Below are positions 1-64,000 of a stretch of 64,000 nucleotides of DNA, one piece after another. Position numbers and translations under genes: made by a program. Source of the DNA: Deltaproteobacteria bacterium. Its GTDB lineage: Bacteria; UBA10199; JACPAL01; JAHFST01. The stretch lies in NCBI GenBank assembly GCA_023265625.1, contig JAHFST010000008.1:62001-126000 (forward strand), read 5' to 3'. The notes under the pieces are model-generated. The model was not told the DNA's origin. It saw only the letters and a program-made list of their open reading frames with translations, and searched no databases. Within the stretch, counting starts at the first letter, position 1. The number at the start of each line of letters is the position of its first letter.

Positions 1-239
1 ATTATCAACGGGTGGCGAATGTGTCTGACATCCTCCATGAAGGCGATGAGATTGACGTGAAGGTGATTCGTATCGAACCCAATGGCAAGATTGCCCTGTC
101 ACGTCGGCAGACGATGCCAGCCCCCGAAGGCTGGACTCCTCCGACGGAATCGGATCGTCCCCGCAGCGGATTTGGCGGTGGTGGTGGTCGAGACCGTGAT
201 CGCGGCAGAGATCGTGGTCGCGAGCCCCGTAGGCGTTAG
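1..239 (+). CDS. pnp: Polyribonucleotide nucleotidyltransferase, C-terminal end (5' truncated by window)
   Basis: The frame is open from the window edge, with codons beginning at base 3. It encodes the end of an S1 RNA-binding domain (VSDILHEGDEIDVKVI, then GKIALSRR), which is the usual C-terminus of PNPase, the phosphorolytic 3'-5' exonuclease of the RNA degradosome. The last 40 or so residues form a disordered Gly/Arg/Asp-rich tail (FGGGGGRDRDRGRDRGR), a kind of RNA-binding tail seen on some PNPases. The stop codon (237-239) overlaps the stop of convergent coaE. S1 domains also occur in other proteins, so the name rests on the S1 sequence plus this tail. Confidence 0.8.
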   Translation, partial: YQRVANVSDILHEGDEIDVKVIRIEPNGKIALSRRQTMPAPEGWTPPTESDRPRSGFGGGGGRDRDRGRDRGREPRRR

Positions 240-961
240 ACTAGTTTGTTCAGAATTTCCGTCAGCTGTTGCTCGGTAGCCGCTTGGCTCCCTGAGTTAT
301 CCAGCACAAAATCCGCTCGCTTGAGTTTTTCCTCCGTGGGCATCTGGGCTAAGATGCGTTGCCAGGCCTCCACGTCGGAGAGCTGATCGCGCTCCTTGAG
401 ACGCTGCAATTGAATCTCCGGGGCACAGGTGATCAGCAGGGTCTTGTCCACCATCTGGTGCAGGTCAGATTCAAAGAGGAGGGCGGCATCAATGACAACG
501 AGCCGCTTTTTCTTTTTTTCATAGCCTTGCACTTCTTTGCCGATTTCTTCCAGCACCAGGGGATGGGTGATCCCTTCTAAGATCTGCCTCTTTTCCGGGT
601 TGGAGAAGACTATTTTCCCCAAGGTGGGACGATGGATCGTCTTATCGGCACTTAAAATTTCCACGCCAAAGACATCGAGGATCTGATGATAGGCCGGTTG
701 TTTGGGGACGATGATCTGGTGGGCGATCTGATCGGCATCAATGACCGGGATCTTCTTTTGCCGCAGCAGGGAACTGACAAAACTCTTTCCGCTGGCAATC
801 CCACCGGTCAATCCCAGCAGTTGGGTAGTGGGGTTTCCCAAACGTCGGTGGAGGAGGGCGATGGCTGGATTCTCCTTCTCCTGCGTCTTCATGGTCTTCC
901 AGACAGTTTTAATGAAATCGACTTCGGTAAAAGGCTTCTTTTTTCTTGTCTTGATTTTCAT
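236..961 (-). CDS. coaE: Dephospho-CoA kinase
   Basis: CoaE phosphorylates the 3'-hydroxyl of dephospho-CoA, the last step of coenzyme A synthesis. The P-loop GLTGGIASGKS (residues about 50-60) is followed by VIDADQIAHQ and GITHPLV, all typical of CoaE. The core length is normal, but about 46 charged residues precede the P-loop, whereas CoaE usually begins only 3-6 residues before it. The long start (961) is favoured because it overlaps the stop of the upstream nucleotidyltransferase gene as ATGA, suggesting translational coupling. An internal Met24 is an alternative. The gene is last in a three-gene minus-strand operon and converges on pnp. Confidence 0.93.
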   Translation of the reverse strand: MKIKTRKKKPFTEVDFIKTVWKTMKTQEKENPAIALLHRRLGNPTTQLLGLTGGIASGKSFVSSLLRQKKIPVIDADQIAHQIIVPKQPAYHQILDVFGVEILSADKTIHRPTLGKIVFSNPEKRQILEGITHPLVLEEIGKEVQGYEKKKKRLVVIDAALLFESDLHQMVDKTLLITCAPEIQLQRLKERDQLSDVEAWQRILAQMPTEEKLKRADFVLDNSGSQAATEQQLTEILNKLV

Positions 962-2358
962 GGAATGTCTTGGGGGGTTGATAATTTGGTACGAGCAATC
1001 TCTAACAAAATTTCCGGGGTGTTCTTTTCAGGCTCATCCAATACGACTTCCACTAATTCTTTCAGCATCAGGCCCATTTGCGGACCTTCCCGTAATCCGA
1101 TGCTCATGAGGTCCGTTCCCCGAATCGCCAGGTCTTTCACCGAGAAAGGCGACTTGTTGTTGATTTCATGTTCGATTTTTTCCCGCAGCCTAAGCACCCC
1201 GCGAATACCTTCGGGATAACGGCCTCCCCGGTTGTCCGCCAATCTTAGATCGACCAATTTTAAGATGAGATCCGGGCCGATTTTATTGATGAAGCGGCGA
1301 ATCGCACGATCTGAAAAAAAAGATTTGGCCTGAAACATGTGCTCTTCGACCAGTTTTTCCACGCGATCAGAATCAATCCCCAAAGTTGTCATTTTTAAGG
1401 CCTGGATGCGTTTCCGCACCATTCGTTTGGAAAGGATCTGGTGGCCATAAAAGGTCAGCCGGTTTTTTTCCGGATCAAAGCGCTTGGTTTTTGGTTTGCC
1501 CACATCGTGATAAAGTGCGGCCAGCATGAGTTCCATGTCTCCCGCATTGGGAATCGCATTATCCTTGCGGGAGGCGTCCAACACGCGCATGGTGTGCATA
1601 AAGACATCATCGTTGCGGAACTTATTGCCCTGCTCAACCCCGACCGTGGCCTGCAGCTCCGGAAAGACGTAGCCCAGCAATCCGGCTTTTTCCATCAGGA
1701 TGAAGCCCTGGGAGGGTTGTTCCGCCGAAAGGAGTTTTTTAATCTCTTCGGTAATGCGTTCGGAAGAGACCGTTTTGATTTTTTCGGCATGTTCTTTCAT
1801 GGAGGCAAAGGTGTCCGGTTCGATCTCCAAGTGAAACCGCGCCGCGAATTGAATACCGCGAAGCATTCGTAATGGATCCTCTAAAAAGGCCTGTTGTGAG
1901 ACCATGCGTAGCTTTTTATCTCGGAGGTCGGTTTGGCCGCCAAAGGGGTCGATCATCCTGCCGGTTGAGAGTTCCTGGGCCATGGCATTGACGGTGAAAT
2001 CGCGTCGGGAGAGGTCGATTTCGACGGGGAGCAGCGGGTCAAAATGCACATCGAAGTCTCGATGCCCCTCACCGGTGGAGACCTCTTTGCGGGGCAGGGC
2101 GATGTCAATTTCTCCGCCTTCTTTGGGATGAAATTTAATGACCCCAAAGCTTTTTCCGACCAAGAAGATTTCTCCCAAGGGGCGTAGCAAGGTCGTAAGG
2201 TCCTTGATCGCCAAGTGGGTCACCAACAGATCCAGATCTTTTTTGGGAATACCGAGTAAACGATCGCGCACACTGCCGCCCACTTCATAGACATGGCCGC
2301 CGGCCTTCTCAATGACCTCGAGAAAGCGGGGGGCTATTTTACTGGCTGGGGATGACAT
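958..2358 (-). CDS. CCA-adding enzyme / poly(A) polymerase family nucleotidyltransferase with HD domain
   Basis: This 466-residue protein has the class II nucleotidyltransferase signature VGGSVRDRLLG (26-36), with metal-binding DLD at 41-43. RRDFTVNAMA, a DPFGG motif and EDPLRMLRGIQFAARF follow, as in tRNA CCA-adding enzymes. A C-terminal HD phosphohydrolase motif (ALYHDVGKPK) follows the RNA-binding helices. It most likely adds or repairs the 3' CCA of tRNAs. All four tRNA genes in this window lack an encoded CCA, so such an enzyme is required. I cannot tell a full CCA enzyme from an A-adding or CC-adding one by eye. It overlaps both operon neighbours by a few bases. Confidence 0.85.
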   Translation of the reverse strand: MSSPASKIAPRFLEVIEKAGGHVYEVGGSVRDRLLGIPKKDLDLLVTHLAIKDLTTLLRPLGEIFLVGKSFGVIKFHPKEGGEIDIALPRKEVSTGEGHRDFDVHFDPLLPVEIDLSRRDFTVNAMAQELSTGRMIDPFGGQTDLRDKKLRMVSQQAFLEDPLRMLRGIQFAARFHLEIEPDTFASMKEHAEKIKTVSSERITEEIKKLLSAEQPSQGFILMEKAGLLGYVFPELQATVGVEQGNKFRNDDVFMHTMRVLDASRKDNAIPNAGDMELMLAALYHDVGKPKTKRFDPEKNRLTFYGHQILSKRMVRKRIQALKMTTLGIDSDRVEKLVEEHMFQAKSFFSDRAIRRFINKIGPDLILKLVDLRLADNRGGRYPEGIRGVLRLREKIEHEINNKSPFSVKDLAIRGTDLMSIGLREGPQMGLMLKELVEVVLDEPEKNTPEILLEIARTKLSTPQDIP

Positions 2359-3049
2359 CGATCTTAAGCTTTTCTCGAAATGAATCGGCCCAGAGGTTTA
2401 ACAAGGAGCTTGTTGTGGCCGACTTGACGTCTCCCGACTGAGGCCCGGATTTTTGGGTCTTATGCGATTGCAGATCCGCGTCGAGCCAGGCTTGCCAAGG
2501 GGCAAACAGCGAGTTTCCCAGGAGATTGAGCTGATCATTCAACATGTCTTTGCGCAAGGCCGCCTCAAAATCTTCCCCGTATTTTCGCTCATAAAAAGGC
2601 AAAAAACGGTTTTGATAATCGCTTACGTTGAAATGCCCGTCCTCGGCGAGATTTGGGTTATGAGCGATTTCGTCGGCTAAGGCCTGATCGGATACCTGCA
2701 AACCAAGCTTTTTGGCAAAGTGTTCATTCGATTCCTTCATGATGAGCTGATCGAGGATATTTTTCTTCAATAAATTTTTAAATGATTCAGGGATGCTTTT
2801 GTCTGCATCACTGCCCTGAACTTGTTTTTCAAATTGTTGGATACTGCCCTGATAAAGCACTTCGTATTTTTGGCGCGAGATCGGATATCCATCCACCATG
2901 GCAATCTGACTCTGGCCCAGGCTGTTGTAACGACTGTAACGATTGGTGAAGGTGGTATAACCGAAAAAAACGATGAAACTGAGGATGATGACGCTGAAAA
3001 TAATCTTGATGATCCACGAAGAGGCCTGTCGTCTCATGATGTCTAGCAT
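2339..3049 (-). CDS. SurA N-terminal domain-like membrane-anchored protein (PpiD-like, no PPIase domain)
   Basis: The 236-residue protein has one N-terminal membrane segment (residues about 12-32, WIIKIIFSVIILSFIVFFGY) directly after a basic start. The next part resembles the chaperone domain of SurA/PpiD: IAMVDGYPISRQKYEVLYQ, then KNILDQLIMKESNEHFAKKLGLQVSD. The chain stops before any parvulin peptidyl-prolyl isomerase domain could fit. It is probably a periplasmic chaperone tethered to the inner membrane. It is the first gene of the minus-strand group with cca-like and coaE. No Shine-Dalgarno sequence precedes the ATG. A promoter-like pair lies 6 nt upstream, so the mRNA may be leaderless. 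Confidence 0.7.
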   Translation of the reverse strand: MLDIMRRQASSWIIKIIFSVIILSFIVFFGYTTFTNRYSRYNSLGQSQIAMVDGYPISRQKYEVLYQGSIQQFEKQVQGSDADKSIPESFKNLLKKNILDQLIMKESNEHFAKKLGLQVSDQALADEIAHNPNLAEDGHFNVSDYQNRFLPFYERKYGEDFEAALRKDMLNDQLNLLGNSLFAPWQAWLDADLQSHKTQKSGPQSGDVKSATTSSLLNLWADSFREKLKIDVIPSQ

Positions 3050-3055
3050 GGCGCG

Positions 3056-3084
3056 AAGGTAGGTAAAAAGTGCTGCAAAATCAA
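3056..3084 (-). promoter_or_regulatory. Putative promoter of the SurA-like gene, 6 nt from the start codon
   Basis: On the minus strand TTGATT (3084-3079) and TACCTT (3061-3056) are separated by 17 nt. The ATG at 3049 follows the -10-like box after 6 nt and no Shine-Dalgarno sequence is visible. This is the same geometry as upstream of phd, surE and mutS in this window. Confidence 0.45.
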
Positions 3085-3096
3085 CAAATTTCTTGA

Positions 3097-4170
<1,074 letters not shown>

Positions 4171-4171
4171 T

Positions 4172-5014
4172 GTGCTTGCCATCCTAAAAAAAGTCCTACT
4201 GCCGCTGCTCCTAGTAAGCCTAGCCTTCATGCTTTATGTCCGTCATGCGGGACACGATGACGATCAAACAGGCGTTTTGGCCTGGCAGGATCGAGTGGTG
4301 ATGTGGATGGTGGCGCCCTTTGGCCGTCTGACGGACTTTGCCCATGTTCGGCTCAGTCATATTTCAGATTATGTCACAACCCTTTCCAAGACAGTGGCGG
4401 AGAATGACTCGCTGCGTACCGAGCTCGATCAGTTGCGCCTGAAAAATATGGAGTTGGGGCAAGTGAATCAGGAGGTGGAAAGACTTCGTTCCCTGTTTCA
4501 GTTTCAAGCAACCTTTCCTAAAAAATTAGTGGCCGCGCGCGTCATCTCTTTGCCTCCTTTATCTGAGTTTAGAATCGTGATGATTGATAAAGGGAGCGAA
4601 GCAGGGGTGCGAAGGCGCGCCGCGGTGCTGGTCCCGCAGGGCTTGGTGGGGCAGGTGATTCGAGTGGCCGCCCATACCGCTGAAATCTTGCTGATCACGG
4701 ACCCGACGAGTGCGGTGGATGCCCGCACCGTGCGTTCTGAGGCACGGGGCATTGTGGTGGGCAAATCGGTCTCCATTGGCTTGAAGCGAGATCTTTATAT
4801 TGGCTCGGTGGAATACCTCAATCGACTCAGTGATGTGGTGACTGGGGATCAAGTTATCTCGACAGGTTTGGATGGCGTTTTCCCGGCGGGAATTCCGATC
4901 GGGACGATTCAGCAGGTGAGCAAGGGAGAATATGGGCTATTCCAGGACGCTGATTTAATGCCTGTTGTCTCCTTGGAAAAATTACGTGAAGTCTTGGTGG
5001 TGTCGTCCCCATGA
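4172..5014 (+). CDS. mreC: Rod shape-determining protein MreC
   Basis: MreC is a bitopic inner-membrane protein that links MreB to periplasmic elongation enzymes. The 280-residue product has an N-terminal hydrophobic segment (about 8-22). A coiled coil follows at about 65-110 (TVAENDSLRTELDQLRLKN). The beta-rich MreC domain comes next, with characteristic stretches FRIVMIDKGSEAGVRRRAAVL and GLVGQVI. The start is GTG, 1 nt after the mreB stop, which suggests coupled translation. The 3' end overlaps mreD as ATGA. Confidence 0.93.
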   Translation: MLAILKKVLLPLLLVSLAFMLYVRHAGHDDDQTGVLAWQDRVVMWMVAPFGRLTDFAHVRLSHISDYVTTLSKTVAENDSLRTELDQLRLKNMELGQVNQEVERLRSLFQFQATFPKKLVAARVISLPPLSEFRIVMIDKGSEAGVRRRAAVLVPQGLVGQVIRVAAHTAEILLITDPTSAVDARTVRSEARGIVVGKSVSIGLKRDLYIGSVEYLNRLSDVVTGDQVISTGLDGVFPAGIPIGTIQQVSKGEYGLFQDADLMPVVSLEKLREVLVVSSP

Positions 5015-5487
5015 GGCGGCCCTTATTCATTGCGGGGTATGTTTTTTTTGCCCTGCTCGTCAGCACGCTCTCACCGTACCTGCCGTTGCGCCCCTATCGG
5101 TTTGAACTTATCGCCCTGTTGGTATTTTATTTGGGGTTTTCCATGCCAGTATCTTGGGGAGGTCCCTTGGTATTTTGGCTTGGGCTTATCCAAGAATCCA
5201 TCGGCACTTCGTTGCACGGTCTGCTCGCGACCAGTTATTTGGCGAGTTATCTGTTGCTTCGATTGGCCAAAAAAAACCTTTTTTTAGAGGGATTTATTTT
5301 TAAAGTTCTTTGGGTTTTTATTTTTACCTTTGGCCAAAAGGCGGTGGAACATTTTCTCTTATTGCACGCAGGCTTTGGGACGCCGGGTATTTGGATCGTG
5401 TTGATTCAGGGCGCGCTCCAGTCTGGACTGGCCCTGTTACTTTTTCCGCTCTTTGATATTTGTCTGAGGGAGCCAGAGGATGCTTGA
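5011..5487 (+). CDS. mreD: Rod shape-determining protein MreD
   Basis: MreD is a small polytopic inner-membrane partner of MreC in the elongasome. The 158-residue product is almost wholly hydrophobic with about five membrane segments. It contains the loosely conserved MreD pattern LRPYRFELIALLVFYLGF and a glycine near GGPLVFWLGLIQES. Sequence conservation in this family is low, so the call rests on size, topology and its place between mreC and mrdA. It overlaps both neighbours (ATGA with mreC, 8 bp with mrdA). Confidence 0.9.
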   Translation: MRRPLFIAGYVFFALLVSTLSPYLPLRPYRFELIALLVFYLGFSMPVSWGGPLVFWLGLIQESIGTSLHGLLATSYLASYLLLRLAKKNLFLEGFIFKVLWVFIFTFGQKAVEHFLLLHAGFGTPGIWIVLIQGALQSGLALLLFPLFDICLREPEDA

Positions 5488-7342
5488 TTTTTCCCAGGAA
5501 GGTGTTGAGGGATTTCGCAACCGTTTTTTTATCGCGGCTGTGATACTGGGGCTGTTTTTCTTGTTGGTGATCATGCGGCTTTTTTCCCTGCAAATCATCA
5601 GCGGGAAGGAATTTTGGCTTTTTTCGAGCGAGCATACGGTGAAGGAGATTCGTTACCCGGCACCGCGCGGGGTGATTTTTGATCGGAACCATCTTCCCTT
5701 GGTCCAAAGTAGGCCCTCATTTGAGCTGGTCATGATCCGGCAACATGTGAAGGATTTTGAACGAGTGAAAAAAACCCTGCATGATCTGCTCGGGGTCAGT
5801 CCTGCCTTGATGGATAGTAAGTGGCAGGAGGTCAAGCAACAGGCGGCTTTTTATCCGATTACCTTGGTATCCGACCTTGCGCTGGAACAAGTGGCCAGGA
5901 TTCGTACCGCCCAGTCGATTCAGATCGAAAACAGCGATGATCCTGATCTGAGAGGCATCGATGTCATCCCCACCCCGTTGCGTGATTATCCGCTCGTGGT
6001 GGCCAATTTTTTGGGTTACTTGAAGGAGATCTCGCAAAAAGAGTTGGAAGATTATCAAACCACACAGCCAGGCCGATACGACATGGGTGATCTGGTCGGG
6101 GCGGCAGGATTAGAGCACCGCTGGGAAGGATATTTAAAGGGGGAAGATGGCACGCATCAAAGGGTTGTCGACGCGGTCGGTCGTGAGATCCTGACGAGCG
6201 AGATGGCGGCCTATGTGCAAGATCGTGAACCGCGTCCCGGGGCTAATCTTATCTTGTCGATTGATAGCCGGCTTCAGTCGGTGGCCGAACAAGGCTTCGG
6301 TGATAAAAAGGGTGCCTTGGTGGCCATCGATGTGAAAACGGGCGGGATATTGGCGATGGTAAGTCGGCCCACCTACAACCCGCGTGCCTTGGAGGGAATG
6401 AATGGGGCGCAATGGCAACAGTTGATCAATAATCCTGACAAGCTTTTTTTAAACCGAACCATTCAAGGGGCTTATCCTCCTGGCTCAACATACAAAATTA
6501 TTACGGCCATCGCTGGTTTGGAAGAGCATGTTATGACTCCGGAAGAAAAGATTACCTGCCCCGGCGGACTCAATTTTGGAGGGCGTTTTTTTCACTGTTG
6601 GAATTCAAGGGGACACGGGGCCGTGAGTCTGGTGACGGCGATTGCCCAGTCCTGTGATACCTATTTTTATACGATTGGGATTAGGTTGGGCGTGGATCGT
6701 TTGGCCAAATACGCCAATATCTTGGGGCTGGGAAAACCCACTGGAGTGGATCTCGATGGGGAAAGGGGAGGGATGATACCCACCTCCGAGTGGAAACAGC
6801 GGGTCTTTAAGACTCCCTGGCAGCCGGGAGAAAATCTTTCGATTGCGATCGGTCAGGGGTATGACACGGTGACTCCGATTGGGAATGCCCTGGTGATAGC
6901 CCAGGTGGCCTCGGGAAAAATCTTGAAACCCCATTTGGTGGATCGCATTGAAGATATCAATGGTCACCCATTATTTGAAAATGAGCAAGGCGCTACGGAG
7001 GATTTGCCTATTTCTCCGGAAACCTTGAAATGGGTTCGAGAGGGGCTACGGCAGGTGGTGGCGGCCCCGGGAGGGACGGCCCATCGGCATTTTACCACTG
7101 AGTTTTCGATGGCTGGTAAAACAGGGACGGCTCAAGTGGTGAGTGCTGAGGGTAAGTCTCAGGGGATTCACGATGCGGGCGACCATGCCTTATTTGTTGT
7201 GTATTCATCCGTCGAGGATCCGCAGATTGCCATCTCAGTGGTGGTAGAACACGGTGGCCATGGAGGGGTTGTTGCGGCCCCGATTGCCAAGGCCGTAATT
7301 GCTAAATATATGGAGTTACAAAAAACCAAAAATGCCGAGTGA
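5480..7342 (+). CDS. mrdA: Penicillin-binding protein 2 (elongation-specific transpeptidase)
   Basis: This class B PBP crosslinks lateral-wall peptidoglycan together with RodA. An N-terminal membrane anchor (about 15-37) is followed by the PBP dimerisation/pedestal region (APRGVIFDRN, VGAAGLEHRWEGYLKG). The transpeptidase domain then has the three catalytic motifs: Ser336 in GSTYK, Ser391-Cys-Asp393 in AQSCDTYFY, and Lys547-Thr-Gly in AGKTGTAQ. SCD rather than SxN is usual in PBP2. The 620-residue length is normal. It overlaps mreD and lies 3 nt before rodA, so it is part of one elongasome transcript. Confidence 0.96.
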   Translation: MLDFSQEGVEGFRNRFFIAAVILGLFFLLVIMRLFSLQIISGKEFWLFSSEHTVKEIRYPAPRGVIFDRNHLPLVQSRPSFELVMIRQHVKDFERVKKTLHDLLGVSPALMDSKWQEVKQQAAFYPITLVSDLALEQVARIRTAQSIQIENSDDPDLRGIDVIPTPLRDYPLVVANFLGYLKEISQKELEDYQTTQPGRYDMGDLVGAAGLEHRWEGYLKGEDGTHQRVVDAVGREILTSEMAAYVQDREPRPGANLILSIDSRLQSVAEQGFGDKKGALVAIDVKTGGILAMVSRPTYNPRALEGMNGAQWQQLINNPDKLFLNRTIQGAYPPGSTYKIITAIAGLEEHVMTPEEKITCPGGLNFGGRFFHCWNSRGHGAVSLVTAIAQSCDTYFYTIGIRLGVDRLAKYANILGLGKPTGVDLDGERGGMIPTSEWKQRVFKTPWQPGENLSIAIGQGYDTVTPIGNALVIAQVASGKILKPHLVDRIEDINGHPLFENEQGATEDLPISPETLKWVREGLRQVVAAPGGTAHRHFTTEFSMAGKTGTAQVVSAEGKSQGIHDAGDHALFVVYSSVEDPQIAISVVVEHGGHGGVVAAPIAKAVIAKYMELQKTKNAE

Positions 7343-7345
7343 ACG

Positions 7346-8458
7346 ATGATTCCAAACGTAGACAAACGTCTTCAATCTCATTTTCCGTGGGCTTTTTTTT
7401 GGGTGGCCTTGAGTTTGCTCGTCATTGGACTGATCAATCTTCACAGTGCCACTTATAATCTGGTTCAGGGTGGCATTTCACCCTTACTGATATCCCAAGT
7501 GATTTGGATCTTGTTTGGGGTCGTTTTGGCGACGGCCTTGTTGGTGATTGATTATCGCTTGTTTACCCAGTTTTCTTATCCGCTCTACATTTTTTCCGTT
7601 ATTCTGCTCCTGATGGTTTTGTTGTTTGGCAAATCCATTGCCGGTAATCGCAATTGGTTGGCGCTTGGACCTTTTACGATCCAACCTTCGGAGTTTGCCA
7701 AAATTACCTTTGTCTTGGTCATGGCCAGACATTTGTCGCATCACCCGGCCCCGGGAGGTTATTCTTTTAAGGAATTATTGGTCCCCCTGGGCTTATTGCT
7801 CCCCCCCTTGGGTCTTATCCTGTTGGGAAAAGATATGGGGTCAAGCCTGTTTTTCATTTTACTTTTTACGTCGATGGTCTTGTTTGCCGGGATTAAGCGT
7901 AAGACTCTTCTCATTATTCTTGTGATGGGCCTTTTGGGGGGAGGGATTGGGTATCGCTTTGTCTTATCGGATCATCAGAAACTGCGAATCACCACTTTTT
8001 TGCATCCGGAGGAAGACCCCAAGGGGAGCGGATACCATTTGCTGCACTCCAAGATTGCCGTTGGATCGGGACGGTTTTTTGGGAAGGGATATTTAAGGGG
8101 GATGCACAATAAGCTTAAATATTTGCCGGAACGTCATACGGATTTTATTTTTCCAGTGCTTGCGGAGGAATGGGGATTTCTGGGTTGTGTGGTGGTGATA
8201 TCACTCTATCTGGCGTTTCTCTCCTTGGCGTTACAGATCGCCGCTAAGGCTCGCGATCGTTTTGGTGTCTTGCTTTGCTTTGGGATGGCAGCCCTGTTTT
8301 TTTGCCAAATAGTCATCAACCTGGGTGGTGTGTTAGGCCTGATTCCCCTGACGGGGGTGACACTCCCGTTCCTTTCCTACGGAGGATCTTCCATGGTTTC
8401 TATTTTGATTGGGGCGAGCTTTATTTTTAATGTCGGGATGAGACGGTTTATTTTTTAG
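7346..8458 (+). CDS. rodA: Peptidoglycan glycosyltransferase RodA (SEDS family)
   Basis: RodA polymerises lipid II into glycan strands during rod elongation. The 370-residue protein is polytopic (about ten membrane segments). It carries SEDS landmarks: LGPFTIQPSEFAKI, LPERHTDFIFPVLAEEWGFLG, and GVTLPFLSYGGSS near the C-terminus. It follows its partner transpeptidase mrdA by 3 nt. The last 11 bp overlap the convergent PIN toxin gene, so transcripts from the two promoters would collide here. Confidence 0.96.
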   Translation: MIPNVDKRLQSHFPWAFFWVALSLLVIGLINLHSATYNLVQGGISPLLISQVIWILFGVVLATALLVIDYRLFTQFSYPLYIFSVILLLMVLLFGKSIAGNRNWLALGPFTIQPSEFAKITFVLVMARHLSHHPAPGGYSFKELLVPLGLLLPPLGLILLGKDMGSSLFFILLFTSMVLFAGIKRKTLLIILVMGLLGGGIGYRFVLSDHQKLRITTFLHPEEDPKGSGYHLLHSKIAVGSGRFFGKGYLRGMHNKLKYLPERHTDFIFPVLAEEWGFLGCVVVISLYLAFLSLALQIAAKARDRFGVLLCFGMAALFFCQIVINLGGVLGLIPLTGVTLPFLSYGGSSMVSILIGASFIFNVGMRRFIF

Positions 8459-8843
8459 CCCAGATTATTTCTACATCATAACTCTTGAGCTGTTCATCCG
8501 CCGTCATGATCGGCAGCTTTTCCAGTTGCGCCTGGGCGATGAGGAGGCGGTCGAACGGGTCACGATGGTGATGGGGGAGTTCTCCTGCTTGCAGGGCATG
8601 ACTGTGGTGGATGGGAAGAGAGGACATCGCTTGCGATGCGAGACGATTCGGGATGTATTCTTTAGGGGGTAGCGGAAGTTGCAGTTTGCCAGAGCCATAC
8701 TTAATGGCGATCTCCCAAGAGCTTGCGACCGAAAAAAAGACGATGTTCGCATGCTTTAGAATCAGACCTTGACTCGACTTATTTAGTTTTTCCGGATTTA
8801 GAAAACACCACAACCAACAGTGAGTATCGATGATAAATTTCAT
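8448..8843 (-). CDS. PIN-domain toxin (VapC-type ribonuclease)
   Basis: The 131-residue protein has a PIN-domain layout: an acidic residue in the N-terminal strand (IIDTHCW, Asp6), a central Glu in SSWEIAIKYGSGKL, and the C-terminal acidic motif DPFDRLLIAQA. PIN toxins of this kind are Mg-dependent RNases that cleave tRNA or rRNA. Its start overlaps the stop of the upstream Phd-type antitoxin gene by 4 bp (ATGA), the usual antitoxin-first order. The 3' end overlaps rodA. The target cannot be told from sequence. Confidence 0.88.
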   Translation of the reverse strand: MKFIIDTHCWLWCFLNPEKLNKSSQGLILKHANIVFFSVASSWEIAIKYGSGKLQLPLPPKEYIPNRLASQAMSSLPIHHSHALQAGELPHHHRDPFDRLLIAQAQLEKLPIMTADEQLKSYDVEIIWAKK

Positions 8844-9073
8844 GATTCAAAATCACGCAGGATATCCTCGGGCAAGGGGGCATCGAAGTCATCCGGCACA
8901 AAGCCCTTGCCACGATCCATTCCCAGCATGCGTTTTCGGTTAGTCTTTTCCATCGGGAGTAGGCGTGCAACCGGGGTCCCCGATTTGGCAATGATCACCT
9001 CTTCTCCCCCCGCCACCCGCTCCAACAGGCGGGAAAGGTGGGTCTTGGCCTCATGGATTCCAACGGTAAGCAT
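8840..9073 (-). CDS. Phd/YefM-type antitoxin
   Basis: This is a 77-residue antitoxin. Its N-terminus MLTVGIHEAKTHLSRLLERV and the following GEEVIIAKSGTPVARLLPM are the Phd/YefM DNA-binding fold. The charged C-terminal part (DDFDAPLPEDILRDFES) is probably the toxin-neutralising tail. It should repress its own operon and block the PIN toxin encoded directly downstream. The ATG at 9073 is nearly forced by the family's N-terminus, yet no Shine-Dalgarno sequence precedes it. A good promoter with an inverted repeat ends 6 nt upstream. Confidence 0.88.
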   Translation of the reverse strand: MLTVGIHEAKTHLSRLLERVAGGEEVIIAKSGTPVARLLPMEKTNRKRMLGMDRGKGFVPDDFDAPLPEDILRDFES

Positions 9074-9079
9074 TGTCTG

Positions 9080-9108
9080 ATGATAAACTAAGCTAAGGAC
9101 TTAGTCAA
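9080..9108 (-). promoter_or_regulatory. Promoter and inverted-repeat operator of the Phd/PIN module
   Basis: On the minus strand TTGACT (9108-9103), a 17-nt spacer and TATCAT (9085-9080) form a near-consensus sigma-70 promoter. A perfect inverted repeat, ACTAAG (9087-9092) with CTTAGT (9100-9105), lies across the spacer and -35 box. It is a likely operator for autorepression by the antitoxin. The predicted transcription start falls at or next to the ATG at 9073, which implies a leaderless mRNA. Confidence 0.65.
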
Positions 9109-9119
9109 GATGCGGTTTT

Positions 9120-9449
9120 TTAGATGGCCTTTTTGACGAGCATTTCAATCTGATCTTTCGGAACCGAGCCCACCAACTGGCCCACTGCCTGGCCGTCTTT
9201 GAAGAGGATCAGGGTGGGGATGCCGCGTACGCCGAATTGGCCGGGGGTGCCTGGGTTTTGGTCGACGTCCATTTTGTAGACGGATAGTTTGCCGGCGTAT
9301 TGATCGGCGATCTGATCGATCACCGGTGCCAGGGCGCGGCAGGGGGCGCACCAGGTGGCCCAGAAGTCAATTAAGACTGGTTGTTTATTTTTGAGAACTT
9401 CCTGCTCAAAATTTTGATCGCTGGCCTGCTTGATAAGGGGTGAAGCCAT
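9120..9449 (-). CDS. trxA: Thioredoxin
   Basis: This 109-residue cytoplasmic disulfide reductase has the active site WCAPC at 33-37 (Cys34, Cys37), preceded by VLIDFWAT. A cis-proline region, GIPTLILFKDG, follows at about 73-83. Length and spacing match TrxA. A clear Shine-Dalgarno AGGAG lies 7 nt before the ATG on the minus strand. It stands alone, upstream of the Phd/PIN module on the same strand. Confidence 0.97.
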   Translation of the reverse strand: MASPLIKQASDQNFEQEVLKNKQPVLIDFWATWCAPCRALAPVIDQIADQYAGKLSVYKMDVDQNPGTPGQFGVRGIPTLILFKDGQAVGQLVGSVPKDQIEMLVKKAI

Positions 9450-9539
9450 GTGTTTTCTCCTGTGGTTGACTCAGTGTCGAATCTAGGGTTAGGGTCGGGT
9501 TAAAATCAAGCAGTTTCTTAAGGAGCGTGTTTTCTGAGG

Positions 9540-10151
9540 ATGAGCGCCATACGGATCAGGGTTTTCTTATACATTTTTATCTCTTGTTTGATGGGCATAG
9601 GGTTTTGGTGGTGGCATCACCGGCCCTATTGGTATCTCAGCGTTGTCAATTCCGGGAGTGGCCCCGTTGTACTGAAGGTTTCCTCGGTCTCGGAGGAATG
9701 GCCATTGGCCCCCGGTGAGGCGCGGACCTATAAAATGTCGTGGATGAAAGATCGGGATGCGCAACAGGAGCGGCAGTTTACCATGACCACTCAGGGCAAA
9801 AGCGAGACCCTCGGCCTCAAGGTCCCTGTTTCGAGCACGGTGGTGTTTGATACCGCGGGCAGTAGCTGTTTTTTACTGGCCGATTATGGCCCGCAGTATC
9901 GCGATGATCAGACGCCCTATCCGGAGAAGGAGAGCGATATTGTCATCAAACAGATGATGCGTGGCCGGCTTTTTGTTTTAAATGGTCCTGTGCCGTTGCG
10001 TGTTCGATTGGGAGAAATTCTTCCAAAAAAACTTGGGATTAAACCCGGCATGTTGCCTCAATTAATCCGCTTCATTCAAGTGCCTTGCCAACTGACCACC
10101 GGTGGTCTGCCGCAGTTCGTGGGTCTCTATAACTATCTCAATACCCACTGA
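9540..10151 (+). CDS. Membrane-anchored protein of unknown function upstream of siroheme synthase
   Basis: I do not recognise this 203-residue protein. It has one N-terminal hydrophobic segment (about 6-24). The rest is probably periplasmic and beta-rich (YWYLSVVNSGSGPVVLKVSS). No signal peptidase site or metal-binding cluster is obvious. Its stop overlaps the start of the siroheme synthase gene by 1 bp, so it is probably co-transcribed with the haem group. AGGAG lies at 9521-9525, which is 14 nt from the ATG, and GAGG directly abuts the start. It may be a lineage-specific envelope protein. Confidence 0.6.
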   Translation: MSAIRIRVFLYIFISCLMGIGFWWWHHRPYWYLSVVNSGSGPVVLKVSSVSEEWPLAPGEARTYKMSWMKDRDAQQERQFTMTTQGKSETLGLKVPVSSTVVFDTAGSSCFLLADYGPQYRDDQTPYPEKESDIVIKQMMRGRLFVLNGPVPLRVRLGEILPKKLGIKPGMLPQLIRFIQVPCQLTTGGLPQFVGLYNYLNTH

Positions 10152-10777
10152 TGCGATATTACCCCATCAATATAGCCCTGAGCGGTCAGTCTGTTGTCGT
10201 GATTGGGGGAGGGCGGATTGCCCGAAATAAGATCAGGCCTTTATTGGCCTGTGGCGCGGTGGTGACCGTGATTGCCCCGGAGCTTGATAAGATTTTGGAG
10301 TGCGCGGCGCGTAGGGGGCGATTGAAATACGTGCGCAAAAAATATCAATCGGGAGATTTGTTGCATGCCAGGTTGGTGATTGCGGCGACCAATGAACCAG
10401 AGGTTCAAAAAAAGGTGGCCCAAGAGGCCAAACAGCGTCGGATTTTGCTGAATGTGGTGGACCAACCGTCGTTATGTGATTTTACGCTGCCGGCTCGGGT
10501 CGCCTGCGGGGATTTTTTGGTGACCATTTCCACCGGAGGCGAGGCCCCGGCCCTGGCCAAAAAAGTGCGGCAAGATTTAGAAAAACACTTTGCCGGATAC
10601 GGGCGTTTGGTAAAAGTGCTGGGAAATATCCGCCGTAAGTGTCATGACATGCCATTCCAGCAACGGGCGCGGAATTTTAGGAAGCTGTTGGATTCTCCGT
10701 TGCTGACGATGCTGAAGCGCGGTGATAAAAAAGCGGTCGATCGGTTAGTCAAAAAATATTTTGGGAGAAAAGTATGA
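10151..10777 (+). CDS. Precorrin-2 dehydrogenase / siroheme synthase, Met8/CysG-N type
   Basis: This 208-residue enzyme oxidises precorrin-2 to sirohydrochlorin with NAD, and in Met8-type proteins also inserts iron to give siroheme. The Rossmann motif VVVIGGGRIARNKI (residues 15-28) and the substrate-site signature NVVDQPSLCDFTLPA are clear. The methyltransferase half found in CysG is absent. It is followed, with a 4-bp overlap, by a HemX/CcsA-like gene and then hemA, so the three form a tetrapyrrole operon. Confidence 0.9.
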   Translation: MRYYPINIALSGQSVVVIGGGRIARNKIRPLLACGAVVTVIAPELDKILECAARRGRLKYVRKKYQSGDLLHARLVIAATNEPEVQKKVAQEAKQRRILLNVVDQPSLCDFTLPARVACGDFLVTISTGGEAPALAKKVRQDLEKHFAGYGRLVKVLGNIRRKCHDMPFQQRARNFRKLLDSPLLTMLKRGDKKAVDRLVKKYFGRKV

Positions 10778-11571
10778 TGTTACAGCCTTTGTTTTACGGT
10801 CTCATTATTCTCGGGTACGTCATTTCCACTTTTGGTTACTGTCTCCAAGTCATTTTTAATGATCGTGGCTTAGGTAAGATTGCATTTTGGGTCTTACTGG
10901 TTGGGGTTGTTTTTCAGACGGCCCTTTTAGTGTTGCAGCATTTACCTCCCTTTCACTATTTTAACCATGGAGAGGGCGATTTCTATTTTGCCGTCTCTTG
11001 GCTATTGGGGATCGGATTCCTGGGTATCCGCCAAGTCAGGACGTGGAATTTTGGGATTTTTTTAGTGCCGTTGGCGGCCATTTTGATGATTATGGCCATG
11101 AGTCATCCCCTGGCCTATCATGTGGGCGATAAAATGAGTTCTAATCCTTGGGCGCTGATTCATTTCTTGTTTATGAGCATCGCCTTTGCGGTATTTTCCG
11201 TCAGTTTCATTTTGGGGATTAGTTTCCTGCTACAGAGATCGGCCTTAAAAAGCCGGAATCCAGGCTGGATTTCCCAGTACCTTCCGCCTCTTGAGGTGGC
11301 CGATGAGATCCATGCCAAGGCCTCCACCCTGGGGTTTTTGGTCTTATCCGCCGGGATGATTTCCGGGGCGATTCTTTCCAAACAGACCCTCGGGTTATTT
11401 TTTACCGGCGATCCCCGTCAGATCATGGCCCTGCTTGTTTGGTTGGTCTATGCCATCTTTCTCAATGTGCGGCTCCGTTCCGGTTGGCGCGGCAGGAAGA
11501 GTATTTTGCTCGCCCTGTTGGGATTTTTAGTGGTGATCTTGGCTTTTTTAGGCATTCAACATCGGATCTGA
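10774..11571 (+). CDS. HemX/CcsA-like polytopic membrane protein (cytochrome c assembly family)
   Basis: The 265-residue protein has about eight membrane segments and belongs to the family of CcsA haem-handling proteins and HemX. Histidines of the family type are visible (LVLQHLPPFHYF, MSHPLAYHVGD, IHFLFMSIAFAVF). The region aligned with the tryptophan-rich WWD haem motif reads SKQTLGLFFTGDPRQIMALLVWLVYA in two parts: only the D-P and the downstream LVWLVYA pattern remain and the key tryptophans are missing. This favours a HemX-type role in glutamyl-tRNA reductase control over cytochrome c ligation. It lies directly before hemA. Confidence 0.78.
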   Translation: MMLQPLFYGLIILGYVISTFGYCLQVIFNDRGLGKIAFWVLLVGVVFQTALLVLQHLPPFHYFNHGEGDFYFAVSWLLGIGFLGIRQVRTWNFGIFLVPLAAILMIMAMSHPLAYHVGDKMSSNPWALIHFLFMSIAFAVFSVSFILGISFLLQRSALKSRNPGWISQYLPPLEVADEIHAKASTLGFLVLSAGMISGAILSKQTLGLFFTGDPRQIMALLVWLVYAIFLNVRLRSGWRGRKSILLALLGFLVVILAFLGIQHRI

Positions 11572-11572
11572 A

Positions 11573-12817
11573 ATGCTCACCGTCATAGGACTATCACATA
11601 AAACGACGCCGGTGGCCTTACGTGAACAGTGGATGATTCCTGAAGCGGAATGGCCGGCGGTGTTGAGTGGCCTCAAGCAAAGAGTTGGGATAGAAGAGGC
11701 GCTGCTTTTGTCCACCTGCAATCGGGTGGAATTTTATCTGGTAGCTCAGAGTGAGGCGCAGGCCATGGAGGCGGTGAAGAGCGCCTTGCCAGCGGGGAGT
11801 AGTGCAAAAGTGGAAGATTATTTCTATCTCAAGCCAGAAGAAGAGGCGATTCGTCACTGTTTCCGAGTGACGGCCAGTCTTGATTCCATGGTGGTGGGCG
11901 AGACGCAAATAAATCATCAGGTCAAGGAAGCGTATCGGATTGCCACTCAACAGGGGACGATTGGCAAGAAGCTGCATCGGTTGTTGCACCGTTCCATGGA
12001 GTGCGCCAAGCGGATTCGCACTGAAACCTCGATCGGCGAACATCCGGTTTCGATCAGTTATGCGGCCGTGGTCTTGGCGGGGAAGATCTTCGGTTCTTTA
12101 CGGGGCAAAAAGGTCTTGTTGATTGGGGCGGGAGAGATGGGCGAACTTGCCTGCAAGTATTTTCAGGAACGAGGGGCGGAGATTCATGTGACCAACCGGA
12201 CCGCCAGCAAGGCCCAAGAATTGGCGGCCCAATTTTCCGGTATGGCCCACCCATTTGAGGTATTTTCTGAACATTTGGAATATTACGATGTGATCTTGAC
12301 CTCCACGGCGGCCACTCAGCCTCTTTTGGATCGAGAGTTGCTGCAGCACGTGATGCAGCGCCGGAAAAATCGGGCGATGTTTCTGATTGATATTGCCGTA
12401 CCGCGCAATATTGCTCCGGAGGCCAATAAGTTAGATAATCTATTTCTTTACAACATTGATGACCTGCAAGGTGTGATCACGAGTAATGCCCAGTTACGAT
12501 CACAAGAGGCGGAACAGGCCGAACGTATCATCGTGGAGGAGGGGATGCGATGTTGGGAGGAGTTCAAGGGATTGGAATTAGCCCCCACGATTCAACAATT
12601 GACCCAAAAGTTTGAGCAAATCAGGAAGACGGAGTTGGAAAAATGTCTCGGAGGCGAGGAGACGTCGGTCGATTTGAGGGGAAAAATGGAGGCCTGTACG
12701 CAAGCCATCGTCAATAAAATCCTCCATGACCCCATTATGGCCGTCAAAACCAAGGCCTCTCACCCCGATGGTGGAATTTATAGTGAGATCTTAAAAAAGC
12801 TTTTTAAATTAGACTGA
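11573..12817 (+). CDS. hemA: Glutamyl-tRNA reductase
   Basis: HemA reduces glutamyl-tRNA(Glu) to glutamate-1-semialdehyde, the first committed step of C5-pathway haem synthesis. The N-terminus MLTVIGLSHKTTPVALRE, the catalytic Cys49 in LSTCNRVEF, the substrate-binding GETQINHQVKEAY and the NADPH site KVLLIGAGEMGELA are all intact. The 414-residue length is normal. It ends the siroheme synthase-hemX-hemA group. hemC is not next to it, unlike in many bacteria. Confidence 0.97.
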   Translation: MLTVIGLSHKTTPVALREQWMIPEAEWPAVLSGLKQRVGIEEALLLSTCNRVEFYLVAQSEAQAMEAVKSALPAGSSAKVEDYFYLKPEEEAIRHCFRVTASLDSMVVGETQINHQVKEAYRIATQQGTIGKKLHRLLHRSMECAKRIRTETSIGEHPVSISYAAVVLAGKIFGSLRGKKVLLIGAGEMGELACKYFQERGAEIHVTNRTASKAQELAAQFSGMAHPFEVFSEHLEYYDVILTSTAATQPLLDRELLQHVMQRRKNRAMFLIDIAVPRNIAPEANKLDNLFLYNIDDLQGVITSNAQLRSQEAEQAERIIVEEGMRCWEEFKGLELAPTIQQLTQKFEQIRKTELEKCLGGEETSVDLRGKMEACTQAIVNKILHDPIMAVKTKASHPDGGIYSEILKKLFKLD

Positions 12818-12882
12818 ATTTCTCAAGGTCTCATCCATCACTTTAGCCATGAGGGCAATTTCCTTAATTTTGCCTTAATTTC

Positions 12883-12911
12883 TTGACACTTAGCTTCATA
12901 ATAACTATAAA
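12883..12911 (+). promoter_or_regulatory. Strong sigma-70-type promoter for tRNA-Val and the thrS-infC-pheST group
   Basis: A consensus -35 TTGACA (12883-12888), exactly 17 nt of spacer and -10 TATAAA (12906-12911) lie in the 147-bp gap after hemA, about 54 nt before the tRNA-Val gene. This is the best promoter in the window and fits a highly expressed tRNA and translation operon. Confidence 0.8.
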
Positions 12912-12964
12912 ACCCAAATTATTTCTAGGGCTTGTAACTCCCTAAAATAGAGAAAAATGGCTTT

Positions 12965-13038
12965 GGGCGCATAGCTCAGTTGGTTAGAGTACTTCCTTGA
13001 CATGGAAGGGGTCAGAGGTTCGAGTCCTCTTGCGCCCA
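12965..13038 (+). tRNA. tRNA-Val (GAC)
   Basis: A full cloverleaf of 74 nt can be folded. The acceptor GGGCGCA pairs with TGCGCCC, the D stem GCTC with GAGT, and the anticodon stem CTTCC with GGAAG around loop TTGACAT (anticodon GAC). The T arm is AGAGG-TTCGAGT-CCTCT. The discriminator is A and no CCA is encoded. The gene ends only 7 nt before the thrS start codon, so thrS mRNA probably begins by processing at the tRNA 3' end. Confidence 0.96.
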
Positions 13039-13045
13039 TACTTTT

Positions 13046-14794
13046 ATGGTATGTAGACCTGGACACGAGAATAATCCGTTGGAAAAAATCCGGCATACGT
13101 GTGCCCACGTGATGGCTTCGGCCGTTCAGGAGCTTTATCCTGGGACCAAGGTCACGATTGGGCCGGTGATCGAGGATGGTTTTTTCTATGATTTTGACGT
13201 GGCTCGGCCCTTTACGCCGGAGGATTTGGCGAAGATCGAGGCCAAGATGGCCGAAATTATCAAACGGAATCTCCCCCTGGAAAAACAGGTGATGAGCCGC
13301 CAAGAAGCGATTGAACTCTTTCGCCAGAAACAGGAAAAATACAAGGTGGAGATTATTGAGGGGATTGCGGATGCCGAACCGATCTCTTGTTATCGGCATG
13401 GCGAGTGGTTGGACCTCTGCAAAGGTCCGCATGTCACGCGTACCGGTGAGATTAAGGCCTTTAAAATTTTGCATGCGGCGGGCGCTTATTGGCGCGGTGA
13501 TGAAAAGCGTGAACGCTTGCAAAGAATCTATGGGACGGCCTTTGAAAGCCAGAAGGAGCTCGATGCCCATCTGAATAAGTTGCGCGAAGCGGAGGCCCGG
13601 GACCATCGGCGTTTGGGGCAGGCCCTCGATCTCTTCAGCACGATGGAGGAAGACGGGGCGGGTTTGATCCTGTGGCATCCCAAGGGTGGGCGGATCCGTA
13701 AAGTGATCGAGGATTTTTGGCGCGACGCCCATGTCAAGGGCGGTTATGAGATTGTCTTTACCCCGCATGTGGCCCGGCGGGATCTCTGGAAGACCTCCGG
13801 CCATCTCGATTTTTATCAGGACTACATGTATGCGCCCATGGATCTGGAGGGGGTGCAATATCAGTTGAAGCCGATGAATTGTCCCTTTCATATCAAGATT
13901 TTTAAGACGAGTTTGCGCAGTTACCGTGACTTGCCCTTGCGTTGGGCGGAGCTTGGCACGGTGTACCGTTACGAGCGGTCTGGTGTGTTGCACGGCTTGT
14001 TGAGGGTGAGGGGTTTTACGCAGGATGATGCCCATCTTTTTTGCCAACCGAGCCAGTTGGAATCCGAGATCATGCAGGTGCTCGATTTTAACCTCAATAT
14101 GCTACGGACCTTTGGTTTCACCGAATTTGAAATTTATCTCTCGACCCGGCCGGATAAATCGGTTGGTTCCGATGAGAACTGGGAGTTGGCGACCGGGGCC
14201 TTGAAGGGGGCCTTGGAGAAGAAGGGTATTCGTTATGAAGTCGATCCGGGGGAAGGCGTTTTTTACGGCCCCAAGATCGATATGAAGATCAAGGATGTGT
14301 TGGGACGTTCTTGGCAATGTTCTACGATCCAGATTGATTTCAATTTGCCGGAGCGCTTTGATTTGGAGTACGTCGCGGACGACGGTTCACGCCAGCGGCC
14401 GATCATGATTCATCGAGCCTTGCTGGGGTCTTTGGAACGATTTTTTGGGGTTTTGATTGAGCACTATGCGGGGGCTTTCCCGACTTGGTTAGCACCGGTT
14501 CAGGCCATCGTAATGAGTATTACGGATGCTCAGGAGCCTTTTGCGCGTGAAGTCCATGCGGCACTAAAACAGGCTGGGATTCGGGTCGACCTCAATGTTC
14601 GGAGCGATAAACTCGGGAGCAAGATCCGTGAATCGGAGATGCAGAAGATTCCTTATATGATTGTGATTGGTAAAAAAGAGGTTGAACAACAGACCATTAG
14701 CGTGCGGAGTCGCCGCAAGGGGGATCTAGGCGCGCTGGCGGTGGCCGATTTTTTACCACAGATGCTTAAGGAGATTGATGAAAAAACATGTTAA
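13046..14794 (+). CDS. thrS: Threonyl-tRNA synthetase lacking the N-terminal TGS domain
   Basis: ThrS charges tRNA-Thr. The protein has the editing (SAD) domain with HTCAH at 17-21 and GEWLDLCKGPHV. The class II core follows, with zinc ligands in MNCPFH, GVLHGLLRVRGFTQDDAH and MIHRALLGS, and a C-terminal anticodon-binding domain. At 582 residues it is about 60 shorter than usual because the N-terminal TGS domain is missing. No earlier start is possible: the frame meets a TGA inside the upstream tRNA gene (12998-13000). No clear Shine-Dalgarno sequence precedes the ATG. TTG at 13079 is a less likely alternative start. Confidence 0.95.
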   Translation: MVCRPGHENNPLEKIRHTCAHVMASAVQELYPGTKVTIGPVIEDGFFYDFDVARPFTPEDLAKIEAKMAEIIKRNLPLEKQVMSRQEAIELFRQKQEKYKVEIIEGIADAEPISCYRHGEWLDLCKGPHVTRTGEIKAFKILHAAGAYWRGDEKRERLQRIYGTAFESQKELDAHLNKLREAEARDHRRLGQALDLFSTMEEDGAGLILWHPKGGRIRKVIEDFWRDAHVKGGYEIVFTPHVARRDLWKTSGHLDFYQDYMYAPMDLEGVQYQLKPMNCPFHIKIFKTSLRSYRDLPLRWAELGTVYRYERSGVLHGLLRVRGFTQDDAHLFCQPSQLESEIMQVLDFNLNMLRTFGFTEFEIYLSTRPDKSVGSDENWELATGALKGALEKKGIRYEVDPGEGVFYGPKIDMKIKDVLGRSWQCSTIQIDFNLPERFDLEYVADDGSRQRPIMIHRALLGSLERFFGVLIEHYAGAFPTWLAPVQAIVMSITDAQEPFAREVHAALKQAGIRVDLNVRSDKLGSKIRESEMQKIPYMIVIGKKEVEQQTISVRSRRKGDLGALAVADFLPQMLKEIDEKTC

Positions 14795-14823
14795 ATTTAT
14801 GAATAATAACCAGGAGGTGACTC

Positions 14824-15333
14824 ATTATTTTTAAAGATATTCGCGTCAATGGCCGCATTCGTTGTCCAGAGGTTAGGCTCATCGATGCTGAAGGGGGGCA
14901 GGTGGGGGTGGTGAACATCCAGGTGGCTATCCGTATGGCCCAGGATGTTGGTCTTGACTTGGTTGAGATATCTCCCTCAGCCCGACCGCCGGTGTGTAAG
15001 ATTCTTGATTTTGGTAAGTACAAATATCAGCTCAAGAAGAAGGCCCACACCGCTAAGATGAAGCAGGTCGTGGTAAAGTTGAAGGAAGTCAAGATGCGTC
15101 CTGCAACCGATGAACACGATTTTCAATTTAAACTGGACCATATTAAGAGGTTTTTGGAAGAGGGTAATAAGGCGAAGGTTACCGTGGTGTTTCGCGGGCG
15201 GGAAATGGCTTATACGGTTCGCGGGCGCGACATGATGAAACGGATCATGGAGGCATTGAAGGAAAAAGCGAAGGTGGAGCAGTCCCCCACGATGGAGGGG
15301 CGAAACTTAATCATGGTTGTGGCTCCGATGTAG
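14824..15333 (+). CDS. infC: Translation initiation factor IF-3, start codon ATT
   Basis: IF-3 binds the 30S subunit and checks start codons. The frame reads IIFKDIRVNGRIRCPEVRLI, then the standard IF-3 domains (DLVEISPSARPPVCKI, DFGKYKYQLKKK). A TGA lies in frame at 14818-14820 and there is no ATG, GTG or TTG before residue 27, which is inside the conserved N-domain. A perfect AGGAGG (14812-14817) sits 6 nt before ATT at 14824 and 9 nt before ATT at 14827, so translation must begin on ATT. This matches the AUU start of infC in E. coli, which allows IF-3 to limit its own synthesis. The 169-residue length is normal. rpmI and rplT follow. Confidence 0.95.
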   Translation: MIFKDIRVNGRIRCPEVRLIDAEGGQVGVVNIQVAIRMAQDVGLDLVEISPSARPPVCKILDFGKYKYQLKKKAHTAKMKQVVVKLKEVKMRPATDEHDFQFKLDHIKRFLEEGNKAKVTVVFRGREMAYTVRGRDMMKRIMEALKEKAKVEQSPTMEGRNLIMVVAPM

Positions 15334-15351
15334 TTAACCCAAGAGGAAAAT

Positions 15352-15552
15352 ATGCCGAAACTGAAATCAAATAAGGCAGCAAAGAAACGGTTTTATAAGA
15401 TCACGAAGACCGGAAAGATTAAGCGGGGTAAGGCCTTTAAACGCCATATTTTGACCTCGAAGAACCGAAAGAGAAAGCGTCACATGCGTCACTCGGGGTT
15501 TGTTTCAGCCTCGGATACGAAGGGAATTAAAAAATTACTGCCCTACGGGTAA
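15352..15552 (+). CDS. rpmI: Large ribosomal subunit protein bL35
   Basis: This 66-residue basic protein begins [20 protein letters not shown] and contains [16 protein letters not shown], the bL35 signature. Length is standard. A Shine-Dalgarno AAGAGGAAA precedes the ATG. It is in the universal infC-rpmI-rplT order. Confidence 0.97.
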
Positions 15553-15575
15553 GGAAATAAGGAAAGGGAAACTTT

Positions 15576-15932
15576 ATGCCACGAGCAAAAGGTGGGTTTA
15601 AAACTCGCCGCAGGAGAAACAAAGTTCTAAAGGCAGCCAAGGGGTTTCGCGGGGCCAAGTCACGGCTCATTCGTAATGCCACCGAGGCCGTCAAACGCGG
15701 GATGCGCAATGCCTTTGCCCATCGCAAAATTAGAAAGCGCGAATTTCGCGGTCTCTGGCAAACGCGTATTGGTGCCGCCGCCCGTCAATATGGGTTGTCC
15801 TACTCGGTGTTGACGAACCGGTTGAAGCAGGCCCAGATCTCAATCAATCGTAAGATGCTTTCGGAACTGGCCATCCATCATCCGGAAGCGTTTGGAAAAG
15901 TGGTCGAGATTGCCAAAGGGGTTCGCGTCTAA
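15576..15932 (+). CDS. rplT: Large ribosomal subunit protein bL20
   Basis: This 118-residue protein begins MPRAKGGFKTRRRRNKVLKAAKG, divided here as the N-terminal basic extension of bL20 (MPRAKGGFKTRRRR and NKVLKAAKG). The globular part contains RNAFAHRKIRKREFRGLWQ. bL20 is an early assembly protein and in many bacteria represses this operon by binding its mRNA. No leader structure of that kind could be identified by eye here. Length is normal. Confidence 0.97.
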   Translation: MPRAKGGFKTRRRRNKVLKAAKGFRGAKSRLIRNATEAVKRGMRNAFAHRKIRKREFRGLWQTRIGAAARQYGLSYSVLTNRLKQAQISINRKMLSELAIHHPEAFGKVVEIAKGVRV

Positions 15933-15943
15933 GGGAGTGAACG

Positions 15944-17011
15944 ATGGAAGTAGGCGATGATTTATTGGGGCGAGTGAAAATTCTGGAGAATCGCTTCCAT
16001 GGCGAGATTTCGCAGGTTGCCAACGACCAAGAATTGTTGCGCTTAAAGGCCTGCTACCTTGGCAAGCAGGGGCATCTGGCCGAAGTATTGCGCGGGTTGG
16101 GGCAGATGCCCTCCGAGCAACGCCCGTTGTTGGGCCAAGAGGCCAACCGCCTGAAACAAGTTATCGATCATTCCTGTCGGGACACCCTGAAACGCTTTGA
16201 AGACGAAAAGAAACAAAAAAAGTTGGCGCAGGGCGTGGTTGATCTCACCTTGCCTGGTCGGTCGGCCGTGCTGGGATCGGCGCATCCACTTCGTCAGACC
16301 ATGGAAGAGGTGGAAGATATTTTTCTTCACTTGGGTTTTTCCATCTTCGAAGGCCCGGATGTGGAACAAGACTATTATAATTTTGCGGCCCTGAATATTT
16401 CTGCCAATCACCCGGCCAGGGATATGCAGGATACGTTTTATATTGACGGTGATTTTTTGGGCGGCCACGTAGGGCCGCCCCTACTGCGTACCCATACCTC
16501 GCCGGTGCAGATTCATGTGATGGAATCTCACAAGCCGCCTATTCGCATGATTGCCCCGGGGGCGGTGTATCGGCGTGATTCGGATATCACGCATACCCCG
16601 ATGTTCCACCAAGTCGAGGGGCTGGTGGTCGATCAGGAGGTTCGTTTTTCGGATCTCCAGGGCATCGTCGCCCTATTTTTGCGAAAATTTTTTGGCAAGC
16701 GTGGCGTTCGTTTTCGTCCCAGTTATTTTCCTTTTACCGAACCTTCAGCTGAGGTTGACCTGGCTTGTGCGGCCTGTGAAGGCAAGAAAGACAAGAGCGC
16801 TTGTCGCCTCTGCAGCGGGACCGGTTGGTTGGAGGTGATGGGGTGCGGGATGGTTCATCCCAATGTGTTGCGGCATGTGAAGTATAACCCGGAAAAATTG
16901 ACCGGATTTGCCTTCGGTATGGGGATTGAAAGAATGGCCATGCTGCGTCTTGGGATCCCGGACATTCGGCTTTTTTACGAAAATGATTTGCGTTTCTTAA
17001 GACAATTTTGA
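15944..17011 (+). CDS. pheS: Phenylalanyl-tRNA synthetase alpha subunit with a repeat-derived insertion
   Basis: PheS is the catalytic subunit of the (alpha-beta)2 enzyme. The N-terminal coiled coil is followed by class II motifs (HPLRQTMEEVEDIF, EGPDVEQDYYNF, RTHTSPVQIH, GAVYRRDSDITHTPMFHQVEG, and FAFGMGIERMAML). Residues 172-180 (LGGHVGPPL), between FYIDGDF and LRTHTSPVQ, are encoded by a GC-rich palindrome at 16459-16484 and have no counterpart in typical PheS at this loop. The 355-residue length is otherwise normal. A CxxC...CxxC cluster (ACAACEGK, CRLCSGTG) near the C-terminus suggests a small zinc knuckle. pheT follows after 9 nt. Confidence 0.96.
   Translation: MEVGDDLLGRVKILENRFHGEISQVANDQELLRLKACYLGKQGHLAEVLRGLGQMPSEQRPLLGQEANRLKQVIDHSCRDTLKRFEDEKKQKKLAQGVVDLTLPGRSAVLGSAHPLRQTMEEVEDIFLHLGFSIFEGPDVEQDYYNFAALNISANHPARDMQDTFYIDGDFLGGHVGPPLLRTHTSPVQIHVMESHKPPIRMIAPGAVYRRDSDITHTPMFHQVEGLVVDQEVRFSDLQGIVALFLRKFFGKRGVRFRPSYFPFTEPSAEVDLACAACEGKKDKSACRLCSGTGWLEVMGCGMVHPNVLRHVKYNPEKLTGFAFGMGIERMAMLRLGIPDIRLFYENDLRFLRQF
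16459..16484 (+). repeat. GC-rich palindromic repeat inserted in frame in pheS
   Basis: The arms GGGCGGCC (16459-16466) and GGCCGCCC (16473-16480) flank the loop ACGTAG and are followed by CTAC. The right end therefore reads CCCCTAC, the same terminal sequence as the 28-bp palindromes in miaB and before folP. From memory, hairpins of this form ending in CCCCTAC are common dispersed repeats in several bacterial phyla. Confidence 0.75.
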
Positions 17012-17020
17012 GGATGCCCC

Positions 17021-19099
17021 ATGCGTGTTCCGATTTCTTGGTTACAAGAGTTTGTTCCCTTCACAATGAAGACGGGCGAATTGGCCCATCGTATGACGAT
17101 GGCCGGCTTTGAGATTGAACAAATATTGAACTTAGCGGGGGAAGAAGTTTTAGAGGTCAATATTACCCCTAATCGCGGGGATTGTTTGTCCATTCAAGGG
17201 ATGGCGCGGGAATTGGCCGCTATCCTACGGTGTCCCACTCAATTGCCTCGTTCTCAAAAACAGCGCGGAACTTTGCAGAAGATTAAATCCCTGCCCCAGT
17301 TTAAGGTGAAGGTATCCGCTAAGAAAGAATGTCCCCGCTATGCCGTGCTATTCATGGACAATATCGCCATTGGCCCAAGTCCAGTTTGGCTTCAGGACAG
17401 ATTAAGCCAGGTGGGGGTGCGCAGTATCAACAATGTTGTGGATCTGACGAACTATCTTTTATGGGAAACCGGGCAACCCTTGCACGCCTTTGATCTGGAT
17501 AAAATTCGTGGGAACATCATAAACGTTCGGCGTGCCTTGCCGGAAGAAAAATTCCTCGATTTGCGCGGTGAGGAGCACCAGCTATCACAAAATGATTTGG
17601 TGGTTGCGGATGCCGAAGGACCCATGGCCTTGGCGGGGGTGATTGGCGGCAAAGATTCTGAGGTGGATGAGGGAACCAAACGTGTTGCGATTGAGTGCGC
17701 ATTTTTTAATCCGGATGCCGTTCGCAGTACGGCGCGACGATTGGGCATTGCAACGGAGTCTTCTTATCGGTTTTCCCGGGGAGTTGATCCGAGTCAAATA
17801 GAGGCTGTATTGCAAAGGATAACTCAGTTGATTCTGGAACTGGCCGGAGGATCTCCCATCTCCGGATATGTGGATATTTCAAATCATTCTGTCAAAAATC
17901 GCGCCATTTCTTTTCATCCGAGTTCGATCCGCAGGTTGGTGGGCACGGACTGGAAACTTTCCGAAATGAAACAAATTTTTCAAGCCCTTGGTTTTCGTAT
18001 GGCCGGGTCTGGGGATCGCTGGCGGGTCACTGTTCCGGCGTTTCGTCGGGATTTGTCGGAAGAGATTGATTTGGTGGAAGAGGTGGTGCGGTTGGGTGGC
18101 ATTGGGAGGATTCCAGAGACATTTCCCGCGTTGAAATCCGGCCAGCAGGAAGTGCCGATTGATTTTTATGAGAAGAGAAAAATGCGCCGTTTGTTGGCGG
18201 GGGTTGGTCTTTCCGAAGCGATACACTACAGCTTTATGGATCCGGAGGATCTGCGCAAATTTGACGAGAGCCTGTTGACAAAAGCGGTGACGCTCGCCAA
18301 TCCTCTTGGCTTGGCGGATTCGATCTTGCGGCCTTCTTTGCTCCCAACACTCTTGAAGACGGTGGCGTATCATCATCATCACAAGATTTTGGATGTCCGC
18401 TTATACGAATGGCGGAAGGTGTTTCAGCGCCATGATGGTGACATTTCTGTTCCCTCGCGGGTTGGAACGATTGAAGAACCTGAGATGATTGCCTTGGCGC
18501 TCTCAGGTCGCAGTCTTTTTCATCACTGGAGTGGCAAGGGGGAAGTCAATTTTTATGAATTGAAGGGGGTGGTGGAACGTCTGCTCTCGGGGATGGGCGT
18601 AAAGAATCCATCCATGACCCGAACCGAGCAGTCTTTTTTACACCCGGGAAAAAGTGCCACGCTCTCGGTCGATGGCATGAACATTGGTTTCTTTGGAGAA
18701 TTGCACCCTGAGGTCGCGGCTCATTTTGACCTAAGGCATAATATTTATCTGGGAGAATTATCTTGGGCGGGCCTCAAGGGACACATGAGGCAAGACCGAT
18801 CCTTCCGTCCCTATTCAATGTTTCCATGGGTGGAACGTGATTTATCCATCTTGGTGGATCAGGGCGTGACCAGCGGGGCCTTGCAGAAAGCCATCTTGCA
18901 GGCAGGGCTTGGATTGGTTCAGGAAGTGGAATTGTTTGACGTCTATCAGGGGGATAAGATTCCGGTGGGTAAAAAGAGCCTGGCTTTTGCGGTTCGGTTG
19001 GGGCGAAACGACCGCACTCTTAATGATAGCCAAGTGACTGAAATGTATGATAAAATGGTATCCATTCTGACGCAGCAGTTTAATGCGGAGATCCGCTAA
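17021..19099 (+). CDS. pheT: Phenylalanyl-tRNA synthetase beta subunit lacking the tRNA-binding (B2) domain
   Basis: PheT holds the editing and structural domains. The N-terminal B1 start (MRVPISWLQEFVPF, then MTMAGFEIEQILN) runs directly into VLEVNITPNRGDCLS. In usual PheT about 110 residues, the EMAP-like tRNA-binding B2 domain, lie between these two. The B3/B4 editing region (LDLRGEEHQLSQNDLVVAD, VAIECAFFNPDAVR), B5 and the C-terminal anticodon-binding fold (FPWVERDLSILVD) are present. The length is 692 instead of about 800. The join is clean with no frameshift, so this appears to be a stable domain loss. Confidence 0.95.
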   Translation: MRVPISWLQEFVPFTMKTGELAHRMTMAGFEIEQILNLAGEEVLEVNITPNRGDCLSIQGMARELAAILRCPTQLPRSQKQRGTLQKIKSLPQFKVKVSAKKECPRYAVLFMDNIAIGPSPVWLQDRLSQVGVRSINNVVDLTNYLLWETGQPLHAFDLDKIRGNIINVRRALPEEKFLDLRGEEHQLSQNDLVVADAEGPMALAGVIGGKDSEVDEGTKRVAIECAFFNPDAVRSTARRLGIATESSYRFSRGVDPSQIEAVLQRITQLILELAGGSPISGYVDISNHSVKNRAISFHPSSIRRLVGTDWKLSEMKQIFQALGFRMAGSGDRWRVTVPAFRRDLSEEIDLVEEVVRLGGIGRIPETFPALKSGQQEVPIDFYEKRKMRRLLAGVGLSEAIHYSFMDPEDLRKFDESLLTKAVTLANPLGLADSILRPSLLPTLLKTVAYHHHHKILDVRLYEWRKVFQRHDGDISVPSRVGTIEEPEMIALALSGRSLFHHWSGKGEVNFYELKGVVERLLSGMGVKNPSMTRTEQSFLHPGKSATLSVDGMNIGFFGELHPEVAAHFDLRHNIYLGELSWAGLKGHMRQDRSFRPYSMFPWVERDLSILVDQGVTSGALQKAILQAGLGLVQEVELFDVYQGDKIPVGKKSLAFAVRLGRNDRTLNDSQVTEMYDKMVSILTQQFNAEIR

Positions 19100-19117
19100 T
19101 ACGGTAAGGAGGCAGTC

Positions 19118-19438
19118 ATGACGAAGGCTGAGATTATCGAGAAGATCTATACCAAGATTGGCTTCTCAAAGAAAGAATCAGCAGAAATTGTCGAGCTGGT
19201 TTTTGATACCATCAAAGACACTCTCAAAGTGGGTGAGAAGATTAAGATCTCCGGTTTTGGGAATTTTGTGGTGCGGCAAAAGCATTCCCGAATTGGCAGA
19301 AATCCGCAGACGGGAGAATCGATCGAAATCATTGCCAGAAGGGTGTTGACCTTTCGCCCCAGTCAGGTGCTAAAATCGCTCCTCAATAACGGCGAGATCG
19401 TCGGTCCGGCCGATGAAGATGATTCTGAGGATAGTTGA
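19118..19438 (+). CDS. ihfA: Integration host factor subunit alpha
   Basis: This 106-residue DNA-bending protein of the HU/IHF family begins MTKAEIIEKIYTKIGFSKKES and contains the arm motif GFGNFVVRQKHSRIGRNPQTGE. The ARRVLTFRPSQVLK ending favours IHF-alpha over HU. The classical position directly after pheT supports the subunit name. A strong Shine-Dalgarno AAGGAGG (19106-19112) lies 5 nt before the ATG. The beta-type partner is at 24992. Confidence 0.95.
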   Translation: MTKAEIIEKIYTKIGFSKKESAEIVELVFDTIKDTLKVGEKIKISGFGNFVVRQKHSRIGRNPQTGESIEIIARRVLTFRPSQVLKSLLNNGEIVGPADEDDSEDS

Positions 19439-19459
19439 GATTTCTAATCATAGGTGACT

Positions 19460-19858
19460 ATGAGCGGAGCTGAACTCCGAGAGGTGCCCGACAAGTTGTA
19501 TTTTAAAATTGGCGAGGTGGCCCGTTTGTTGGGGGTCAGGCCATATGTCCTGAGGTATTGGCAGAGTGAGTTTAAGGAAATTGCCCCCGTCAAGAGTCGC
19601 ACCAACCAGCGGCTCTACCGCAAGAGAGATCTGGAAATCCTGCTTCAAATCAAACAGCTCCTGTATCAGGATGGATTTACCATTGAGGGGGCTCGAAAAA
19701 AAATTAGGGCGTTGGGCCATGGTGAATCCCAAAAAAATACGGTTCCGCGTAAAAGTCAGATCGACTTTGCCTTCCCTGAGCAAAAATCCTTGCAGTTCTT
19801 GGTGATGCTGCGTAAGGAGTTACTCGCCTTATTGAAACGCATGGGCAACGGGATGTAG
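19460..19858 (+). CDS. MerR-family transcriptional regulator
   Basis: This is a 132-residue protein with the MerR winged helix: YFKIGEVARLLGVRPYVLRYWQ, then NQRLYRKRDLEILLQIKQLL and GFTIEGARKKI. The C-terminal part is short and has no cysteine cluster for metal sensing, so the ligand is unknown. This gene after ihfA is a common arrangement in deltaproteobacteria. ATG at 19460 is preferred over GTG at 19454 because AGGTG precedes it at Shine-Dalgarno distance. Its last 10 bp, including the TAG stop, lie inside the tRNA-Pro gene. Confidence 0.88.
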   Translation: MSGAELREVPDKLYFKIGEVARLLGVRPYVLRYWQSEFKEIAPVKSRTNQRLYRKRDLEILLQIKQLLYQDGFTIEGARKKIRALGHGESQKNTVPRKSQIDFAFPEQKSLQFLVMLRKELLALLKRMGNGM

Positions 19859-19922
19859 CGCAGCCTGGTAGCGCACTCGCTTGGGGTGCGAGTGGTCGCC
19901 GGTTCAAATCCGGCCATCCCGA
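19849..19922 (+). tRNA. tRNA-Pro (GGG)
   Basis: A 74-nt cloverleaf folds completely: acceptor CGGGATG with CATCCCG, D stem GCGC with GCGC, anticodon stem CTCGC with GCGAG around TTGGGGT (anticodon GGG), and T arm GCCGG-TTCAAAT-CCGGC. The discriminator is A and no CCA is encoded. The 5' ten bases overlap the end of the MerR-type gene, so tRNA processing must cut the mRNA at its stop codon. Confidence 0.96.
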
Positions 19923-19935
19923 CATTATACTAAAT

Positions 19936-21117
19936 TTAAAAAATCCTCTGAGTCAAAAAGGTCTTTCGATTGGCTTTGATGGTGATGGCTTCCAGGGTTT
20001 TGGAGCCGTTCGGCCAAGAGAGTTTAAGCTGATACTCTCCCTCAGGGAGAGGCAGGGTGGCGACTTGTAACGAACGGGGCAGGGTCAGCCAGGAGCGTAG
20101 ATCGGCTCGGTTGGTGCTTAAGAATAGTAGCCCCAGTAAAAAACCCAATCCCTCATCGACCTTCTTTTCTACGGCAACCGCAGCCGCTTCCTTGGTGGCG
20201 ACTCGTGCGACGGCTCGGGTCAGGATGCCTGGCATATTGTCTTTGAGGGTTTGCCAAGCAGCCTCGTCGATGCGGTACAGGGGGTAGGTTTTACCCATTT
20301 TACCATTAATGGTAAATTGAGTGCCGGGCACGGATGACACCGGCTTGGGGTAATGGGGCACTGGGACGACCTGGAGCTGATAGTTTTCTTCTGTGGATTC
20401 CTTCTCTGGAATAAATCCCTCCTCAAGAAGCAAAATTAATTCTCCATCGCCTTTTTTCATGGGAGATGCGTCGGGGAACTGTTTTTTCCAACGGGCATAA
20501 TCGCCTTTCATGCCTAAGTGTTGTGACAGATTTAACAAAGAGCGTCCCAGAGAGGGAAGCTCCGGATCGATGCGAAAGGTGGTTTTATAATCAATATAGG
20601 CATCGTTTATCTTGCCGTTGTGTTCCCAAACTAAGCCCGCAAGATAGGTGGCAAAGGCGTTTTGCAAATCGGAAAATTTAGTATGAATCCGCCTGACCTC
20701 CACGAGGGCCTCCCGGGCTTCACCTAAGGCCAGATAATTCATCACTTGAAAGACGTGCATGAGCAACTTTTCAAATTTTTCCCCTTGGTAGGGGATGATA
20801 TTGTCGTTGGTGATCACCGACGCGGCCTTGGAGCCGACTTGCGGACCCGTCAAGGCCTCGGCACGATCGATGGCTTTTTGAAAAAGGGCGAGGCTCTCTT
20901 GATTGCGCCCGGCGGCCTGGAGAATGGTGGCTTCGTCCAACCAATAGAGGATCTGATCCTTGCCGAGAGGTTCTTGTTTTTGGTACCAGGTGAGGGCCTT
21001 GTCAAATTGTCCCCGGGAAAAGGCCCGGCGCGCATTACCGGAATTAGATACATAACCACCGGCACAGGAAAACAGGAATGGGGCCATGAACAGGCAGACT
21101 AGAAAACGAAGACGCAT
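19936..21117 (-). CDS. TPR-repeat lipoprotein (COG3014-like)
   Basis: This 393-residue protein has a lipoprotein signal peptide (lipobox FSCAGG, Cys18). TPR-like helical repeats follow (NARRAFSRGQFDKALTWYQ; ILQAAGRNQESLALFQKAID). Later come VITNDNIIPYQGEKFEKLL and HTKFSDLQNAFATYLAGLVWE, which I associate with the COG3014 family. The C-terminal part contains a possible amphipathic glycine stretch (VDEGLGFLLGLLF). The gene starts 1 bp into the stop of the LpoB-like gene upstream, so the two are an operon and probably act together at the outer membrane. Confidence 0.72.
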   Translation of the reverse strand: MRLRFLVCLFMAPFLFSCAGGYVSNSGNARRAFSRGQFDKALTWYQKQEPLGKDQILYWLDEATILQAAGRNQESLALFQKAIDRAEALTGPQVGSKAASVITNDNIIPYQGEKFEKLLMHVFQVMNYLALGEAREALVEVRRIHTKFSDLQNAFATYLAGLVWEHNGKINDAYIDYKTTFRIDPELPSLGRSLLNLSQHLGMKGDYARWKKQFPDASPMKKGDGELILLLEEGFIPEKESTEENYQLQVVPVPHYPKPVSSVPGTQFTINGKMGKTYPLYRIDEAAWQTLKDNMPGILTRAVARVATKEAAAVAVEKKVDEGLGFLLGLLFLSTNRADLRSWLTLPRSLQVATLPLPEGEYQLKLSWPNGSKTLEAITIKANRKTFLTQRIF

Positions 21118-21728
21118 TAAAAGCCGGTGGCTCGCTTGCGGAACAACTTTTTGATTTCGATCTCGTCGGTCCAGGCAATGATGTTTGTGGAGAGATCAGT
21201 TAATTCGAGGGTTACCTTGTAATAGACTACTTCCTGACGCCCCACGGGTTGTTTGATCGAGGAGATGCTGCCCGAGACGAGGTAATCTGCGCCCACTTGG
21301 TGGCCGCGTCGTTTGGCCGTTTGAGGGTCGACAAAGTCTCCCTCCTCGTATTCAATTTCCTCTTTCACGGTGGGTCGCAAGGTTTCATTGATGAATTTCA
21401 TCTTCTTGGATTTAAAAAGGAGTGTGCGAATTTTATCGGAGAGAGACTTCATATCAATATGCTCGTCAGTGTCATTGACCATGAGGCTCATGAGCACAGT
21501 CGGTTTCCCCGAATTCAGGATATCATCCTGGCTTAATAGCGAACCGGTTAACTTTTCTGCAATCATTTGCAAGTCCGCCTCAACAAACTTATCACTACGC
21601 AGTATCACCTCACCGGCGGGGATGTATTTCCCCTTTGCATAACGACGACCGCAACTGCTCAAAGTGAATAACAAGGAGGTGACGGCAAATAATAATGCGA
21701 CGCTGGCAATATTTTTATTGAGTTTCAT
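21117..21728 (-). CDS. LpoB-like penicillin-binding protein activator lipoprotein
   Basis: This protein of about 203 residues has a signal peptide ending in a lipobox (LLFTLSSCGRR). The body resembles LpoB, the outer-membrane lipoprotein that activates PBP1b: SDKFVEADLQMIAEKL, a serine/valine-rich QVGADYLVSGSISSI, and a closing ITAWTDEIEIKKLF-like strand (NIIAWTDEIEIKK). I take ATG at 21728 as the start; TTG at 21740 would add four residues. It is paired with a TPR lipoprotein. No PBP1 gene lies in the window, so the partner is inferred. Confidence 0.75.
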   Translation of the reverse strand: MKLNKNIASVALLFAVTSLLFTLSSCGRRYAKGKYIPAGEVILRSDKFVEADLQMIAEKLTGSLLSQDDILNSGKPTVLMSLMVNDTDEHIDMKSLSDKIRTLLFKSKKMKFINETLRPTVKEEIEYEEGDFVDPQTAKRRGHQVGADYLVSGSISSIKQPVGRQEVVYYKVTLELTDLSTNIIAWTDEIEIKKLFRKRATGF

Positions 21729-21754
21729 AAGTTCCGGCAATTTAGCTTATCCAT

Positions 21755-21783
21755 TTGCATTTTGTCCATAGACTTCGTACAAA
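21755..21783 (+). promoter_or_regulatory. Putative promoter of surE, 6 nt from the GTG start
   Basis: TTGCAT (21755-21760), a 17-nt spacer and TACAAA (21778-21783) are followed by 6 nt and the surE GTG at 21790. No Shine-Dalgarno sequence is visible. The geometry matches the phd, surA-like and mutS starts and suggests a leaderless transcript. Confidence 0.5.
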
Positions 21784-21789
21784 TTCACC

Positions 21790-22545
21790 GTGGCGAAACC
21801 ATTTATTTTGATCTCTAACGACGACGGTTATCAGGCCCCTGGTTTGTTGGCTTTGACCCGTATCCTGAAAAAAATTGCCGAGGTGGTTGTGGTGGCCCCG
21901 GATCGTGAGCAAAGTGCCACCAGTCATGCCTTGACGCTGCATCGGCCCCTGCGTGTCACCGAACATGGCAAAGGTCTCTATGCGGTGGATGGCACGCCCA
22001 CCGATTGTATTACCCTGGCCATCCATGAATTGCTGGATCGTAAGCCCGACTTGGTGGTTTCGGGCATCAACCTGGGTGCCAATTTGGGGGATGATGTCCA
22101 TTACTCCGGCACGGTTTCGGCGGCCATGGAGGCGGCTATTTTGGGGATTCCTTCCCTGGCGGTTTCTTTGGTGGTGTGGCGCGGGCAGGTTCCGCAGTTT
22201 CAGACGGCGGCCGCGGTGGCCAAGAAATTTTGCCATCGCCTGCTGTCGGGCAAGGTGTTTCCCAGGAACGTGTTTAATATTAATGTGCCCAACATCCCCA
22301 CAAAACAGCTGAAAGGCTATCGTTTCACCAAATTAGGGAAGAGAAATTACGGGGGTATTATCATCAAGAAGCGAGACCCTCGACATCGCGATTATTATTG
22401 GATTGGCGGGGATGAGCGCACCTTTAAAAAGATTCCGAATTCTGATACGGCAGCCATTTTGAATGGTTGCGTGTCTATCACCCCATTACAAGTGGATATG
22501 ACCAACTACGCCTTGTTGGAGGCGATGGAGACTTGGAGTCTATGA
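21790..22545 (+). CDS. surE: 5'/3'-nucleotidase SurE
   Basis: SurE is a metal-dependent nucleoside monophosphate and polyphosphate phosphatase. The metal site ISNDDG (residues 8-13), APDREQSATSHALTLHRPLR, VDGTPTDCITLAI and VSGINLGANLGDDVHYSGTV are all diagnostic. The 251-residue length is normal. The GTG start gives the standard N-terminus (MAKPFILISNDDG). pcm follows with an ATGA overlap, as in the surE-pcm order of many proteobacteria. Confidence 0.97.
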   Translation: MAKPFILISNDDGYQAPGLLALTRILKKIAEVVVVAPDREQSATSHALTLHRPLRVTEHGKGLYAVDGTPTDCITLAIHELLDRKPDLVVSGINLGANLGDDVHYSGTVSAAMEAAILGIPSLAVSLVVWRGQVPQFQTAAAVAKKFCHRLLSGKVFPRNVFNINVPNIPTKQLKGYRFTKLGKRNYGGIIIKKRDPRHRDYYWIGGDERTFKKIPNSDTAAILNGCVSITPLQVDMTNYALLEAMETWSL

Positions 22546-23192
22546 TGGATTTTTCCGTAGCGCGCCGAAAAATGGTCCGAGAACAACTGGTTGAGCGTGG
22601 GATCCAGGATCGGAGGATTTTGGAATTAATGGGGAGTTTGCCGCGCCACGAGTTTGTGGAGACCGGTATGCAGTCCCAGGCCTATGAAGACAGGCCGATC
22701 AGTATCGGTTTTGGTCAGACCATTTCCCAACCGTACATCGTTGGCCTCATGACGGAGCAGCTTGGTTTGACCGGTACGGAAAAAGTACTCGAGATTGGTA
22801 CGGGATCCGGGTATCAGACGGCCCTCTTGTCCCAATTGGCAAAACACATTTACTCGATTGAACGGATCTCCAGTTTGTCCAATCGCTCCCGGCGGCTGTT
22901 TTATCGCAACGGGTATTTAAATGTGACCCTCCGTATTGGCGACGGATCCGTGGGTTGGCCCGAAGAGGCCCCTTTTGATATTATCTTGGCCGCGGCAGGT
23001 GCCCCCGAGGTGCCGCGTCCGTATATTGAGCAACTCAAAGAGGGGGGGCGGTTAATCATGCCTCGTGGTAGCAAAATGGAACAGGTGCTTGTCTTAGTCA
23101 CCCGGCAGGGGAATCGCTTGCAGGAAAGGGTTTTGGGAGATTGTCGTTTTGTAAAACTTTATGGTCAACACGGCTGGGCGGCTCATGATTAG
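22542..23192 (+). CDS. pcm: Protein-L-isoaspartate O-methyltransferase
   Basis: PCMT repairs isoaspartyl residues in aged proteins using S-adenosylmethionine. The motifs MVREQLVERGIQDRRILELM, the SAM-binding VLEIGTGSGYQTALLSQL, GDGSVGWPEEAPFDIILAAAG and LKEGGRLIMPRG are present. I chose ATG at 22542, which overlaps the surE stop (ATGA) and gives the usual N-terminus. The frame stays open upstream to 22467 but that would be an unlikely extension inside surE. Confidence 0.95.
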   Translation: MMDFSVARRKMVREQLVERGIQDRRILELMGSLPRHEFVETGMQSQAYEDRPISIGFGQTISQPYIVGLMTEQLGLTGTEKVLEIGTGSGYQTALLSQLAKHIYSIERISSLSNRSRRLFYRNGYLNVTLRIGDGSVGWPEEAPFDIILAAAGAPEVPRPYIEQLKEGGRLIMPRGSKMEQVLVLVTRQGNRLQERVLGDCRFVKLYGQHGWAAHD

Positions 23193-24015
23193 GAGATCCT
23201 GTAAAATTATTGTGTGTGTGGGGGCGATTTTTCAACTGGCGGCTTGCGCCACGATTTATACCGCTCGAGGGGCTTATCATCGCGTTCAACCCAATGATAC
23301 CTTGGCCCTCATTGCCAAAAAATATCATGCCTCTCTGCAAGATGTGGCCGAGTTGAACAATATTGATAGCCCGGAAGATCTTAAGGTGGGTCGTTCCATT
23401 TATATCCCGGGTGTTAAAGTCAGTGGTGGAGGTTTGTTCCCCATCATTGCCGAAAAAAGTCGAGAATCGGGCTCGCCAAAAGAGGTTGAAACGAGGCCCT
23501 CCAAAAAAACCGGCAAGCCGGAAACACGGGAATCGGGTAAGGGGGCCCAACCAGAAACTAAGGGAGAGGGCGAAATTTACGTCAATCATAGCCGGTTTCG
23601 TTGGCCCATCGAAGGCCAGATCTCTTCGCTCTTTGGGGTTCGGCACGGCCGGCGTCACGATGGGTTGGATATTCGTTCGCCTCAAGGGACGGCCATACAT
23701 GCGGCTGCCGAAGGGGAGGTTGTTTATGCCCAACGGATGCGTGGCTACGGGAACCTGATTCTCATCAAACACCCGGACAATCTCTTCACCATCTATGCCC
23801 ATAACCAGTCCAATTTGGCCAAAAAAGGGAGTAAGGTGAAGGCCGGCGAGGTGATTGCTAAGGTAGGACGAACGGGTAAGGCGACCGGTCCCCATCTCCA
23901 CTTTGAAGTCCGGGACGGCAGGCAGCCCAGAAATCCCCTTTTCTTTTTGCCAAAAAATCAGTATGCGCTGTCTGCTAAGGCTCGGGGTGACAATGCGGTG
24001 ATTCCGGATCATTAA
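23185..24015 (+). CDS. LysM-M23 lipoprotein (NlpD/EnvC-like murein hydrolase activator)
   Basis: The predicted product has a lipoprotein signal with lipobox LAAC and one LysM domain (YHRVQPNDTLALIAKKYHAS to YIPGV). A Pro/Lys/Glu-rich linker leads to a C-terminal M23 domain (RHGRRHDGLDIRSPQGT, LIKHPDNLFTIYAHN, GPHLHFEVRDG). The second H of the first motif and the HxH motif remain, so the metal site may be intact, whereas activators such as NlpD lack it. The ATG at 23185 overlaps the end of pcm; 23161 is an alternative. The order surE-pcm-nlpD is conserved, but rpoS does not follow. Confidence 0.85.
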   Translation: MIRRSCKIIVCVGAIFQLAACATIYTARGAYHRVQPNDTLALIAKKYHASLQDVAELNNIDSPEDLKVGRSIYIPGVKVSGGGLFPIIAEKSRESGSPKEVETRPSKKTGKPETRESGKGAQPETKGEGEIYVNHSRFRWPIEGQISSLFGVRHGRRHDGLDIRSPQGTAIHAAAEGEVVYAQRMRGYGNLILIKHPDNLFTIYAHNQSNLAKKGSKVKAGEVIAKVGRTGKATGPHLHFEVRDGRQPRNPLFFLPKNQYALSAKARGDNAVIPDH

Positions 24016-24027
24016 TCAGGAGAGACT

Positions 24028-24543
24028 ATGAATGAGCTAAGAGCGAAGATTCGCGATGTCCCTAATTTTCCCAAAGAAGGGATTGTCTTCAAGGATATCA
24101 CCCCTCTGCTGGCTGATCCGCGGAGTTTCCAGCTGGTTATTGATACATTCGCCAAGCGTTATGCGCAGAGGGGGATTGATTCTGTCGTGGCCGTGGAATC
24201 ACGCGGGTTCATCTTTGGGGCCCCGTTGGCTTACCGGCTAGATGCGGGGTTTATCCCGGTACGAAAACGAGGGAAGCTACCTTACAAGACCCAGTCTGTG
24301 CAGTATTCGTTGGAATATGGCACGGATACGATTGAGGTACACCAGGATGCTATTCATAAAGGGAGTAGAGTCCTGGTGATCGATGATCTCTTGGCAACGG
24401 GTGGGACGGCGAAGGCAACGTGTGAATTGGTTGAGAAGAGTGGGGGCGTTGTGGTGGAATGTGCGTTCGTTATTGAACTTGGGTTTTTACAGGGGCGTGA
24501 AAAATTCAAAGGTTATGAGATTTTTTCGTTGATACAGTATTAA
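24028..24543 (+). CDS. apt: Adenine phosphoribosyltransferase
   Basis: Apt salvages adenine to AMP with PRPP. The 171-residue protein has VPNFPKEGIVFKDITPLL, AVESRGFIFGAPLAYRL, and the PRPP-binding VLVIDDLLATGGTAKA, followed by FVIELGFLQGREK. A good Shine-Dalgarno CAGGAGAG precedes the ATG. It lies 12 nt after the M23 lipoprotein gene and may be co-transcribed with it and with the tRNA-Arg(CCT) that follows 14 nt downstream. Confidence 0.97.
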   Translation: MNELRAKIRDVPNFPKEGIVFKDITPLLADPRSFQLVIDTFAKRYAQRGIDSVVAVESRGFIFGAPLAYRLDAGFIPVRKRGKLPYKTQSVQYSLEYGTDTIEVHQDAIHKGSRVLVIDDLLATGGTAKATCELVEKSGGVVVECAFVIELGFLQGREKFKGYEIFSLIQY

Positions 24544-24557
24544 CCGAAGGAAATTTT

Positions 24558-24629
24558 GCCCCCGTAGTTCAATGGATAGAATAAGGGACTCCTAAGCCTT
24601 AGATGGCAGTTCGATTCTGCCCGGGGGCA
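24558..24629 (+). tRNA. tRNA-Arg (CCT)
   Basis: A 72-nt cloverleaf: acceptor GCCCCCG with CGGGGGC, anticodon loop CTCCTAA (anticodon CCT), T loop TTCGATT, discriminator A, no encoded CCA. The closing pair of the anticodon stem (A31-G39) is a mismatch; the remainder pairs. It reads the AGG codon. Confidence 0.93.
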
Positions 24630-24630
24630 T

Positions 24631-24758
24631 AAAAATTTGGCGCAGACAAATTTTTCCCGAAGAACGAAAAACGTCAACGAATTACGATTCTTGTACTCGT
24701 TTCGTCAGTTCAAATGCGCCAAATTTTCGTTCACGTGGTTCGTAATTCGTTCTTCGGG
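24631..24758. repeat. Nested inverted repeats in the spacer between two tRNA-Arg genes
   Basis: Four perfect inverted repeats overlap here. AAAAATTTG (24631-24639) pairs with CAAATTTTT (24647-24655). AAAATTTGGCGCA (24632-24644) pairs with 24715-24727. CCCGAAGAACGAA (24656-24668) pairs with 24746-24758. ACGAATTACGA (24677-24687) pairs with 24740-24750. Several share arms, so they are mutually exclusive folds. The first hairpin could act as a weak terminator for tRNA-Arg(CCT). From 24759 to 24822 I see nothing further. Confidence 0.7.
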
Positions 24759-24822
24759 TCAGAAATAATTTCGGTTGATAGTTGATAGAAATTAGAAGAA
24801 TGTTGCGCTCCAGCGCGGCCTT

Positions 24823-24894
24823 GCCCCTATCGTACAATGGATAGTATACGAGCCTCCGAAGCTTGGGATGTAGGTTCGATTCCTACTAGGGGCA
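24823..24894 (+). tRNA. tRNA-Arg (CCG)
   Basis: A 72-nt cloverleaf: acceptor GCCCCTA with TAGGGGC, anticodon stem CGAGC with GCTTG around CTCCGAA (anticodon CCG), T arm TAGG-TTCGATT-CCTA, discriminator A, no encoded CCA. It reads CGG. The 97-nt gap to ihfB is AT-rich; no clear promoter or terminator was recognised in it. Confidence 0.95.
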
Positions 24895-24991
24895 CAAAGT
24901 TAAAAAACCCCTAGACGCCCCCCTATTAAATTGCTAAAATATGAATGATATTGAGTGATTATAGGCAGCCGCGCGACTGGAGGCGCATCTT

Positions 24992-25300
24992 ATGAATAAA
25001 TCGGGGTTGATTGACAAGATAGCGGACAAGGCAAAGTTACCCAGGAAGAAGGCCGAGGAGCTGATCGAATTGATCTTTGACTCGATGACCGAGACCTTGG
25101 TGAGCGGACAAAGGATTGAAATTCGAGGGTTTGGCAGCTTTGTGGTGCGTGATTATGGGACTTATAAAGGTAGGAATCCTCGGACGGGAGAATCGATTCA
25201 GGTAAAACCCAAAAAGCTTCCCTTCTTTAAGGTGGGTAAAGAGCTGAAAGAACAGGTAGATCATCCCGATAAGCCCTCGGAGCCCACAAAAATAACTTGA
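24992..25300 (+). CDS. ihfB: Integration host factor subunit beta-like (HU/IHF family)
   Basis: This is a 102-residue HU/IHF protein. MNKSGLIDKIADKAKLPRKKAE leads to the DNA arm GFGSFVVRDYGTYKGRNPRTGE, and the VKPKKLPFFKVGKELKE end resembles IHF-beta. A Shine-Dalgarno GGAGG (24979-24983) lies 8 nt before the ATG. With ihfA at 19118 it could form the IHF heterodimer. A homodimeric HU role is the alternative, because HU and IHF-beta are hard to separate by eye. Confidence 0.85.
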   Translation: MNKSGLIDKIADKAKLPRKKAEELIELIFDSMTETLVSGQRIEIRGFGSFVVRDYGTYKGRNPRTGESIQVKPKKLPFFKVGKELKEQVDHPDKPSEPTKIT

Positions 25301-25336
25301 CCGCCTTTCGCTTACCGCGATACCCCACGGCAAGCG

Positions 25337-26200
25337 ATGGCCTTTGTCTTGTCACAGCAGGATTTTCCAGAAAATTTGCGACACATTGCCCAATCACCCC
25401 AGGCCCTTTATGGGGAAGGCGATCCCAATGTCTTGCACAAGGAGATGGTCGCCATTGTGGGGGCTAGACGTTGTACCCCTTACGGAACCAAGATTGCCTT
25501 TGAATTGGCCAAACAGCTGGCTGAAATGGGTGTGGTGGTGATCAGCGGGTTGGCCTTAGGCATTGATACCAGCGCGCATCAAGGGGCCCTGGCCGGAGGT
25601 GGTGACACGGTGGCGGTGTTGGGTTGTGGTTTGAAACATAACTATTTGGCCAAAAATCGTTCCCTGCGCGAGGAAATTACCAAACGAGGGGCCGTGATTA
25701 CGGAATATGAAGATCATGTGGAGGCCTCCACGTGGAGCTTTCCGAGGCGTAACCGAATTATCAGCGGGCTCTCACGCGGCGTGCTGGTCATTGAAGCGGG
25801 GCTTAAGAGCGGTTCTCTAATTACCGCTAAGTGGGCCCTGGAGCAGGGACGAGAGGTATTTGCCGTGCCGGGACCGATGCAAAGTCCGATGAGTCAAGGG
25901 ACTCATCAACTCATCCAGCAAGGGGCAAAACTGGTCACATCGGTGGATGATATTTTGGAAGAAATTCCTCAACTGCGCGGTAAGGTTGCTGAGTGCAAAA
26001 AAATGAAGTACAATCCTGGGTCCGGTTCGGATCAGGAAAAAATTTTGTATTTTCTTGCCAATTCGGTATCACCAGTCTCGATTGATCGATTAGTAGAAGC
26101 GAGTGAGTTACCGACGGATCGCATCAACGGCTTGCTTGTTGAACTGGAGCTGGATGGCAAAGTCAAAGGATTGCCGGGCGGTTTGTTTATGAGAGGATAG
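25337..26200 (+). CDS. dprA: DNA-protecting protein DprA
   Basis: DprA loads RecA on single-stranded DNA taken up during transformation. The Rossmann-like core shows VAIVGARRCTPYG, VVISGLALGIDTSAHQGAL, FPRRNRIISGLSRGVLVIEAG and SGSLITAKWALEQGREVFAVPG. A C-terminal winged-helix region (VSIDRLVEASELPTDRINGLL) matches the DprA DML1-like domain. The 287-residue length is short but complete, since the N-terminal SAM-like domain of larger DprA proteins is missing. No clear Shine-Dalgarno sequence is seen. topA follows after 8 nt. Confidence 0.93.
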   Translation: MAFVLSQQDFPENLRHIAQSPQALYGEGDPNVLHKEMVAIVGARRCTPYGTKIAFELAKQLAEMGVVVISGLALGIDTSAHQGALAGGGDTVAVLGCGLKHNYLAKNRSLREEITKRGAVITEYEDHVEASTWSFPRRNRIISGLSRGVLVIEAGLKSGSLITAKWALEQGREVFAVPGPMQSPMSQGTHQLIQQGAKLVTSVDDILEEIPQLRGKVAECKKMKYNPGSGSDQEKILYFLANSVSPVSIDRLVEASELPTDRINGLLVELELDGKVKGLPGGLFMRG

Positions 26201-26208
26201 AACATCTT

Positions 26209-28617
26209 ATGAGTAAAGCAGCGGAAGGTCGTGCCTTAGTGGTGGTTGAGTCTCCCGCCAAGGCCAAGACTATTGGAAAATATTTGGGGCGCAACTACAT
26301 CGTCAAGGCGTCGGTGGGCCATGTGCGCGACCTGCCCAAAAGCCAGCTAGGGGTCGACATCGATAATCACTTCGCCGTTTCCTACGTCACCATCAAGGAA
26401 AAGGCCAAGGTGATTGATGAACTGCGGGAAGCGGCTGGCAAGGTCACTCGGATCCTGCTCGCCACCGATCCGGATCGCGAGGGGGAGGCGATTGCCTGGC
26501 ATGTTTCCAATGCGTTATTTGCCGATGATGAGCCGCTCAAGGCCAAAGCCAAGGCCAAATCTAAATCAAAGAAAAAAGCCGCCCCCGCCAAGGGAAAGAA
26601 AAAGGAGACGCTGGTCAAGCAGACGGTTCCGCCCGTGAAGGGGATTCCGGTGCAGCGCATCCTGTTCAATGAAATTACCAAGAAGGCGATCCTTGAGTCG
26701 GTTAAGCAACCCTTGGAGATTAACAAAAGCCTTTGCGAGGCCCAGCAGACCCGAAGAGTCTTGGACCGATTGGTGGGGTATCAGGTTAGTCCCTTGCTCT
26801 GGGATAAGGTCCGGCGAGGACTCTCGGCCGGGCGGGTACAGTCCGTTGCGGCGCGGCTCATCTGTGATCGTGAGCGGGAGATCAAGGCCTTTATTCCCGT
26901 GGAGTATTGGACCTTACAGGTTCAGCTTGAAGGGAGTCAGCCCCCGCCCTTTTTAGCCCGACTCGTCTCATTTCAGGGGAAAAAATTTATTCCGGACAAT
27001 CAGCAGGCCTCCGATCAGGTGGTGAAGGCGGTGCGAGGCGCGCCTTGGACTCTTAATGAAGTCATCAAGAAGGAACGTCGTCGTCATGCCCCGGCCCCGT
27101 TTATTACCAGTAAACTGCAACAGGATGCCGCGCAGCAGCTTGGTTTTACCGCGCGACGAACCATGTCGACCGCCCAGCAACTCTATGAAGGTATTGAATT
27201 GGGCGAAGAAGGACTGGTGGGTTTGATCACGTATATGAGGACCGATTCTTACCGCATCTCGGCCGACGCCCTCCAGGAGGCGCGGTCTTTTATCCAGGAA
27301 AAATTTGGGGCCGATTATCTTCCGGAGCAGCCGAATGTCTACAAGAGCAAAAAATCGGCGCAGGATGCCCATGAAGCGGTACGACCGACGACCGTCGCCT
27401 GGATACCGGACCAGATAAAGGATTTTTTGACTTCCGATCAATACAAGCTCTACCGCCTGATTTGGCAACGTTTTCTCGCCTCACAAATGACGCCAACGGT
27501 CTTCGATCAAACCTCTTTTGAGATAGGTGTGGGGGATTATGGCTTTCGGGCGGTGGGATCCGTGCTGAAGTTTCCTGGATTTCGCGCGATCTATACCGAA
27601 AGTGTGGTGGAGGGGGGCAAGAAAGAAGAAGAGGAAGACTCTTCGGGAGAGGATCTCACCATGCCGGATCTGGCGGCTGGAGAGACGCTGAAACTCTTGG
27701 ATACCAAGCCGGAGCAGCATTTTACGGAACCACCCCCGCGTTTTTCCGAGGCCTCGCTGATTAAGGAGTTGGAGGAGCAGGGGATCGGTCGTCCGTCCAC
27801 CTATGCGGCGATCATTTCCAATATTGTCGACCGTGAATATGTCGTCAAGGACCAGACTCGCCTGGTTCCCACCGACTTGGGTTTTATTGTGATCGATTTG
27901 CTAGTGAAGAGTTTTCCTGACATCTTCAACGTCGAATTTACCGCCAAGATGGAACAGGAACTCGATGAAGTGGAAGAAGGAAATCGCAGTTGTGTCCAGA
28001 CCTTGGAGGATTTTTATGCGCCCTTCAAAAAAGACCTGGAGCTGGCCAAGATTGAAATGAAGAATGTGAAAAGACAGGAAACCCCGACGGAGCACAAGTG
28101 CCAGAAGTGTAGCAGTTCCATGGTCATCAAGTGGGGACGTCGTGGGGAGTTTCTGGCCTGTACCAATTATCCGGAATGTCGTTCGACGCACGAGTTCAAA
28201 CGCGATGAGGCGGGTAATGTCATTTTAGTGAAAGCGGAAGTGACCGGGGAATTTTGCACCGCTTGCGGCGGCCCCATGGTGGTCAAGAGCGGGCGGTTTG
28301 GCCGATTCCTGGCCTGCTCCAATTATCCAGAATGTAAGACCACCAAGGCGGTTTCCATTGGCATCAATTGTCCGGAATGTCAGGCCCCGCTGTCCGAACG
28401 ACGGACCAAACGCGGTAAGGTTTTTTATGGCTGTACGAAATATCCAAAATGTCATTTTGCCTCCTGGGATAAGCCCATTGCGGAGCCTTGTCCGACCTGC
28501 CAGGCCCCTTTCTTAGTCTTGAAAAAATTGAAAAAGGGCGATGAGATTCGTTGTTCCAAGAAGGAATGTGATTTTATCCGGCCGCCAACAGAAAGTGCGC
28601 CCGATACGACAGCATGA
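26209..28617 (+). CDS. topA: DNA topoisomerase I with lysine-rich insert in Toprim
   Basis: TopA relaxes negative supercoils. The Toprim domain (LVVVESPAKAKTIGKYLG; ATDPDREGEAIAWH) is interrupted at about residues 110-145 by a low-complexity Lys/Ala/Pro run. NEITKKAI, the catalytic tyrosine in GLITYMRTDSYRIS and the DAHEAVRPT motif follow. Four C-terminal zinc ribbons (CQKC, CTAC, CPEC, CPTC) come after the core. The 802-residue length is normal. The gene sits in the conserved dprA-topA-xerC-hslVU order and overlaps xerC by 4 bp. Confidence 0.96.
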   Translation: MSKAAEGRALVVVESPAKAKTIGKYLGRNYIVKASVGHVRDLPKSQLGVDIDNHFAVSYVTIKEKAKVIDELREAAGKVTRILLATDPDREGEAIAWHVSNALFADDEPLKAKAKAKSKSKKKAAPAKGKKKETLVKQTVPPVKGIPVQRILFNEITKKAILESVKQPLEINKSLCEAQQTRRVLDRLVGYQVSPLLWDKVRRGLSAGRVQSVAARLICDREREIKAFIPVEYWTLQVQLEGSQPPPFLARLVSFQGKKFIPDNQQASDQVVKAVRGAPWTLNEVIKKERRRHAPAPFITSKLQQDAAQQLGFTARRTMSTAQQLYEGIELGEEGLVGLITYMRTDSYRISADALQEARSFIQEKFGADYLPEQPNVYKSKKSAQDAHEAVRPTTVAWIPDQIKDFLTSDQYKLYRLIWQRFLASQMTPTVFDQTSFEIGVGDYGFRAVGSVLKFPGFRAIYTESVVEGGKKEEEEDSSGEDLTMPDLAAGETLKLLDTKPEQHFTEPPPRFSEASLIKELEEQGIGRPSTYAAIISNIVDREYVVKDQTRLVPTDLGFIVIDLLVKSFPDIFNVEFTAKMEQELDEVEEGNRSCVQTLEDFYAPFKKDLELAKIEMKNVKRQETPTEHKCQKCSSSMVIKWGRRGEFLACTNYPECRSTHEFKRDEAGNVILVKAEVTGEFCTACGGPMVVKSGRFGRFLACSNYPECKTTKAVSIGINCPECQAPLSERRTKRGKVFYGCTKYPKCHFASWDKPIAEPCPTCQAPFLVLKKLKKGDEIRCSKKECDFIRPPTESAPDTTA

Positions 28618-29456
28618 AAGAAACACTCGCAACCTTTGAGGAGTATCTGCGTCACGAACGCGGTTATTCACGCCATACGGTGGACAATTATCGGCGAGAC
28701 TTAGTCCAGTTTTTTAAATTTTCGGGCCCTATTGAAGATCTTTCCAAGCTGGATATCTTGTTGCTGCGGCGTTTTGTGAGTTCCCTGTTCCGACATCATC
28801 AAGCGACTTCCATTGCGCGCAAGATTTCCACCCTGCGCAGCTTTTTCAAATTTTTGGTGCGCAAGAACTTAATTGCGGAAAGTCCCGCCGAAAGCCTCAC
28901 GATTCCAAAACTTCCCAAAAAAATCCCCCGATTTCTAGCCGTGGATGAGGCCTTTCGCTTGGTGGAAGGAACGACTCCCCTGCGAGACCGGGCGATCTTG
29001 GAGCTGCTGTATGGCACTGGGATTCGGGTGGGAGAGTTGGTTCGGGCAAAATTAAATGATCTGGATTTAGATACTCAATGTCTTCGCGTCTTGGGGAAGG
29101 GAAATAAGGAGCGTATTGTTCCCCTGGGAGGGAAGCTTTGCGAGGCGCTTCAGGCCTATTTAGCGGAGCGTAAAGAGGTGGCAGGACCGCTCTTTGGTAC
29201 GGGCACCCGTGGCTTGAATGTACGGACGGTCCAGCGCCTCGTACAAAAATATTCTCTTGCCGCGGGCATTCCAAAAAGAGTAACACCGCATAGTCTGCGT
29301 CACAGTTATGCCACCCACCTGCTGGAAGGTGGCGGTGATCTGAGGGGCATTCAGGAATTATTGGGACATGCCAGTCTGGCAACGACCCAACGTTACACGC
29401 ATGTGAGCTTGAAACAATTGATGGAAGTTTATGACAAATCACACCCTAAGGCCTAA
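28614..29456 (+). CDS. xerC: Tyrosine recombinase XerC-type
   Basis: The 280-residue protein has the N-terminal SAM-like core-binding domain (FEEYLRHERGYSRHTVDNYRRDL) and the catalytic domain. Catalytic Arg lies in GTGIRVGELVR, Lys probably in VLGKGNKERIVPL, His/Arg in HSLRHSYATHLL, a further His in LLGHASLATTQ and the nucleophile in RYTHVS. Xer proteins resolve chromosome dimers at dif. XerC rather than XerD is chosen from the neighbourhood (topA upstream, hslVU downstream); no second Xer gene is in the window. It is a complete host-type Xer gene with no sign of an integrase context. Confidence 0.92.
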   Translation: MKETLATFEEYLRHERGYSRHTVDNYRRDLVQFFKFSGPIEDLSKLDILLLRRFVSSLFRHHQATSIARKISTLRSFFKFLVRKNLIAESPAESLTIPKLPKKIPRFLAVDEAFRLVEGTTPLRDRAILELLYGTGIRVGELVRAKLNDLDLDTQCLRVLGKGNKERIVPLGGKLCEALQAYLAERKEVAGPLFGTGTRGLNVRTVQRLVQKYSLAAGIPKRVTPHSLRHSYATHLLEGGGDLRGIQELLGHASLATTQRYTHVSLKQLMEVYDKSHPKA

Positions 29457-29463
29457 CAACCCT

Positions 29464-29552
29464 AACACCCCCCAACCCCCCTCTTGCTTCAAGAGGGGGG
29501 AGACAACACTGTCTTTGCCCCCTCTTAAGGTAAGAGGGGGTTGGGGGGTGTT
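29464..29552. repeat. Double-hairpin inverted repeat between xerC and hslV
   Basis: A perfect 17-bp outer stem (29464-29480 with 29536-29552, AACACCCCCCAACCCCC and its complement) encloses two inner hairpins. CCCCCCTCTT pairs with AAGAGGGGGG across GCTTC, and CCCCCTCTT pairs with AAGAGGGGG across AAGGT. The inner parts share the CCCTCTT sequence, so the element is also an internal direct repeat. It fills the whole gap and ends directly against the hslV ATG at 29553, so it would sit in the hslV translation start region. Confidence 0.85.
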
Positions 29553-30083
29553 ATGATCATTCGTTCGACGACTATCCTTGCGGTCCTGCGCAATGGTTCT
29601 TTGGCCTTTGGCGGGGATGGGCAGGTGAGTTTGGGAAATGCGGTCATTAAATCTCACGCGATGAAGATTCGTTCGATGCGCGATGGCAAGGTGCTGGCAG
29701 GATTTGCCGGCTCCACCGCCGATGCCCTGACTTTGTTTGAAAAGTTTGAAGGACAACTCGATAAATATAACGGTAATTTAGTGCGTGCCGCCGTTGAACT
29801 GGCCAAAGAGTGGCGCACGGATCGCATCCTCCGAAGGCTGGAGGCACTTTTGCTGGTGGGCGATCAGGGAAAAATCTTAACCATCTCTGGCAATGGCGAC
29901 GTCATTGAAACGGATGATGGGATTGCGGCGATTGGTTCGGGTGGTTTTTTTGCGCTCGCTTCGGCACGCGCCTTGTTGAGGAAAACCGACTTGAGCGCCA
30001 AGGAAATTGTGGAAGAGTCCATGAATATCGCTTCTGAAATTTGCGTCTTTACCAACTCAAACATCTCCATTCAAACGATATGA
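29553..30083 (+). CDS. hslV: ATP-dependent protease proteolytic subunit HslV
   Basis: HslV forms the two-hexamer protease of the HslUV (ClpQY) complex. After a short propeptide (MIIRS) come the active-site threonines in [10 protein letters not shown], then [13 protein letters not shown] and [22 protein letters not shown]. The sodium-site region near the C-terminus ([20 protein letters not shown]) is intact. At 176 residues the length is normal. ATG at 29553 is chosen because the next upstream start (29541) lies inside the repeat. The stop overlaps hslU as ATGA. Confidence 0.95.
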
Positions 30084-31462
30084 CGGCCATTAAAAATTTC
30101 ACGCCTCGCGAAATTGTCTCGGAACTGGATCGCTATATTATCGGCCAAAATGACGCCAAACGCGCCGTGGCGATCGCCCTGCGTAACCGCTGGCGTCGCC
30201 TTCAGGTCTCGGAAGATCTGCGCGATGAAATCGCCCCGAAAAATATCATCATGATCGGGCCCACCGGGGTGGGTAAGACCGAGATTGCCCGCCGGTTGGC
30301 GAAACTTTCCGGGGCGCCCTTTATCAAGGTGGAGGCCTCTAAATTTACGGAAGTGGGCTATGTGGGAAAAGATGTTGAAAGCATGATCCGCGACCTCACC
30401 GATCAAACGGTCAAGATGGTGAAGGAGGAGCAGAGTGCCCGGCTTCGTGCTAAGGCCCAGGATGTGGCGGAGGAAAAGGTCTTGGACCTGTTGCAGCATA
30501 CCTCACGGCGTAAGAATAGCCCCTTGGGAGCGTTGGGGGGAGAAGCCGAGGCTCCGGGAGATGTCGCCGAACCGGATCGGGACCGACTTCGTACCCAGTT
30601 GCGCGCCGGACAACTCGATGAACGGATGATCGAGATTGAGATCAACAGTCAGCCCATGCAAATGATCGAGGTCATTGCCCCAGGCGGCCTCACGGGCGGC
30701 TTGGAGGACATGGGGCTCAATCTGAAGGAGATGTTTGGCAACATGATGCCAAAACAGAAGAAAAAACGACGCATGAAGGTCTCTGAGGCCCTACGTTTTT
30801 TGAGTAACGAAGAGGTGGGTCGGTTGTTAGATATGGAAGACATCACCAGGGAGTCAGTGCAGCGTGTGGAGCAGAGCGGGATTGTTTTTCTAGATGAGAT
30901 TGACAAGATTGCCGGACGTGAAGGTTCAGGGCATGGTCCCGACGTCTCGCGTGAGGGTGTGCAACGGGATATTTTGCCCATTGTCGAGGGGTCCAATGTG
31001 ACCACCAAGTATGGGATTGTCCGGACCGATCATATCTTGTTCATTGCCTCGGGGGCCTTTCATGTCTCCAAACCCTCTGACCTGATCCCTGAGTTGCAGG
31101 GCCGTTTTCCGATTCGTGTTGAGTTGAAGTCCCTGACTAAGGAAGATTTTTTGCGGATCTTGAAAGAGCCGCAGAATTCATTGACCAAACAATACACCGA
31201 ACTTTTGAAGACTGAGGGTTTGAATTTTAAATTCACCGATGAGGCCTTGGAAGAAATTGCCAATTTTTCGGCCTTGGTCAACGAGCGCACGGAAAATATC
31301 GGGGCCCGGCGTCTTCATACCATTATGGAAAAAGTGTTGGATGAGATTTCCTTTACGGCTCCAGAAATTGTGAATAAAGAAGTTGGGGTCGACGCGGCAT
31401 ACGTCCGCGATAAGCTATCCGCGGTGGTCAAGGACGTGGATTTATCGAGATACATTTTATGA
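30080..31462 (+). CDS. hslU: ATP-dependent protease ATPase subunit HslU
   Basis: HslU is the AAA+ unfoldase that feeds HslV. The 460-residue protein begins [23 protein letters not shown], then Walker [31 protein letters not shown] and Walker [12 protein letters not shown]. The I-domain insert lies between them. The C-terminus VDLSRYIL is the conserved HslV-docking tail. The true start at 30080 overlaps hslV by ATGA. The stop overlaps the argB start by 4 bp, so argB may be coupled to the protease genes. Confidence 0.97.
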
Positions 31463-32337
31463 AAGAACTCATCGAAAAAGCCTCCATCCTGATGGAGGCC
31501 CTGCCTTATATTCGCCGGTTTGCCGGCAAGACGGTGGTGATCAAGTATGGCGGCAATGCCATGGTGGATGAAAAACTCAAAGAGAGTTTTGCGAAAGATG
31601 TGATCATGTTGGATTACATTGGTCTTAATCCCGTGGTGGTTCATGGCGGTGGCCCCCAGATCGGCCAAGTGTTAAAAAAGATGGGGATTGAATCCAAGTT
31701 CCACAATGGCATGAGGATCACCGACGAGGCCACCATGGACGTGGTCGAGATGGTCCTGGTGGGCGATATTAATAAAGAGATTGTCTCGTTGATCAATCGA
31801 CATGGCGGCAAGGCTGTTGGCCTGTCCGGCAAAGATGGCGGCCTGATCAAGGCAAAAAAATTGCCGAAGGAAAAGGTCACCTTTGATGAAAAAACGCCTG
31901 AGGTGATTGATCTGGGCAAGGTAGGTAATGTGTCATCCGTGGATCCGTCTATTCTGCTCACTTTGGATCAAGCTCGTTTCATCCCCGTGATTGCGCCGGT
32001 TGGGATCAGTGAAAAAGGTGAGACGCTTAATATTAATGCGGACTTGATGGCGGGCGCGTTGGCGGCCTCGCTGAAATCGGAGAAACTGGTATTGTTGACG
32101 GACGTTGAAGGCGTCAAGGATCAAGACGGAAAGCTTATCTCTAACCTGACACGAATTGAGGCCAAGCGGCTCATCAAAGAAGGGATCATCCATGGCGGGA
32201 TGATTCCCAAAGTGGAATGTGCCTTGAAGGCCTTGGAACAGGGCGTCAAAAGTGCGCATATCGTTGATGGGCGGGTGCAACACGCCGTTCTGCTTGAGAT
32301 ATTTACCGATACGGGAGTCGGGACCGTCATTAGTTGA
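31459..32337 (+). CDS. argB: Acetylglutamate kinase
   Basis: ArgB phosphorylates N-acetylglutamate in arginine synthesis. [63 protein letters not shown] (read in two parts) and [19 protein letters not shown] are diagnostic of the amino acid kinase fold. The 292-residue length includes an N-terminal helix ([20 protein letters not shown]), as in arginine-sensitive, hexameric enzymes, so feedback inhibition is likely. No other arg gene is near. Confidence 0.96.
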
Positions 32338-32348
32338 TTTTACTTAGC

Positions 32349-32378
32349 TTGACGGGAGGGTGGTTTTTTAGGTATTTT
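32349..32378 (+). promoter_or_regulatory. Putative promoter of the HNH gene, 5 nt from its ATG
   Basis: TTGACG (32349-32354), an 18-nt spacer and TATTTT (32373-32378) precede the ATG at 32384 by 5 nt. No Shine-Dalgarno sequence is present. It resembles the other candidate leaderless starts in the window. Confidence 0.4.
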
Positions 32379-32383
32379 AGAGC

Positions 32384-32983
32384 ATGTTGTCTAGTAACGT
32401 ACTCGTCTTAAATCGTTCCTACATCCCGATCAATATCACCACCGTCAAGCGGGCCTTTATTCTTCTCTACCAAAATATGGCACGGGCGGTGGATCATCAG
32501 TTTGCCACGTTTGATTTTAAGAGTTGGAGTGAGCTCTCGGCGGTGGCGCACGACGAGACGATTGGGTTGGTGGGTCGGGTGGTGCGGGTTCCGCGGGTCA
32601 TCATGTTGACGGCGTATGATCGCATCCCCAAGCGGCATGTGCGGTTTTCCCGGCATAATATTTATTTGCGGGATCAAAATGTCTGTCAGTTCTGCGGGCA
32701 CAAATATTCTCGGGCCGAGCTGAATCTCGATCATGTTATTCCACGATCCTTGGGAGGCAAGACAACCTGGGAAAATATTGTCACGAGTTGCATCCCTTGC
32801 AACCGTAGGAAGGGCGGGCATCTCCCGCAACGTGCTGGGATGAAACTGATTCGCGTCCCGGGCCGGCCGCATTGGACCCCGTTCATGGACTTTTCGCTGC
32901 GCGGCATTTGTCATGAGGCCTGGCGGCCGTTTTTCAATATGGTGGATTTTAGTTATTGGAATGTTGAATTGGACCAGGAATGA
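32384..32983 (+). CDS. HNH endonuclease-family protein
   Basis: This 199-residue protein has a zinc-finger HNH domain: CQFCGHKYSRAELNLDHVIPRSLGG, then WENIVTSCIPCNRRKGG, containing the two CxxC pairs, the DH and the NR signature. The N-terminal half (VLVLNRSYIPINITTVKRAFILL) is typical of a widespread stand-alone HNH family of unknown role, not of restriction enzymes. There is no methyltransferase or intron nearby. It may act in DNA or RNA repair; the substrate is unknown. The rluD-type gene begins 9 nt after its stop. Confidence 0.85.
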   Translation: MLSSNVLVLNRSYIPINITTVKRAFILLYQNMARAVDHQFATFDFKSWSELSAVAHDETIGLVGRVVRVPRVIMLTAYDRIPKRHVRFSRHNIYLRDQNVCQFCGHKYSRAELNLDHVIPRSLGGKTTWENIVTSCIPCNRRKGGHLPQRAGMKLIRVPGRPHWTPFMDFSLRGICHEAWRPFFNMVDFSYWNVELDQE

Positions 32984-32992
32984 CGTTGGTGA

Positions 32993-33955
32993 ATGCATAC
33001 CTTTAAAATCAGCCCCAAGGAACACAAGATTCGGCTCGATCACTATCTGACCGCCCGCTTTCCACAGTGGAGTCGTTCGCATCTCAAGCGGCTCATTGAT
33101 GATGGGTTTGTCTTGGTTAATGGGGCCCATCCCAAGGCTGGATATCCCCTGAAGGGAGGGGATGATCTACAAGTCTTGTCACGTGCCCCGGAAATTCCCA
33201 AGGCCGTGGCGCAGGATATCCCTCTCAATATTTTATATGAGGACGATCACTTGCTGGTGCTCAATAAGCCCGCTGGTTTAGTGATGCACCCGGCGGCGGG
33301 CAATTGGCAAGGGACCTTGGTCAATGCCCTGTTGCATCATCTGGGAACCTTCACCTCTGGCGAGGCGTTACGCCCGGGGATTGTGCATCGGCTCGATAAG
33401 GGGACTTCCGGGGTCGTCGTGGTGTCCAAGCGGGATCCCATTCATCAAAGCCTGTCGGGGCAATTTAAGCATCGCAAGGTCAAAAAAATCTATCATGCCT
33501 TGGTGTTCCGTTCCTTCCAATCCCTGGCGGGGGTCATGGAAAAGCCGATTGGTCGGGATCGAAAACACCGGTTGAAATTTTCCAGCCAAGCCAGTAAAAT
33601 CAGAGAAGCAACCACTTACTTTAAGGTCATGAAAAATTTTCCTGATTTGGCCCTGTTGGAATTAACCCCGCACACCGGACGTACCCATCAACTCCGGGTC
33701 CATCTTTCCGAGGCCAAGCACCCGATTGTCGGGGATGATCTTTACGGGGCTCGGGGTTATCTCCCCACCATTCATGACGAGACTGTCCGTGAACGGGCGG
33801 CGAACATGGCGCGTCCCGCCCTGCATGCCTATCAGCTCAGTTTTACGCATCCGGTGACCGCGGAGTTTTTGACCTTCCAGGCCCCCTGGCCGGATGATTT
33901 TCGCCAATTAGTTGTCCCACTATTTAAAGATGGAGAGATTCCTCTGACCCTATGA
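32993..33955 (+). CDS. RluD-family 23S rRNA pseudouridine synthase
   Basis: The 320-residue protein has an N-terminal S4 domain (RLDHYLTARFPQWSRSHLKRLI). The RluA-type catalytic domain follows with ILYEDDHLLVLNKPAGLVMHPA, the catalytic Asp in HRLDKGTSG, and the C-terminal ELTPHTGRTHQLRVHL. It converts uridines in large-subunit rRNA. RluD is the likeliest type because the pgeF (yfiH) gene follows directly, as in E. coli and many other bacteria. The stop overlaps pgeF as ATGA. Confidence 0.9.
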   Translation: MHTFKISPKEHKIRLDHYLTARFPQWSRSHLKRLIDDGFVLVNGAHPKAGYPLKGGDDLQVLSRAPEIPKAVAQDIPLNILYEDDHLLVLNKPAGLVMHPAAGNWQGTLVNALLHHLGTFTSGEALRPGIVHRLDKGTSGVVVVSKRDPIHQSLSGQFKHRKVKKIYHALVFRSFQSLAGVMEKPIGRDRKHRLKFSSQASKIREATTYFKVMKNFPDLALLELTPHTGRTHQLRVHLSEAKHPIVGDDLYGARGYLPTIHDETVRERAANMARPALHAYQLSFTHPVTAEFLTFQAPWPDDFRQLVVPLFKDGEIPLTL

Positions 33956-34608
33956 TCACTTCACCCTTGCTGACCCAATTTCCCGAAATTATGCATCGCT
34001 TTGGCGATAAAAACGACGAGGCCCCTTTGGAACCGTTGGTGAGTATGCACCAGGTGCATGGGGTTCATCTCCATTCCGTGCAAGACAGCAAAAGCCAGGA
34101 AGTGGAGGGATGTGATGCCCTGCTCTCAAGTTGCCGTGATGTTTCTTTGGCGGTGAAAACAGCCGACTGCGTCCCGTTGCTCTTTTTCGATCCCGTCAAA
34201 AAAACCGTGGCGGCGGTCCATGCCGGTTGGCGCGGGACCGTCAAAGGGATGGCGAATAAGACCGTGCAGATGATGAAACAAAAGGGGAGCCTCCCGGCGG
34301 ATATCCGAGTCGCCATTGGCCCGTGCATCCGCGATTGTTGTTTTGAAGTTCACCATGATGTGGCCAACCCCTTGCAAAAGCAGATGCTCCGCTGGCGCGA
34401 AGTCCTGATCCCGCACGCGACAGACAAAAAGAAGTGGATCCTCGATTTACAAGAATGCAACCGCCTCCAACTCACGGAGGAGGGGATTATCCCGGAACAC
34501 ATTGACGTCATCCCCCTTTGCACCTCCTGCCGCGACGACCTGTTTCACTCGGTCCGACGGGATGGGGATAAGGCGGGGAGGATGATGAGTTTTATTCGGT
34601 TGTTGTGA
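33952..34608 (+). CDS. pgeF: Purine nucleoside phosphorylase / peptidoglycan editing factor PgeF (YfiH family)
   Basis: This 218-residue protein is of the laccase-domain YfiH family. The metal or substrate ligands are in HQVHG (about 28-32), TADCVPLLFFD and VHAGWRGTVKGM. IGPCIRDCCFEV is also conserved. Family members have been assigned purine nucleoside phosphorylase/adenosine deaminase activity and a role in correcting misincorporation of amino acids in peptidoglycan precursors. It is about 20 residues shorter than usual at the N-terminus. It follows the rluD-type gene with ATGA overlap. Confidence 0.9.
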   Translation: MITSPLLTQFPEIMHRFGDKNDEAPLEPLVSMHQVHGVHLHSVQDSKSQEVEGCDALLSSCRDVSLAVKTADCVPLLFFDPVKKTVAAVHAGWRGTVKGMANKTVQMMKQKGSLPADIRVAIGPCIRDCCFEVHHDVANPLQKQMLRWREVLIPHATDKKKWILDLQECNRLQLTEEGIIPEHIDVIPLCTSCRDDLFHSVRRDGDKAGRMMSFIRLL

Positions 34609-34686
34609 CAAGTGCCCCCTTTCTTTTTTAGGGGTATTTCGATATATTGTCTTTTACAGAAGGGTGGAGTATGGAACGCATGAAAT

Positions 34687-34935
34687 ATGCTGAAAACTAC
34701 CCGGTATTTCAAATTTATGAAAGTGCGCTCCGATAGGGTTGGTATTAAGGAAGAATGGATTGCTGATGTTATGAGTAATCCTGTAAAAAAGGAAATTCAG
34801 CCGGATGGCAGAATCAGGCTTTGGGCGAAAATAAAGGAAGCGGGGGACAAATACCTACGGGTTATTTTGTTGGATGATAATGAGACAGTACACAACGTTT
34901 TTTTTGATCGTACGTTCAAGGAGATTGATTCATGA
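34687..34935 (+). CDS. Small DUF4258-like protein, possible toxin of a DUF4258/DUF2283 pair
   Basis: The 82-residue protein reads YFKFMKVRSDRVGIKEEWI, then QPDGRIRLWAKIKEAGDKYLRVILLDDNETVHNVFFDR. I associate this with small single-domain proteins that are encoded next to DUF2283 genes and have a BrnT/RelE-like look. It overlaps the downstream DUF2283 gene by 4 bp. It may be the effector half of an uncharacterised toxin-antitoxin module. The family name is from memory of the pair and not from a search. A GGTGGAG lies about 15-20 nt upstream. Confidence 0.6.
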   Translation: MLKTTRYFKFMKVRSDRVGIKEEWIADVMSNPVKKEIQPDGRIRLWAKIKEAGDKYLRVILLDDNETVHNVFFDRTFKEIDS

Positions 34936-35153
34936 AATTAAAATATTTTCCTGATACAGATACACTGCACGTTATTCTGACGAATAATACTGTTGTTGAA
35001 ACCAGGGATTTGAATGAGAATATTCTTATTGATTTAGATCATGAGGGTAAGGTTGTAAGTATGACCATCGAACATGCTCAGCAACAGAATGATAGTCTCG
35101 ATGTTTCCTATCAGACAGTTTCTACCTCGTCAGCCGGGCACCATTTTTCTTAA
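34932..35153 (+). CDS. DUF2283-type small protein, probable partner of the upstream gene
   Basis: This 73-residue protein has the DUF2283 pattern KLKYFPDTDTLHVIL, VETRDLNENILIDLDHEGKVVSMTIEHA. Such proteins are often encoded next to small toxin-like genes. The ATG overlaps the end of the upstream 82-codon gene (ATGA), so the two are made together. The C-terminal 20 residues are serine/threonine-rich and probably disordered. Confidence 0.75.
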   Translation: MKLKYFPDTDTLHVILTNNTVVETRDLNENILIDLDHEGKVVSMTIEHAQQQNDSLDVSYQTVSTSSAGHHFS

Positions 35154-35183
35154 CTCGATGAGTTATATTAAAATCGTCTGATC

Positions 35184-35212
35184 TTTACTTTCCTACTACC
35201 CTTTGCTAGTTC
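35184..35212 (+). promoter_or_regulatory. Putative promoter of mutS, 6 nt from its ATG
   Basis: TTTACT (35184-35189), a 17-nt spacer and TAGTTC (35207-35212) precede the mutS ATG (35219) by exactly 6 nt. No Shine-Dalgarno sequence is visible. The -10 match is weak, but the spacing equals that at phd, surE and the SurA-like gene. Confidence 0.35.
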
Positions 35213-35218
35213 GAATCC

Positions 35219-37645
35219 ATGTCCGAAGATTCCACAGCCTCTCTCACCCCCATGGTTCGGCAATACCTTGAGATCAAAGAAAAAAATCGCGACTCCATTC
35301 TTTTTTATCGTATTGGGGATTTTTATGAGATGTTTTTTGAGGATGCGGTGGTGGCCTCAAAAGCCTTGAATATTACGCTCACCTCTCGGAATAAAAATGA
35401 CCCCAATCCCGTTCCGCTGTGCGGGATTCCGCATCATTCGGTGCAGCCCTATATCGCAAAATTGGTCGCCAAGGGGTACCGGGTGGCCATCTGTGATCAA
35501 GTCGAGGATCCCAAGACGGCCAAGGGGGTGGTCAAGCGGGAGGTGACGCGCGTGGTGACCCCCGGGTTGGTGACGGACGAGGCCAGCCTTTCGAAAAATC
35601 CCAATTACTTGGCCGTCGTGGTGCCCGGGAAAAAAACGTGGGGACTGGCCTTTTTGGAGATTACCACCGGAGAGTTTAAGCTGATTGAGTTGCCGGAGTT
35701 GGAGTTGCTCGAGGAGTTGAGTCGCCTGCAGCCCCGTGAGTTGATTGTGCCGGAGAGTGCCAAAGGGAGCATCGTTGGTGAGATGGTCATGACGACCTTG
35801 CCGGATTGGATCTTTGAACCCACGAATACCCGGCGCTGGTTGCTCGAGCAGTTTCAAGTGTCAACCCTCACCGGTTTTGATGTGGAAGAGTGCGAACAGG
35901 GGATGTGCGCCGCCGGGGCGGTTCTGTACTATGTTCGGGAGACGCAAAAAGTGGGTCGACTCCCTCATGTGGTGGCGTTGAAGCGTTATGAACGCCATGG
36001 TCATATGATTCTCGGGGCTGAAACCAGCCGGCATCTTGATTTAGCGGGTCTCCTGCAAACCCTCGATCGCACCGAGACCGCGATGGGGTTGCGCAAGCTG
36101 CGTCAATGGTTGCATTTTCCCCTGCTTCTGAAGCCGTTGATTGAAGAACGCCATGAGGCCATTGAGGCGTGGTTGCAACAAGCCGAGCGGCGCCAGAAGA
36201 TACGGGAACAACTCAAGGCCATTCAGGATTTAGAGCGACTCAGCAGCCGGCTCTCCCTCAAGACCGCCAATGCCCGCGATTTGGTGGCCCTGGCCCAGTC
36301 TTTGGAGCCCCTAGAACCTATGGGACTTGATATCCAAACGGTCCCAGGCGCGCTCGTTTCACAGTTGGCCAAGGAGTGGAATGCCTTAAGCATAGTACGC
36401 CATCGCATTGCCGCTGTCTTGAACGACGATCCTCCGCCCTCGATTCGCGAGGGGGGCATGATCCGCGACGGGGTGCATCCCGAATTGGATGAGTTACGCC
36501 ATATCCGTTCTAATTCTAAGGGATGCCTAGCGGCAATCGAGGAACGAGAACGAAAGCGGACCGGGATCAATTCTCTCAAGATAAAATTTAATCAAGTATT
36601 TGGTTATTTTTTGGAAGTGACCACGTCGCAATTGGAAAAAGTGCCGGATGATTTTATCCGCAAGCAGACCTTGAGCAATGCCGAACGTTACATCACCCCG
36701 GAGTTAAAAAGCTTGGAGGACAAGGTGCTGGGGGCCGAAGAACGGCTCAAGGCCTTGGAGTACGAACTCTTTACCGCCCTGCGAGATGAGATGGCCTTGG
36801 CGGTCCCCGAGATACAGGCGCAGGCGGAACGCTTGGCTGTGTTGGATGCCTTGATTTCCTTGGCCGAAGTGGCGGAGGCCCACCGGTATGTCCGGCCAGT
36901 CATCTTGGAGACAAATAGTTTGTCCATTCAGGGAGGCCGGCATCCCATGGTGGAGCAGGGCCTAGCGGCCGGCTCCTTTGTGCCCAACGACCTGGAGTTG
37001 GATGGTTCTGAACAGAAAATTTTGCTGATCACCGGTCCTAACATGGCCGGCAAATCGACCATCATGCGCCAAACGGGCCTGATTGTCCTGATGGCGCAGA
37101 TGGGAAGCTTCGTGCCCGCCAGATCCGCCTCGATTGGCTTGGTGGACCGGATCTTCACGCGCGTGGGTGCGGATGATCGGCTCGCCCGGGGTGAGAGCAC
37201 TTTTATGGTCGAGATGAGTGAGACCGCGAGGATTTTGCATTATGCCACGAATCGCAGCCTGATTATATTGGACGAGATTGGGCGGGGCACCTCTACCTTT
37301 GACGGTATTTCCATCGCCTGGTCGGTGGCGGAATATATTTACGATCAGATCGGGGCGCGCACCCTCTTTGCCACTCATTATCATGAGCTGGCGGCCTTGT
37401 CGGTGGCGCGGCCCGGGATTCACAACGTGAATGTGTCGGTCAAGGATGAGGGCGGAGCGATTACCTTTTTGTATCGCCTGGCACCCGGGAGCGCCAGTCA
37501 CAGCTATGGGATCCATGTCGCCCAGCTTGCAGGTTTGCCTGCGATGGTCATTTTACGCGCCCAACAATTGTTGAAAACACTGGAGAAGAGAAAAAAGTCA
37601 GTGTCAGGAGAGTCAGATAATGAGTCGCAAGGGACGCTTTTTTAG
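35219..37645 (+). CDS. mutS: DNA mismatch repair protein MutS
   Basis: MutS recognises mismatches and starts repair. The N-terminal mismatch-binding motif with the intercalating Phe and Glu is FYE at 35-37 (in RIGDFYEMFF). The clamp and lever regions follow. The ATPase domain has Walker A ITGPNMAGKSTIMRQ (around residue 605) and Walker B LIILDEIGRGTSTFDG, with signature FATHYHELAAL. Its 808-residue length is shorter than E. coli MutS at the C-terminus. mutL is not in the window. The last 26 bp overlap the amidase gene. Confidence 0.97.
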   Translation: MSEDSTASLTPMVRQYLEIKEKNRDSILFYRIGDFYEMFFEDAVVASKALNITLTSRNKNDPNPVPLCGIPHHSVQPYIAKLVAKGYRVAICDQVEDPKTAKGVVKREVTRVVTPGLVTDEASLSKNPNYLAVVVPGKKTWGLAFLEITTGEFKLIELPELELLEELSRLQPRELIVPESAKGSIVGEMVMTTLPDWIFEPTNTRRWLLEQFQVSTLTGFDVEECEQGMCAAGAVLYYVRETQKVGRLPHVVALKRYERHGHMILGAETSRHLDLAGLLQTLDRTETAMGLRKLRQWLHFPLLLKPLIEERHEAIEAWLQQAERRQKIREQLKAIQDLERLSSRLSLKTANARDLVALAQSLEPLEPMGLDIQTVPGALVSQLAKEWNALSIVRHRIAAVLNDDPPPSIREGGMIRDGVHPELDELRHIRSNSKGCLAAIEERERKRTGINSLKIKFNQVFGYFLEVTTSQLEKVPDDFIRKQTLSNAERYITPELKSLEDKVLGAEERLKALEYELFTALRDEMALAVPEIQAQAERLAVLDALISLAEVAEAHRYVRPVILETNSLSIQGGRHPMVEQGLAAGSFVPNDLELDGSEQKILLITGPNMAGKSTIMRQTGLIVLMAQMGSFVPARSASIGLVDRIFTRVGADDRLARGESTFMVEMSETARILHYATNRSLIILDEIGRGTSTFDGISIAWSVAEYIYDQIGARTLFATHYHELAALSVARPGIHNVNVSVKDEGGAITFLYRLAPGSASHSYGIHVAQLAGLPAMVILRAQQLLKTLEKRKKSVSGESDNESQGTLF

Positions 37646-38396
37646 CAGCCTAGTTATTTTTTTATCAGCACTCACTACCGTTCAAGCGCAAGAGGCTTCA
37701 GGCCCTGCGACCGATGCGAAGGTCATCATTATTGATCCGGGGCATGGCGGCAAGGATCCCGGTACCCTCACCAAACGCACCAAGGAAAAAGACATCACCC
37801 TAGCCATGGCCAAAAGATTGGGGAGTGCCATCCAACAACGTATTCCGAGCAAAATTCTTTATACGCGCACCAAGGATCAATTCATTTCCCTCGCCGAGCG
37901 CAACCGGATCGCGAATCGCAATTCATGCGATTTTTTTGTCTCGGTCCATGTGAATTCCTCCCCAAGTAAGGAAGCCAAAGGGTTGGAAGTCTATTACCTC
38001 AACAATGCGACGGACCGGGCGGCCTCCAAGTTGGCGGCCCGTGAGAATCAGGGGGCCCCCAAAGCGATGAAGGATGTGCAGGCCATTTTGTCTGGTTTGT
38101 TACAAAATGATGTGACGGATGATTCCGCCCAGGCGGCCGGTTATGTGCGTAAAAGTTTGGTGCAGCAGGTTGGAAAGGTTTTTTCGGTGGCGCCGATCCG
38201 GGTCAAGACGGCGCTTTTTTATGTCTTAGTGGGGGCAAAATGTCCTAGTCTCTTGGTGGAAACCGGGTTTATTACTAACCCCAAGGAAGAACAACGGCTG
38301 CGCTCAACGAGCTATCAAAAGGCCTTAGCCCAAGCGGTTGCCAACGGCATGAAGGCCTATTTTGACAGTTTGGCACACCCCCGGAGTGATTTATGA
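37620..38396 (+). CDS. N-acetylmuramoyl-L-alanine amidase (AmiC/Amidase_3 type)
   Basis: This 258-residue periplasmic hydrolase has a signal peptide (residues 1-23, ending TVQAQ). The zinc Amidase_3 domain shows IIIDPGHGGKDPGT (His ligand), DFFVSVHVNSSPS and SLLVETGFITNPKEEQRL (Glu). A blocking helix region like that of AmiB/C may lie at about 140-180. It cuts the stem peptide from MurNAc, and the M23 lipoprotein at 23185 could be its activator. The N-terminal AMIN domain of AmiC is absent. It overlaps mutS and glnD. Confidence 0.92.
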   Translation: MSRKGRFFSSLVIFLSALTTVQAQEASGPATDAKVIIIDPGHGGKDPGTLTKRTKEKDITLAMAKRLGSAIQQRIPSKILYTRTKDQFISLAERNRIANRNSCDFFVSVHVNSSPSKEAKGLEVYYLNNATDRAASKLAARENQGAPKAMKDVQAILSGLLQNDVTDDSAQAAGYVRKSLVQQVGKVFSVAPIRVKTALFYVLVGAKCPSLLVETGFITNPKEEQRLRSTSYQKALAQAVANGMKAYFDSLAHPRSDL

Positions 38397-41074
38397 CAGA
38401 GCACCAGAATCCCAATGTTTGGCAGTTACCCCCATTGGTTCTAGAGGCAAGCGACATTACCACGGCCGTCAAGAGTTACGTCCAAGAGATACAACAACAT
38501 TGTGGAGAACTGGGTCTATCGGATGCCCATCCTTCCGAGGTCATTTTATTTCGGACCGCCGCCATGGATTACTTGATGACCCAGCTCTATGCCCATGCCG
38601 ACAAAATCTCACGTGAACAGGAAGGAAGACATGTCAATTGCTGCCTGGTGAGTCAGGGGGGGTACGGCCGGCGTGAGCTTTGTCTCTACTCCGATCTTGA
38701 CCTGCTCTTTTTATATGAAGGCAAGGCTCATGGTTTCATCAAAGTGTTGACGGAAACGATCTTGCGCCCCCTGTGGGATTCGGGATTGGAAATCGGTTTT
38801 GCCACGCGGACGGTGCGCGACTGCCGCCAAATGATGGAAGACGACCTGACTATTTTTACGTCACTGCTCGATGCCAGATGGCTGGCCGGTTCCGAGTCCC
38901 TGTTTGATGAATTTTGCAAAATGTACCAGCGGTATGTGGTTTCGGAAAAAAACCAGCAGAAATTCGTTAAATTGAAGATGGAGGAAAACAACGAACGGGA
39001 GCGGCGCTATGCAGACCCTGTTTATTTGTTAGAACCCCAAATCAAAGAGGGAAAAGGTGGATTACGCGATTATCATACCCTGCATTGGTTGTCGCGCATG
39101 AGTCACGGGGTGCAGCACCCAAAAGATCTGGTGCGCAAGGGCGTGCTCCGCGATGTGGAGTTTGAGGAATTATGGGAGGGAATTAACTTTCTTTGGCGCA
39201 TTCGCAACGAGTTGCACCGCTTCTCGGAACGCAAGAACGACTGGTTGACCTTTGAATATCAGGACCGAATCGCCCAGCGGCTGGGTTTTCATAATACCGA
39301 TCACTTCCTCGGCGTGGAACTTTTCATGCAAAAGTATCATCAGCACACGGCCAGTATTGATCAAATTTGCGGCGTGATCATCCGGCAGATCTCACCCATT
39401 CGGCCTAAATTGTTTCCTCCGCCGCAACCTGTGGATTACGACGCAAATGCCATGGTGGTTGGGACTAAATTGACCATCAAGAATTCCGATGTTTTTGAAA
39501 AAAATCCCCTGTATCTCTTGCAGATCTTCGAGAGCGAACGGCGGTCCGGATTGGAGCTGGATCACTTTACCTTGGATAAGATTCGGGAAAATCTGCATCG
39601 GATTGATGATTCGTTTCGTTCTGACCCAGCCAGCGGCGCCCTGTTTCGAAAAATCTTATCGGAACCCAAAGGATTGAACCCACTGCTCACTCACATGCAT
39701 GAAACACGGGTCCTGGGGACTTTTTTACCGGAATTCGCCAAACTCTTGTTTCGAGTCCAGCATGACATTTATCATGTTTATACGGTGGATATCCATTCCC
39801 TCTATGCGGTGGGGGAAATGGAGCGGTTGGCCGTCGGAGAGGCGACAAAGCAGTATCCGACGCCATCCCTGGCTATCAAGGATGTTCGTGATTTTAGCGT
39901 GTTGTCCTTTGCCATTCTCTATCACGATATTGGCAAGGGGGAGGGGAGCGGGCATGTTGTGAAAGGGGCCCCACTGATTCGCCGAGCCGCTGAGCGCTTG
40001 GGCTATAGCCGCGAAGAGGTCGAGTTGCTGGAGTTTCTAGAACTCAGCCATCTCATCATGACCCATTTGGCCTTTCGCCGCGACCTGGAGGAACAAAATT
40101 TGGCCATTCAGTTTGCCCGTTCCATGCAGACAACGGAGCGTTTGACACTGCTTTATTTACTGACATTTTGTGACGTCAAAGGGGTCAGCCCCGAGGCGAT
40201 GACGGATTGGAAGGCCTCCCTGCTGGAGTATTTATACCTAAGAACCCGAGAGGTCTTATTGAAGGGGGCCTTTGCGCCGGAGCGGGCCTCGACCTTAATT
40301 CCGCTGATTAAGACGGAGGTTTTGCAACTTACGGGTTCTGAGGTGGAACGGGAGAAATGCGAGGTGTTTCTCAATATGATGGCGGCCCGTTATTTATTAT
40401 CGACCCCGCCCCATGTGATCTATCGTCACCTCCAACTCTGGAAAAAATTTGAGCAGGATCCCATCGCCATTGAACGGCGATTCCTGGAAAAAGAGCGACT
40501 GACGGAATTGACGCTCTTGACCTTAAACCATCCAGCCCTGTTTTCTAAGGTCACTTGCGTCTTGGCCGCCCACCGGATCAATATCTTGAATGCGGAAATT
40601 GCCATATCCAGCGCCGGTCACGCCTTGCTGACGTTTTCAGTGACCGATGCCGAGGGGAAGCCTATGGATGATGAACCTCGTTGGGTGCGGTTTGATCAAG
40701 ATCTGCGAGAAATTTTGCAGGGGAAAATCCCCCTGCGTCGATTTGTGGAGGAGAATTTCGCCCCGAGTTTTTTGCAAAAGAAAGTGGCGCGCCGCCTGCC
40801 CGCGAGGATTGAGGTCGACAACGATGTTTCGGCTTATTACACGGTCATTGATATCTATGCCCATGATCGTGTTGGGCTCCTTTATCAAATCACCTCGACA
40901 CTGGAGGCCTTGGGGCTCTATGTGGATGTTTCCAAAATTTCCACGAAGGTCGATCAAATTTCCGACGTGTTTTATGTCCGGGATATCTTTGGCCATAAGA
41001 TCACCTCCAAGGAAAAGCTGGCCCATATTTCCCAAACCTTGATGAAGTCGATTGATGAGGGGGAGGGGGTATGA
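38393..41074 (+). CDS. glnD: PII uridylyltransferase / uridylyl-removing enzyme
   Basis: GlnD senses glutamine and modifies PII signal proteins. The 893-residue protein has the nucleotidyltransferase motif GGYGRREL (89-96) with DLD at 101-103, then the GlnE-linked helical region. An HD domain follows (SFAILYHDIGKGEGSGH), and two C-terminal ACT domains (VTCVLAAHRINILNAEI; YAHDRVGLLYQITSTLEALGLYVD). All catalytic motifs are intact. No glnB or glnK is in the window. Confidence 0.96.
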   Translation: MTEHQNPNVWQLPPLVLEASDITTAVKSYVQEIQQHCGELGLSDAHPSEVILFRTAAMDYLMTQLYAHADKISREQEGRHVNCCLVSQGGYGRRELCLYSDLDLLFLYEGKAHGFIKVLTETILRPLWDSGLEIGFATRTVRDCRQMMEDDLTIFTSLLDARWLAGSESLFDEFCKMYQRYVVSEKNQQKFVKLKMEENNERERRYADPVYLLEPQIKEGKGGLRDYHTLHWLSRMSHGVQHPKDLVRKGVLRDVEFEELWEGINFLWRIRNELHRFSERKNDWLTFEYQDRIAQRLGFHNTDHFLGVELFMQKYHQHTASIDQICGVIIRQISPIRPKLFPPPQPVDYDANAMVVGTKLTIKNSDVFEKNPLYLLQIFESERRSGLELDHFTLDKIRENLHRIDDSFRSDPASGALFRKILSEPKGLNPLLTHMHETRVLGTFLPEFAKLLFRVQHDIYHVYTVDIHSLYAVGEMERLAVGEATKQYPTPSLAIKDVRDFSVLSFAILYHDIGKGEGSGHVVKGAPLIRRAAERLGYSREEVELLEFLELSHLIMTHLAFRRDLEEQNLAIQFARSMQTTERLTLLYLLTFCDVKGVSPEAMTDWKASLLEYLYLRTREVLLKGAFAPERASTLIPLIKTEVLQLTGSEVEREKCEVFLNMMAARYLLSTPPHVIYRHLQLWKKFEQDPIAIERRFLEKERLTELTLLTLNHPALFSKVTCVLAAHRINILNAEIAISSAGHALLTFSVTDAEGKPMDDEPRWVRFDQDLREILQGKIPLRRFVEENFAPSFLQKKVARRLPARIEVDNDVSAYYTVIDIYAHDRVGLLYQITSTLEALGLYVDVSKISTKVDQISDVFYVRDIFGHKITSKEKLAHISQTLMKSIDEGEGV

Positions 41075-41292
41075 TGAAACTTTTTTTAGCGATCCTCAGC
41101 CTAGGTGTGGGGCTCATGCTGTGGCTCAGAATTCGCGAACAAAGATATCTTAAAAAGAGCAGCAAAGAGGCCCTTTCCAAAGGAATGATGCAGGAAATTG
41201 AACAGGAACGCGAAACGAATGGCGCCAAACGGCGGCTTTTTTTGGAGGCCATGGACAAGGCCGGCGGGAGGCCTCCTGCAGATGGGGGTTGA
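41071..41292 (+). CDS. Small single-pass membrane protein of unknown function
   Basis: The 73-residue product has one N-terminal membrane segment (MKLFLAILSLGVGLMLWL). A basic/acidic cytoplasmic or periplasmic helix follows (LSKGMMQEIEQERETNGAKR). Its ATG overlaps the glnD stop (ATGA), the type of junction used by real genes in this genome, which supports it being translated. I recognise no family. Confidence 0.5.
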   Translation: MMKLFLAILSLGVGLMLWLRIREQRYLKKSSKEALSKGMMQEIEQERETNGAKRRLFLEAMDKAGGRPPADGG

Positions 41293-41330
41293 AACCATAA
41301 TCGTTTCCGGCATATAGGACTTAGGACGAC

Positions 41331-41681
41331 ATGACTTCGAAGAAGATTAAGATTTGCCTGGCCGATAATTGTAACAATGCCCAAACAACCGGGGGTTATT
41401 GTCGTTTGCATTATCTTAAGAATTGGAAGGACATCAAAGAAGAACAACAGCGCAAGGCAGCTGACCGGTTGAATAAGTATGTGGATGGGATCTGCAAGAA
41501 AAATCCGGACGATTTCATGTCCGTCGTGAAGAAAAACATCAAGGATGAACGCGGTTTGGAAACGACCGTGGACAATCTTTACCCCGAAGATGAAATGACC
41601 GCGGCCTTCAGTGACCTCGAGCAGGATGAGGCGTCACTCGACAAGATTTTGAGTCAAATTCGTATCCATGACAAATTCTAA
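41331..41681 (+). CDS. Small putative zinc-binding protein upstream of miaB
   Basis: This 116-residue hypothetical protein has an N-terminal cluster CLADNC-x9-C-x2-H (Cys9, Cys14, Cys24, His27). That could bind one zinc, as in the short CxxxxC...CxxH modules of several small proteins. The rest is helical and acidic. It overlaps miaB by 14 bp and has an AGGA Shine-Dalgarno. The overlap suggests a role linked to miaB or translation, but I do not know its function. Confidence 0.65.
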   Translation: MTSKKIKICLADNCNNAQTTGGYCRLHYLKNWKDIKEEQQRKAADRLNKYVDGICKKNPDDFMSVVKKNIKDERGLETTVDNLYPEDEMTAAFSDLEQDEASLDKILSQIRIHDKF

Positions 41682-43005
41682 AGACAATCCGCCCAAGGTT
41701 TATTTTCAGACCTTTGGATGCCAGATGAATGAGCATGATTCTGAGATTATGCTCGGTTTGATGCGCACCCATGGTTATCAGCAGACCGCTTCTTCCAAAG
41801 ACGCCGATTTAGTGGTGATCAACACCTGCAGTATTCGGCAAAAATCCTATCAAAAAGCGGTCTCTGCGATTGGGCGACTGAAGGAGAGGCAGGGGGTGAA
41901 GTTGGCGGTGACGGGTTGCGTGGTCTCCCATGAGGGAGAACATCTTTTAAAAAGATTTCCCTTTATTGATTTTGTCCTGGGGCCTGATCATGTGCAAAAG
42001 TTGCCGCAACTGATGGAGGACAACGGCGTAGGGGTTCAAAATTTTGAACCCCTACAGGACAGCTTTCACGATCTCTCCGATTACGAATTCCCGACCGTCA
42101 TTGATCCCATCGCCCTGGGAAAAAATCACCGCAAAGTAAGCGCCTACGTTACCATCATGAAGGGGTGTGACAATGTCTGTTCGTTTTGCATTGTGCCCCA
42201 GGTGAGGGGGGGCGAGGTGTATCGTCCGATGGGTGACATTATTCGGGAGATTCAGCTGTTAGAAAAAGAGGGGATCCAGGAGGTGGTGTTACTGGGACAA
42301 AATGTCAATTCTTATGGCAAAGGTGGTAAGGTTGATTTTACCCAATTACTCCGTCTGATCACTCAAGAGACGGGGATGGCCCGCATTCGTTATACCAGCC
42401 CTCACCCCAAGGATTTATCGTCCGATCTGATTCAGGAGTATGGCCGTAATCCCAGATTGTGCCCTCATATCCATCTTCCCGTCCAATCCGGTTCCAATCA
42501 AATCTTGAAAAAGATGCGGCGGTCCTATTCGCGGGAAGTCTATTTACGCAAGGTTGAAAGGCTTCGTCAGGTGCGACCTGATATTGCGATCACCACGGAT
42601 ATTATTGTCGGTTTTCCCGGGGAAACGGAGTCCGATTTTCAAGACACCTTAAACTTGGTTGCGGAGGCGGATTTTGACGCCAGTTATTCTTTTTCTTTTT
42701 CTCCCCGGCCCGGAACCGAGGCCGCCTCCTGGGCCGATGATATTCCAAGGGACTTAAAAAGGGAGCGACTCTCCCGGCTTCAGCTTCATCAGGAGGAAAT
42801 ATCCCACAAAAAGAACGCCCAATTGATTGGGAAATCCTATGAGGTCTTAATCGAGGAAGAGACCGATCGGCCCGGTCAACTGACAGGCAAGACCCCTCAT
42901 GGTAAGATTGTAAATTTCGATGGTGATCGGACATTCATTGGTGCTAGAATGCCCGTAAGGATCTGCCACGCATCGGCTTACTCGTTACGAGGTGAACTAT
43001 GTTGA
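41668..43005 (+). CDS. miaB: tRNA-2-methylthio-N6-dimethylallyladenosine synthase
   Basis: MiaB adds a methylthio group to i6A37 of tRNAs using two Fe-S clusters. The N-terminal cysteines are in YFQTFGCQMNEHDSE, VINTCSIRQKS and AVTGCVVS. The radical-SAM motif is MKGCDNVCSFCIVPQVRGG, and a TRAM domain closes the protein. Residues 121-130 ([10 protein letters not shown]) in the linker before the radical-SAM domain are encoded by a 28-bp perfect palindrome. The frame is kept and the catalytic cysteines are unaffected. The 445-residue length is normal. It overlaps both neighbours. Confidence 0.95.
   Translation: MTNSKDNPPKVYFQTFGCQMNEHDSEIMLGLMRTHGYQQTASSKDADLVVINTCSIRQKSYQKAVSAIGRLKERQGVKLAVTGCVVSHEGEHLLKRFPFIDFVLGPDHVQKLPQLMEDNGVGVQNFEPLQDSFHDLSDYEFPTVIDPIALGKNHRKVSAYVTIMKGCDNVCSFCIVPQVRGGEVYRPMGDIIREIQLLEKEGIQEVVLLGQNVNSYGKGGKVDFTQLLRLITQETGMARIRYTSPHPKDLSSDLIQEYGRNPRLCPHIHLPVQSGSNQILKKMRRSYSREVYLRKVERLRQVRPDIAITTDIIVGFPGETESDFQDTLNLVAEADFDASYSFSFSPRPGTEAASWADDIPRDLKRERLSRLQLHQEEISHKKNAQLIGKSYEVLIEEETDRPGQLTGKTPHGKIVNFDGDRTFIGARMPVRICHASAYSLRGELC
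42028..42055. repeat. 28-bp perfect palindrome inside miaB
   Basis: GTAGGGGTTCAAAA is followed directly by its exact reverse complement. The same 28 bases occur at 47370-47397. In both places GGC precedes the element. The ends GTAGGGG/CCCCTAC are shared with the pheS hairpin. Here it is read in frame as part of the linker between the UPF0004 and radical-SAM domains. Confidence 0.95.
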
Positions 43006-43502
43006 TTCAGATGAAAGTGACCGGTCTGACCATCGATCCCTTCACCAACATGCCCATTATCATCTTGAAGGATTTAGCAGAAAAAAGCGCCTTGCCCATT
43101 TGGATTGGTTTGATTGAGGCCTCGGCCATCGCCACTGAATTGGAAAAGATCGAACTGTCACGCCCCATGACCCACGATTTGATCCGCAATATCCTGCATT
43201 CACTCCAGGTGACGGTCAAAAAAATCGAGGTCAATGATCTTCATGACAATACCTTTTACGCCACCATCTGTTTGGAGTGCAATGGTCGTGAGTTTACGAT
43301 TGATTCCCGTCCGTCTGATGCGATTGCCTTAGCCCTGCGAACTGGCGCTGCGATCTATGTGGAGCAACGGGTGATTGAAAAATCACGCAATATCGATTTG
43401 AGCAAGGAAGGCAAGGAAGAGGAACATAAAATCAAGCAAGAAAAATGGACGGAAATTTTGGAAAATTTGAATATTGAAGATTTTGGGAAATATAAAATGT
43501 GA
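42999..43502 (+). CDS. Bifunctional nuclease family (DUF151) protein
   Basis: The 167-residue protein matches the DUF151/BFN family: VTGLTIDPFTNMPIIILKD, LPIWIGLIEASAIATELEK, RPMTHDLIRNILHSL and IDSRPSDAIALALRTGAAIYVEQ. Such proteins have reported RNase/DNase activity in plants and are common next to miaB in deltaproteobacteria. A charged C-terminal tail (about residues 130-167) is extra. It overlaps miaB by 7 bp. Confidence 0.88.
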   Translation: MLIQMKVTGLTIDPFTNMPIIILKDLAEKSALPIWIGLIEASAIATELEKIELSRPMTHDLIRNILHSLQVTVKKIEVNDLHDNTFYATICLECNGREFTIDSRPSDAIALALRTGAAIYVEQRVIEKSRNIDLSKEGKEEEHKIKQEKWTEILENLNIEDFGKYKM

Positions 43503-43933
43503 AGATGCCACCGGTCCTGCGTTATTGGGTTCCATTCATTGTTTATCTCGGCTTTTTGACCTACCTGCTCTTTAAGCCCTCGTTGCCCGAGATTTCTATG
43601 CCTTACTTTGACAAGGCGGCCCATCTGGGTTTCTTTGCCGTACTTGGAATTCTTGTGCTTAGGATATTTCATCCGATTGAACAGCACTGGAGCCTCACTA
43701 AATGTATTAAGGTGGCCCTCTTAGGGACCCTCATTTATGGGATGATTACGGAACTGGGGCAAGCCATGACTGCCACTCGTTCGGCGGAGTGGGGAGATCT
43801 TTTTATGGATGGTTTGGGAGGTGCAATTGGGGGCTTTTGTTATTACCCAATTAAAGTTCGCTGCTGTCATTCTGAGCCCTTCGGCTCCGCTCAGGGCAGG
43901 CTCCGCGAAGAATCTTCCGAGATTTCCTTATGA
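43499..43933 (+). CDS. VanZ-family membrane protein with repeat-encoded C-terminal tail
   Basis: This 144-residue protein has four membrane segments and the VanZ-type pattern (DKAAHLGFFAVLGILVLR; GMITELGQAMTATRSAEWGDLFMDGLGGAIGG). After YPIKVRC the last 22 residues (CHSEPFGSAQGRLREES, then SEISL) come from a dispersed repeat at 43865-43915. The original protein probably ended near YYPIK. The start may be GTG 43499 or ATG 43505. The stop overlaps the next gene as ATGA. The function of VanZ-like proteins in general is unknown. Confidence 0.8.
   Translation: MKMPPVLRYWVPFIVYLGFLTYLLFKPSLPEISMPYFDKAAHLGFFAVLGILVLRIFHPIEQHWSLTKCIKVALLGTLIYGMITELGQAMTATRSAEWGDLFMDGLGGAIGGFCYYPIKVRCCHSEPFGSAQGRLREESSEISL
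43865..43915. repeat. Dispersed TCATTCTGAG...GAAGAATCT repeat at the 3' end of the VanZ gene
   Basis: The element begins TGTCATTCTGAGCCCTTCGG and ends CTCCGCGAAGAATCT. CTGAGC and GCTCAG can pair within it. From memory, repeats of this type are found many times in various bacterial genomes and yield the recognisable peptide CHSEPFGSAQGRLREES when read through, as happens here. Confidence 0.8.
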
Positions 43934-44448
43934 TTATTTTACCTCACCACGGAGTTAGTCCTAAAATAGACCCCACGGCTTATTTGGCTGAAGGGGTTGT
44001 GGTGATTGGCGATGTGATCATTGGCGCCGATTCTTCCTTGTGGCCGCATACGGTCCTCCGTGGCGATGTTTTTCATATCCGGGTTGGGAACCGCACGAAT
44101 ATTCAAGATTTGTCGGTGGGACACGTCACGGACGGCACTTGGCCGTTGCTGATTGAAGATGATGTGACGGTGGGGCACCGGGTTGTTTTACATGGTTGTC
44201 ATATCCAATCTCGTTGTTTGATTGGCATGGGATCGATCATCATGGATGGTGCCGTGGTGGGAGAGGAGGCGATGATTGGGGCTGGCTCACTGGTGACTCC
44301 GGGAACAGTGATTCCCCCCAGAACCCTCGCGGTGGGTTCACCCGCGAAGGTGAAACGCGACCTGAGCCCTGAGGAGATTAATTTTTTAAGTTTATCGGCC
44401 GCTAATTATGTTCAAACCGTGCGCAGTTATCGTTCCCCATGCATGTAG
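43930..44448 (+). CDS. Gamma-class carbonic anhydrase-like protein
   Basis: The 172-residue left-handed beta-helix protein has hexapeptide repeats (VVVIGDVIIGADSSLWPHTVL). Histidine ligands typical of the gamma-CA/YrdA family lie in SVGHVTD and VGHRVVLHGCHI. It may bind zinc and hydrate CO2, but many family members have no proven activity. The ATG overlaps the VanZ stop. tilS overlaps its end. Confidence 0.9.
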   Translation: MIILPHHGVSPKIDPTAYLAEGVVVIGDVIIGADSSLWPHTVLRGDVFHIRVGNRTNIQDLSVGHVTDGTWPLLIEDDVTVGHRVVLHGCHIQSRCLIGMGSIIMDGAVVGEEAMIGAGSLVTPGTVIPPRTLAVGSPAKVKRDLSPEEINFLSLSAANYVQTVRSYRSPCM

Positions 44449-45401
44449 TCTCCAGCACATTTAGGGATGTCTTGGTTCGTTGGAAACTGCTGAAACCCAA
44501 GGATAAGCTGTTAGTCGCCGTTTCTGGCGGCATCGATTCGATGGTCTTGCTCCATTTGCTTACCCATCTGCCAGCCCGCTGGCAACTCCGGCCGGTGGTG
44601 CTTCACTTTAATCATCGGCTTCGCGGTAAGGAATCCGAGCAAGACGAAACCTTTGTGAAGAATTATTGCCGCGATCAGAAAATTCCTTGTTTCGTGGGGA
44701 AGGCCCCTGTTTGGAAGAGTCATGACAATTTACAGGCCCGGGCCAGGTTCCAACGCTATCGCTTCTTCAAACACCAAGCCGAACGACATCATCTTGGCAA
44801 GCTGTTGACGGCCCATCATGCCAATGACCAGGCAGAAACCTTTTTGATTCACTGGATTCAGGGGGCCGGGTTGAAAGGTCTGGCGGGAATGCCTCTCCAG
44901 CAGGAAGTGGATGGTTTAATGCGCGTACGGCCCTTACTCTTCATCAGTCGGGCTGAAATTGTGAGTTATGCGCGGCATTATCGGATACCGTTTCGTGAAG
45001 ATTCTTCCAATCAAAAACCAGACTATCTGCGCAACCAAATTCGCCTGCTCTTGAAAAAATTACAGTCAATCAACCCTCAGCTCGCCATCCGATCCGCCAC
45101 TAATGCCCTGTTTTTACAGCAGGATGAAGATTTTATGAATAGGGCAATTACTCGATACGAAAGAGCGCGGCCCGAGGGGGATTCAGGCTGTCCTGTAGCA
45201 CGTTATCTTCGATTGCATCCTGCTATGCGTTTTCGACTCCTGCAACGCATGTATCGGAAGGTCAGAGTGGAAGAGCGTTTATCGGGCGATCATGTCCTTA
45301 AAATTGATGAATTAATTCAGGCCCCAGGGGGGCGGTCGCACTATCATTTGTCGGGAAAGGTCCTGTTTTGCAAAGAAAGAGGACGATTTTTCTTTAAATA
45401 A
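44439..45401 (+). CDS. tilS: tRNA(Ile)-lysidine synthase
   Basis: TilS makes lysidine at C34 of the tRNA-Ile that reads AUA. The PP-loop AVSGGIDSMVLLHLL (residues 28-42), HFNHRLRGKESEQDE, RYRFF, TAHHANDQAETFLI and DSSNQKPDYLRNQIR are all TilS motifs. At 320 residues it lacks the larger C-terminal domains of E. coli TilS, as in shorter forms of the family. tilS-ftsH-folP is a widely conserved order. Confidence 0.95.
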   Translation: MHVVSSTFRDVLVRWKLLKPKDKLLVAVSGGIDSMVLLHLLTHLPARWQLRPVVLHFNHRLRGKESEQDETFVKNYCRDQKIPCFVGKAPVWKSHDNLQARARFQRYRFFKHQAERHHLGKLLTAHHANDQAETFLIHWIQGAGLKGLAGMPLQQEVDGLMRVRPLLFISRAEIVSYARHYRIPFREDSSNQKPDYLRNQIRLLLKKLQSINPQLAIRSATNALFLQQDEDFMNRAITRYERARPEGDSGCPVARYLRLHPAMRFRLLQRMYRKVRVEERLSGDHVLKIDELIQAPGGRSHYHLSGKVLFCKERGRFFFK

Positions 45402-45444
45402 CATCGATATTGCTTTTAAACCTCGGTATGATAGGATTTTTGCC

Positions 45445-47373
45445 GTGAAACAATCACAAAAAACCATTGCCCTTTGGGCGGTCATCCTCCTACTTTCCAT
45501 TGCCGTCTTGCAGTTGCTCAATTCCAAGCCTGTCTTGAGAAAAGCCATTTCTTTCAGTGATTTGCTCCTGTCCATCGAGAAAAATCAGGTGGAAAAGGTC
45601 GTTGTACAAGAAGACGAGTATACTGGAAAATTCAAAGATAATTTTGAAGGTGGGGGTTATTTTGAGACCGTTGGGCCCATGCAGAGCGACAAAGCCTTTG
45701 AATTGTTAGCAAAATCCGGCGCAACCGTTGAATATAAAAAACGTCGGGAGACCCCTTTTTGGCAACAGGCCTTGATCTCCTGGTTGCCCATGATCCTGTT
45801 GTTTGGGTTCTTTTTCTTCTCCATGCGGCAAATCAACATGGGGGGTGGGCGGGCCATGAGTTTTGGCCGGAGTCGCGCCCGACTTCTCTCTGAAAACCAG
45901 AAGCGCGTCACCTTTAAAGACGTTGCGGGTGTTGATGAGGCCAAATATGATTTAGAAGAAATTATCGCTTTTCTACGTGATCCCAAAAAATTTACGCGAC
46001 TCGGTGGCAGGATTCCCAAGGGAGTTTTGTTGGTTGGGGCCCCAGGGACGGGTAAAACCTTGTTGGCGAAGGCCGTAGCGGGGGAGGCTGGGGTCCCTTT
46101 CTTCTCCATCAGTGGTTCCGATTTTGTGGAAATGTTTGTCGGGGTGGGTGCCTCGCGGGTGCGTGATCTATTTGAGCAGGGTAAGAAACACGCCCCCTGC
46201 ATTATTTTTATCGATGAAATTGATGCGGTCGGACGGCATCGTGGCGCGGGGCTTGGCGGAGGGCACGACGAGCGTGAGCAGACCCTCAACCAATTGTTAG
46301 TGGAGATGGATGGTTTTGAATCCAATGAAGGTGTCATCATCATGGCCGCCACCAATAGGCCTGATGTGTTAGATCCAGCTTTGCTGCGTCCCGGGCGGTT
46401 TGATCGTCGCGTTATGGTCCCGCGTCCCGATTTGGGAGGACGCGAGGCCATCTTAAAGGTTCATTGCCGGAAGAAGGTCTTGAGTCCGGATCTTGACCTT
46501 TCGATCATTGCCCGTGGCACTCCTGGTTTTTCCGGGGCTGACTTGGAAAACTTGGTGAATGAGGCCGCCCTCAACGCTGCTCGTTATGACAAAAAATCAA
46601 TCTTCATCGAAGATTTTGAGTCTGCTAAAGACAAGGTTTTGATGGGGTCCGAGCGGCGTAACATGATTATCAATGATGAAGAAAAGAAGCGCATTGCCTA
46701 TCATGAATCGGGTCATACGCTAGTGGCAAAATCACTGCCGCGCACGGATCCAGTTTATAAAGTTTCGATCATTCCCCGAGGCATGGCCTTGGGGGTGACG
46801 CAGCAGCTGCCCATTGATGAAAAACATATTCACTCCAAGGATTATGCGGAAAATATGATTTCGGTTTTTATGGGCGGTCGATGCGCGGAAGAGCTCATCT
46901 TCAATGAACTCACCACCGGTGCCGGAGATGACATTGAGAAGGCCACCGATCTGGCACGCAAGATTGTCTGTGAATGGGGCATGAGCGATTTAGGCCCCTT
47001 GAGTTTTGGCCGGAAAGACGCCGAGGTGTTCCTGGGCCGTGATTTGTCACATCGCCAGGAATATAGCGAACAGACTGCCTTGGAGATTGATCAGGAAATC
47101 AAAAAGATCATTAAGAAAAACTATGACCGTTCCAAGGGGCTTTTGAGTGATCGACTACAGGATTTGCACAACTTGGCTCAACACCTGTTGGAGCGAGAGA
47201 CCTTGGATGGTTCAGAAATTGATAAGATCTTGAAGGGTGAAAAGCTTGAGCCCTTCAAACCTTTTGAACCGCCCCCTTCTCTTTTTGCGCCGCAGTCTGA
47301 GAAAATTTCAGAAAAAGAGCCAAAGAAGTCCATGGGGCCCATCGGTCCCTTGCCAGAACCCAGCAAGGCGTAG
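45445..47373 (+). CDS. ftsH: ATP-dependent zinc metalloprotease FtsH
   Basis: FtsH is the membrane-bound AAA+ protease for quality control and LpxC or sigma-32 turnover. Two membrane segments (about 9-25 and 108-126) flank a short periplasmic domain. Walker A GAPGTGKT (198-205), [11 protein letters not shown], the second region of homology and the zinc site HESGH (420-424) are intact. The 642-residue length is normal. GTG starts it with AGGA upstream. Its stop codon TAG (47371-47373) lies within the palindrome at 47370-47397. Confidence 0.97.
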
Positions 47374-47397
47374 GGGTTCAAAATTTTGAACCCCTAC
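47370..47397. repeat. Second copy of the 28-bp palindrome, across the ftsH stop and folP start
   Basis: It is identical over all 28 bases to the copy inside miaB (42028-42055). Bases 2-4 (TAG) are the ftsH stop. TTG at 47386-47388 in the right arm is the apparent folP start, with AGGGG of the left arm at Shine-Dalgarno distance. The element therefore makes up the entire junction between the two genes. Confidence 0.95.
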
Positions 47398-48225
47398 CAG
47401 ATACATATCGGCAACCGCCTATTTGATTTTTCAAAGAAAACTTATGTCATGGGGATTTTAAACGTAACCCCCGATTCTTTTTCGGATGGTGGATGTTACC
47501 TGGATCCGGAACGGGCCCTGGAACGAGCCCTCGAGATGGAGGCACAAGGGGCTGATCTGATCGACATTGGAGCCGAGTCGACCCGTCCCGGGGCAGATCC
47601 AGTTCCCTGGGAGGAGGAGTGGCGGCGACTGGAGCCGGTGTTACGCCGCGTGGTCCCGCGCTTGAGCTTGCCGGTTTCCATCGACACACAAAAAGCCGAG
47701 GTGGCCAAAAAGGCCGTGGATCTGGGGGTAAGCCTGATCAATGACGTCAATGCATTGCAGGGGCCTGGGATGCTGGACGCAGCGGCGCACGCGCAAGTCC
47801 CTGTAATATTGATGCACAAGCGAGGTGAGCCTAAAAACATGCAGCAGGGAATTTATTACGAGGATACGTTGCGCGAGGTTGTCAGCTTTCTCGAGGCACG
47901 CATTCAAGCGGTCTGCGCCGCAGGCCTAAATCGTGATAAGATCCTCATCGATCCCGGTATTGGTTTTGGCAAACGATTCGAAGATAACCTCATTCTGTTG
48001 CAAAATCCGCAAGCGTTCCATCTCTTGGAATGCCCACTGGTCGTTGGGGCCTCGCGCAAATCCTTCCTAAAGACCATGGCTGGGTCCACTCCGGAAGCTT
48101 TACTGGCTGGAAACTTGGCAGCGGTGGCCTGGGCTCATCAGCAAAAGATCGGGATGGTCCGAGTTCATGACGTCCTTGAGAGTGTTGTGTTGTTAAAGAC
48201 CTTGCAAGGGATCAGGGGCTTCTAA
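47386..48225 (+). CDS. folP: Dihydropteroate synthase
   Basis: FolP joins p-aminobenzoate to the pterin in folate synthesis. MGILNVTPDSFSDGG, LIDIGAESTRPGA, LINDVNAL, ILIDPGIGFGKR and VGASRKSF are the family's loops; RVHDV closes the domain. The frame closes upstream at TAG 47371, so the start must be TTG 47386 (or ATT 47383), both inside the palindrome. ATG 47446 is less likely because it would begin right at the first catalytic loop and lose the first strand. The length from TTG (279) is normal. It is the target of sulfonamides. Confidence 0.95.
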   Translation: MNPYQIHIGNRLFDFSKKTYVMGILNVTPDSFSDGGCYLDPERALERALEMEAQGADLIDIGAESTRPGADPVPWEEEWRRLEPVLRRVVPRLSLPVSIDTQKAEVAKKAVDLGVSLINDVNALQGPGMLDAAAHAQVPVILMHKRGEPKNMQQGIYYEDTLREVVSFLEARIQAVCAAGLNRDKILIDPGIGFGKRFEDNLILLQNPQAFHLLECPLVVGASRKSFLKTMAGSTPEALLAGNLAAVAWAHQQKIGMVRVHDVLESVVLLKTLQGIRGF

Positions 48226-48226
48226 G

Positions 48227-48258
48227 TTATACTTGTAATATTATAATAAAAGTATAAT
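48227..48258. promoter_or_regulatory. AT-rich inverted repeat with two TATAAT boxes before the ATPase gene
   Basis: TTATACTT (48227-48234) is perfectly inverted as AAGTATAA (48250-48257). TATAAT occurs at 48242-48247 and 48253-48258. No good -35 box is seen at the right distance. This may be the promoter and operator of the downstream AAA ATPase gene. Confidence 0.4.
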
Positions 48259-48270
48259 AATAAAACTATC

Positions 48271-49401
48271 GTGAAAGGCTTCTATTACGACACCCTCCTG
48301 GAAGCGGAGAATATCTGCAACTTGGATCGGGAAAAAAAGATCCTGTTGGATGGGGCCCTGTCCGGCAAGAAGTTGGTGGTTTATGGTCCGCGTAATTTTG
48401 GCAAGACTTCTTTGGTCAAGAATGTGGTTATTCCCGCCTTTCGCGGTAAAAAGAAGAAGAGTTTCGTCCTGTTTGCTGACTTGATGGAGGTTAAAAGCCT
48501 GGAATCCATTCACCAGAGGATTCGTTCCAGCTTTGAAAAATCATTCGCCGATTCCTTCCCGCGACAAAATCTCCTCAATATTGCCAAACAGTTTCTGCAA
48601 AATTTACGACCCCAGGTGACGCTTGATCCGGTCACAGGACAACCCAGTCTTTCGATTGATGCGCATTCTTCTCCACATGAACGCCCATTTGCCGAGATAT
48701 TTTCGGTCATTGGAGAAAAGATCGCGCCGGAAATGCCGACCTTGATTGTCCTGGATGAGTTTCAGGACATCGCCTTTGTCCCTGAGGCACAAGGTATTTT
48801 TCGGCAGGTTCTGCAAGAGCTCAAGGGTATTCCCATCATCCTAATGGGTTCAAAAAGGCACATTTTATCCAAAATTTTCTCGCAACCTGCCGCCCCCTTG
48901 GCCTCCTTTGGGGAAGACGTGGAATTTCAGCCGATCCCTTATGAGGAATATCACGATTATATTTTGGAAAGGTTTCACCAGAGAAAATTGAACATCCATG
49001 ATGACAATGCCAAAACATTGCAAGACGCCCTATTTCGAATACCCGAGGCGATCAATATCGTTTGTGCCCACCTTTATGCCACCCTTCATGATGAGACCGT
49101 TGAAATCGACCAAGTCTATCAGGCCATTGATAAGGCCGTTGAGGGAAGGGCCAGTCGTTACGAGTCCTTGTTATCGCTTCTTTCAGAAAAAGAAGAGGAG
49201 GTGTTGCAGAAAATCGCGCTACAGAAGGTAGTACCACACCCGACGGGTCAAGAATTTTTGCGGACCATCCATGCCAGCCAACGATCTGTCAAACTTATCG
49301 TGGATCGATTCATGGATAAATCTATTTTAGAAAAGACAAAAGACGGATATCGTATCAGTGATCCCATGCTGTTTTACTTTTTGAGAAAATACCGGAATTG
49401 A
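48271..49401 (+). CDS. AAA ATPase of the archaeal-ATPase-like (DUF/STAND-related) family
   Basis: The 376-residue protein has Walker A VVYGPRNFGKTSLVK (GPRNFGKT at 39-46) and Walker B LIVLDEFQDI. An EYHDYILERFHQRKLN helical region and a C-terminal winged-helix-like part (ASQRSVKLIVDRFMDKSILE, then ISDPMLFYFLRKY) follow. This architecture matches stand-alone ATPases related to archaeal ATPases, which often lie on mobile islands and whose role is unknown. It sits between folP and glmM with an AT-rich upstream region, unlike its neighbours. The GTG start has no Shine-Dalgarno sequence. Confidence 0.75.
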   Translation: MKGFYYDTLLEAENICNLDREKKILLDGALSGKKLVVYGPRNFGKTSLVKNVVIPAFRGKKKKSFVLFADLMEVKSLESIHQRIRSSFEKSFADSFPRQNLLNIAKQFLQNLRPQVTLDPVTGQPSLSIDAHSSPHERPFAEIFSVIGEKIAPEMPTLIVLDEFQDIAFVPEAQGIFRQVLQELKGIPIILMGSKRHILSKIFSQPAAPLASFGEDVEFQPIPYEEYHDYILERFHQRKLNIHDDNAKTLQDALFRIPEAINIVCAHLYATLHDETVEIDQVYQAIDKAVEGRASRYESLLSLLSEKEEEVLQKIALQKVVPHPTGQEFLRTIHASQRSVKLIVDRFMDKSILEKTKDGYRISDPMLFYFLRKYRN

Positions 49402-49427
49402 GGTTACGCTATTAGCGTTCTTTCTAG

Positions 49428-49456
49428 TTGAATTCAGCCCATTTTACCGATAGTTT
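49428..49456 (+). promoter_or_regulatory. Putative promoter of glmM
   Basis: TTGAAT (49428-49433), a 17-nt spacer and TAGTTT (49451-49456) lie 9 nt before the glmM ATG (49466). No Shine-Dalgarno sequence is present, only a C-run. The transcript would have almost no leader. Confidence 0.4.
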
Positions 49457-49465
49457 TCCCCCCCT

Positions 49466-50830
49466 ATGAAAGAATCCAATAAAAAGTTGTTTGGCACCGA
49501 CGGGATTCGTGGGGTGGCTAATCAGTATCCGATGACGGCCGAGGTGGCGCTTTCCTTGGGCCGGGCCCTGGCTCATGTTTTTAAAAATGGCCATCGACAT
49601 CGCCGCATCCTGATCGGAAAAGACACGCGCTTGTCCGGTTATATGTTGGAGATGGCCCTGGCCTCCGGGATTTGTTCGATGGGGGCGGATGTTCTCTTGC
49701 TTGGACCGATGCCCACGCCGGGGATCGCGTTTCTTACGAGTGCCATGCGCGCCGATGCGGGGGTGGTTATCTCAGCCTCGCATAACCCGTTCCAGGACAA
49801 TGGGATCAAGGTTTTTGATCGGTATGGTTACAAACTCCCCGACTCAATGGAATTGGAGATTGAGGATATTGTGCTCTCGGGAAAGATTGCCAATCTCAGA
49901 CCTACGGCCGGTGATATTGGCAAGGCCAAGCGGGTGGAGGAGGCGAAAGGCCGGTATATTGAGTTTGTCAAAGGGACCTTTCCTAAAGATTTGAATTTAG
50001 ATGGGTGTAAAATTGTCCTCGATTGTGCCCATGGGGCCGCTTATGAGATTGCGCCGATTGTGTTTGGCGAGCTTGGGGCCGAGTTGATTTGTCTGGGGGT
50101 CAGTCCCAATGGCCTCAATATTAACCAGGAGAGTGGGGCCCTCAATCCTGAACGATTGGCGGCCAAGGTCAAGGAGAGTGGGGCGACACTGGGTATTGGG
50201 CTGGATGGGGATGCGGACCGTGTCGTGTTAATTGATGAGAAAGGTCAATTGATCGATGGAGACGCCGTCATAGCGGTTTGTGGCGAGTTGTTGCTCCAGC
50301 AGGGAAGGTTGAAAAAGAACACCGTCGTTGGAACCTTGATGAGCAACCTAGGTCTCGAAAAATATTTGAATGCCCGAGGGGCCCAGCTCATTCGTGTCCC
50401 GGTCGGAGACAGATATATTATTGAGGAGATGCGCAAGACCGGTTTCAATTTTGGGGGCGAATCTTCCGGACATATGATCTTTTTTGATCAATCAACCACG
50501 GGAGACGGCATGATTGCGGCCTTACAAGTGTTGGCGATTATGATGACTCAGAAAAAATCATTGTCAGAACTCGTCAGCAGTTATTATGCCTACCCGCAGG
50601 TCTTAAAGAACATTCGGGTGAAACGCCGTGAAGATATGAGCTTGGTCCCCACGATCATGAAAAAGATCAAAGAGGTGGAACAATCCCTGGGCGATTCGGG
50701 TCGGGTTTTGGTGCGCTATTCCGGTACCGAACCCTTGATTCGCGTGATGGTGGAGGGGCAAGAACTGCAGGTGATTGATGAGATGTCCAGCGCGATTGTG
50801 ACCACGATTAGTCAGGCCCTCAATGGCTAA
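49466..50830 (+). CDS. glmM: Phosphoglucosamine mutase
   Basis: GlmM converts glucosamine-6-P to glucosamine-1-P for UDP-GlcNAc, peptidoglycan and LPS. KLFGTDGIRGVAN, the phosphoserine loop VISASHNPFQDNGIK (Ser105), the metal loop GLDGDADRVV, GGESSGHMI and the phosphate-binding VRYSGTEPLIRVM are complete. The 454-residue length is normal. pdxJ overlaps its end by 8 bp. Confidence 0.97.
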   Translation: MKESNKKLFGTDGIRGVANQYPMTAEVALSLGRALAHVFKNGHRHRRILIGKDTRLSGYMLEMALASGICSMGADVLLLGPMPTPGIAFLTSAMRADAGVVISASHNPFQDNGIKVFDRYGYKLPDSMELEIEDIVLSGKIANLRPTAGDIGKAKRVEEAKGRYIEFVKGTFPKDLNLDGCKIVLDCAHGAAYEIAPIVFGELGAELICLGVSPNGLNINQESGALNPERLAAKVKESGATLGIGLDGDADRVVLIDEKGQLIDGDAVIAVCGELLLQQGRLKKNTVVGTLMSNLGLEKYLNARGAQLIRVPVGDRYIIEEMRKTGFNFGGESSGHMIFFDQSTTGDGMIAALQVLAIMMTQKKSLSELVSSYYAYPQVLKNIRVKRREDMSLVPTIMKKIKEVEQSLGDSGRVLVRYSGTEPLIRVMVEGQELQVIDEMSSAIVTTISQALNG

Positions 50831-51533
50831 ATTAGGTGTCAATATTGATCATGTCGCGACCTTGCGACAGGCACGCGGGACTCGCTATCCGGATCCGGTA
50901 GCCGCGGGACTGCTCGCGGAACAGGCTGGAGCGGATCAGATTACCGTACATCTCCGGGAAGATCGGCGTCATATTCAAGATGAAGACGTCCGATTACTCA
51001 AACGTTCCCTTCAATGTGAATTAAACCTAGAGATGGCTGCGACGGAAGAGATGGTACAGCTCGCCATACACATCCAACCCAATTCCGTCACCCTGGTCCC
51101 GGAAAAAAGAAAAGAACTCACCACGGAGGGGGGGCTCGACGTGATTCGAGCCCATAAGACGCTCCGTCAACAGATTCCATTGATGCAACAAAAAGGCATG
51201 CGTGTCAGTCTGTTTATTGATCCAAATATGGAACAAGTGAAGATGGCCCGGGAATTGGGGAGTGATGCCATTGAGATTCACACCGGCCTTTACGCGGAGG
51301 CTAAAAATCCTGAGGAGACGCAAAGAGAACTCCTGCGGGTACGGCAGGCCGCTGTGCTGGGTAAGGAATTAGGTCTTTGGGTGGCGGCGGGGCATGGGTT
51401 GCACTATCAGAATACCCGATTGGTGGCTGAGATCGCGGAGATTGTGGAATTCAATATTGGCCATGCTATCGTGGCCCGCGCCCTATTTGTGGGCCTATCA
51501 GCCGCTGTTCGTGAAATGAAACAGCTATGCTGA
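50823..51533 (+). CDS. pdxJ: Pyridoxine 5'-phosphate synthase
   Basis: PdxJ closes the pyridine ring of vitamin B6 from 1-deoxyxylulose-5-P and the PdxA product. LGVNIDHVATLRQARGTRYPDP, ITVHLREDRRHIQDEDV, LNLEMAATEEM and VAAGHGLHYQNT are the family signature. The 236-residue length is normal. It overlaps glmM before and nnrD after it, indicating one operon. Confidence 0.97.
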   Translation: MAKLGVNIDHVATLRQARGTRYPDPVAAGLLAEQAGADQITVHLREDRRHIQDEDVRLLKRSLQCELNLEMAATEEMVQLAIHIQPNSVTLVPEKRKELTTEGGLDVIRAHKTLRQQIPLMQQKGMRVSLFIDPNMEQVKMARELGSDAIEIHTGLYAEAKNPEETQRELLRVRQAAVLGKELGLWVAAGHGLHYQNTRLVAEIAEIVEFNIGHAIVARALFVGLSAAVREMKQLC

Positions 51534-52396
51534 ACGCGGATATTCGGCCTTTCTTAACTCCACGAGCCTTGGATACCCACAAGGGGCATTATGGCCATGT
51601 CTTGCTGGTGGGAGGTTCGGCCCGTAAGCCAGGGGCGATTCTGATGGCCGGACGGGCCACCCTTCGCAGTGGGGCCGGGTTGGTCACGGTAGCGTTGCCA
51701 AAATCGGCTTTTCGTAAGTTGTCCAAAAATTTTCTGGAGCTGATGTACGAACCCATGCCGGATACCCGCGCTGGCACCTTCAGCGCAAAGGCCATTCGCC
51801 AAATTTTAGCCTTATTGCCCGGTAAAGTGGTGGTAGCCCTGGGGCCGGGGATGGGGGTTGATAAAGACATTAGATCAATAATTTTAATTATGTTAAATAA
51901 ATCGACAGTTCCGGTTCTATTGGATGCCGATGCCTTGAATAGCTTGGTAGGTCATGTGAAATGGCTGCGTAAGGCCAAGGTTCCGGTGATCTTGACACCG
52001 CACCCCGGAGAAATGGCGCGTCTGCTCAATATCACCACGAAAAAACTGCAAAAAAGCCGGCTCCAGTACGCCACCCAATTTGCCCAAGAGCACGGTGTCT
52101 ATCTCGTCTTGAAAGGCTTTCGGACAATCGTGGCGACTCCATCAGGGGAGATATTTATCAATGCGACCGGCAATCCTGGGATGGCCACAGGGGGGATGGG
52201 GGATGTTTTGACGGGTGTCATTGCGGCGCTGTTAGCCCAAGGGATAAAGTTGCCGGAGGCCGTGGTGACAGCCGTTTACCTGCATGGCAGGGCGGGGGAC
52301 CGGGTGGCCGAGCGCCTTGGGGATCGTGGGTTGTTAGCGAGTGATGTGATCGAGGAGATGCCGTTAGCCATCAAAGAATTAGTGCTGTCATCGTGA
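51527..52396 (+). CDS. nnrD: ADP-dependent NAD(P)H-hydrate dehydratase, kinase-fold domain only
   Basis: NnrD repairs hydrated NAD(P)H using ADP or ATP. GHYGHVLLVGGSARKPGAILMAG, VVVALGPGMG, LDADALN, VILTPHPGEMARLL, and GNPGMATGGMGDVLTGVIAALLAQG (read in two parts) identify the ribokinase-like fold. The N-terminal YjeF epimerase (NnrE) domain, fused to NnrD in many bacteria, is absent here. The 289-residue product is therefore the single-domain form. tsaE follows, a common neighbour. Confidence 0.94.
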   Translation: MLNADIRPFLTPRALDTHKGHYGHVLLVGGSARKPGAILMAGRATLRSGAGLVTVALPKSAFRKLSKNFLELMYEPMPDTRAGTFSAKAIRQILALLPGKVVVALGPGMGVDKDIRSIILIMLNKSTVPVLLDADALNSLVGHVKWLRKAKVPVILTPHPGEMARLLNITTKKLQKSRLQYATQFAQEHGVYLVLKGFRTIVATPSGEIFINATGNPGMATGGMGDVLTGVIAALLAQGIKLPEAVVTAVYLHGRAGDRVAERLGDRGLLASDVIEEMPLAIKELVLSS

Positions 52397-52406
52397 ATGT
52401 AATCAA

Positions 52407-52832
52407 ATGATTGAATCAAAAAATATAAAAATGTCAAAATCGGAAGAAGAGACCGAGTCCCTGGGGAGTCAGTTTGCCCAACGCTTGCAAGGCGGGGAGG
52501 TCATTGGACTGGTGGGCGATTTGGGGGCCGGCAAAACGGCTTTTGTGCGTGGGATGGCCCAGGGGTTGCGCCTGAATGCACAACAGGTCATGTCTCCTAC
52601 TTTTACCCTGGTTAACGAGTATCCCGGGACACCGTTGACCTTGATTCATGTCGATCTCTACCGCCTCAATCATCCCTCAGAACTGAACACTTTGGGCTTG
52701 GAGGACTATTTATCGGCACAGCAGATCATGGTCATCGAATGGGCCGATAAACTTCCTTCCCTTTGGTTTAAAGATATGATTTTAATCACCCTGCAAATTC
52801 ACAATGGAACCCGGAAAATCCAAGGCATTTGA
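52407..52832 (+). CDS. tsaE: tRNA threonylcarbamoyladenosine biosynthesis protein TsaE
   Basis: TsaE is the ATPase partner of TsaBD in t6A37 formation. The P-loop GLVGDLGAGKTAFVRGMA, SPTFTLVNEYPG, HVDLYRLNHPSELNTLGLEDYL and VIEWADKLP are all typical. The 141-residue length is normal. Its last 29 bp overlap the lpd gene in another frame. Confidence 0.95.
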   Translation: MIESKNIKMSKSEEETESLGSQFAQRLQGGEVIGLVGDLGAGKTAFVRGMAQGLRLNAQQVMSPTFTLVNEYPGTPLTLIHVDLYRLNHPSELNTLGLEDYLSAQQIMVIEWADKLPSLWFKDMILITLQIHNGTRKIQGI

Positions 52833-54204
52833 TCTGATCGTGGTAGGGGCTGGTCCTGGCGGCTATGCTGCGGCCATTCGTGGGGCACAACGTGGCCTCA
52901 AGGTGGCCTTGATCTCGCGAGAGGACCCAGGAGGTACCTGCCTGCACCGAGGTTGTATCCCCTCCAAGGCCTTGATTGCGGCGGCCGAGGTGGTTCATGC
53001 GGCGCGGCAGGCCAAAAATATTGGGATCACCTACGCGCCTCCCCAGATTGATTATGCCGCTTTGATTGCCTCGAAGGATCGCAAGGTCGGTCAACTCAGC
53101 AAGGGATTATCGGAACTTTTTAAGGCCCATAAGATTGAATTCGTATCCGGAGAGGCCACGCTCAAGTCGGCGCAGGAGGTGGAGGTTCGCCAGATCCCGA
53201 GCGGGATGCTCGCACTCTATCAGGCCAAGGATATTATTTTGGCGACTGGGACCGAGCCCATCCGGCCAAAAGGGTTTCCCTTTGATGGCCAGTTAATTCT
53301 AACCACGGATGAACTGTTTAAGATCACTCGACTGCCGGCCTCGATGGTCATTGTGGGAGGAGGGGTGATTGGTTGCGAATTGGCCTGTGCCTACAATATC
53401 TTGGGGAGTGAGGTGGCGTTAGTGGAACAATTGCCCACTTTATTGGCCGGGGAAGAACGCTTGGTGTCTCAGACTCTGCAAAAGAGCCTGACCCGTCGCG
53501 GGATCGATGTCTTGACGGGAGTTGCCGTTACCGAGATGAAAAAACTAGCCGGCAAGGTCGCCGTCACCTTGGCCACGGGATCGGTATTGGAGGTGGACCT
53601 GGTGTTAGTCGCGGTAGGGCGAGGGGTTGGACAAGACTTGCTGGGATTGGACACATTAGGCGTCAAAAAAAATGGCCGCTATGTGGCCGTCGGTTCCCAC
53701 TTGGAAACCTCACTTCCAAGACTCTACGCCATCGGTGATTTGACCGGCCAGACCCTGCTGGCCCACGGGGCCGCAGAGGAGGGGATTTGTGCGGTTGAAA
53801 ATATCACGGGACACGCCGCCGTGATGGACTACCCCAGCATCCCGCGCGTAACCTACACCCTGCCGGAGATTGCCTCGATCGGGATGCGGGAGGAAGAACT
53901 GAAAAAACTCCCCCACAAGACAGGCCGTTTTGGCTATGCCGCCAATGCCATGGCCCTACTGCACGAGGAGGCTGAAGGCTTTGCGCTAATCCATACGAGT
54001 GAAGAGGGATTGGTCCTTGGGGCCACCGTGGTGGGCCCCCAAGCCGCAGCTTTGATCCAGGAAGTGGCCCTCGTTATGAAAAATCACCTGCCCATCACTG
54101 CGCTCATGGAAACCATCCACGCCCATCCCACCTTTTCCGAAGTCCTCCACGAAGCCGCCTTGGATACGGCGGGGCTGGCGATTCATAAATTTAGTAAGCG
54201 CTAG
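52804..54204 (+). CDS. lpd: Dihydrolipoyl dehydrogenase
   Basis: This FAD-dependent E3 component reoxidises dihydrolipoamide of 2-oxoacid dehydrogenases or the glycine cleavage system. FAD site IVVGAGPGGYAAA, redox disulfide Cys46/Cys51 (GGTCLHRGCIPSKAL), NAD site MVIVGGGVIGCELACAY, second FAD motif LYAIGDLTG and the C-terminal His-Glu in HAHPTFSE are intact. The more usual CLNVGC is CLHRGC here. No E1 or E2 genes adjoin it, so the complex served is unknown. Confidence 0.95.
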   Translation: MEPGKSKAFDLIVVGAGPGGYAAAIRGAQRGLKVALISREDPGGTCLHRGCIPSKALIAAAEVVHAARQAKNIGITYAPPQIDYAALIASKDRKVGQLSKGLSELFKAHKIEFVSGEATLKSAQEVEVRQIPSGMLALYQAKDIILATGTEPIRPKGFPFDGQLILTTDELFKITRLPASMVIVGGGVIGCELACAYNILGSEVALVEQLPTLLAGEERLVSQTLQKSLTRRGIDVLTGVAVTEMKKLAGKVAVTLATGSVLEVDLVLVAVGRGVGQDLLGLDTLGVKKNGRYVAVGSHLETSLPRLYAIGDLTGQTLLAHGAAEEGICAVENITGHAAVMDYPSIPRVTYTLPEIASIGMREEELKKLPHKTGRFGYAANAMALLHEEAEGFALIHTSEEGLVLGATVVGPQAAALIQEVALVMKNHLPITALMETIHAHPTFSEVLHEAALDTAGLAIHKFSKR

Positions 54205-54232
54205 GGTTCTTCATTGGATTTTTTGCTGATTG

Positions 54233-54277
54233 ACACATCAATAAAAATGTGTTTTCCTGAAATTAAGGATATTTCAG
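54233..54277. promoter_or_regulatory. Two inverted repeats upstream of the AbrB/PIN module
   Basis: ACACAT (54233-54238) is inverted as ATGTGT (54247-54252), and CTGAAAT (54257-54263) as ATTTCAG (54271-54277). A TTGACA lies at 54230-54235 but has no matching -10 box. They lie 31 nt before the antitoxin start and may be operators for AbrB-type autorepression. Confidence 0.45.
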
Positions 54278-54307
54278 AAAAACTGATATTTTAGGAGATA
54301 ACAGGCA

Positions 54308-54571
54308 ATGCCACTCGTCAAAATATGGAAACAGGGGCAACTGACCATCCCAATGGCCTTTCGTAAGGAGATGGGGCTAGAGGAAGAGGCCGTGTTCAGC
54401 ATGGTGAAGGTGGGAGATTCTCTCGTGTTAACCCCCAAGCGTCTTTTGGGGGATGCGCTGGCGGGCAAAATGGAAGCGGCCCTGAAAAAGAGCAAGATCT
54501 CTCTGGAGGATATTTTAGATGACTTAAAGGAAGAGCGACGTCGTTACAACAAGGATGGGCATGGCCTCTAG
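54308..54571 (+). CDS. AbrB/SpoVT-type antitoxin
   Basis: This 87-residue protein has the swapped-hairpin AbrB N-terminus (VKIWKQGQLTIPMAFRKEMGL, then VKVGDSLVLTPK). A charged helical C-terminus (SLEDILDDLKEERRR) would contact the toxin. AGGAG (54293-54297) lies 10 nt before the ATG. The downstream PIN gene overlaps its end by 17 bp. Confidence 0.87.
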   Translation: MPLVKIWKQGQLTIPMAFRKEMGLEEEAVFSMVKVGDSLVLTPKRLLGDALAGKMEAALKKSKISLEDILDDLKEERRRYNKDGHGL

Positions 54572-55004
54572 GTTGTACGTCTTTCTGGACACCAGCGCCT
54601 TGATTGCCGGTATTGTCTCGTCAAAAGGCGCGGCTCGGGAAGTACTTCGAATGGGAGAGGCGGAGGTCATCGAGATTGTGATTTCCAAGCAAGTTTTGGT
54701 TGAGGCGGAACGAACCCTGCTGAAAAAATTCCCCGATCTTCTGGAGCCCTATCATACTTTCCTGGAGAATCTCGATCCGACGATTGTCCCTGATCCCGAT
54801 CGGGAGCAGGTCCGAGCAGCGGCCCAGTGGATTGACAAGGAGGACGCCCCGATATTGGCCGCCGCTCTGGCGGCGCGGGTTGATTACCTCATCACTTGGA
54901 ATACGCGCCACTTCATGAAGAAGGTGGTCTTGGAACAAACCCCCTTTCCGATCGGGATTCCAGCCGATTTTTTGGACATTTTTCGTAAGTGGCTGAACGA
55001 ATAG
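54555..55004 (+). CDS. PIN-domain toxin paired with the AbrB-type antitoxin
   Basis: The 149-residue PIN domain has FLDTSALIAGI (first Asp), a central Glu in VLVEAERTL, EDAPILAAALAARVDYLITWNTRHF (read in two parts; further Asp residues) and the GIPADFLDIF end. This is the PIN_3-like subgroup. It should be an RNase toxin neutralised by the overlapping AbrB-type protein. The target is unknown. Confidence 0.87.
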   Translation: MGMASRLYVFLDTSALIAGIVSSKGAAREVLRMGEAEVIEIVISKQVLVEAERTLLKKFPDLLEPYHTFLENLDPTIVPDPDREQVRAAAQWIDKEDAPILAAALAARVDYLITWNTRHFMKKVVLEQTPFPIGIPADFLDIFRKWLNE

Positions 55005-55016
55005 AAATTGACATTG

Positions 55017-55048
55017 ATTCATATCAGTATCAATATCATGATATGAAT
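55017..55048. promoter_or_regulatory. Perfect inverted repeat and -35 box at the third antitoxin gene
   Basis: ATTCATATCA (55017-55026) is inverted exactly as TGATATGAAT (55039-55048) with a 12-nt spacer. A consensus TTGACA lies at 55008-55013; 17 nt later is CAATAT, a weak -10. The repeat covers the -10 region and the ATG at 55043, as expected of an autorepressor operator. Confidence 0.55.
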
Positions 55049-55273
55049 AGAAACATAACCTCATCAGGAGACGTTCGGAGGGTGACGGCCAATCTGCCTC
55101 GGAAGCTCCTCAAAGAGGCCATGAAAAACACCGGGGTTGGGATGACCGAAACATTGGTGCAGGGTTTGCTCATGGTGAGACGAAGTCGGGCCTTTGAGAA
55201 GGCGATGCGTCTCAAGGGAAAAATTAACTTAAAAATCGATCTGGATGAATCCCGTGAGCGCACTGGTTGTTGA
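55043..55273 (+). CDS. VapB-like ribbon-helix-helix antitoxin
   Basis: The 76-residue protein shows a VapB-type pattern: RRVTANLPRKLLKEAMKNTG, MTETLVQGLLMVRRSRAFEKA, and an acidic end IDLDESRERTGC. It precedes and overlaps a VapC gene by 29 bp. The start is either ATG 55043, which would make a leaderless message, or GTG 55082 with AGGAG 11 nt upstream. An inverted repeat covers the promoter region. Confidence 0.82.
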   Translation: MNRNITSSGDVRRVTANLPRKLLKEAMKNTGVGMTETLVQGLLMVRRSRAFEKAMRLKGKINLKIDLDESRERTGC

Positions 55274-55640
55274 TACCTCTTGCTGGATCGAGTTCTTTCG
55301 GGGGCGATCGCTTCCGATCCTAGAGCTTGCCCTAAAGGAGGGGAGGGTGGTGCTCTCCCCCATCGTGATTGCGGAGCTTTTAAGCAGCACACTGTCTCGC
55401 TCCGCGGAACGGCGTTTGGTTGACTTTTTGCAAGATCTGGAAATTCATCCGACGCCAACCACACACTGGCTAGCCGTAGGCAGGTTGAGGCGCTCGTGCC
55501 GCAAGTCAGGCATCTCCCTCAGCACCTCCGATGCCCATGTGGCCCAGTGCGCCCTGGATCGAGAGGCATTTCTTTATTCCTTTGATAAGGTTTTCCAAAA
55601 AATTTCGCCAAAGATGGCGCTGAAGTTGATTCCGGAATAA
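55245..55640 (+). CDS. VapC-type PIN-domain toxin
   Basis: This 131-residue PIN protein has VVDTSCWIEFFRG (first Asp), VLSPIVIAELLSS (Glu), LSTSDAHVAQCALDREAFLYSFDKVF (read in two parts; C-terminal acidic residues). It forms a VapBC module with the overlapping antitoxin. Two PIN modules in tandem at 54308-55640 make a small toxin-antitoxin island between lpd and the orphan at 55695. Confidence 0.88.
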   Translation: MNPVSALVVDTSCWIEFFRGRSLPILELALKEGRVVLSPIVIAELLSSTLSRSAERRLVDFLQDLEIHPTPTTHWLAVGRLRRSCRKSGISLSTSDAHVAQCALDREAFLYSFDKVFQKISPKMALKLIPE

Positions 55641-55694
55641 TCGTTTTTTTAAGAAACCTTTTCCAAGTCTCGTCGATAGATCATTAAACCCACT

Positions 55695-56999
55695 ATGCCT
55701 GGTTATATTCACAGCAATAATGTTCTCGCCTCCGTGACTCGGCTCCAATCTTGCCAGCAATCGTCTGATTTTCTGCTGCCGCGGTATCAACAGGATATCG
55801 AACTGGCCACCCTGGCCTGCAAGGCCTATCCGGGAAGTACGGCCCTGTTTGAGGCTGTGCGGCTTGGATGGTTGCCGAACGGGGTGGCCGTCTCGATTTT
55901 GCGGGAACGGTTGACCTACGCAGCCAGATATTTTCAAAAACTCTTTCGCCCAGACACAAGTTTTTCCGAGGAAGATTTGATGTCGACCTTGAGCCTTGAT
56001 GAAAATGTCCCCACCACTTGTCTTGAAATGGGACGCCTGGCCGGATGTTATCTCCTCGAGTCGCAAATAATCCCGCTTCTGCTGGGTGGGAGGTTTGTGT
56101 TTCAGGAGGGGGGAAGCGCCGAGATGGTTTGGGAAGAGAGGCTATTGCACCCTTCCTTTGCCCCTTTTCCACTGGGAACGGTGGTGGCCAATGATTGGGA
56201 TCGCGGGTCAGACACCATGCACTATCTCCTTCCTCATTCCAGCGTGGGAATCGCTAACGATAAGTTGAGGCGTTGGAGCGAGATCTCGCAATCCGGGCGG
56301 TATTTTTCTTGGTTTGGGACTGATATAAAGGATTCCCTCCTCTCCCGTCCTGGTTGGGGAGCGACGGCGATGACGATCGACATGAAGAGGCAAGAACGAG
56401 ACATCCAAGGGGTCTCTTTAGTTCCGGCGTTTTCTCGCAGCCGCATTGCCGGGGCCTGGCCCTACCGCCGGGGAGATTCTTTGACCCCCACCAGGGACTT
56501 GTTTCGTTGGATTCTGCGAGACCATGGTTTTCCGGGCAAGATGGCGCTCGAACCACGGGTTTCCCAGCTGTTTATCTTGCCGGGAGGGGCCTGGCATGTC
56601 TGGGGTCGTAATGACGGATTTGAGGGACTCGAATCGGAAGTGCAGGAGTTCGATTGGATGACGATTGCCGCTCGGGTGGTGACGATGTCACGGGCTTTGT
56701 ATCATGGGGAAATACCTTGGTGGGGCACAATTCTCAAACAATCCAGGTCAGACGAAAACACTTTCATCACCCTCCAGGACATTCAGGGAGACCTGGTGAG
56801 TTTGCAATTCCATCTGACCAATGAAGGAGGGATTCCACTTTCTTGGCGTTATGAGTGCGAAAAATCTCGTCGGCAAGAGACCTTCCGTATGGATGCGATC
56901 CGTTTGACGGGCCTTTCCAGTCCGCGTTGGTCGGAGACGGAGCGGTTTTTGGAAGAAGTCACCCAGGAGGCCGCAAGCCGTATGACACATTTGTCGTAA
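55695..56999 (+). CDS. Orphan protein of unknown function (434 residues)
   Basis: I do not recognise this protein. It begins MPGYIHSNNVLASVTRLQSC and has no signal peptide, membrane segment, Walker motif or metal cluster. The N-terminal 150 residues look helical. The C-terminal part is mixed and rich in Trp (WHVWGRNDGFEG; YHGEIPWWGTILKQ). Codon use looks like its neighbours. It is expressed alone or with the toxin-antitoxin genes upstream; lysC begins 57 nt downstream with its own promoter. It could be a lineage-specific enzyme or structural protein. Confidence 0.6.
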   Translation: MPGYIHSNNVLASVTRLQSCQQSSDFLLPRYQQDIELATLACKAYPGSTALFEAVRLGWLPNGVAVSILRERLTYAARYFQKLFRPDTSFSEEDLMSTLSLDENVPTTCLEMGRLAGCYLLESQIIPLLLGGRFVFQEGGSAEMVWEERLLHPSFAPFPLGTVVANDWDRGSDTMHYLLPHSSVGIANDKLRRWSEISQSGRYFSWFGTDIKDSLLSRPGWGATAMTIDMKRQERDIQGVSLVPAFSRSRIAGAWPYRRGDSLTPTRDLFRWILRDHGFPGKMALEPRVSQLFILPGGAWHVWGRNDGFEGLESEVQEFDWMTIAARVVTMSRALYHGEIPWWGTILKQSRSDENTFITLQDIQGDLVSLQFHLTNEGGIPLSWRYECEKSRRQETFRMDAIRLTGLSSPRWSETERFLEEVTQEAASRMTHLS

Positions 57000-57016
57000 T
57001 GAATAAAGTCCCTCCC

Positions 57017-57046
57017 TTGACGAATCCTAAGTGTTGATGATAGCAA
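57017..57046 (+). promoter_or_regulatory. Putative promoter of lysC-cimA
   Basis: TTGACG (57017-57022), an 18-nt spacer and TAGCAA (57041-57046) lie 10 nt before the lysC ATG (57057). No Shine-Dalgarno sequence is evident. Confidence 0.4.
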
Positions 57047-57056
57047 GCAAAATCCT

Positions 57057-58271
57057 ATGTTAATTATCCAAAAATACGGCGGCACCTCGGTCGGGACTCC
57101 TGAGCGGATTCAAAATGTGGCGCGGCGGGTGTTGGCCACTCAGGCCCAAGGGCATCAGTTAGTGGTGGTTGTTTCTGCCATGTCAGGGGAGACCAATCGC
57201 TTGGTGGATCTGGCCCATCAAATCTCTTCGGACCCGATTGGTCGGGAGTATGATCAATTGGTCTCTACCGGGGAACAAGTCACGATTGCGTTGCTGGCCC
57301 TGGCCATCCAGAGTCAGGGAGGACAGGCCTGTTCTTTTGCGGGTCACCAGGTCCATATTCGCACCGATAACGCCTATTCTAAGGCTCGGATCAAGAGTAT
57401 CGATGGGAGTGTGATCCAGAAAGAATTACAACAGGGCAGGGTCGTCGTGATTGCCGGTTTTCAAGGGATGGATCCGGAGGGGAACATTACAACCTTGGGT
57501 CGGGGAGGGTCCGATACCACCGGTGTGGCCGTGGCGGCCGCCCTCAAGGCCGATGCCTGTGAAATTTATACGGACGTGGACGGGGTCTATACCACCGATC
57601 CTAGGATCTGCCCGGAGGCGCGGCGCATTCCAAAGGTTTCTTATGAGGCGATGTTGGAGCTTGCCTCCCTCGGGGCCAAGGTCCTGCAGATTCGCTCCGT
57701 GGAGATGGCCGCAAAATACAAAGTACCGTTGTGGGTCAAATCATCATTCAATGAAGGGGAGGGCACTCTTGTGACTTCTGAAGAAAAAGACATGGAGAAG
57801 GTGGCGGTGGCCGGGGTGGCATTTGATAAAAATGAGGCGAAGGTGGCCATTCGACACTTGGCCGACAAGCCGGGGATTGCCTCGCAAATCTTTAACACCA
57901 TCGCCGAGGCCAATATTAACGTGGACATGATCGTGCAAAACGTCAGTGCCGAGGGGTTTACGGATCTGACCTTTACCATCCCTAAATCCGACCTGAAGAA
58001 GGCGCTGAAGGCCGTAGAGCAGCAGGCTCAAAAGCTGGGGGCGGATAAGGTGGAGGCCGATGAGCATATTGCAAAAGTATCTATCGTTGGAGTCGGGATG
58101 AAATCCCATGCCGGGGTTGCCGCCCGGATGTTTAGCACCCTGGCGGAGCGCAAGATTAACATCCAGATGATTTCCACCTCCGAGATCCGCGTCTCCGTGA
58201 TTGTGGCTGAGCAGGACATGGAACCGGCCGTGAAGGCCCTTCATGCCGCGTTTGAATTGGAGAAGGATTGA
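57057..58271 (+). CDS. lysC: Aspartate kinase
   Basis: LysC phosphorylates aspartate, the first step to lysine, threonine, methionine and isoleucine. [55 protein letters not shown] and [27 protein letters not shown] (read in parts) show the kinase domain. Two ACT domains ([42 protein letters not shown]) give feedback control by lysine and/or threonine. The 404-residue length is normal for the monofunctional form. The stop overlaps cimA. Confidence 0.96.
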
Positions 58272-59812
58272 TTCAATTATACGACACAACCCTGCGCGAT
58301 GGGGCCCAGGGCGAGGGGATCGCCTTTAGCGTCGAGGATAAGCTGCGCATTGCGCAAAAGCTTGATGAGTTGGGGATTCATTACCTCGAGGGGGGCTGGC
58401 CGGGATCCAACCCGAAGGATGATGAATTCTTTCGTCGGGCCAAAAAATTGAATTTGCAACACGCCCGCCTCGCCGCCTTTGGGAGTACTCGCAGGAAGGG
58501 AACCCCGCCCGAGCAAGACAAAATCCTGCAAAAATTGATCGCGGCCGAGACGCCCGTCATTACTATTTTTGGCAAATCATGGGAGCTGCATGTGCGGGAG
58601 GCCTTGGGGGCCTCGCTGGAGGAGAATCTTGAGTTAATTGCCGACTCCATTCAGTTTTTGAAACGGTATGTCTCCGAGGTCATTTTTGATGCGGAGCATT
58701 TCTTTGATGGCTATAAAACAAGTAGCGAGTATGCCCTGGAGGTCTTAAAAATCGCCGCTCAGGCGGGGGCTGGCACCTTGGTGCTTTGTGATACGAATGG
58801 CGGCAGCCTTCCTTCGGAAGTCGAACAAATTGTTAAAGTTGTCACCGCCCAAGTCGTCACCCCCATCGGGATTCATTGCCACAACGATAGTGAATTAGCC
58901 GTGGCCAATTCTCTTGCGGCCGTCTCGGCTGGGGCGGGTCAAATTCATGGCACCATCAATGGAATTGGTGAGCGTTGCGGGAATGCCAATCTTACCTCCA
59001 TCATCCCCAATTTGGTCTTAAAATTACACGACGATTGCCTGACCCAAGCGCAATTACAGCAACTTCGCGAGGTTTCGCGTTTTGTCGATGAGCTGGCCAA
59101 TCGGGACCCCGTCAAGAGTCAGCCCTATGTCGGGGCCTCCGCCTTTGCCCATAAGGGGGGCATCCATGTCAGTGCGGTGCGGAAAAACCAGCGTACTTAC
59201 GAGCATATTGATCCAACCTTGGTGGGTAATCGGCAACGCATCTTGGTCTCGGACCAAGCGGGTCAAAGTAGCATCGTGCAAAAAGCCCAGCAGTTTGGCT
59301 TAAAAATTGATTCCAAAGATCCCGCCATTCGAAAAATTGTGGACCAACTCAAGGAATTAGAGCGCCAGGGCTACCAATTTGAAGGGGCAGAGGCCTCCTT
59401 TGAAATTCTCATGAAGAAGGCGTTGAAGCAGCATCGTCCCTTTTTTAAACTTATTGATTTTCAAGTCATCGATCAAGCGCGTGGCAAGTTATCATCGGAG
59501 GCAACGCTGCATATTTCCGTCGATGGAAAAAAGGAACGTGTGAAGGTCAAAGGAGATGGTCCCGTCAACGCCCTAGATAAGGCGCTGCGTCGCGCCCTGG
59601 AACGCTTCTATCCCGAACTCAAGCAAGTTCAATTAGTCGATTATAAGGTTCGAGTCCTCCCAGCCAGCCAAGGCACGGCTTCCCTCGTGAGGGTCTTGAT
59701 AGAATCTCGCGATAAGAAGGAGAGTTGGGGTACGGTGGGAGTATCGGAAAACATCGTCAAGGCCTCGTGGCTGGCCTTGGTAGACTCCTTGGAATATAAA
59801 TTCCTCAAATAA
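58268..59812 (+). CDS. cimA: (R)-citramalate synthase
   Basis: CimA condenses pyruvate and acetyl-CoA to citramalate for threonine-independent isoleucine synthesis. [23 protein letters not shown] is the HMGL-like motif (read in parts). [38 protein letters not shown] and [10 protein letters not shown] follow. The C-terminal LeuA-type regulatory domain (residues about 390-510) is present. [23 protein letters not shown] distinguishes it from LeuA. The TTG start overlaps the lysC stop (TTGA). lysC-cimA pairing is known from Geobacter-type genomes. Related activities (NifV, LeuA) are less likely. Confidence 0.92.
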
Positions 59813-59896
59813 TTCCGACGCATCGCGTAACGAATTTTATTAGCTAAACTTCGGTAAATCGTTGACAGCCAAAAGATTGCGGGCTACGGCTTCATC

Positions 59897-61144
59897 GTGA
59901 AACCAGGCATACTCTTTATTGTTTTTTTCTATAGTTTTACCTTGCTTCCTCTGCCTGCTTTTGCTCAATCCGCCTTGGCCGTTTTAGAATATCATCAAAG
60001 CAAATCGCACGAGACCGAGGATCGGATTCATAAATTTACGGATCGATTGCGTGAGGAATTCATTCGTAAAGGTCAAATTGAGACCCTTTCAAAAGAGAGT
60101 ACCGAGGAAATTTTCTTTTACCATCGGCCTTTTCTGCAGATGAATCATCCCGAACTCCCAGAACTAAAGGCCGGAAAGCAGGCCTATTATGAGTTGCGCT
60201 TGAAAGAAGCGGAGCAATTATTCCGCAATGTCATTGCTTCTAAGGAAGATGAACGGAGAGATGACGGCACTTTACTGGAGGCCTATCTGTTGTTGGGTTT
60301 AACTCTGTCGGCGGCTCAAGAACCCAAGGAGGCGCAGGGAATGTTTCGCGAGGCCTTACGGTTAAACCCCCATTTGGAGATCAATCCTCACTTTTTTCCT
60401 CCCAAGATTGTGAAGAGTTTTAGAGAGCTGGCACAACATAATGATCTTCCTACAGGCACACTGCAAATACACTCCAAGCCAGAAGGCTCGAAGGTTTATC
60501 TCAATGGTGTCTTCTCCGGGGTTACCCCGTTGGTGCTCAATTCGTTTCCGAGTGGTCACCATACCGTACGGTTGGAGGCGGGACATCGCCAAACGCGTAA
60601 AACCGTCATTTCCCTGAAACCGAATGAATCCAAACAAGTGGATTTGGCCTTAGCTTGGTCTAATCGCACTCCCGCACCCAACTTGCTTGGCTTTAATGAT
60701 TGGGAAGTAAAGGATTCGGAACAGTTGGTTCAATTCGTGGCTGCCGTGGGTCAGCAAATGCAGGTACAAAAGGTCTTGCTGGTAGGGATGAACCATGAAT
60801 CAGGAACGGAACAAATTCAGTTACGCCTGGTGGATACGAGTCTGCGTGCCTCCTATAAAAATCACAATTTCCCAGTCGAAAAAATTACCGAGCGTTCTGC
60901 GGAGCTGGCCACACAAATTGTGTCAGAAATAACGCCCGATGTTCGATCCAATTTGCTCCTTCATGCCAATAAACAGGAAGATCGGTACGAAGGTGATGTG
61001 TTGCTGTTAGGCAAATACCGGAAACCTTTCTATCAGAGGCCACTTTTTTGGGTTGTTCTTGGCTTAGCTGGGGCAGGAGGAGGGGTGGGGGCTGCCCTGG
61101 TTGGAGGGACGGCCGCCACCGGGACTCTGGTCGTGGCTTTTTAA
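59897..61144 (+). CDS. Secreted TPR/PEGA-domain protein with C-terminal membrane segment
   Basis: The 415-residue protein has a signal peptide (1-24, ending LPAFAQS). A TPR-like region follows (LKAGKQAYYELRLKEAEQLFRN to MFREALRLNPHLEINPHFFPPKIVKSF, read in parts), then a PEGA domain (GTLQIHSKPEGSKVYLNG, SGVTPLVLNSFPSGHHTVRLE). The C-terminal part ends in one glycine-rich membrane segment (WVVLGLAGAGGGVGAALVGG). PEGA domains bind cell-surface structures in deltaproteobacteria. It heads a four-gene envelope cluster. The GTG start has a TTGACA 17 nt plus a weak TACGGC ending 6 nt upstream and no Shine-Dalgarno sequence. Confidence 0.75.
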   Translation: MKPGILFIVFFYSFTLLPLPAFAQSALAVLEYHQSKSHETEDRIHKFTDRLREEFIRKGQIETLSKESTEEIFFYHRPFLQMNHPELPELKAGKQAYYELRLKEAEQLFRNVIASKEDERRDDGTLLEAYLLLGLTLSAAQEPKEAQGMFREALRLNPHLEINPHFFPPKIVKSFRELAQHNDLPTGTLQIHSKPEGSKVYLNGVFSGVTPLVLNSFPSGHHTVRLEAGHRQTRKTVISLKPNESKQVDLALAWSNRTPAPNLLGFNDWEVKDSEQLVQFVAAVGQQMQVQKVLLVGMNHESGTEQIQLRLVDTSLRASYKNHNFPVEKITERSAELATQIVSEITPDVRSNLLLHANKQEDRYEGDVLLLGKYRKPFYQRPLFWVVLGLAGAGGGVGAALVGGTAATGTLVVAF

Positions 61145-61154
61145 GGAAAATCAT

Positions 61155-61595
61155 ATGAAACAGATAAGCGTTATGGTGGTCGTGTTAGGGGCGCTTTCGA
61201 GTACGGTGATGGGGTGTGCCGGTCATGATTTTCATCCCCAAAGTTCCCAGTCCTTGCAACAAAAACTCCCTGCCCAAATTTTCTTTGGGTTTAACAAGGA
61301 TCGCATCACCCCGACTGAGGAAGCTTTGTTAGATGAGCAAGCTGCTTTGCTCAAAAAATATCAGGAGAGTGTCATTTTGATTGAAGGGAATACCGATGCT
61401 ATTGGCAGTGCCAATTACAATATGGAACTAGGTGATCGTCGTGCCCGTCGAGTGATGGTGGAGTTGGTGCAGCGCGGGGTTGAGCCGAAACAACTGATTG
61501 TGCTGAGCCATGGAGAAAATCATCCGCTCACTCCCGGTCTCAATGAGAACCAGCGGGCCAAAAATCGACGGGTCGAGTTGGTCATCCGTAAATAA
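61155..61595 (+). CDS. OmpA-family (Pal-like) lipoprotein
   Basis: The 146-residue product has a lipobox at VMGCAG and an OmpA_2 domain: IFFGFNKDRITPTEEALLDEQ, LIEGNTDAIGSANYNMELGDRRARRVM, VLSHGENHPL and AKNRRVELVIRK (read in parts). This is the layout of Pal, which binds peptidoglycan diaminopimelate non-covalently. The aspartate usually in the GHTD motif is kept as GNTD, while the His is replaced by Asn. ATG 61155 has AAGGAAA upstream. No tol genes are near, so it is a Pal relative and not necessarily Pal. Confidence 0.85.
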   Translation: MKQISVMVVVLGALSSTVMGCAGHDFHPQSSQSLQQKLPAQIFFGFNKDRITPTEEALLDEQAALLKKYQESVILIEGNTDAIGSANYNMELGDRRARRVMVELVQRGVEPKQLIVLSHGENHPLTPGLNENQRAKNRRVELVIRK

Positions 61596-61601
61596 GGAGC
61601 T

Positions 61602-62369
61602 GTGCTAAATCCATATCATTTTATCATATTTTTGTGTCTCTTCCCCTTGGTTACCCAGGCTGGAGTAGTGGCTATCTTACCATTTTCGCATTCAAAAATG
61701 ACTTCAGGACAAATGAGTCGTGTACAAAAACAGGCCGCTGAGCTGTTGCGAAAACAAGGAGTCGGGCAAACCTATGTTTTGCCTTCTAATCAAATGATTA
61801 ATAATAATCTTGGTCATGTTCTGGAGGATGAATTATCACTCTCTTGGAAACATTACTATCAGTTGGAGTTAGCCGAATCGGATAATCTCTTAGCGGGTCG
61901 TGTCGATCCGCCAGCACTCGCGCTCTCGGCCTTGCTTGCAAACTCGGCCAATGACGAGAAAAAAATGAAGCATCAGTTGGAGCGATTGCTTTTAGTGGCG
62001 CCTGATTATCGGTTGCCGGTTCGTGATTATCCGCCACATTTACGGCAGATCTTCTCTGAACTTCCTCGCATCAACAGCGCCTATCCCATGATCTATTTTA
62101 GCTTGGGCGCTATTTCAGTTCCCATGGATGAATTTCCGAAATGGATCCAACGATTTCAGGCTTGGATGAAACAAGAAGGATGGGATGAGATATTGTTTCT
62201 CGCTCTCGAACCGATCGGCTGGAATTATCAATTGTCTTGTACGCGATTAGGAAAAAAAATTGGCAAAACCTATCGAGTCGAGATGAAAGATCTGAATGAA
62301 ATAAAAAATGGGCTAAATATTCTCATCGGAAAGGCCTATTTCGTTGACACTTCCTCTCACATTCAGTAA
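61602..62369 (+). CDS. Periplasmic protein related to the PEGA/TPR protein, lacking PEGA and membrane segment
   Basis: The 255-residue protein has a signal peptide (1-20, ending VTQAGVV). It resembles the first half of the gene at 59897 in order and sequence: KHYYQLELAESDNLL against QAYYELRLKEAEQLF, and LLVAPDYRLPVRDYPPHLRQIFSEL against LRLNPHLEINPHFFPPKIVKSFREL. The C-terminal part differs. The GTG start is preceded by AAGGAG (61593-61598). It is probably a diverged duplicate co-transcribed with the neighbouring OmpA genes. Function unknown. Confidence 0.7.
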   Translation: MLNPYHFIIFLCLFPLVTQAGVVAILPFSHSKMTSGQMSRVQKQAAELLRKQGVGQTYVLPSNQMINNNLGHVLEDELSLSWKHYYQLELAESDNLLAGRVDPPALALSALLANSANDEKKMKHQLERLLLVAPDYRLPVRDYPPHLRQIFSELPRINSAYPMIYFSLGAISVPMDEFPKWIQRFQAWMKQEGWDEILFLALEPIGWNYQLSCTRLGKKIGKTYRVEMKDLNEIKNGLNILIGKAYFVDTSSHIQ

Positions 62370-62390
62370 ATTGCGCCTATTAAATACCGC

Positions 62391-63701
62391 ATGAAAAAAT
62401 CTTCTCTTTTATCACTTCTCTTTGGTATCAGTTTGATGGCTGTTTCTTCATGGAGTTGGGCCCGTAGTACATCCACCAACGCACAGTTATTTTTCCCGGT
62501 TGTGGATGACAGTCGTTATTTCTCGCTCTACAGTTCTCAAACCTTTCAGCCTAAACAGTTTCGTTTTGGATTAAGCATTAATTATGGCAGAAACCCGGTG
62601 GAGGTTGGAGTTGGGGGTAATCGCCGCCTGGGTTTGGTCGACAATCTCGTCATGATGGATGTGCATGGTTCGTTTGGCGTCCTCGATTGGCTGCAAATTG
62701 GGGCCGATATCCCGGTGGCGGCCGCGGTTAAGACTGAAAACATCAGTACCGGTCAGGCTAAAACCTCTGCTGCGATGGGGGATATCCGTCTCAGTAGTAA
62801 ATTTCGTCTGTTAAATATTGACAAACATTCAGTTGGCTTTAGTCTGCTTCCCTACATAGACGTCCCGACCGGATCAGGGAGTAAATTTGTCGGGAATAAC
62901 AGCTTGGCCGGCGGTCTCAGCTTGATTGCGGACTTTGATATCAAGCAGCGGGTGCAAATTGCCACCAATATGGGATTTTACTTTCGCGATCGTACCACGG
63001 TGCAGCAGGGCGGTGTCTCGTTTAATACCGTGGTGGATGACGCCTTTACTTACGGTTTGGGTCTAAACTGGTCGATCAAAGAATGGGTTGAGCTGGCCGG
63101 TGAAGTGACGGGTTCAACCCGGCTGGGTAATTTTTTCGGCAACGAGGTGGAGACCCCGCTGGAGGTCGGTGGTGGATTGAAGTTCTTCCCGACACCGGTA
63201 CAGGGATTAGAGATCAACGTGGGGGTAAAAAGCGGGATGACCTTTGGTTTTGGCGCCCCTGATTTTCGCATTATCGCGGGGGTATCTTATCCAACACCTC
63301 GTAAGGTCAAACTGCCCGTCGAGCCGGCCCCACAACCCATTGCCTTCGTAGAAAAAGACAAGATTGTCATTACCAGAAGGGTCCATTTTGAGTTTAGTAA
63401 GGCCGTCATTAGGCCTGTTTCATTTGAAATATTGGATGCCGTGGTGACGGTGCTCAATCAATCGCCATCCATCAAAAAAATACGCGTTGAGGGGCATACC
63501 GATTTCATTGGTTCTGATAAGGCAAATCTTCGTTTGTCACAGCAGAGAGCCGAGGCTGTCATGCGTTACTTGATTGACAAAGGCATTGATCGCGAGCGAT
63601 TAGTAGCCGTTGGCTATGGAGAAACCAGACCGATTGATCCAGATAAAACCGACCTTGCCCGGGCCAGAAACCGGCGTGTTGAATTCACCATCCTCGAATA
63701 G
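62391..63701 (+). CDS. OmpA-family outer-membrane protein (beta-barrel plus OmpA C-terminal domain)
   Basis: This 436-residue protein has a signal peptide (about 1-24). A glycine/aromatic-rich beta-barrel region follows (about 30-300), with alternating strands such as GDIRLSSKFRLLNID and QIATNMGFYFRDR. The C-terminal OmpA domain (about 325-436) has RRVHFEFSKAVIRPVSFEILD, VEGHTDFIGSDKANLRLSQQRAEAVM, VGYGETRPID and ARARNRRVEFTI (read in parts). The Asp of GHTD and Arg of NRRVEF, which bind peptidoglycan, are present. It ends the four-gene cluster and recG begins within its 3' end. Confidence 0.85.
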   Translation: MKKSSLLSLLFGISLMAVSSWSWARSTSTNAQLFFPVVDDSRYFSLYSSQTFQPKQFRFGLSINYGRNPVEVGVGGNRRLGLVDNLVMMDVHGSFGVLDWLQIGADIPVAAAVKTENISTGQAKTSAAMGDIRLSSKFRLLNIDKHSVGFSLLPYIDVPTGSGSKFVGNNSLAGGLSLIADFDIKQRVQIATNMGFYFRDRTTVQQGGVSFNTVVDDAFTYGLGLNWSIKEWVELAGEVTGSTRLGNFFGNEVETPLEVGGGLKFFPTPVQGLEINVGVKSGMTFGFGAPDFRIIAGVSYPTPRKVKLPVEPAPQPIAFVEKDKIVITRRVHFEFSKAVIRPVSFEILDAVVTVLNQSPSIKKIRVEGHTDFIGSDKANLRLSQQRAEAVMRYLIDKGIDRERLVAVGYGETRPIDPDKTDLARARNRRVEFTILE

Positions 63702-64000
63702 TAGGTCGTTAGAGACATTTCCCATACAGTTTATCAAGGGAGTTGGCCCGCGCATCGCTGAGATATTGGCCAAAAAGGGGATTTTGACCCCGGAAGATTT
63801 ACTTTACTATTTTCCCTACAAATATTTGGACCGTCGCCGGATGACACCCATTGGAGAATTGAAGGGTGGGGGAGAGGCCGTCGCCGTTGGCAAAATTATC
63901 ACCGCAGGTATTGGTTTTTTTGGCCGCGGACGCCGCATTTTTGAGGTCCTCTTGGGGGATGACTCCGGGGTCGTTTCGCTCAAATGGTTTCGTTTTAACC
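63676..64000 (+). CDS. recG: ATP-dependent DNA helicase RecG, N-terminal part (truncated by window end)
   Basis: The open frame reads LETFPIQFIKGVGPRIAEILAKKG, ILTPEDLLYYFPYKYLDRRR, then GEAVAVGKIITAGIGFFGRGRRIFEVLLGDDSGVVSLKWFRFN (read in parts). This is the RecG wedge (OB-fold) domain, which is typically followed by the helicase domains beyond the window. GTG 63676 or TTG 63679 are the possible starts, both overlapping the OmpA gene by about 25 bp. RecG remodels stalled forks. The helicase motifs are outside the sequence. Confidence 0.88.
   Translation, partial: MLNSPSSNSRSLETFPIQFIKGVGPRIAEILAKKGILTPEDLLYYFPYKYLDRRRMTPIGELKGGGEAVAVGKIITAGIGFFGRGRRIFEVLLGDDSGVVSLKWFRFN

Follow-up and report, generated by a model that had tools for sequence, protein, structure and literature searches.

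Rickettsia palindromic elements (RPEs) are palindromes that lie in frame within genes without destroying them. The peptide that they contribute is usually 30 to 50 residues long. Other small palindromes, the GTAG-tagged REPs, were reported earlier within genes for replication, repair, and tRNA functions and at the ends of genes, where the REP supplies a TAG stop; the classical GTAG REP has a loop and a single GTAG tail that does not pair, and CGTC is the tag of RPE-4 and RPE-6 (Di Nocera et al. 2013, PMC3733652). REPs are associated with RAYT (TnpA_REP) proteins. TnpA_REP subclass 2.4, which equals Bertels group 4, is patchily distributed across phyla, and its double-foot REPs have a GTAG 5' foot, a CTAC 3' end, and a perfect stem; they both flank tnpA_REP and sit in frame inside it, between the HuH and Y motifs (Quentin et al. 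2018, PMC6006769). In other REPtrons, TnpA_REP binds single-stranded REP hairpins and cuts at CT, and cleavage in vitro requires both GTAG and the hairpin (PMC8266576). The Y1 enzymes of the IS200/IS605 elements (IS608, ISDra2) are likewise HuH/Tyr enzymes that recognize single-stranded hairpins and leave no target duplication. We know of no direct observation of REP transposition.

A repeated perfect palindrome is read in frame in miaB

The window, a 64-kb stretch of DNA that was analyzed as a whole, contains a 28-bp perfect palindrome inside miaB (Table 1). It consists of GTAGGGGTTCAAAA followed by its reverse complement and is read as MiaB residues 121 to 129, with its final C serving as the first base of codon Q130. 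An earlier note on this DNA had described the palindrome, and its coordinates, sequence, and frame were exact. The note had also placed it between the N-terminal and radical SAM domains, and our domain search agrees: UPF0004 covers residues 10 to 105 and radical SAM covers residues 162 to 331. The note was also right that a coding region took up the element and still yields an intact protein. miaB is full length, and its equivalog score is 471.6, above the cutoff of 355.3; its identity to the closest relatives in the order is 57 to 62%. The proposal that the linker is about 10 residues longer did not hold in a comparison with relatives. The interval between conserved anchors is 19 residues versus 16 to 17 in seven relatives from the order and class, and we put the gain at 2 residues. 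This interdomain linker appears to be a place that tolerates insertion.

Table 1. Coordinates of the palindrome copies and of the genes that they touch in the window
Feature	Coordinates	Strand	Remarks
28-bp perfect palindrome, double-foot GTAG REP	42028..42055	. (strands identical)	In frame in miaB, VGVQNFEPL
miaB (tRNA N6-isopentenyladenosine(37)-C2 methylthiotransferase)	41668..43005	+	Host gene of the element; three of three domains present
Second exact copy of the 28-mer	47370..47397	.	At the ftsH/folP junction
ftsH-like ORF	45445..47373	+	Stop codon inside the second copy; named from its own sequence
folP-like ORF (VMGILNVTPDSFSDGG)	47386..48225	+	Overlaps the second copy at its 5' end; name read from the sequence of the ORF

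Each strand of the 28-mer has stops (TAG, TGA) in two of its three frames, and the frame that remains can be read from both strands and gives the same peptide. As single-stranded DNA, the 28-mer is predicted to fold into a hairpin of -11.5 kcal/mol (z = -6.1). The window holds two exact matches, compared with none in 100 dinucleotide shuffles, and no other perfect palindrome there has arms of 14 bp; the next longest arm is 11 bp. In the second copy, GTAG supplies the TAG stop of the ftsH-like ORF, as in the earlier reports on GTAG REPs. The first possible start of the folP-like ORF is a TTG at 47386, within the same copy, although the true start could be further downstream.

The genome (2.93 Mb in 37 contigs, 95.6% complete) contains 58 copies of the 28-mer with up to three mismatches, far above the two that would have spoken against a dispersed repeat, and the reversed control pattern has none. 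Among the matches listed, 48 of 51 are exact. Because shuffled windows never produced the 28-mer and the reversed control never matched the genome, a chance origin of the copies is ruled out. We did not detect the 28-mer, allowing two mismatches, in 59 comparison genomes chosen from order to domain level, five of them from the same order. The palindrome does not extend beyond 28 bp in this genome's copies. Target duplication, which the earlier note had considered, was absent around 47 copies here and 92 in foreign genomes; duplications of 1 to 5 bp were as frequent as expected. A DDE-type MITE, which should be flanked by such duplications, was rejected on these counts.

Further GTAGGGG...CCCCTAC palindromes (with the core CGTATTGCAATACG, among others) occur in this genome along with inverted REP pairs of 45 to 48 bp, at 82 places in total versus 1 in the control, and we class them as GTAG REPs. 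In a second double-foot family here, GTAGGGGCGTATTGCAATACGCCCCTAC, almost every 28-mer is preceded by T and followed by A (pooled T, 0.89). These flanks, which the TTCAAAATTTTGAA family lacks, may reflect either a unit lengthened to 30 bp or a preferred target. We found no match to the core TTCAAAATTTTGAA in the literature searched.

Proteins with in-frame copies differ from relatives by a few residues in length

At least 10 of the 51 listed copies lie in frame inside conserved genes, namely miaB, rimO, dnaA, alaS, gpmI, acs, rsmD, a yyaL-like gene, a nitrite/sulfite reductase-like gene (nir), and the C terminus of mltG, with names that come partly from our reading of the sequences. In-frame REPs with other cores occur in accC, bioA, folC (two), gpmI (a second REP), mutL, mutY, and dus-like and oppD-like genes, and rimO has a second REP, read as VGAYGNTPL. 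The genes rimO (L063), gpmI (L061), and folC (L017) each hold two different in-frame REPs, in different loops.

We measured net length change as the number of residues between conserved anchors, compared with relatives from the order and class. These relatives are 52 to 72% identical, and the preinsertion length is read from them rather than from an empty site in this species. At the 28-mer, the net change is +2 in miaB, +3 in rimO, +3 in acs, +7 in alaS, +7 in gpmI, +8 in nir, about +8 in dnaA, -4 in the yyaL-like gene, and -5 in rsmD. At most sites the relatives agree among themselves (acs, 13 residues in 7 of 8; alaS, 6; yyaL-like, 18; nir, 12). The evidence is weaker for dnaA, accC, and folC, because the linker varies among relatives. 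Since the net change spans -5 to +8 over nine genes, the element seems, as judged from these alignments, to replace target sequence without duplicating it. The missing target bases were probably lost at or near the time of insertion, because the copies of the 28-mer are almost unmutated. A single clean insertion of 24 nt at all sites, attractive as a multiple of three, fits only nir (+8).

The accC (L087) loop before HA(I/M)ECRI reads VGAYCNTPL here and holds other inserts in related genomes (L288, L304), e.g., VGANPRVRPSGKGRHMGLPLHG, as though it had served insertions repeatedly as a safe site. A REP peptide family, VGAALCGRP...GNHIGLPL and its kin, recurs in AccC, BioA, and MutL (L087, L023, and L093). 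The RAYT L358 has VGAALCGRP within its own gene. The interdomain linker of MutL (L093), at about residues 330 to 385, looks like several REP peptides in series (HVGAPLAAPLQNTVVGRGDPVGRP...GGGVWPYAPT).

The exact 28-mer occurs in many phyla

When we searched 84,980 genomes for exact matches, at least 94 foreign stretches contained the 28-mer. Among the matches listed, at least a dozen phyla carry it, including Bacteroidota, Ignavibacteria, Nitrospirota, Zixiibacteriota, KSB1, Planctomycetota, Patescibacteria, Omnitrophota, Cloacimonadota, Chloroflexi, Bacillota, and others; binning errors may inflate this list, and isolate genomes (e.g., Emticicia and Botryobacter) and closed chromosomes are nonetheless among the matches. 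No Rickettsia appeared among the matches listed for these stretches. The 25 carrier genomes that we sampled have 1 to 32 copies each, and the controls have none.

The 28-mer is linked to subclass 2.4 RAYT genes in foreign genomes

In foreign loci, which were chosen by the presence of the 28-mer, every RAYT ORF that best matches subclass 2.4 lies within 50 bp of a copy, and most contain one. The sole exception is the downstream piece of a split gene, 399 bp away. The tnpA_REP genes of this subclass are marked by the motifs NH[IFV]H, WQ, and YIxNNP. The embedded copy is at one conserved site, directly following HxHGI and preceding the Tyr helix, and eight RAYTs carry an in-frame REP between the HuH and Y motifs (L116, L138, L148, L153, L162, L174, L177, and L094). 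We do not regard a REP inside its RAYT as a new design, since it was already described for subclass 2.4 (Quentin et al. 2018, PMC6006769). Other cores can occupy this site: of 30 Bacteroidia RAYTs sampled, at least 14 carry there a perfect GTAG/CTAC palindrome that differs from the 28-mer, and several of those genomes contain matching or related palindromes elsewhere.

Nine RAYTs bearing the 28-mer core fall into one subtree of 12 rows, and none of 500 shuffles was equally clustered. They come from Ignavibacteriota, Parcubacteria, Bacteroidota, Omnitrophota, and Raymondbacteria. The 28-mer-bearing RAYT proteins share 42 to 65% identity with one another. A recognition site would be expected to behave in this way, staying constant while the enzyme next to it diverges.

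We found three subclass 2.4 RAYTs in this genome (L083, L082, and L358). A 27/28 copy overlaps the 3' end of L083, the only RAYT here that touches a 28-mer, and L358 carries REPs of another core. A Pfam Y1_Tnp search returned 10 genes, eight of them of other Y1 classes; it missed one subclass 2.4 RAYT, which we recovered with a protein query. The two RAYTs of this genome that were tested on the tree fall outside the subtree of 28-mer-bearing RAYTs. The three are therefore candidates for the cognate enzyme of the 58 copies, and we count this uncertainty, along with an assembly completeness of 95.6%, against a RAYT explanation.

The 28-mer is a double-foot GTAG REP that was very probably moved by a RAYT

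The feet GT[AG]G and C[TC]AC around a perfect stem, the dispersed copies, and the in-frame position inside RAYT genes all match the REPs of subclass 2.4. The 28-mer is an additional double-foot GTAG REP of the mobile type, and we are largely confident that it is a minimal nonautonomous element, copied or relocated by a Y1 HuH transposase from the subclass 2.4 RAYT/TnpA_REP group. It differs from the described subclass 2.4 REPs in that one identical core is found in at least a dozen phyla and in that copies lie in many core genes, where they seem to replace target residues. It differs from classical GTAG REPs in that both feet pair. We found no description of net length effects at insertion sites for GTAG REPs (PMC3733652). 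Autonomous IS200/IS605 elements have two ends and insert precisely at a short target, in contrast to the lone hairpin and apparent target loss here.

By analogy with related REPtrons, the cognate RAYT would bind the 28-mer as a single strand, cleave it, and transfer it. In the folded 28-nt strand, GTAG would form one foot of the hairpin and CTAC the other, and a subclass 2.4 RAYT may recognize the GTAG foot and the hairpin and paste the hairpin at new sites without target duplication, with the loss of a few target bases. Since many RAYTs of the clade carry the palindrome in their own gene, gene and substrate could move together between phyla, and the REP would multiply after arriving in a new genome. 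Within genes, only those insertions would survive that alter the length by a multiple of three, keep to the frame free of stops, and fall in a tolerant loop. We tentatively put forward a joint reading, to which we give somewhat less than even chances: insertion of subclass 2.4 REPs is a delete-and-insert event, in which a hairpin replaces about 0 to 40 bp of target, and a RAYT with its own in-frame REP is a self-contained unit that has carried an identical 28-nt REP through at least a dozen phyla. A hairpin that replaces target could settle in conserved genes and leave protein length nearly the same.

The earlier note had likened the palindrome to RPEs. The likeness holds for a repeated palindrome of the mobile type that survives in frame in conserved genes and leaves the protein intact, the same practical outcome as for an RPE. 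However, the 28-mer encodes only 9 to 10 residues, well below the usual RPE peptide, adds just 2 net residues to miaB, ends in GTAG/CTAC rather than CGTC, and is linked to RAYT genes, whereas CGTC repeats are not. We rejected membership on tag and length, and an RPE or a direct descendant of one is hardly credible. It is only slightly less improbable that the 28-mer is a DNA site for protein binding or regulation, such as a nucleoid protein site or a motif tied to the origin or to division, that is kept by selection and does not move. Such a site would explain why the sequence is nearly invariant in this genome, but not its absence from the comparison genomes, even those of the same order, its scatter among unrelated genes and neighbors, its physical linkage to transposase genes across phyla, or the other REP cores beside it.

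Two further alternatives concern parts of the REP reading. Identical palindromes could have arisen independently in distant phyla, since the GTAGGGG/CCCCTAC portion is widespread and leaves just 7 core bases free, for about 16,000 possible cores, and many double-foot cores do exist. We consider this unlikely, because RAYTs with this core cluster on the tree far beyond chance, with 42 to 65% identity to one another. The insertion may also be clean, of a fixed unit such as 24 nt after a preexisting GTAG, with shorter linkers due to later deletion or already present before insertion. The exact 24-nt gain in nir and the precise insertion beside a short target known for canonical IS200/IS605 enzymes are consistent with this, as is the distance of the relatives, from which this lineage's preinsertion linker is not read directly. 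On the other hand, the nine net changes vary while most relatives agree among themselves, and near-exact copies speak against a long decay of their neighborhood. Thus, a clean insertion is possible but doubtful, and we prefer replacement of target.

This double-foot REP appears to represent a recent burst of near-identical copies, and the ancestral lengths of its host genes can be read from relatives. Because many copies lie in conserved genes for which the relatives' lengths are available, the geometry of insertion can be measured. This genome shows how far essential proteins (DnaA, AlaRS, MiaB, RimO, AccC, and MutL) tolerate a parasitic peptide, and it reveals permissive loops such as that of accC, where the inserts differ between this and related genomes. 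The heavy load on core genes and the apparent delete-and-insert geometry, which was unexpected, are the parts most worth following.

Other possible repeats in the window

The ORF that ends at 43933 closes with a tail, HSEPFGSAQGRLREESSEI (43856 to 43930), that resembles translation through a further dispersed repeat. At 29476 to 29540, just past an ORF that ends at 29456, there are two adjacent hairpins with G/C runs, CCCCCCTCTT...AAGAGGGGGG and CCCCCTCTTA...TAAGAGGGGG, which are possible terminators or another repeat.
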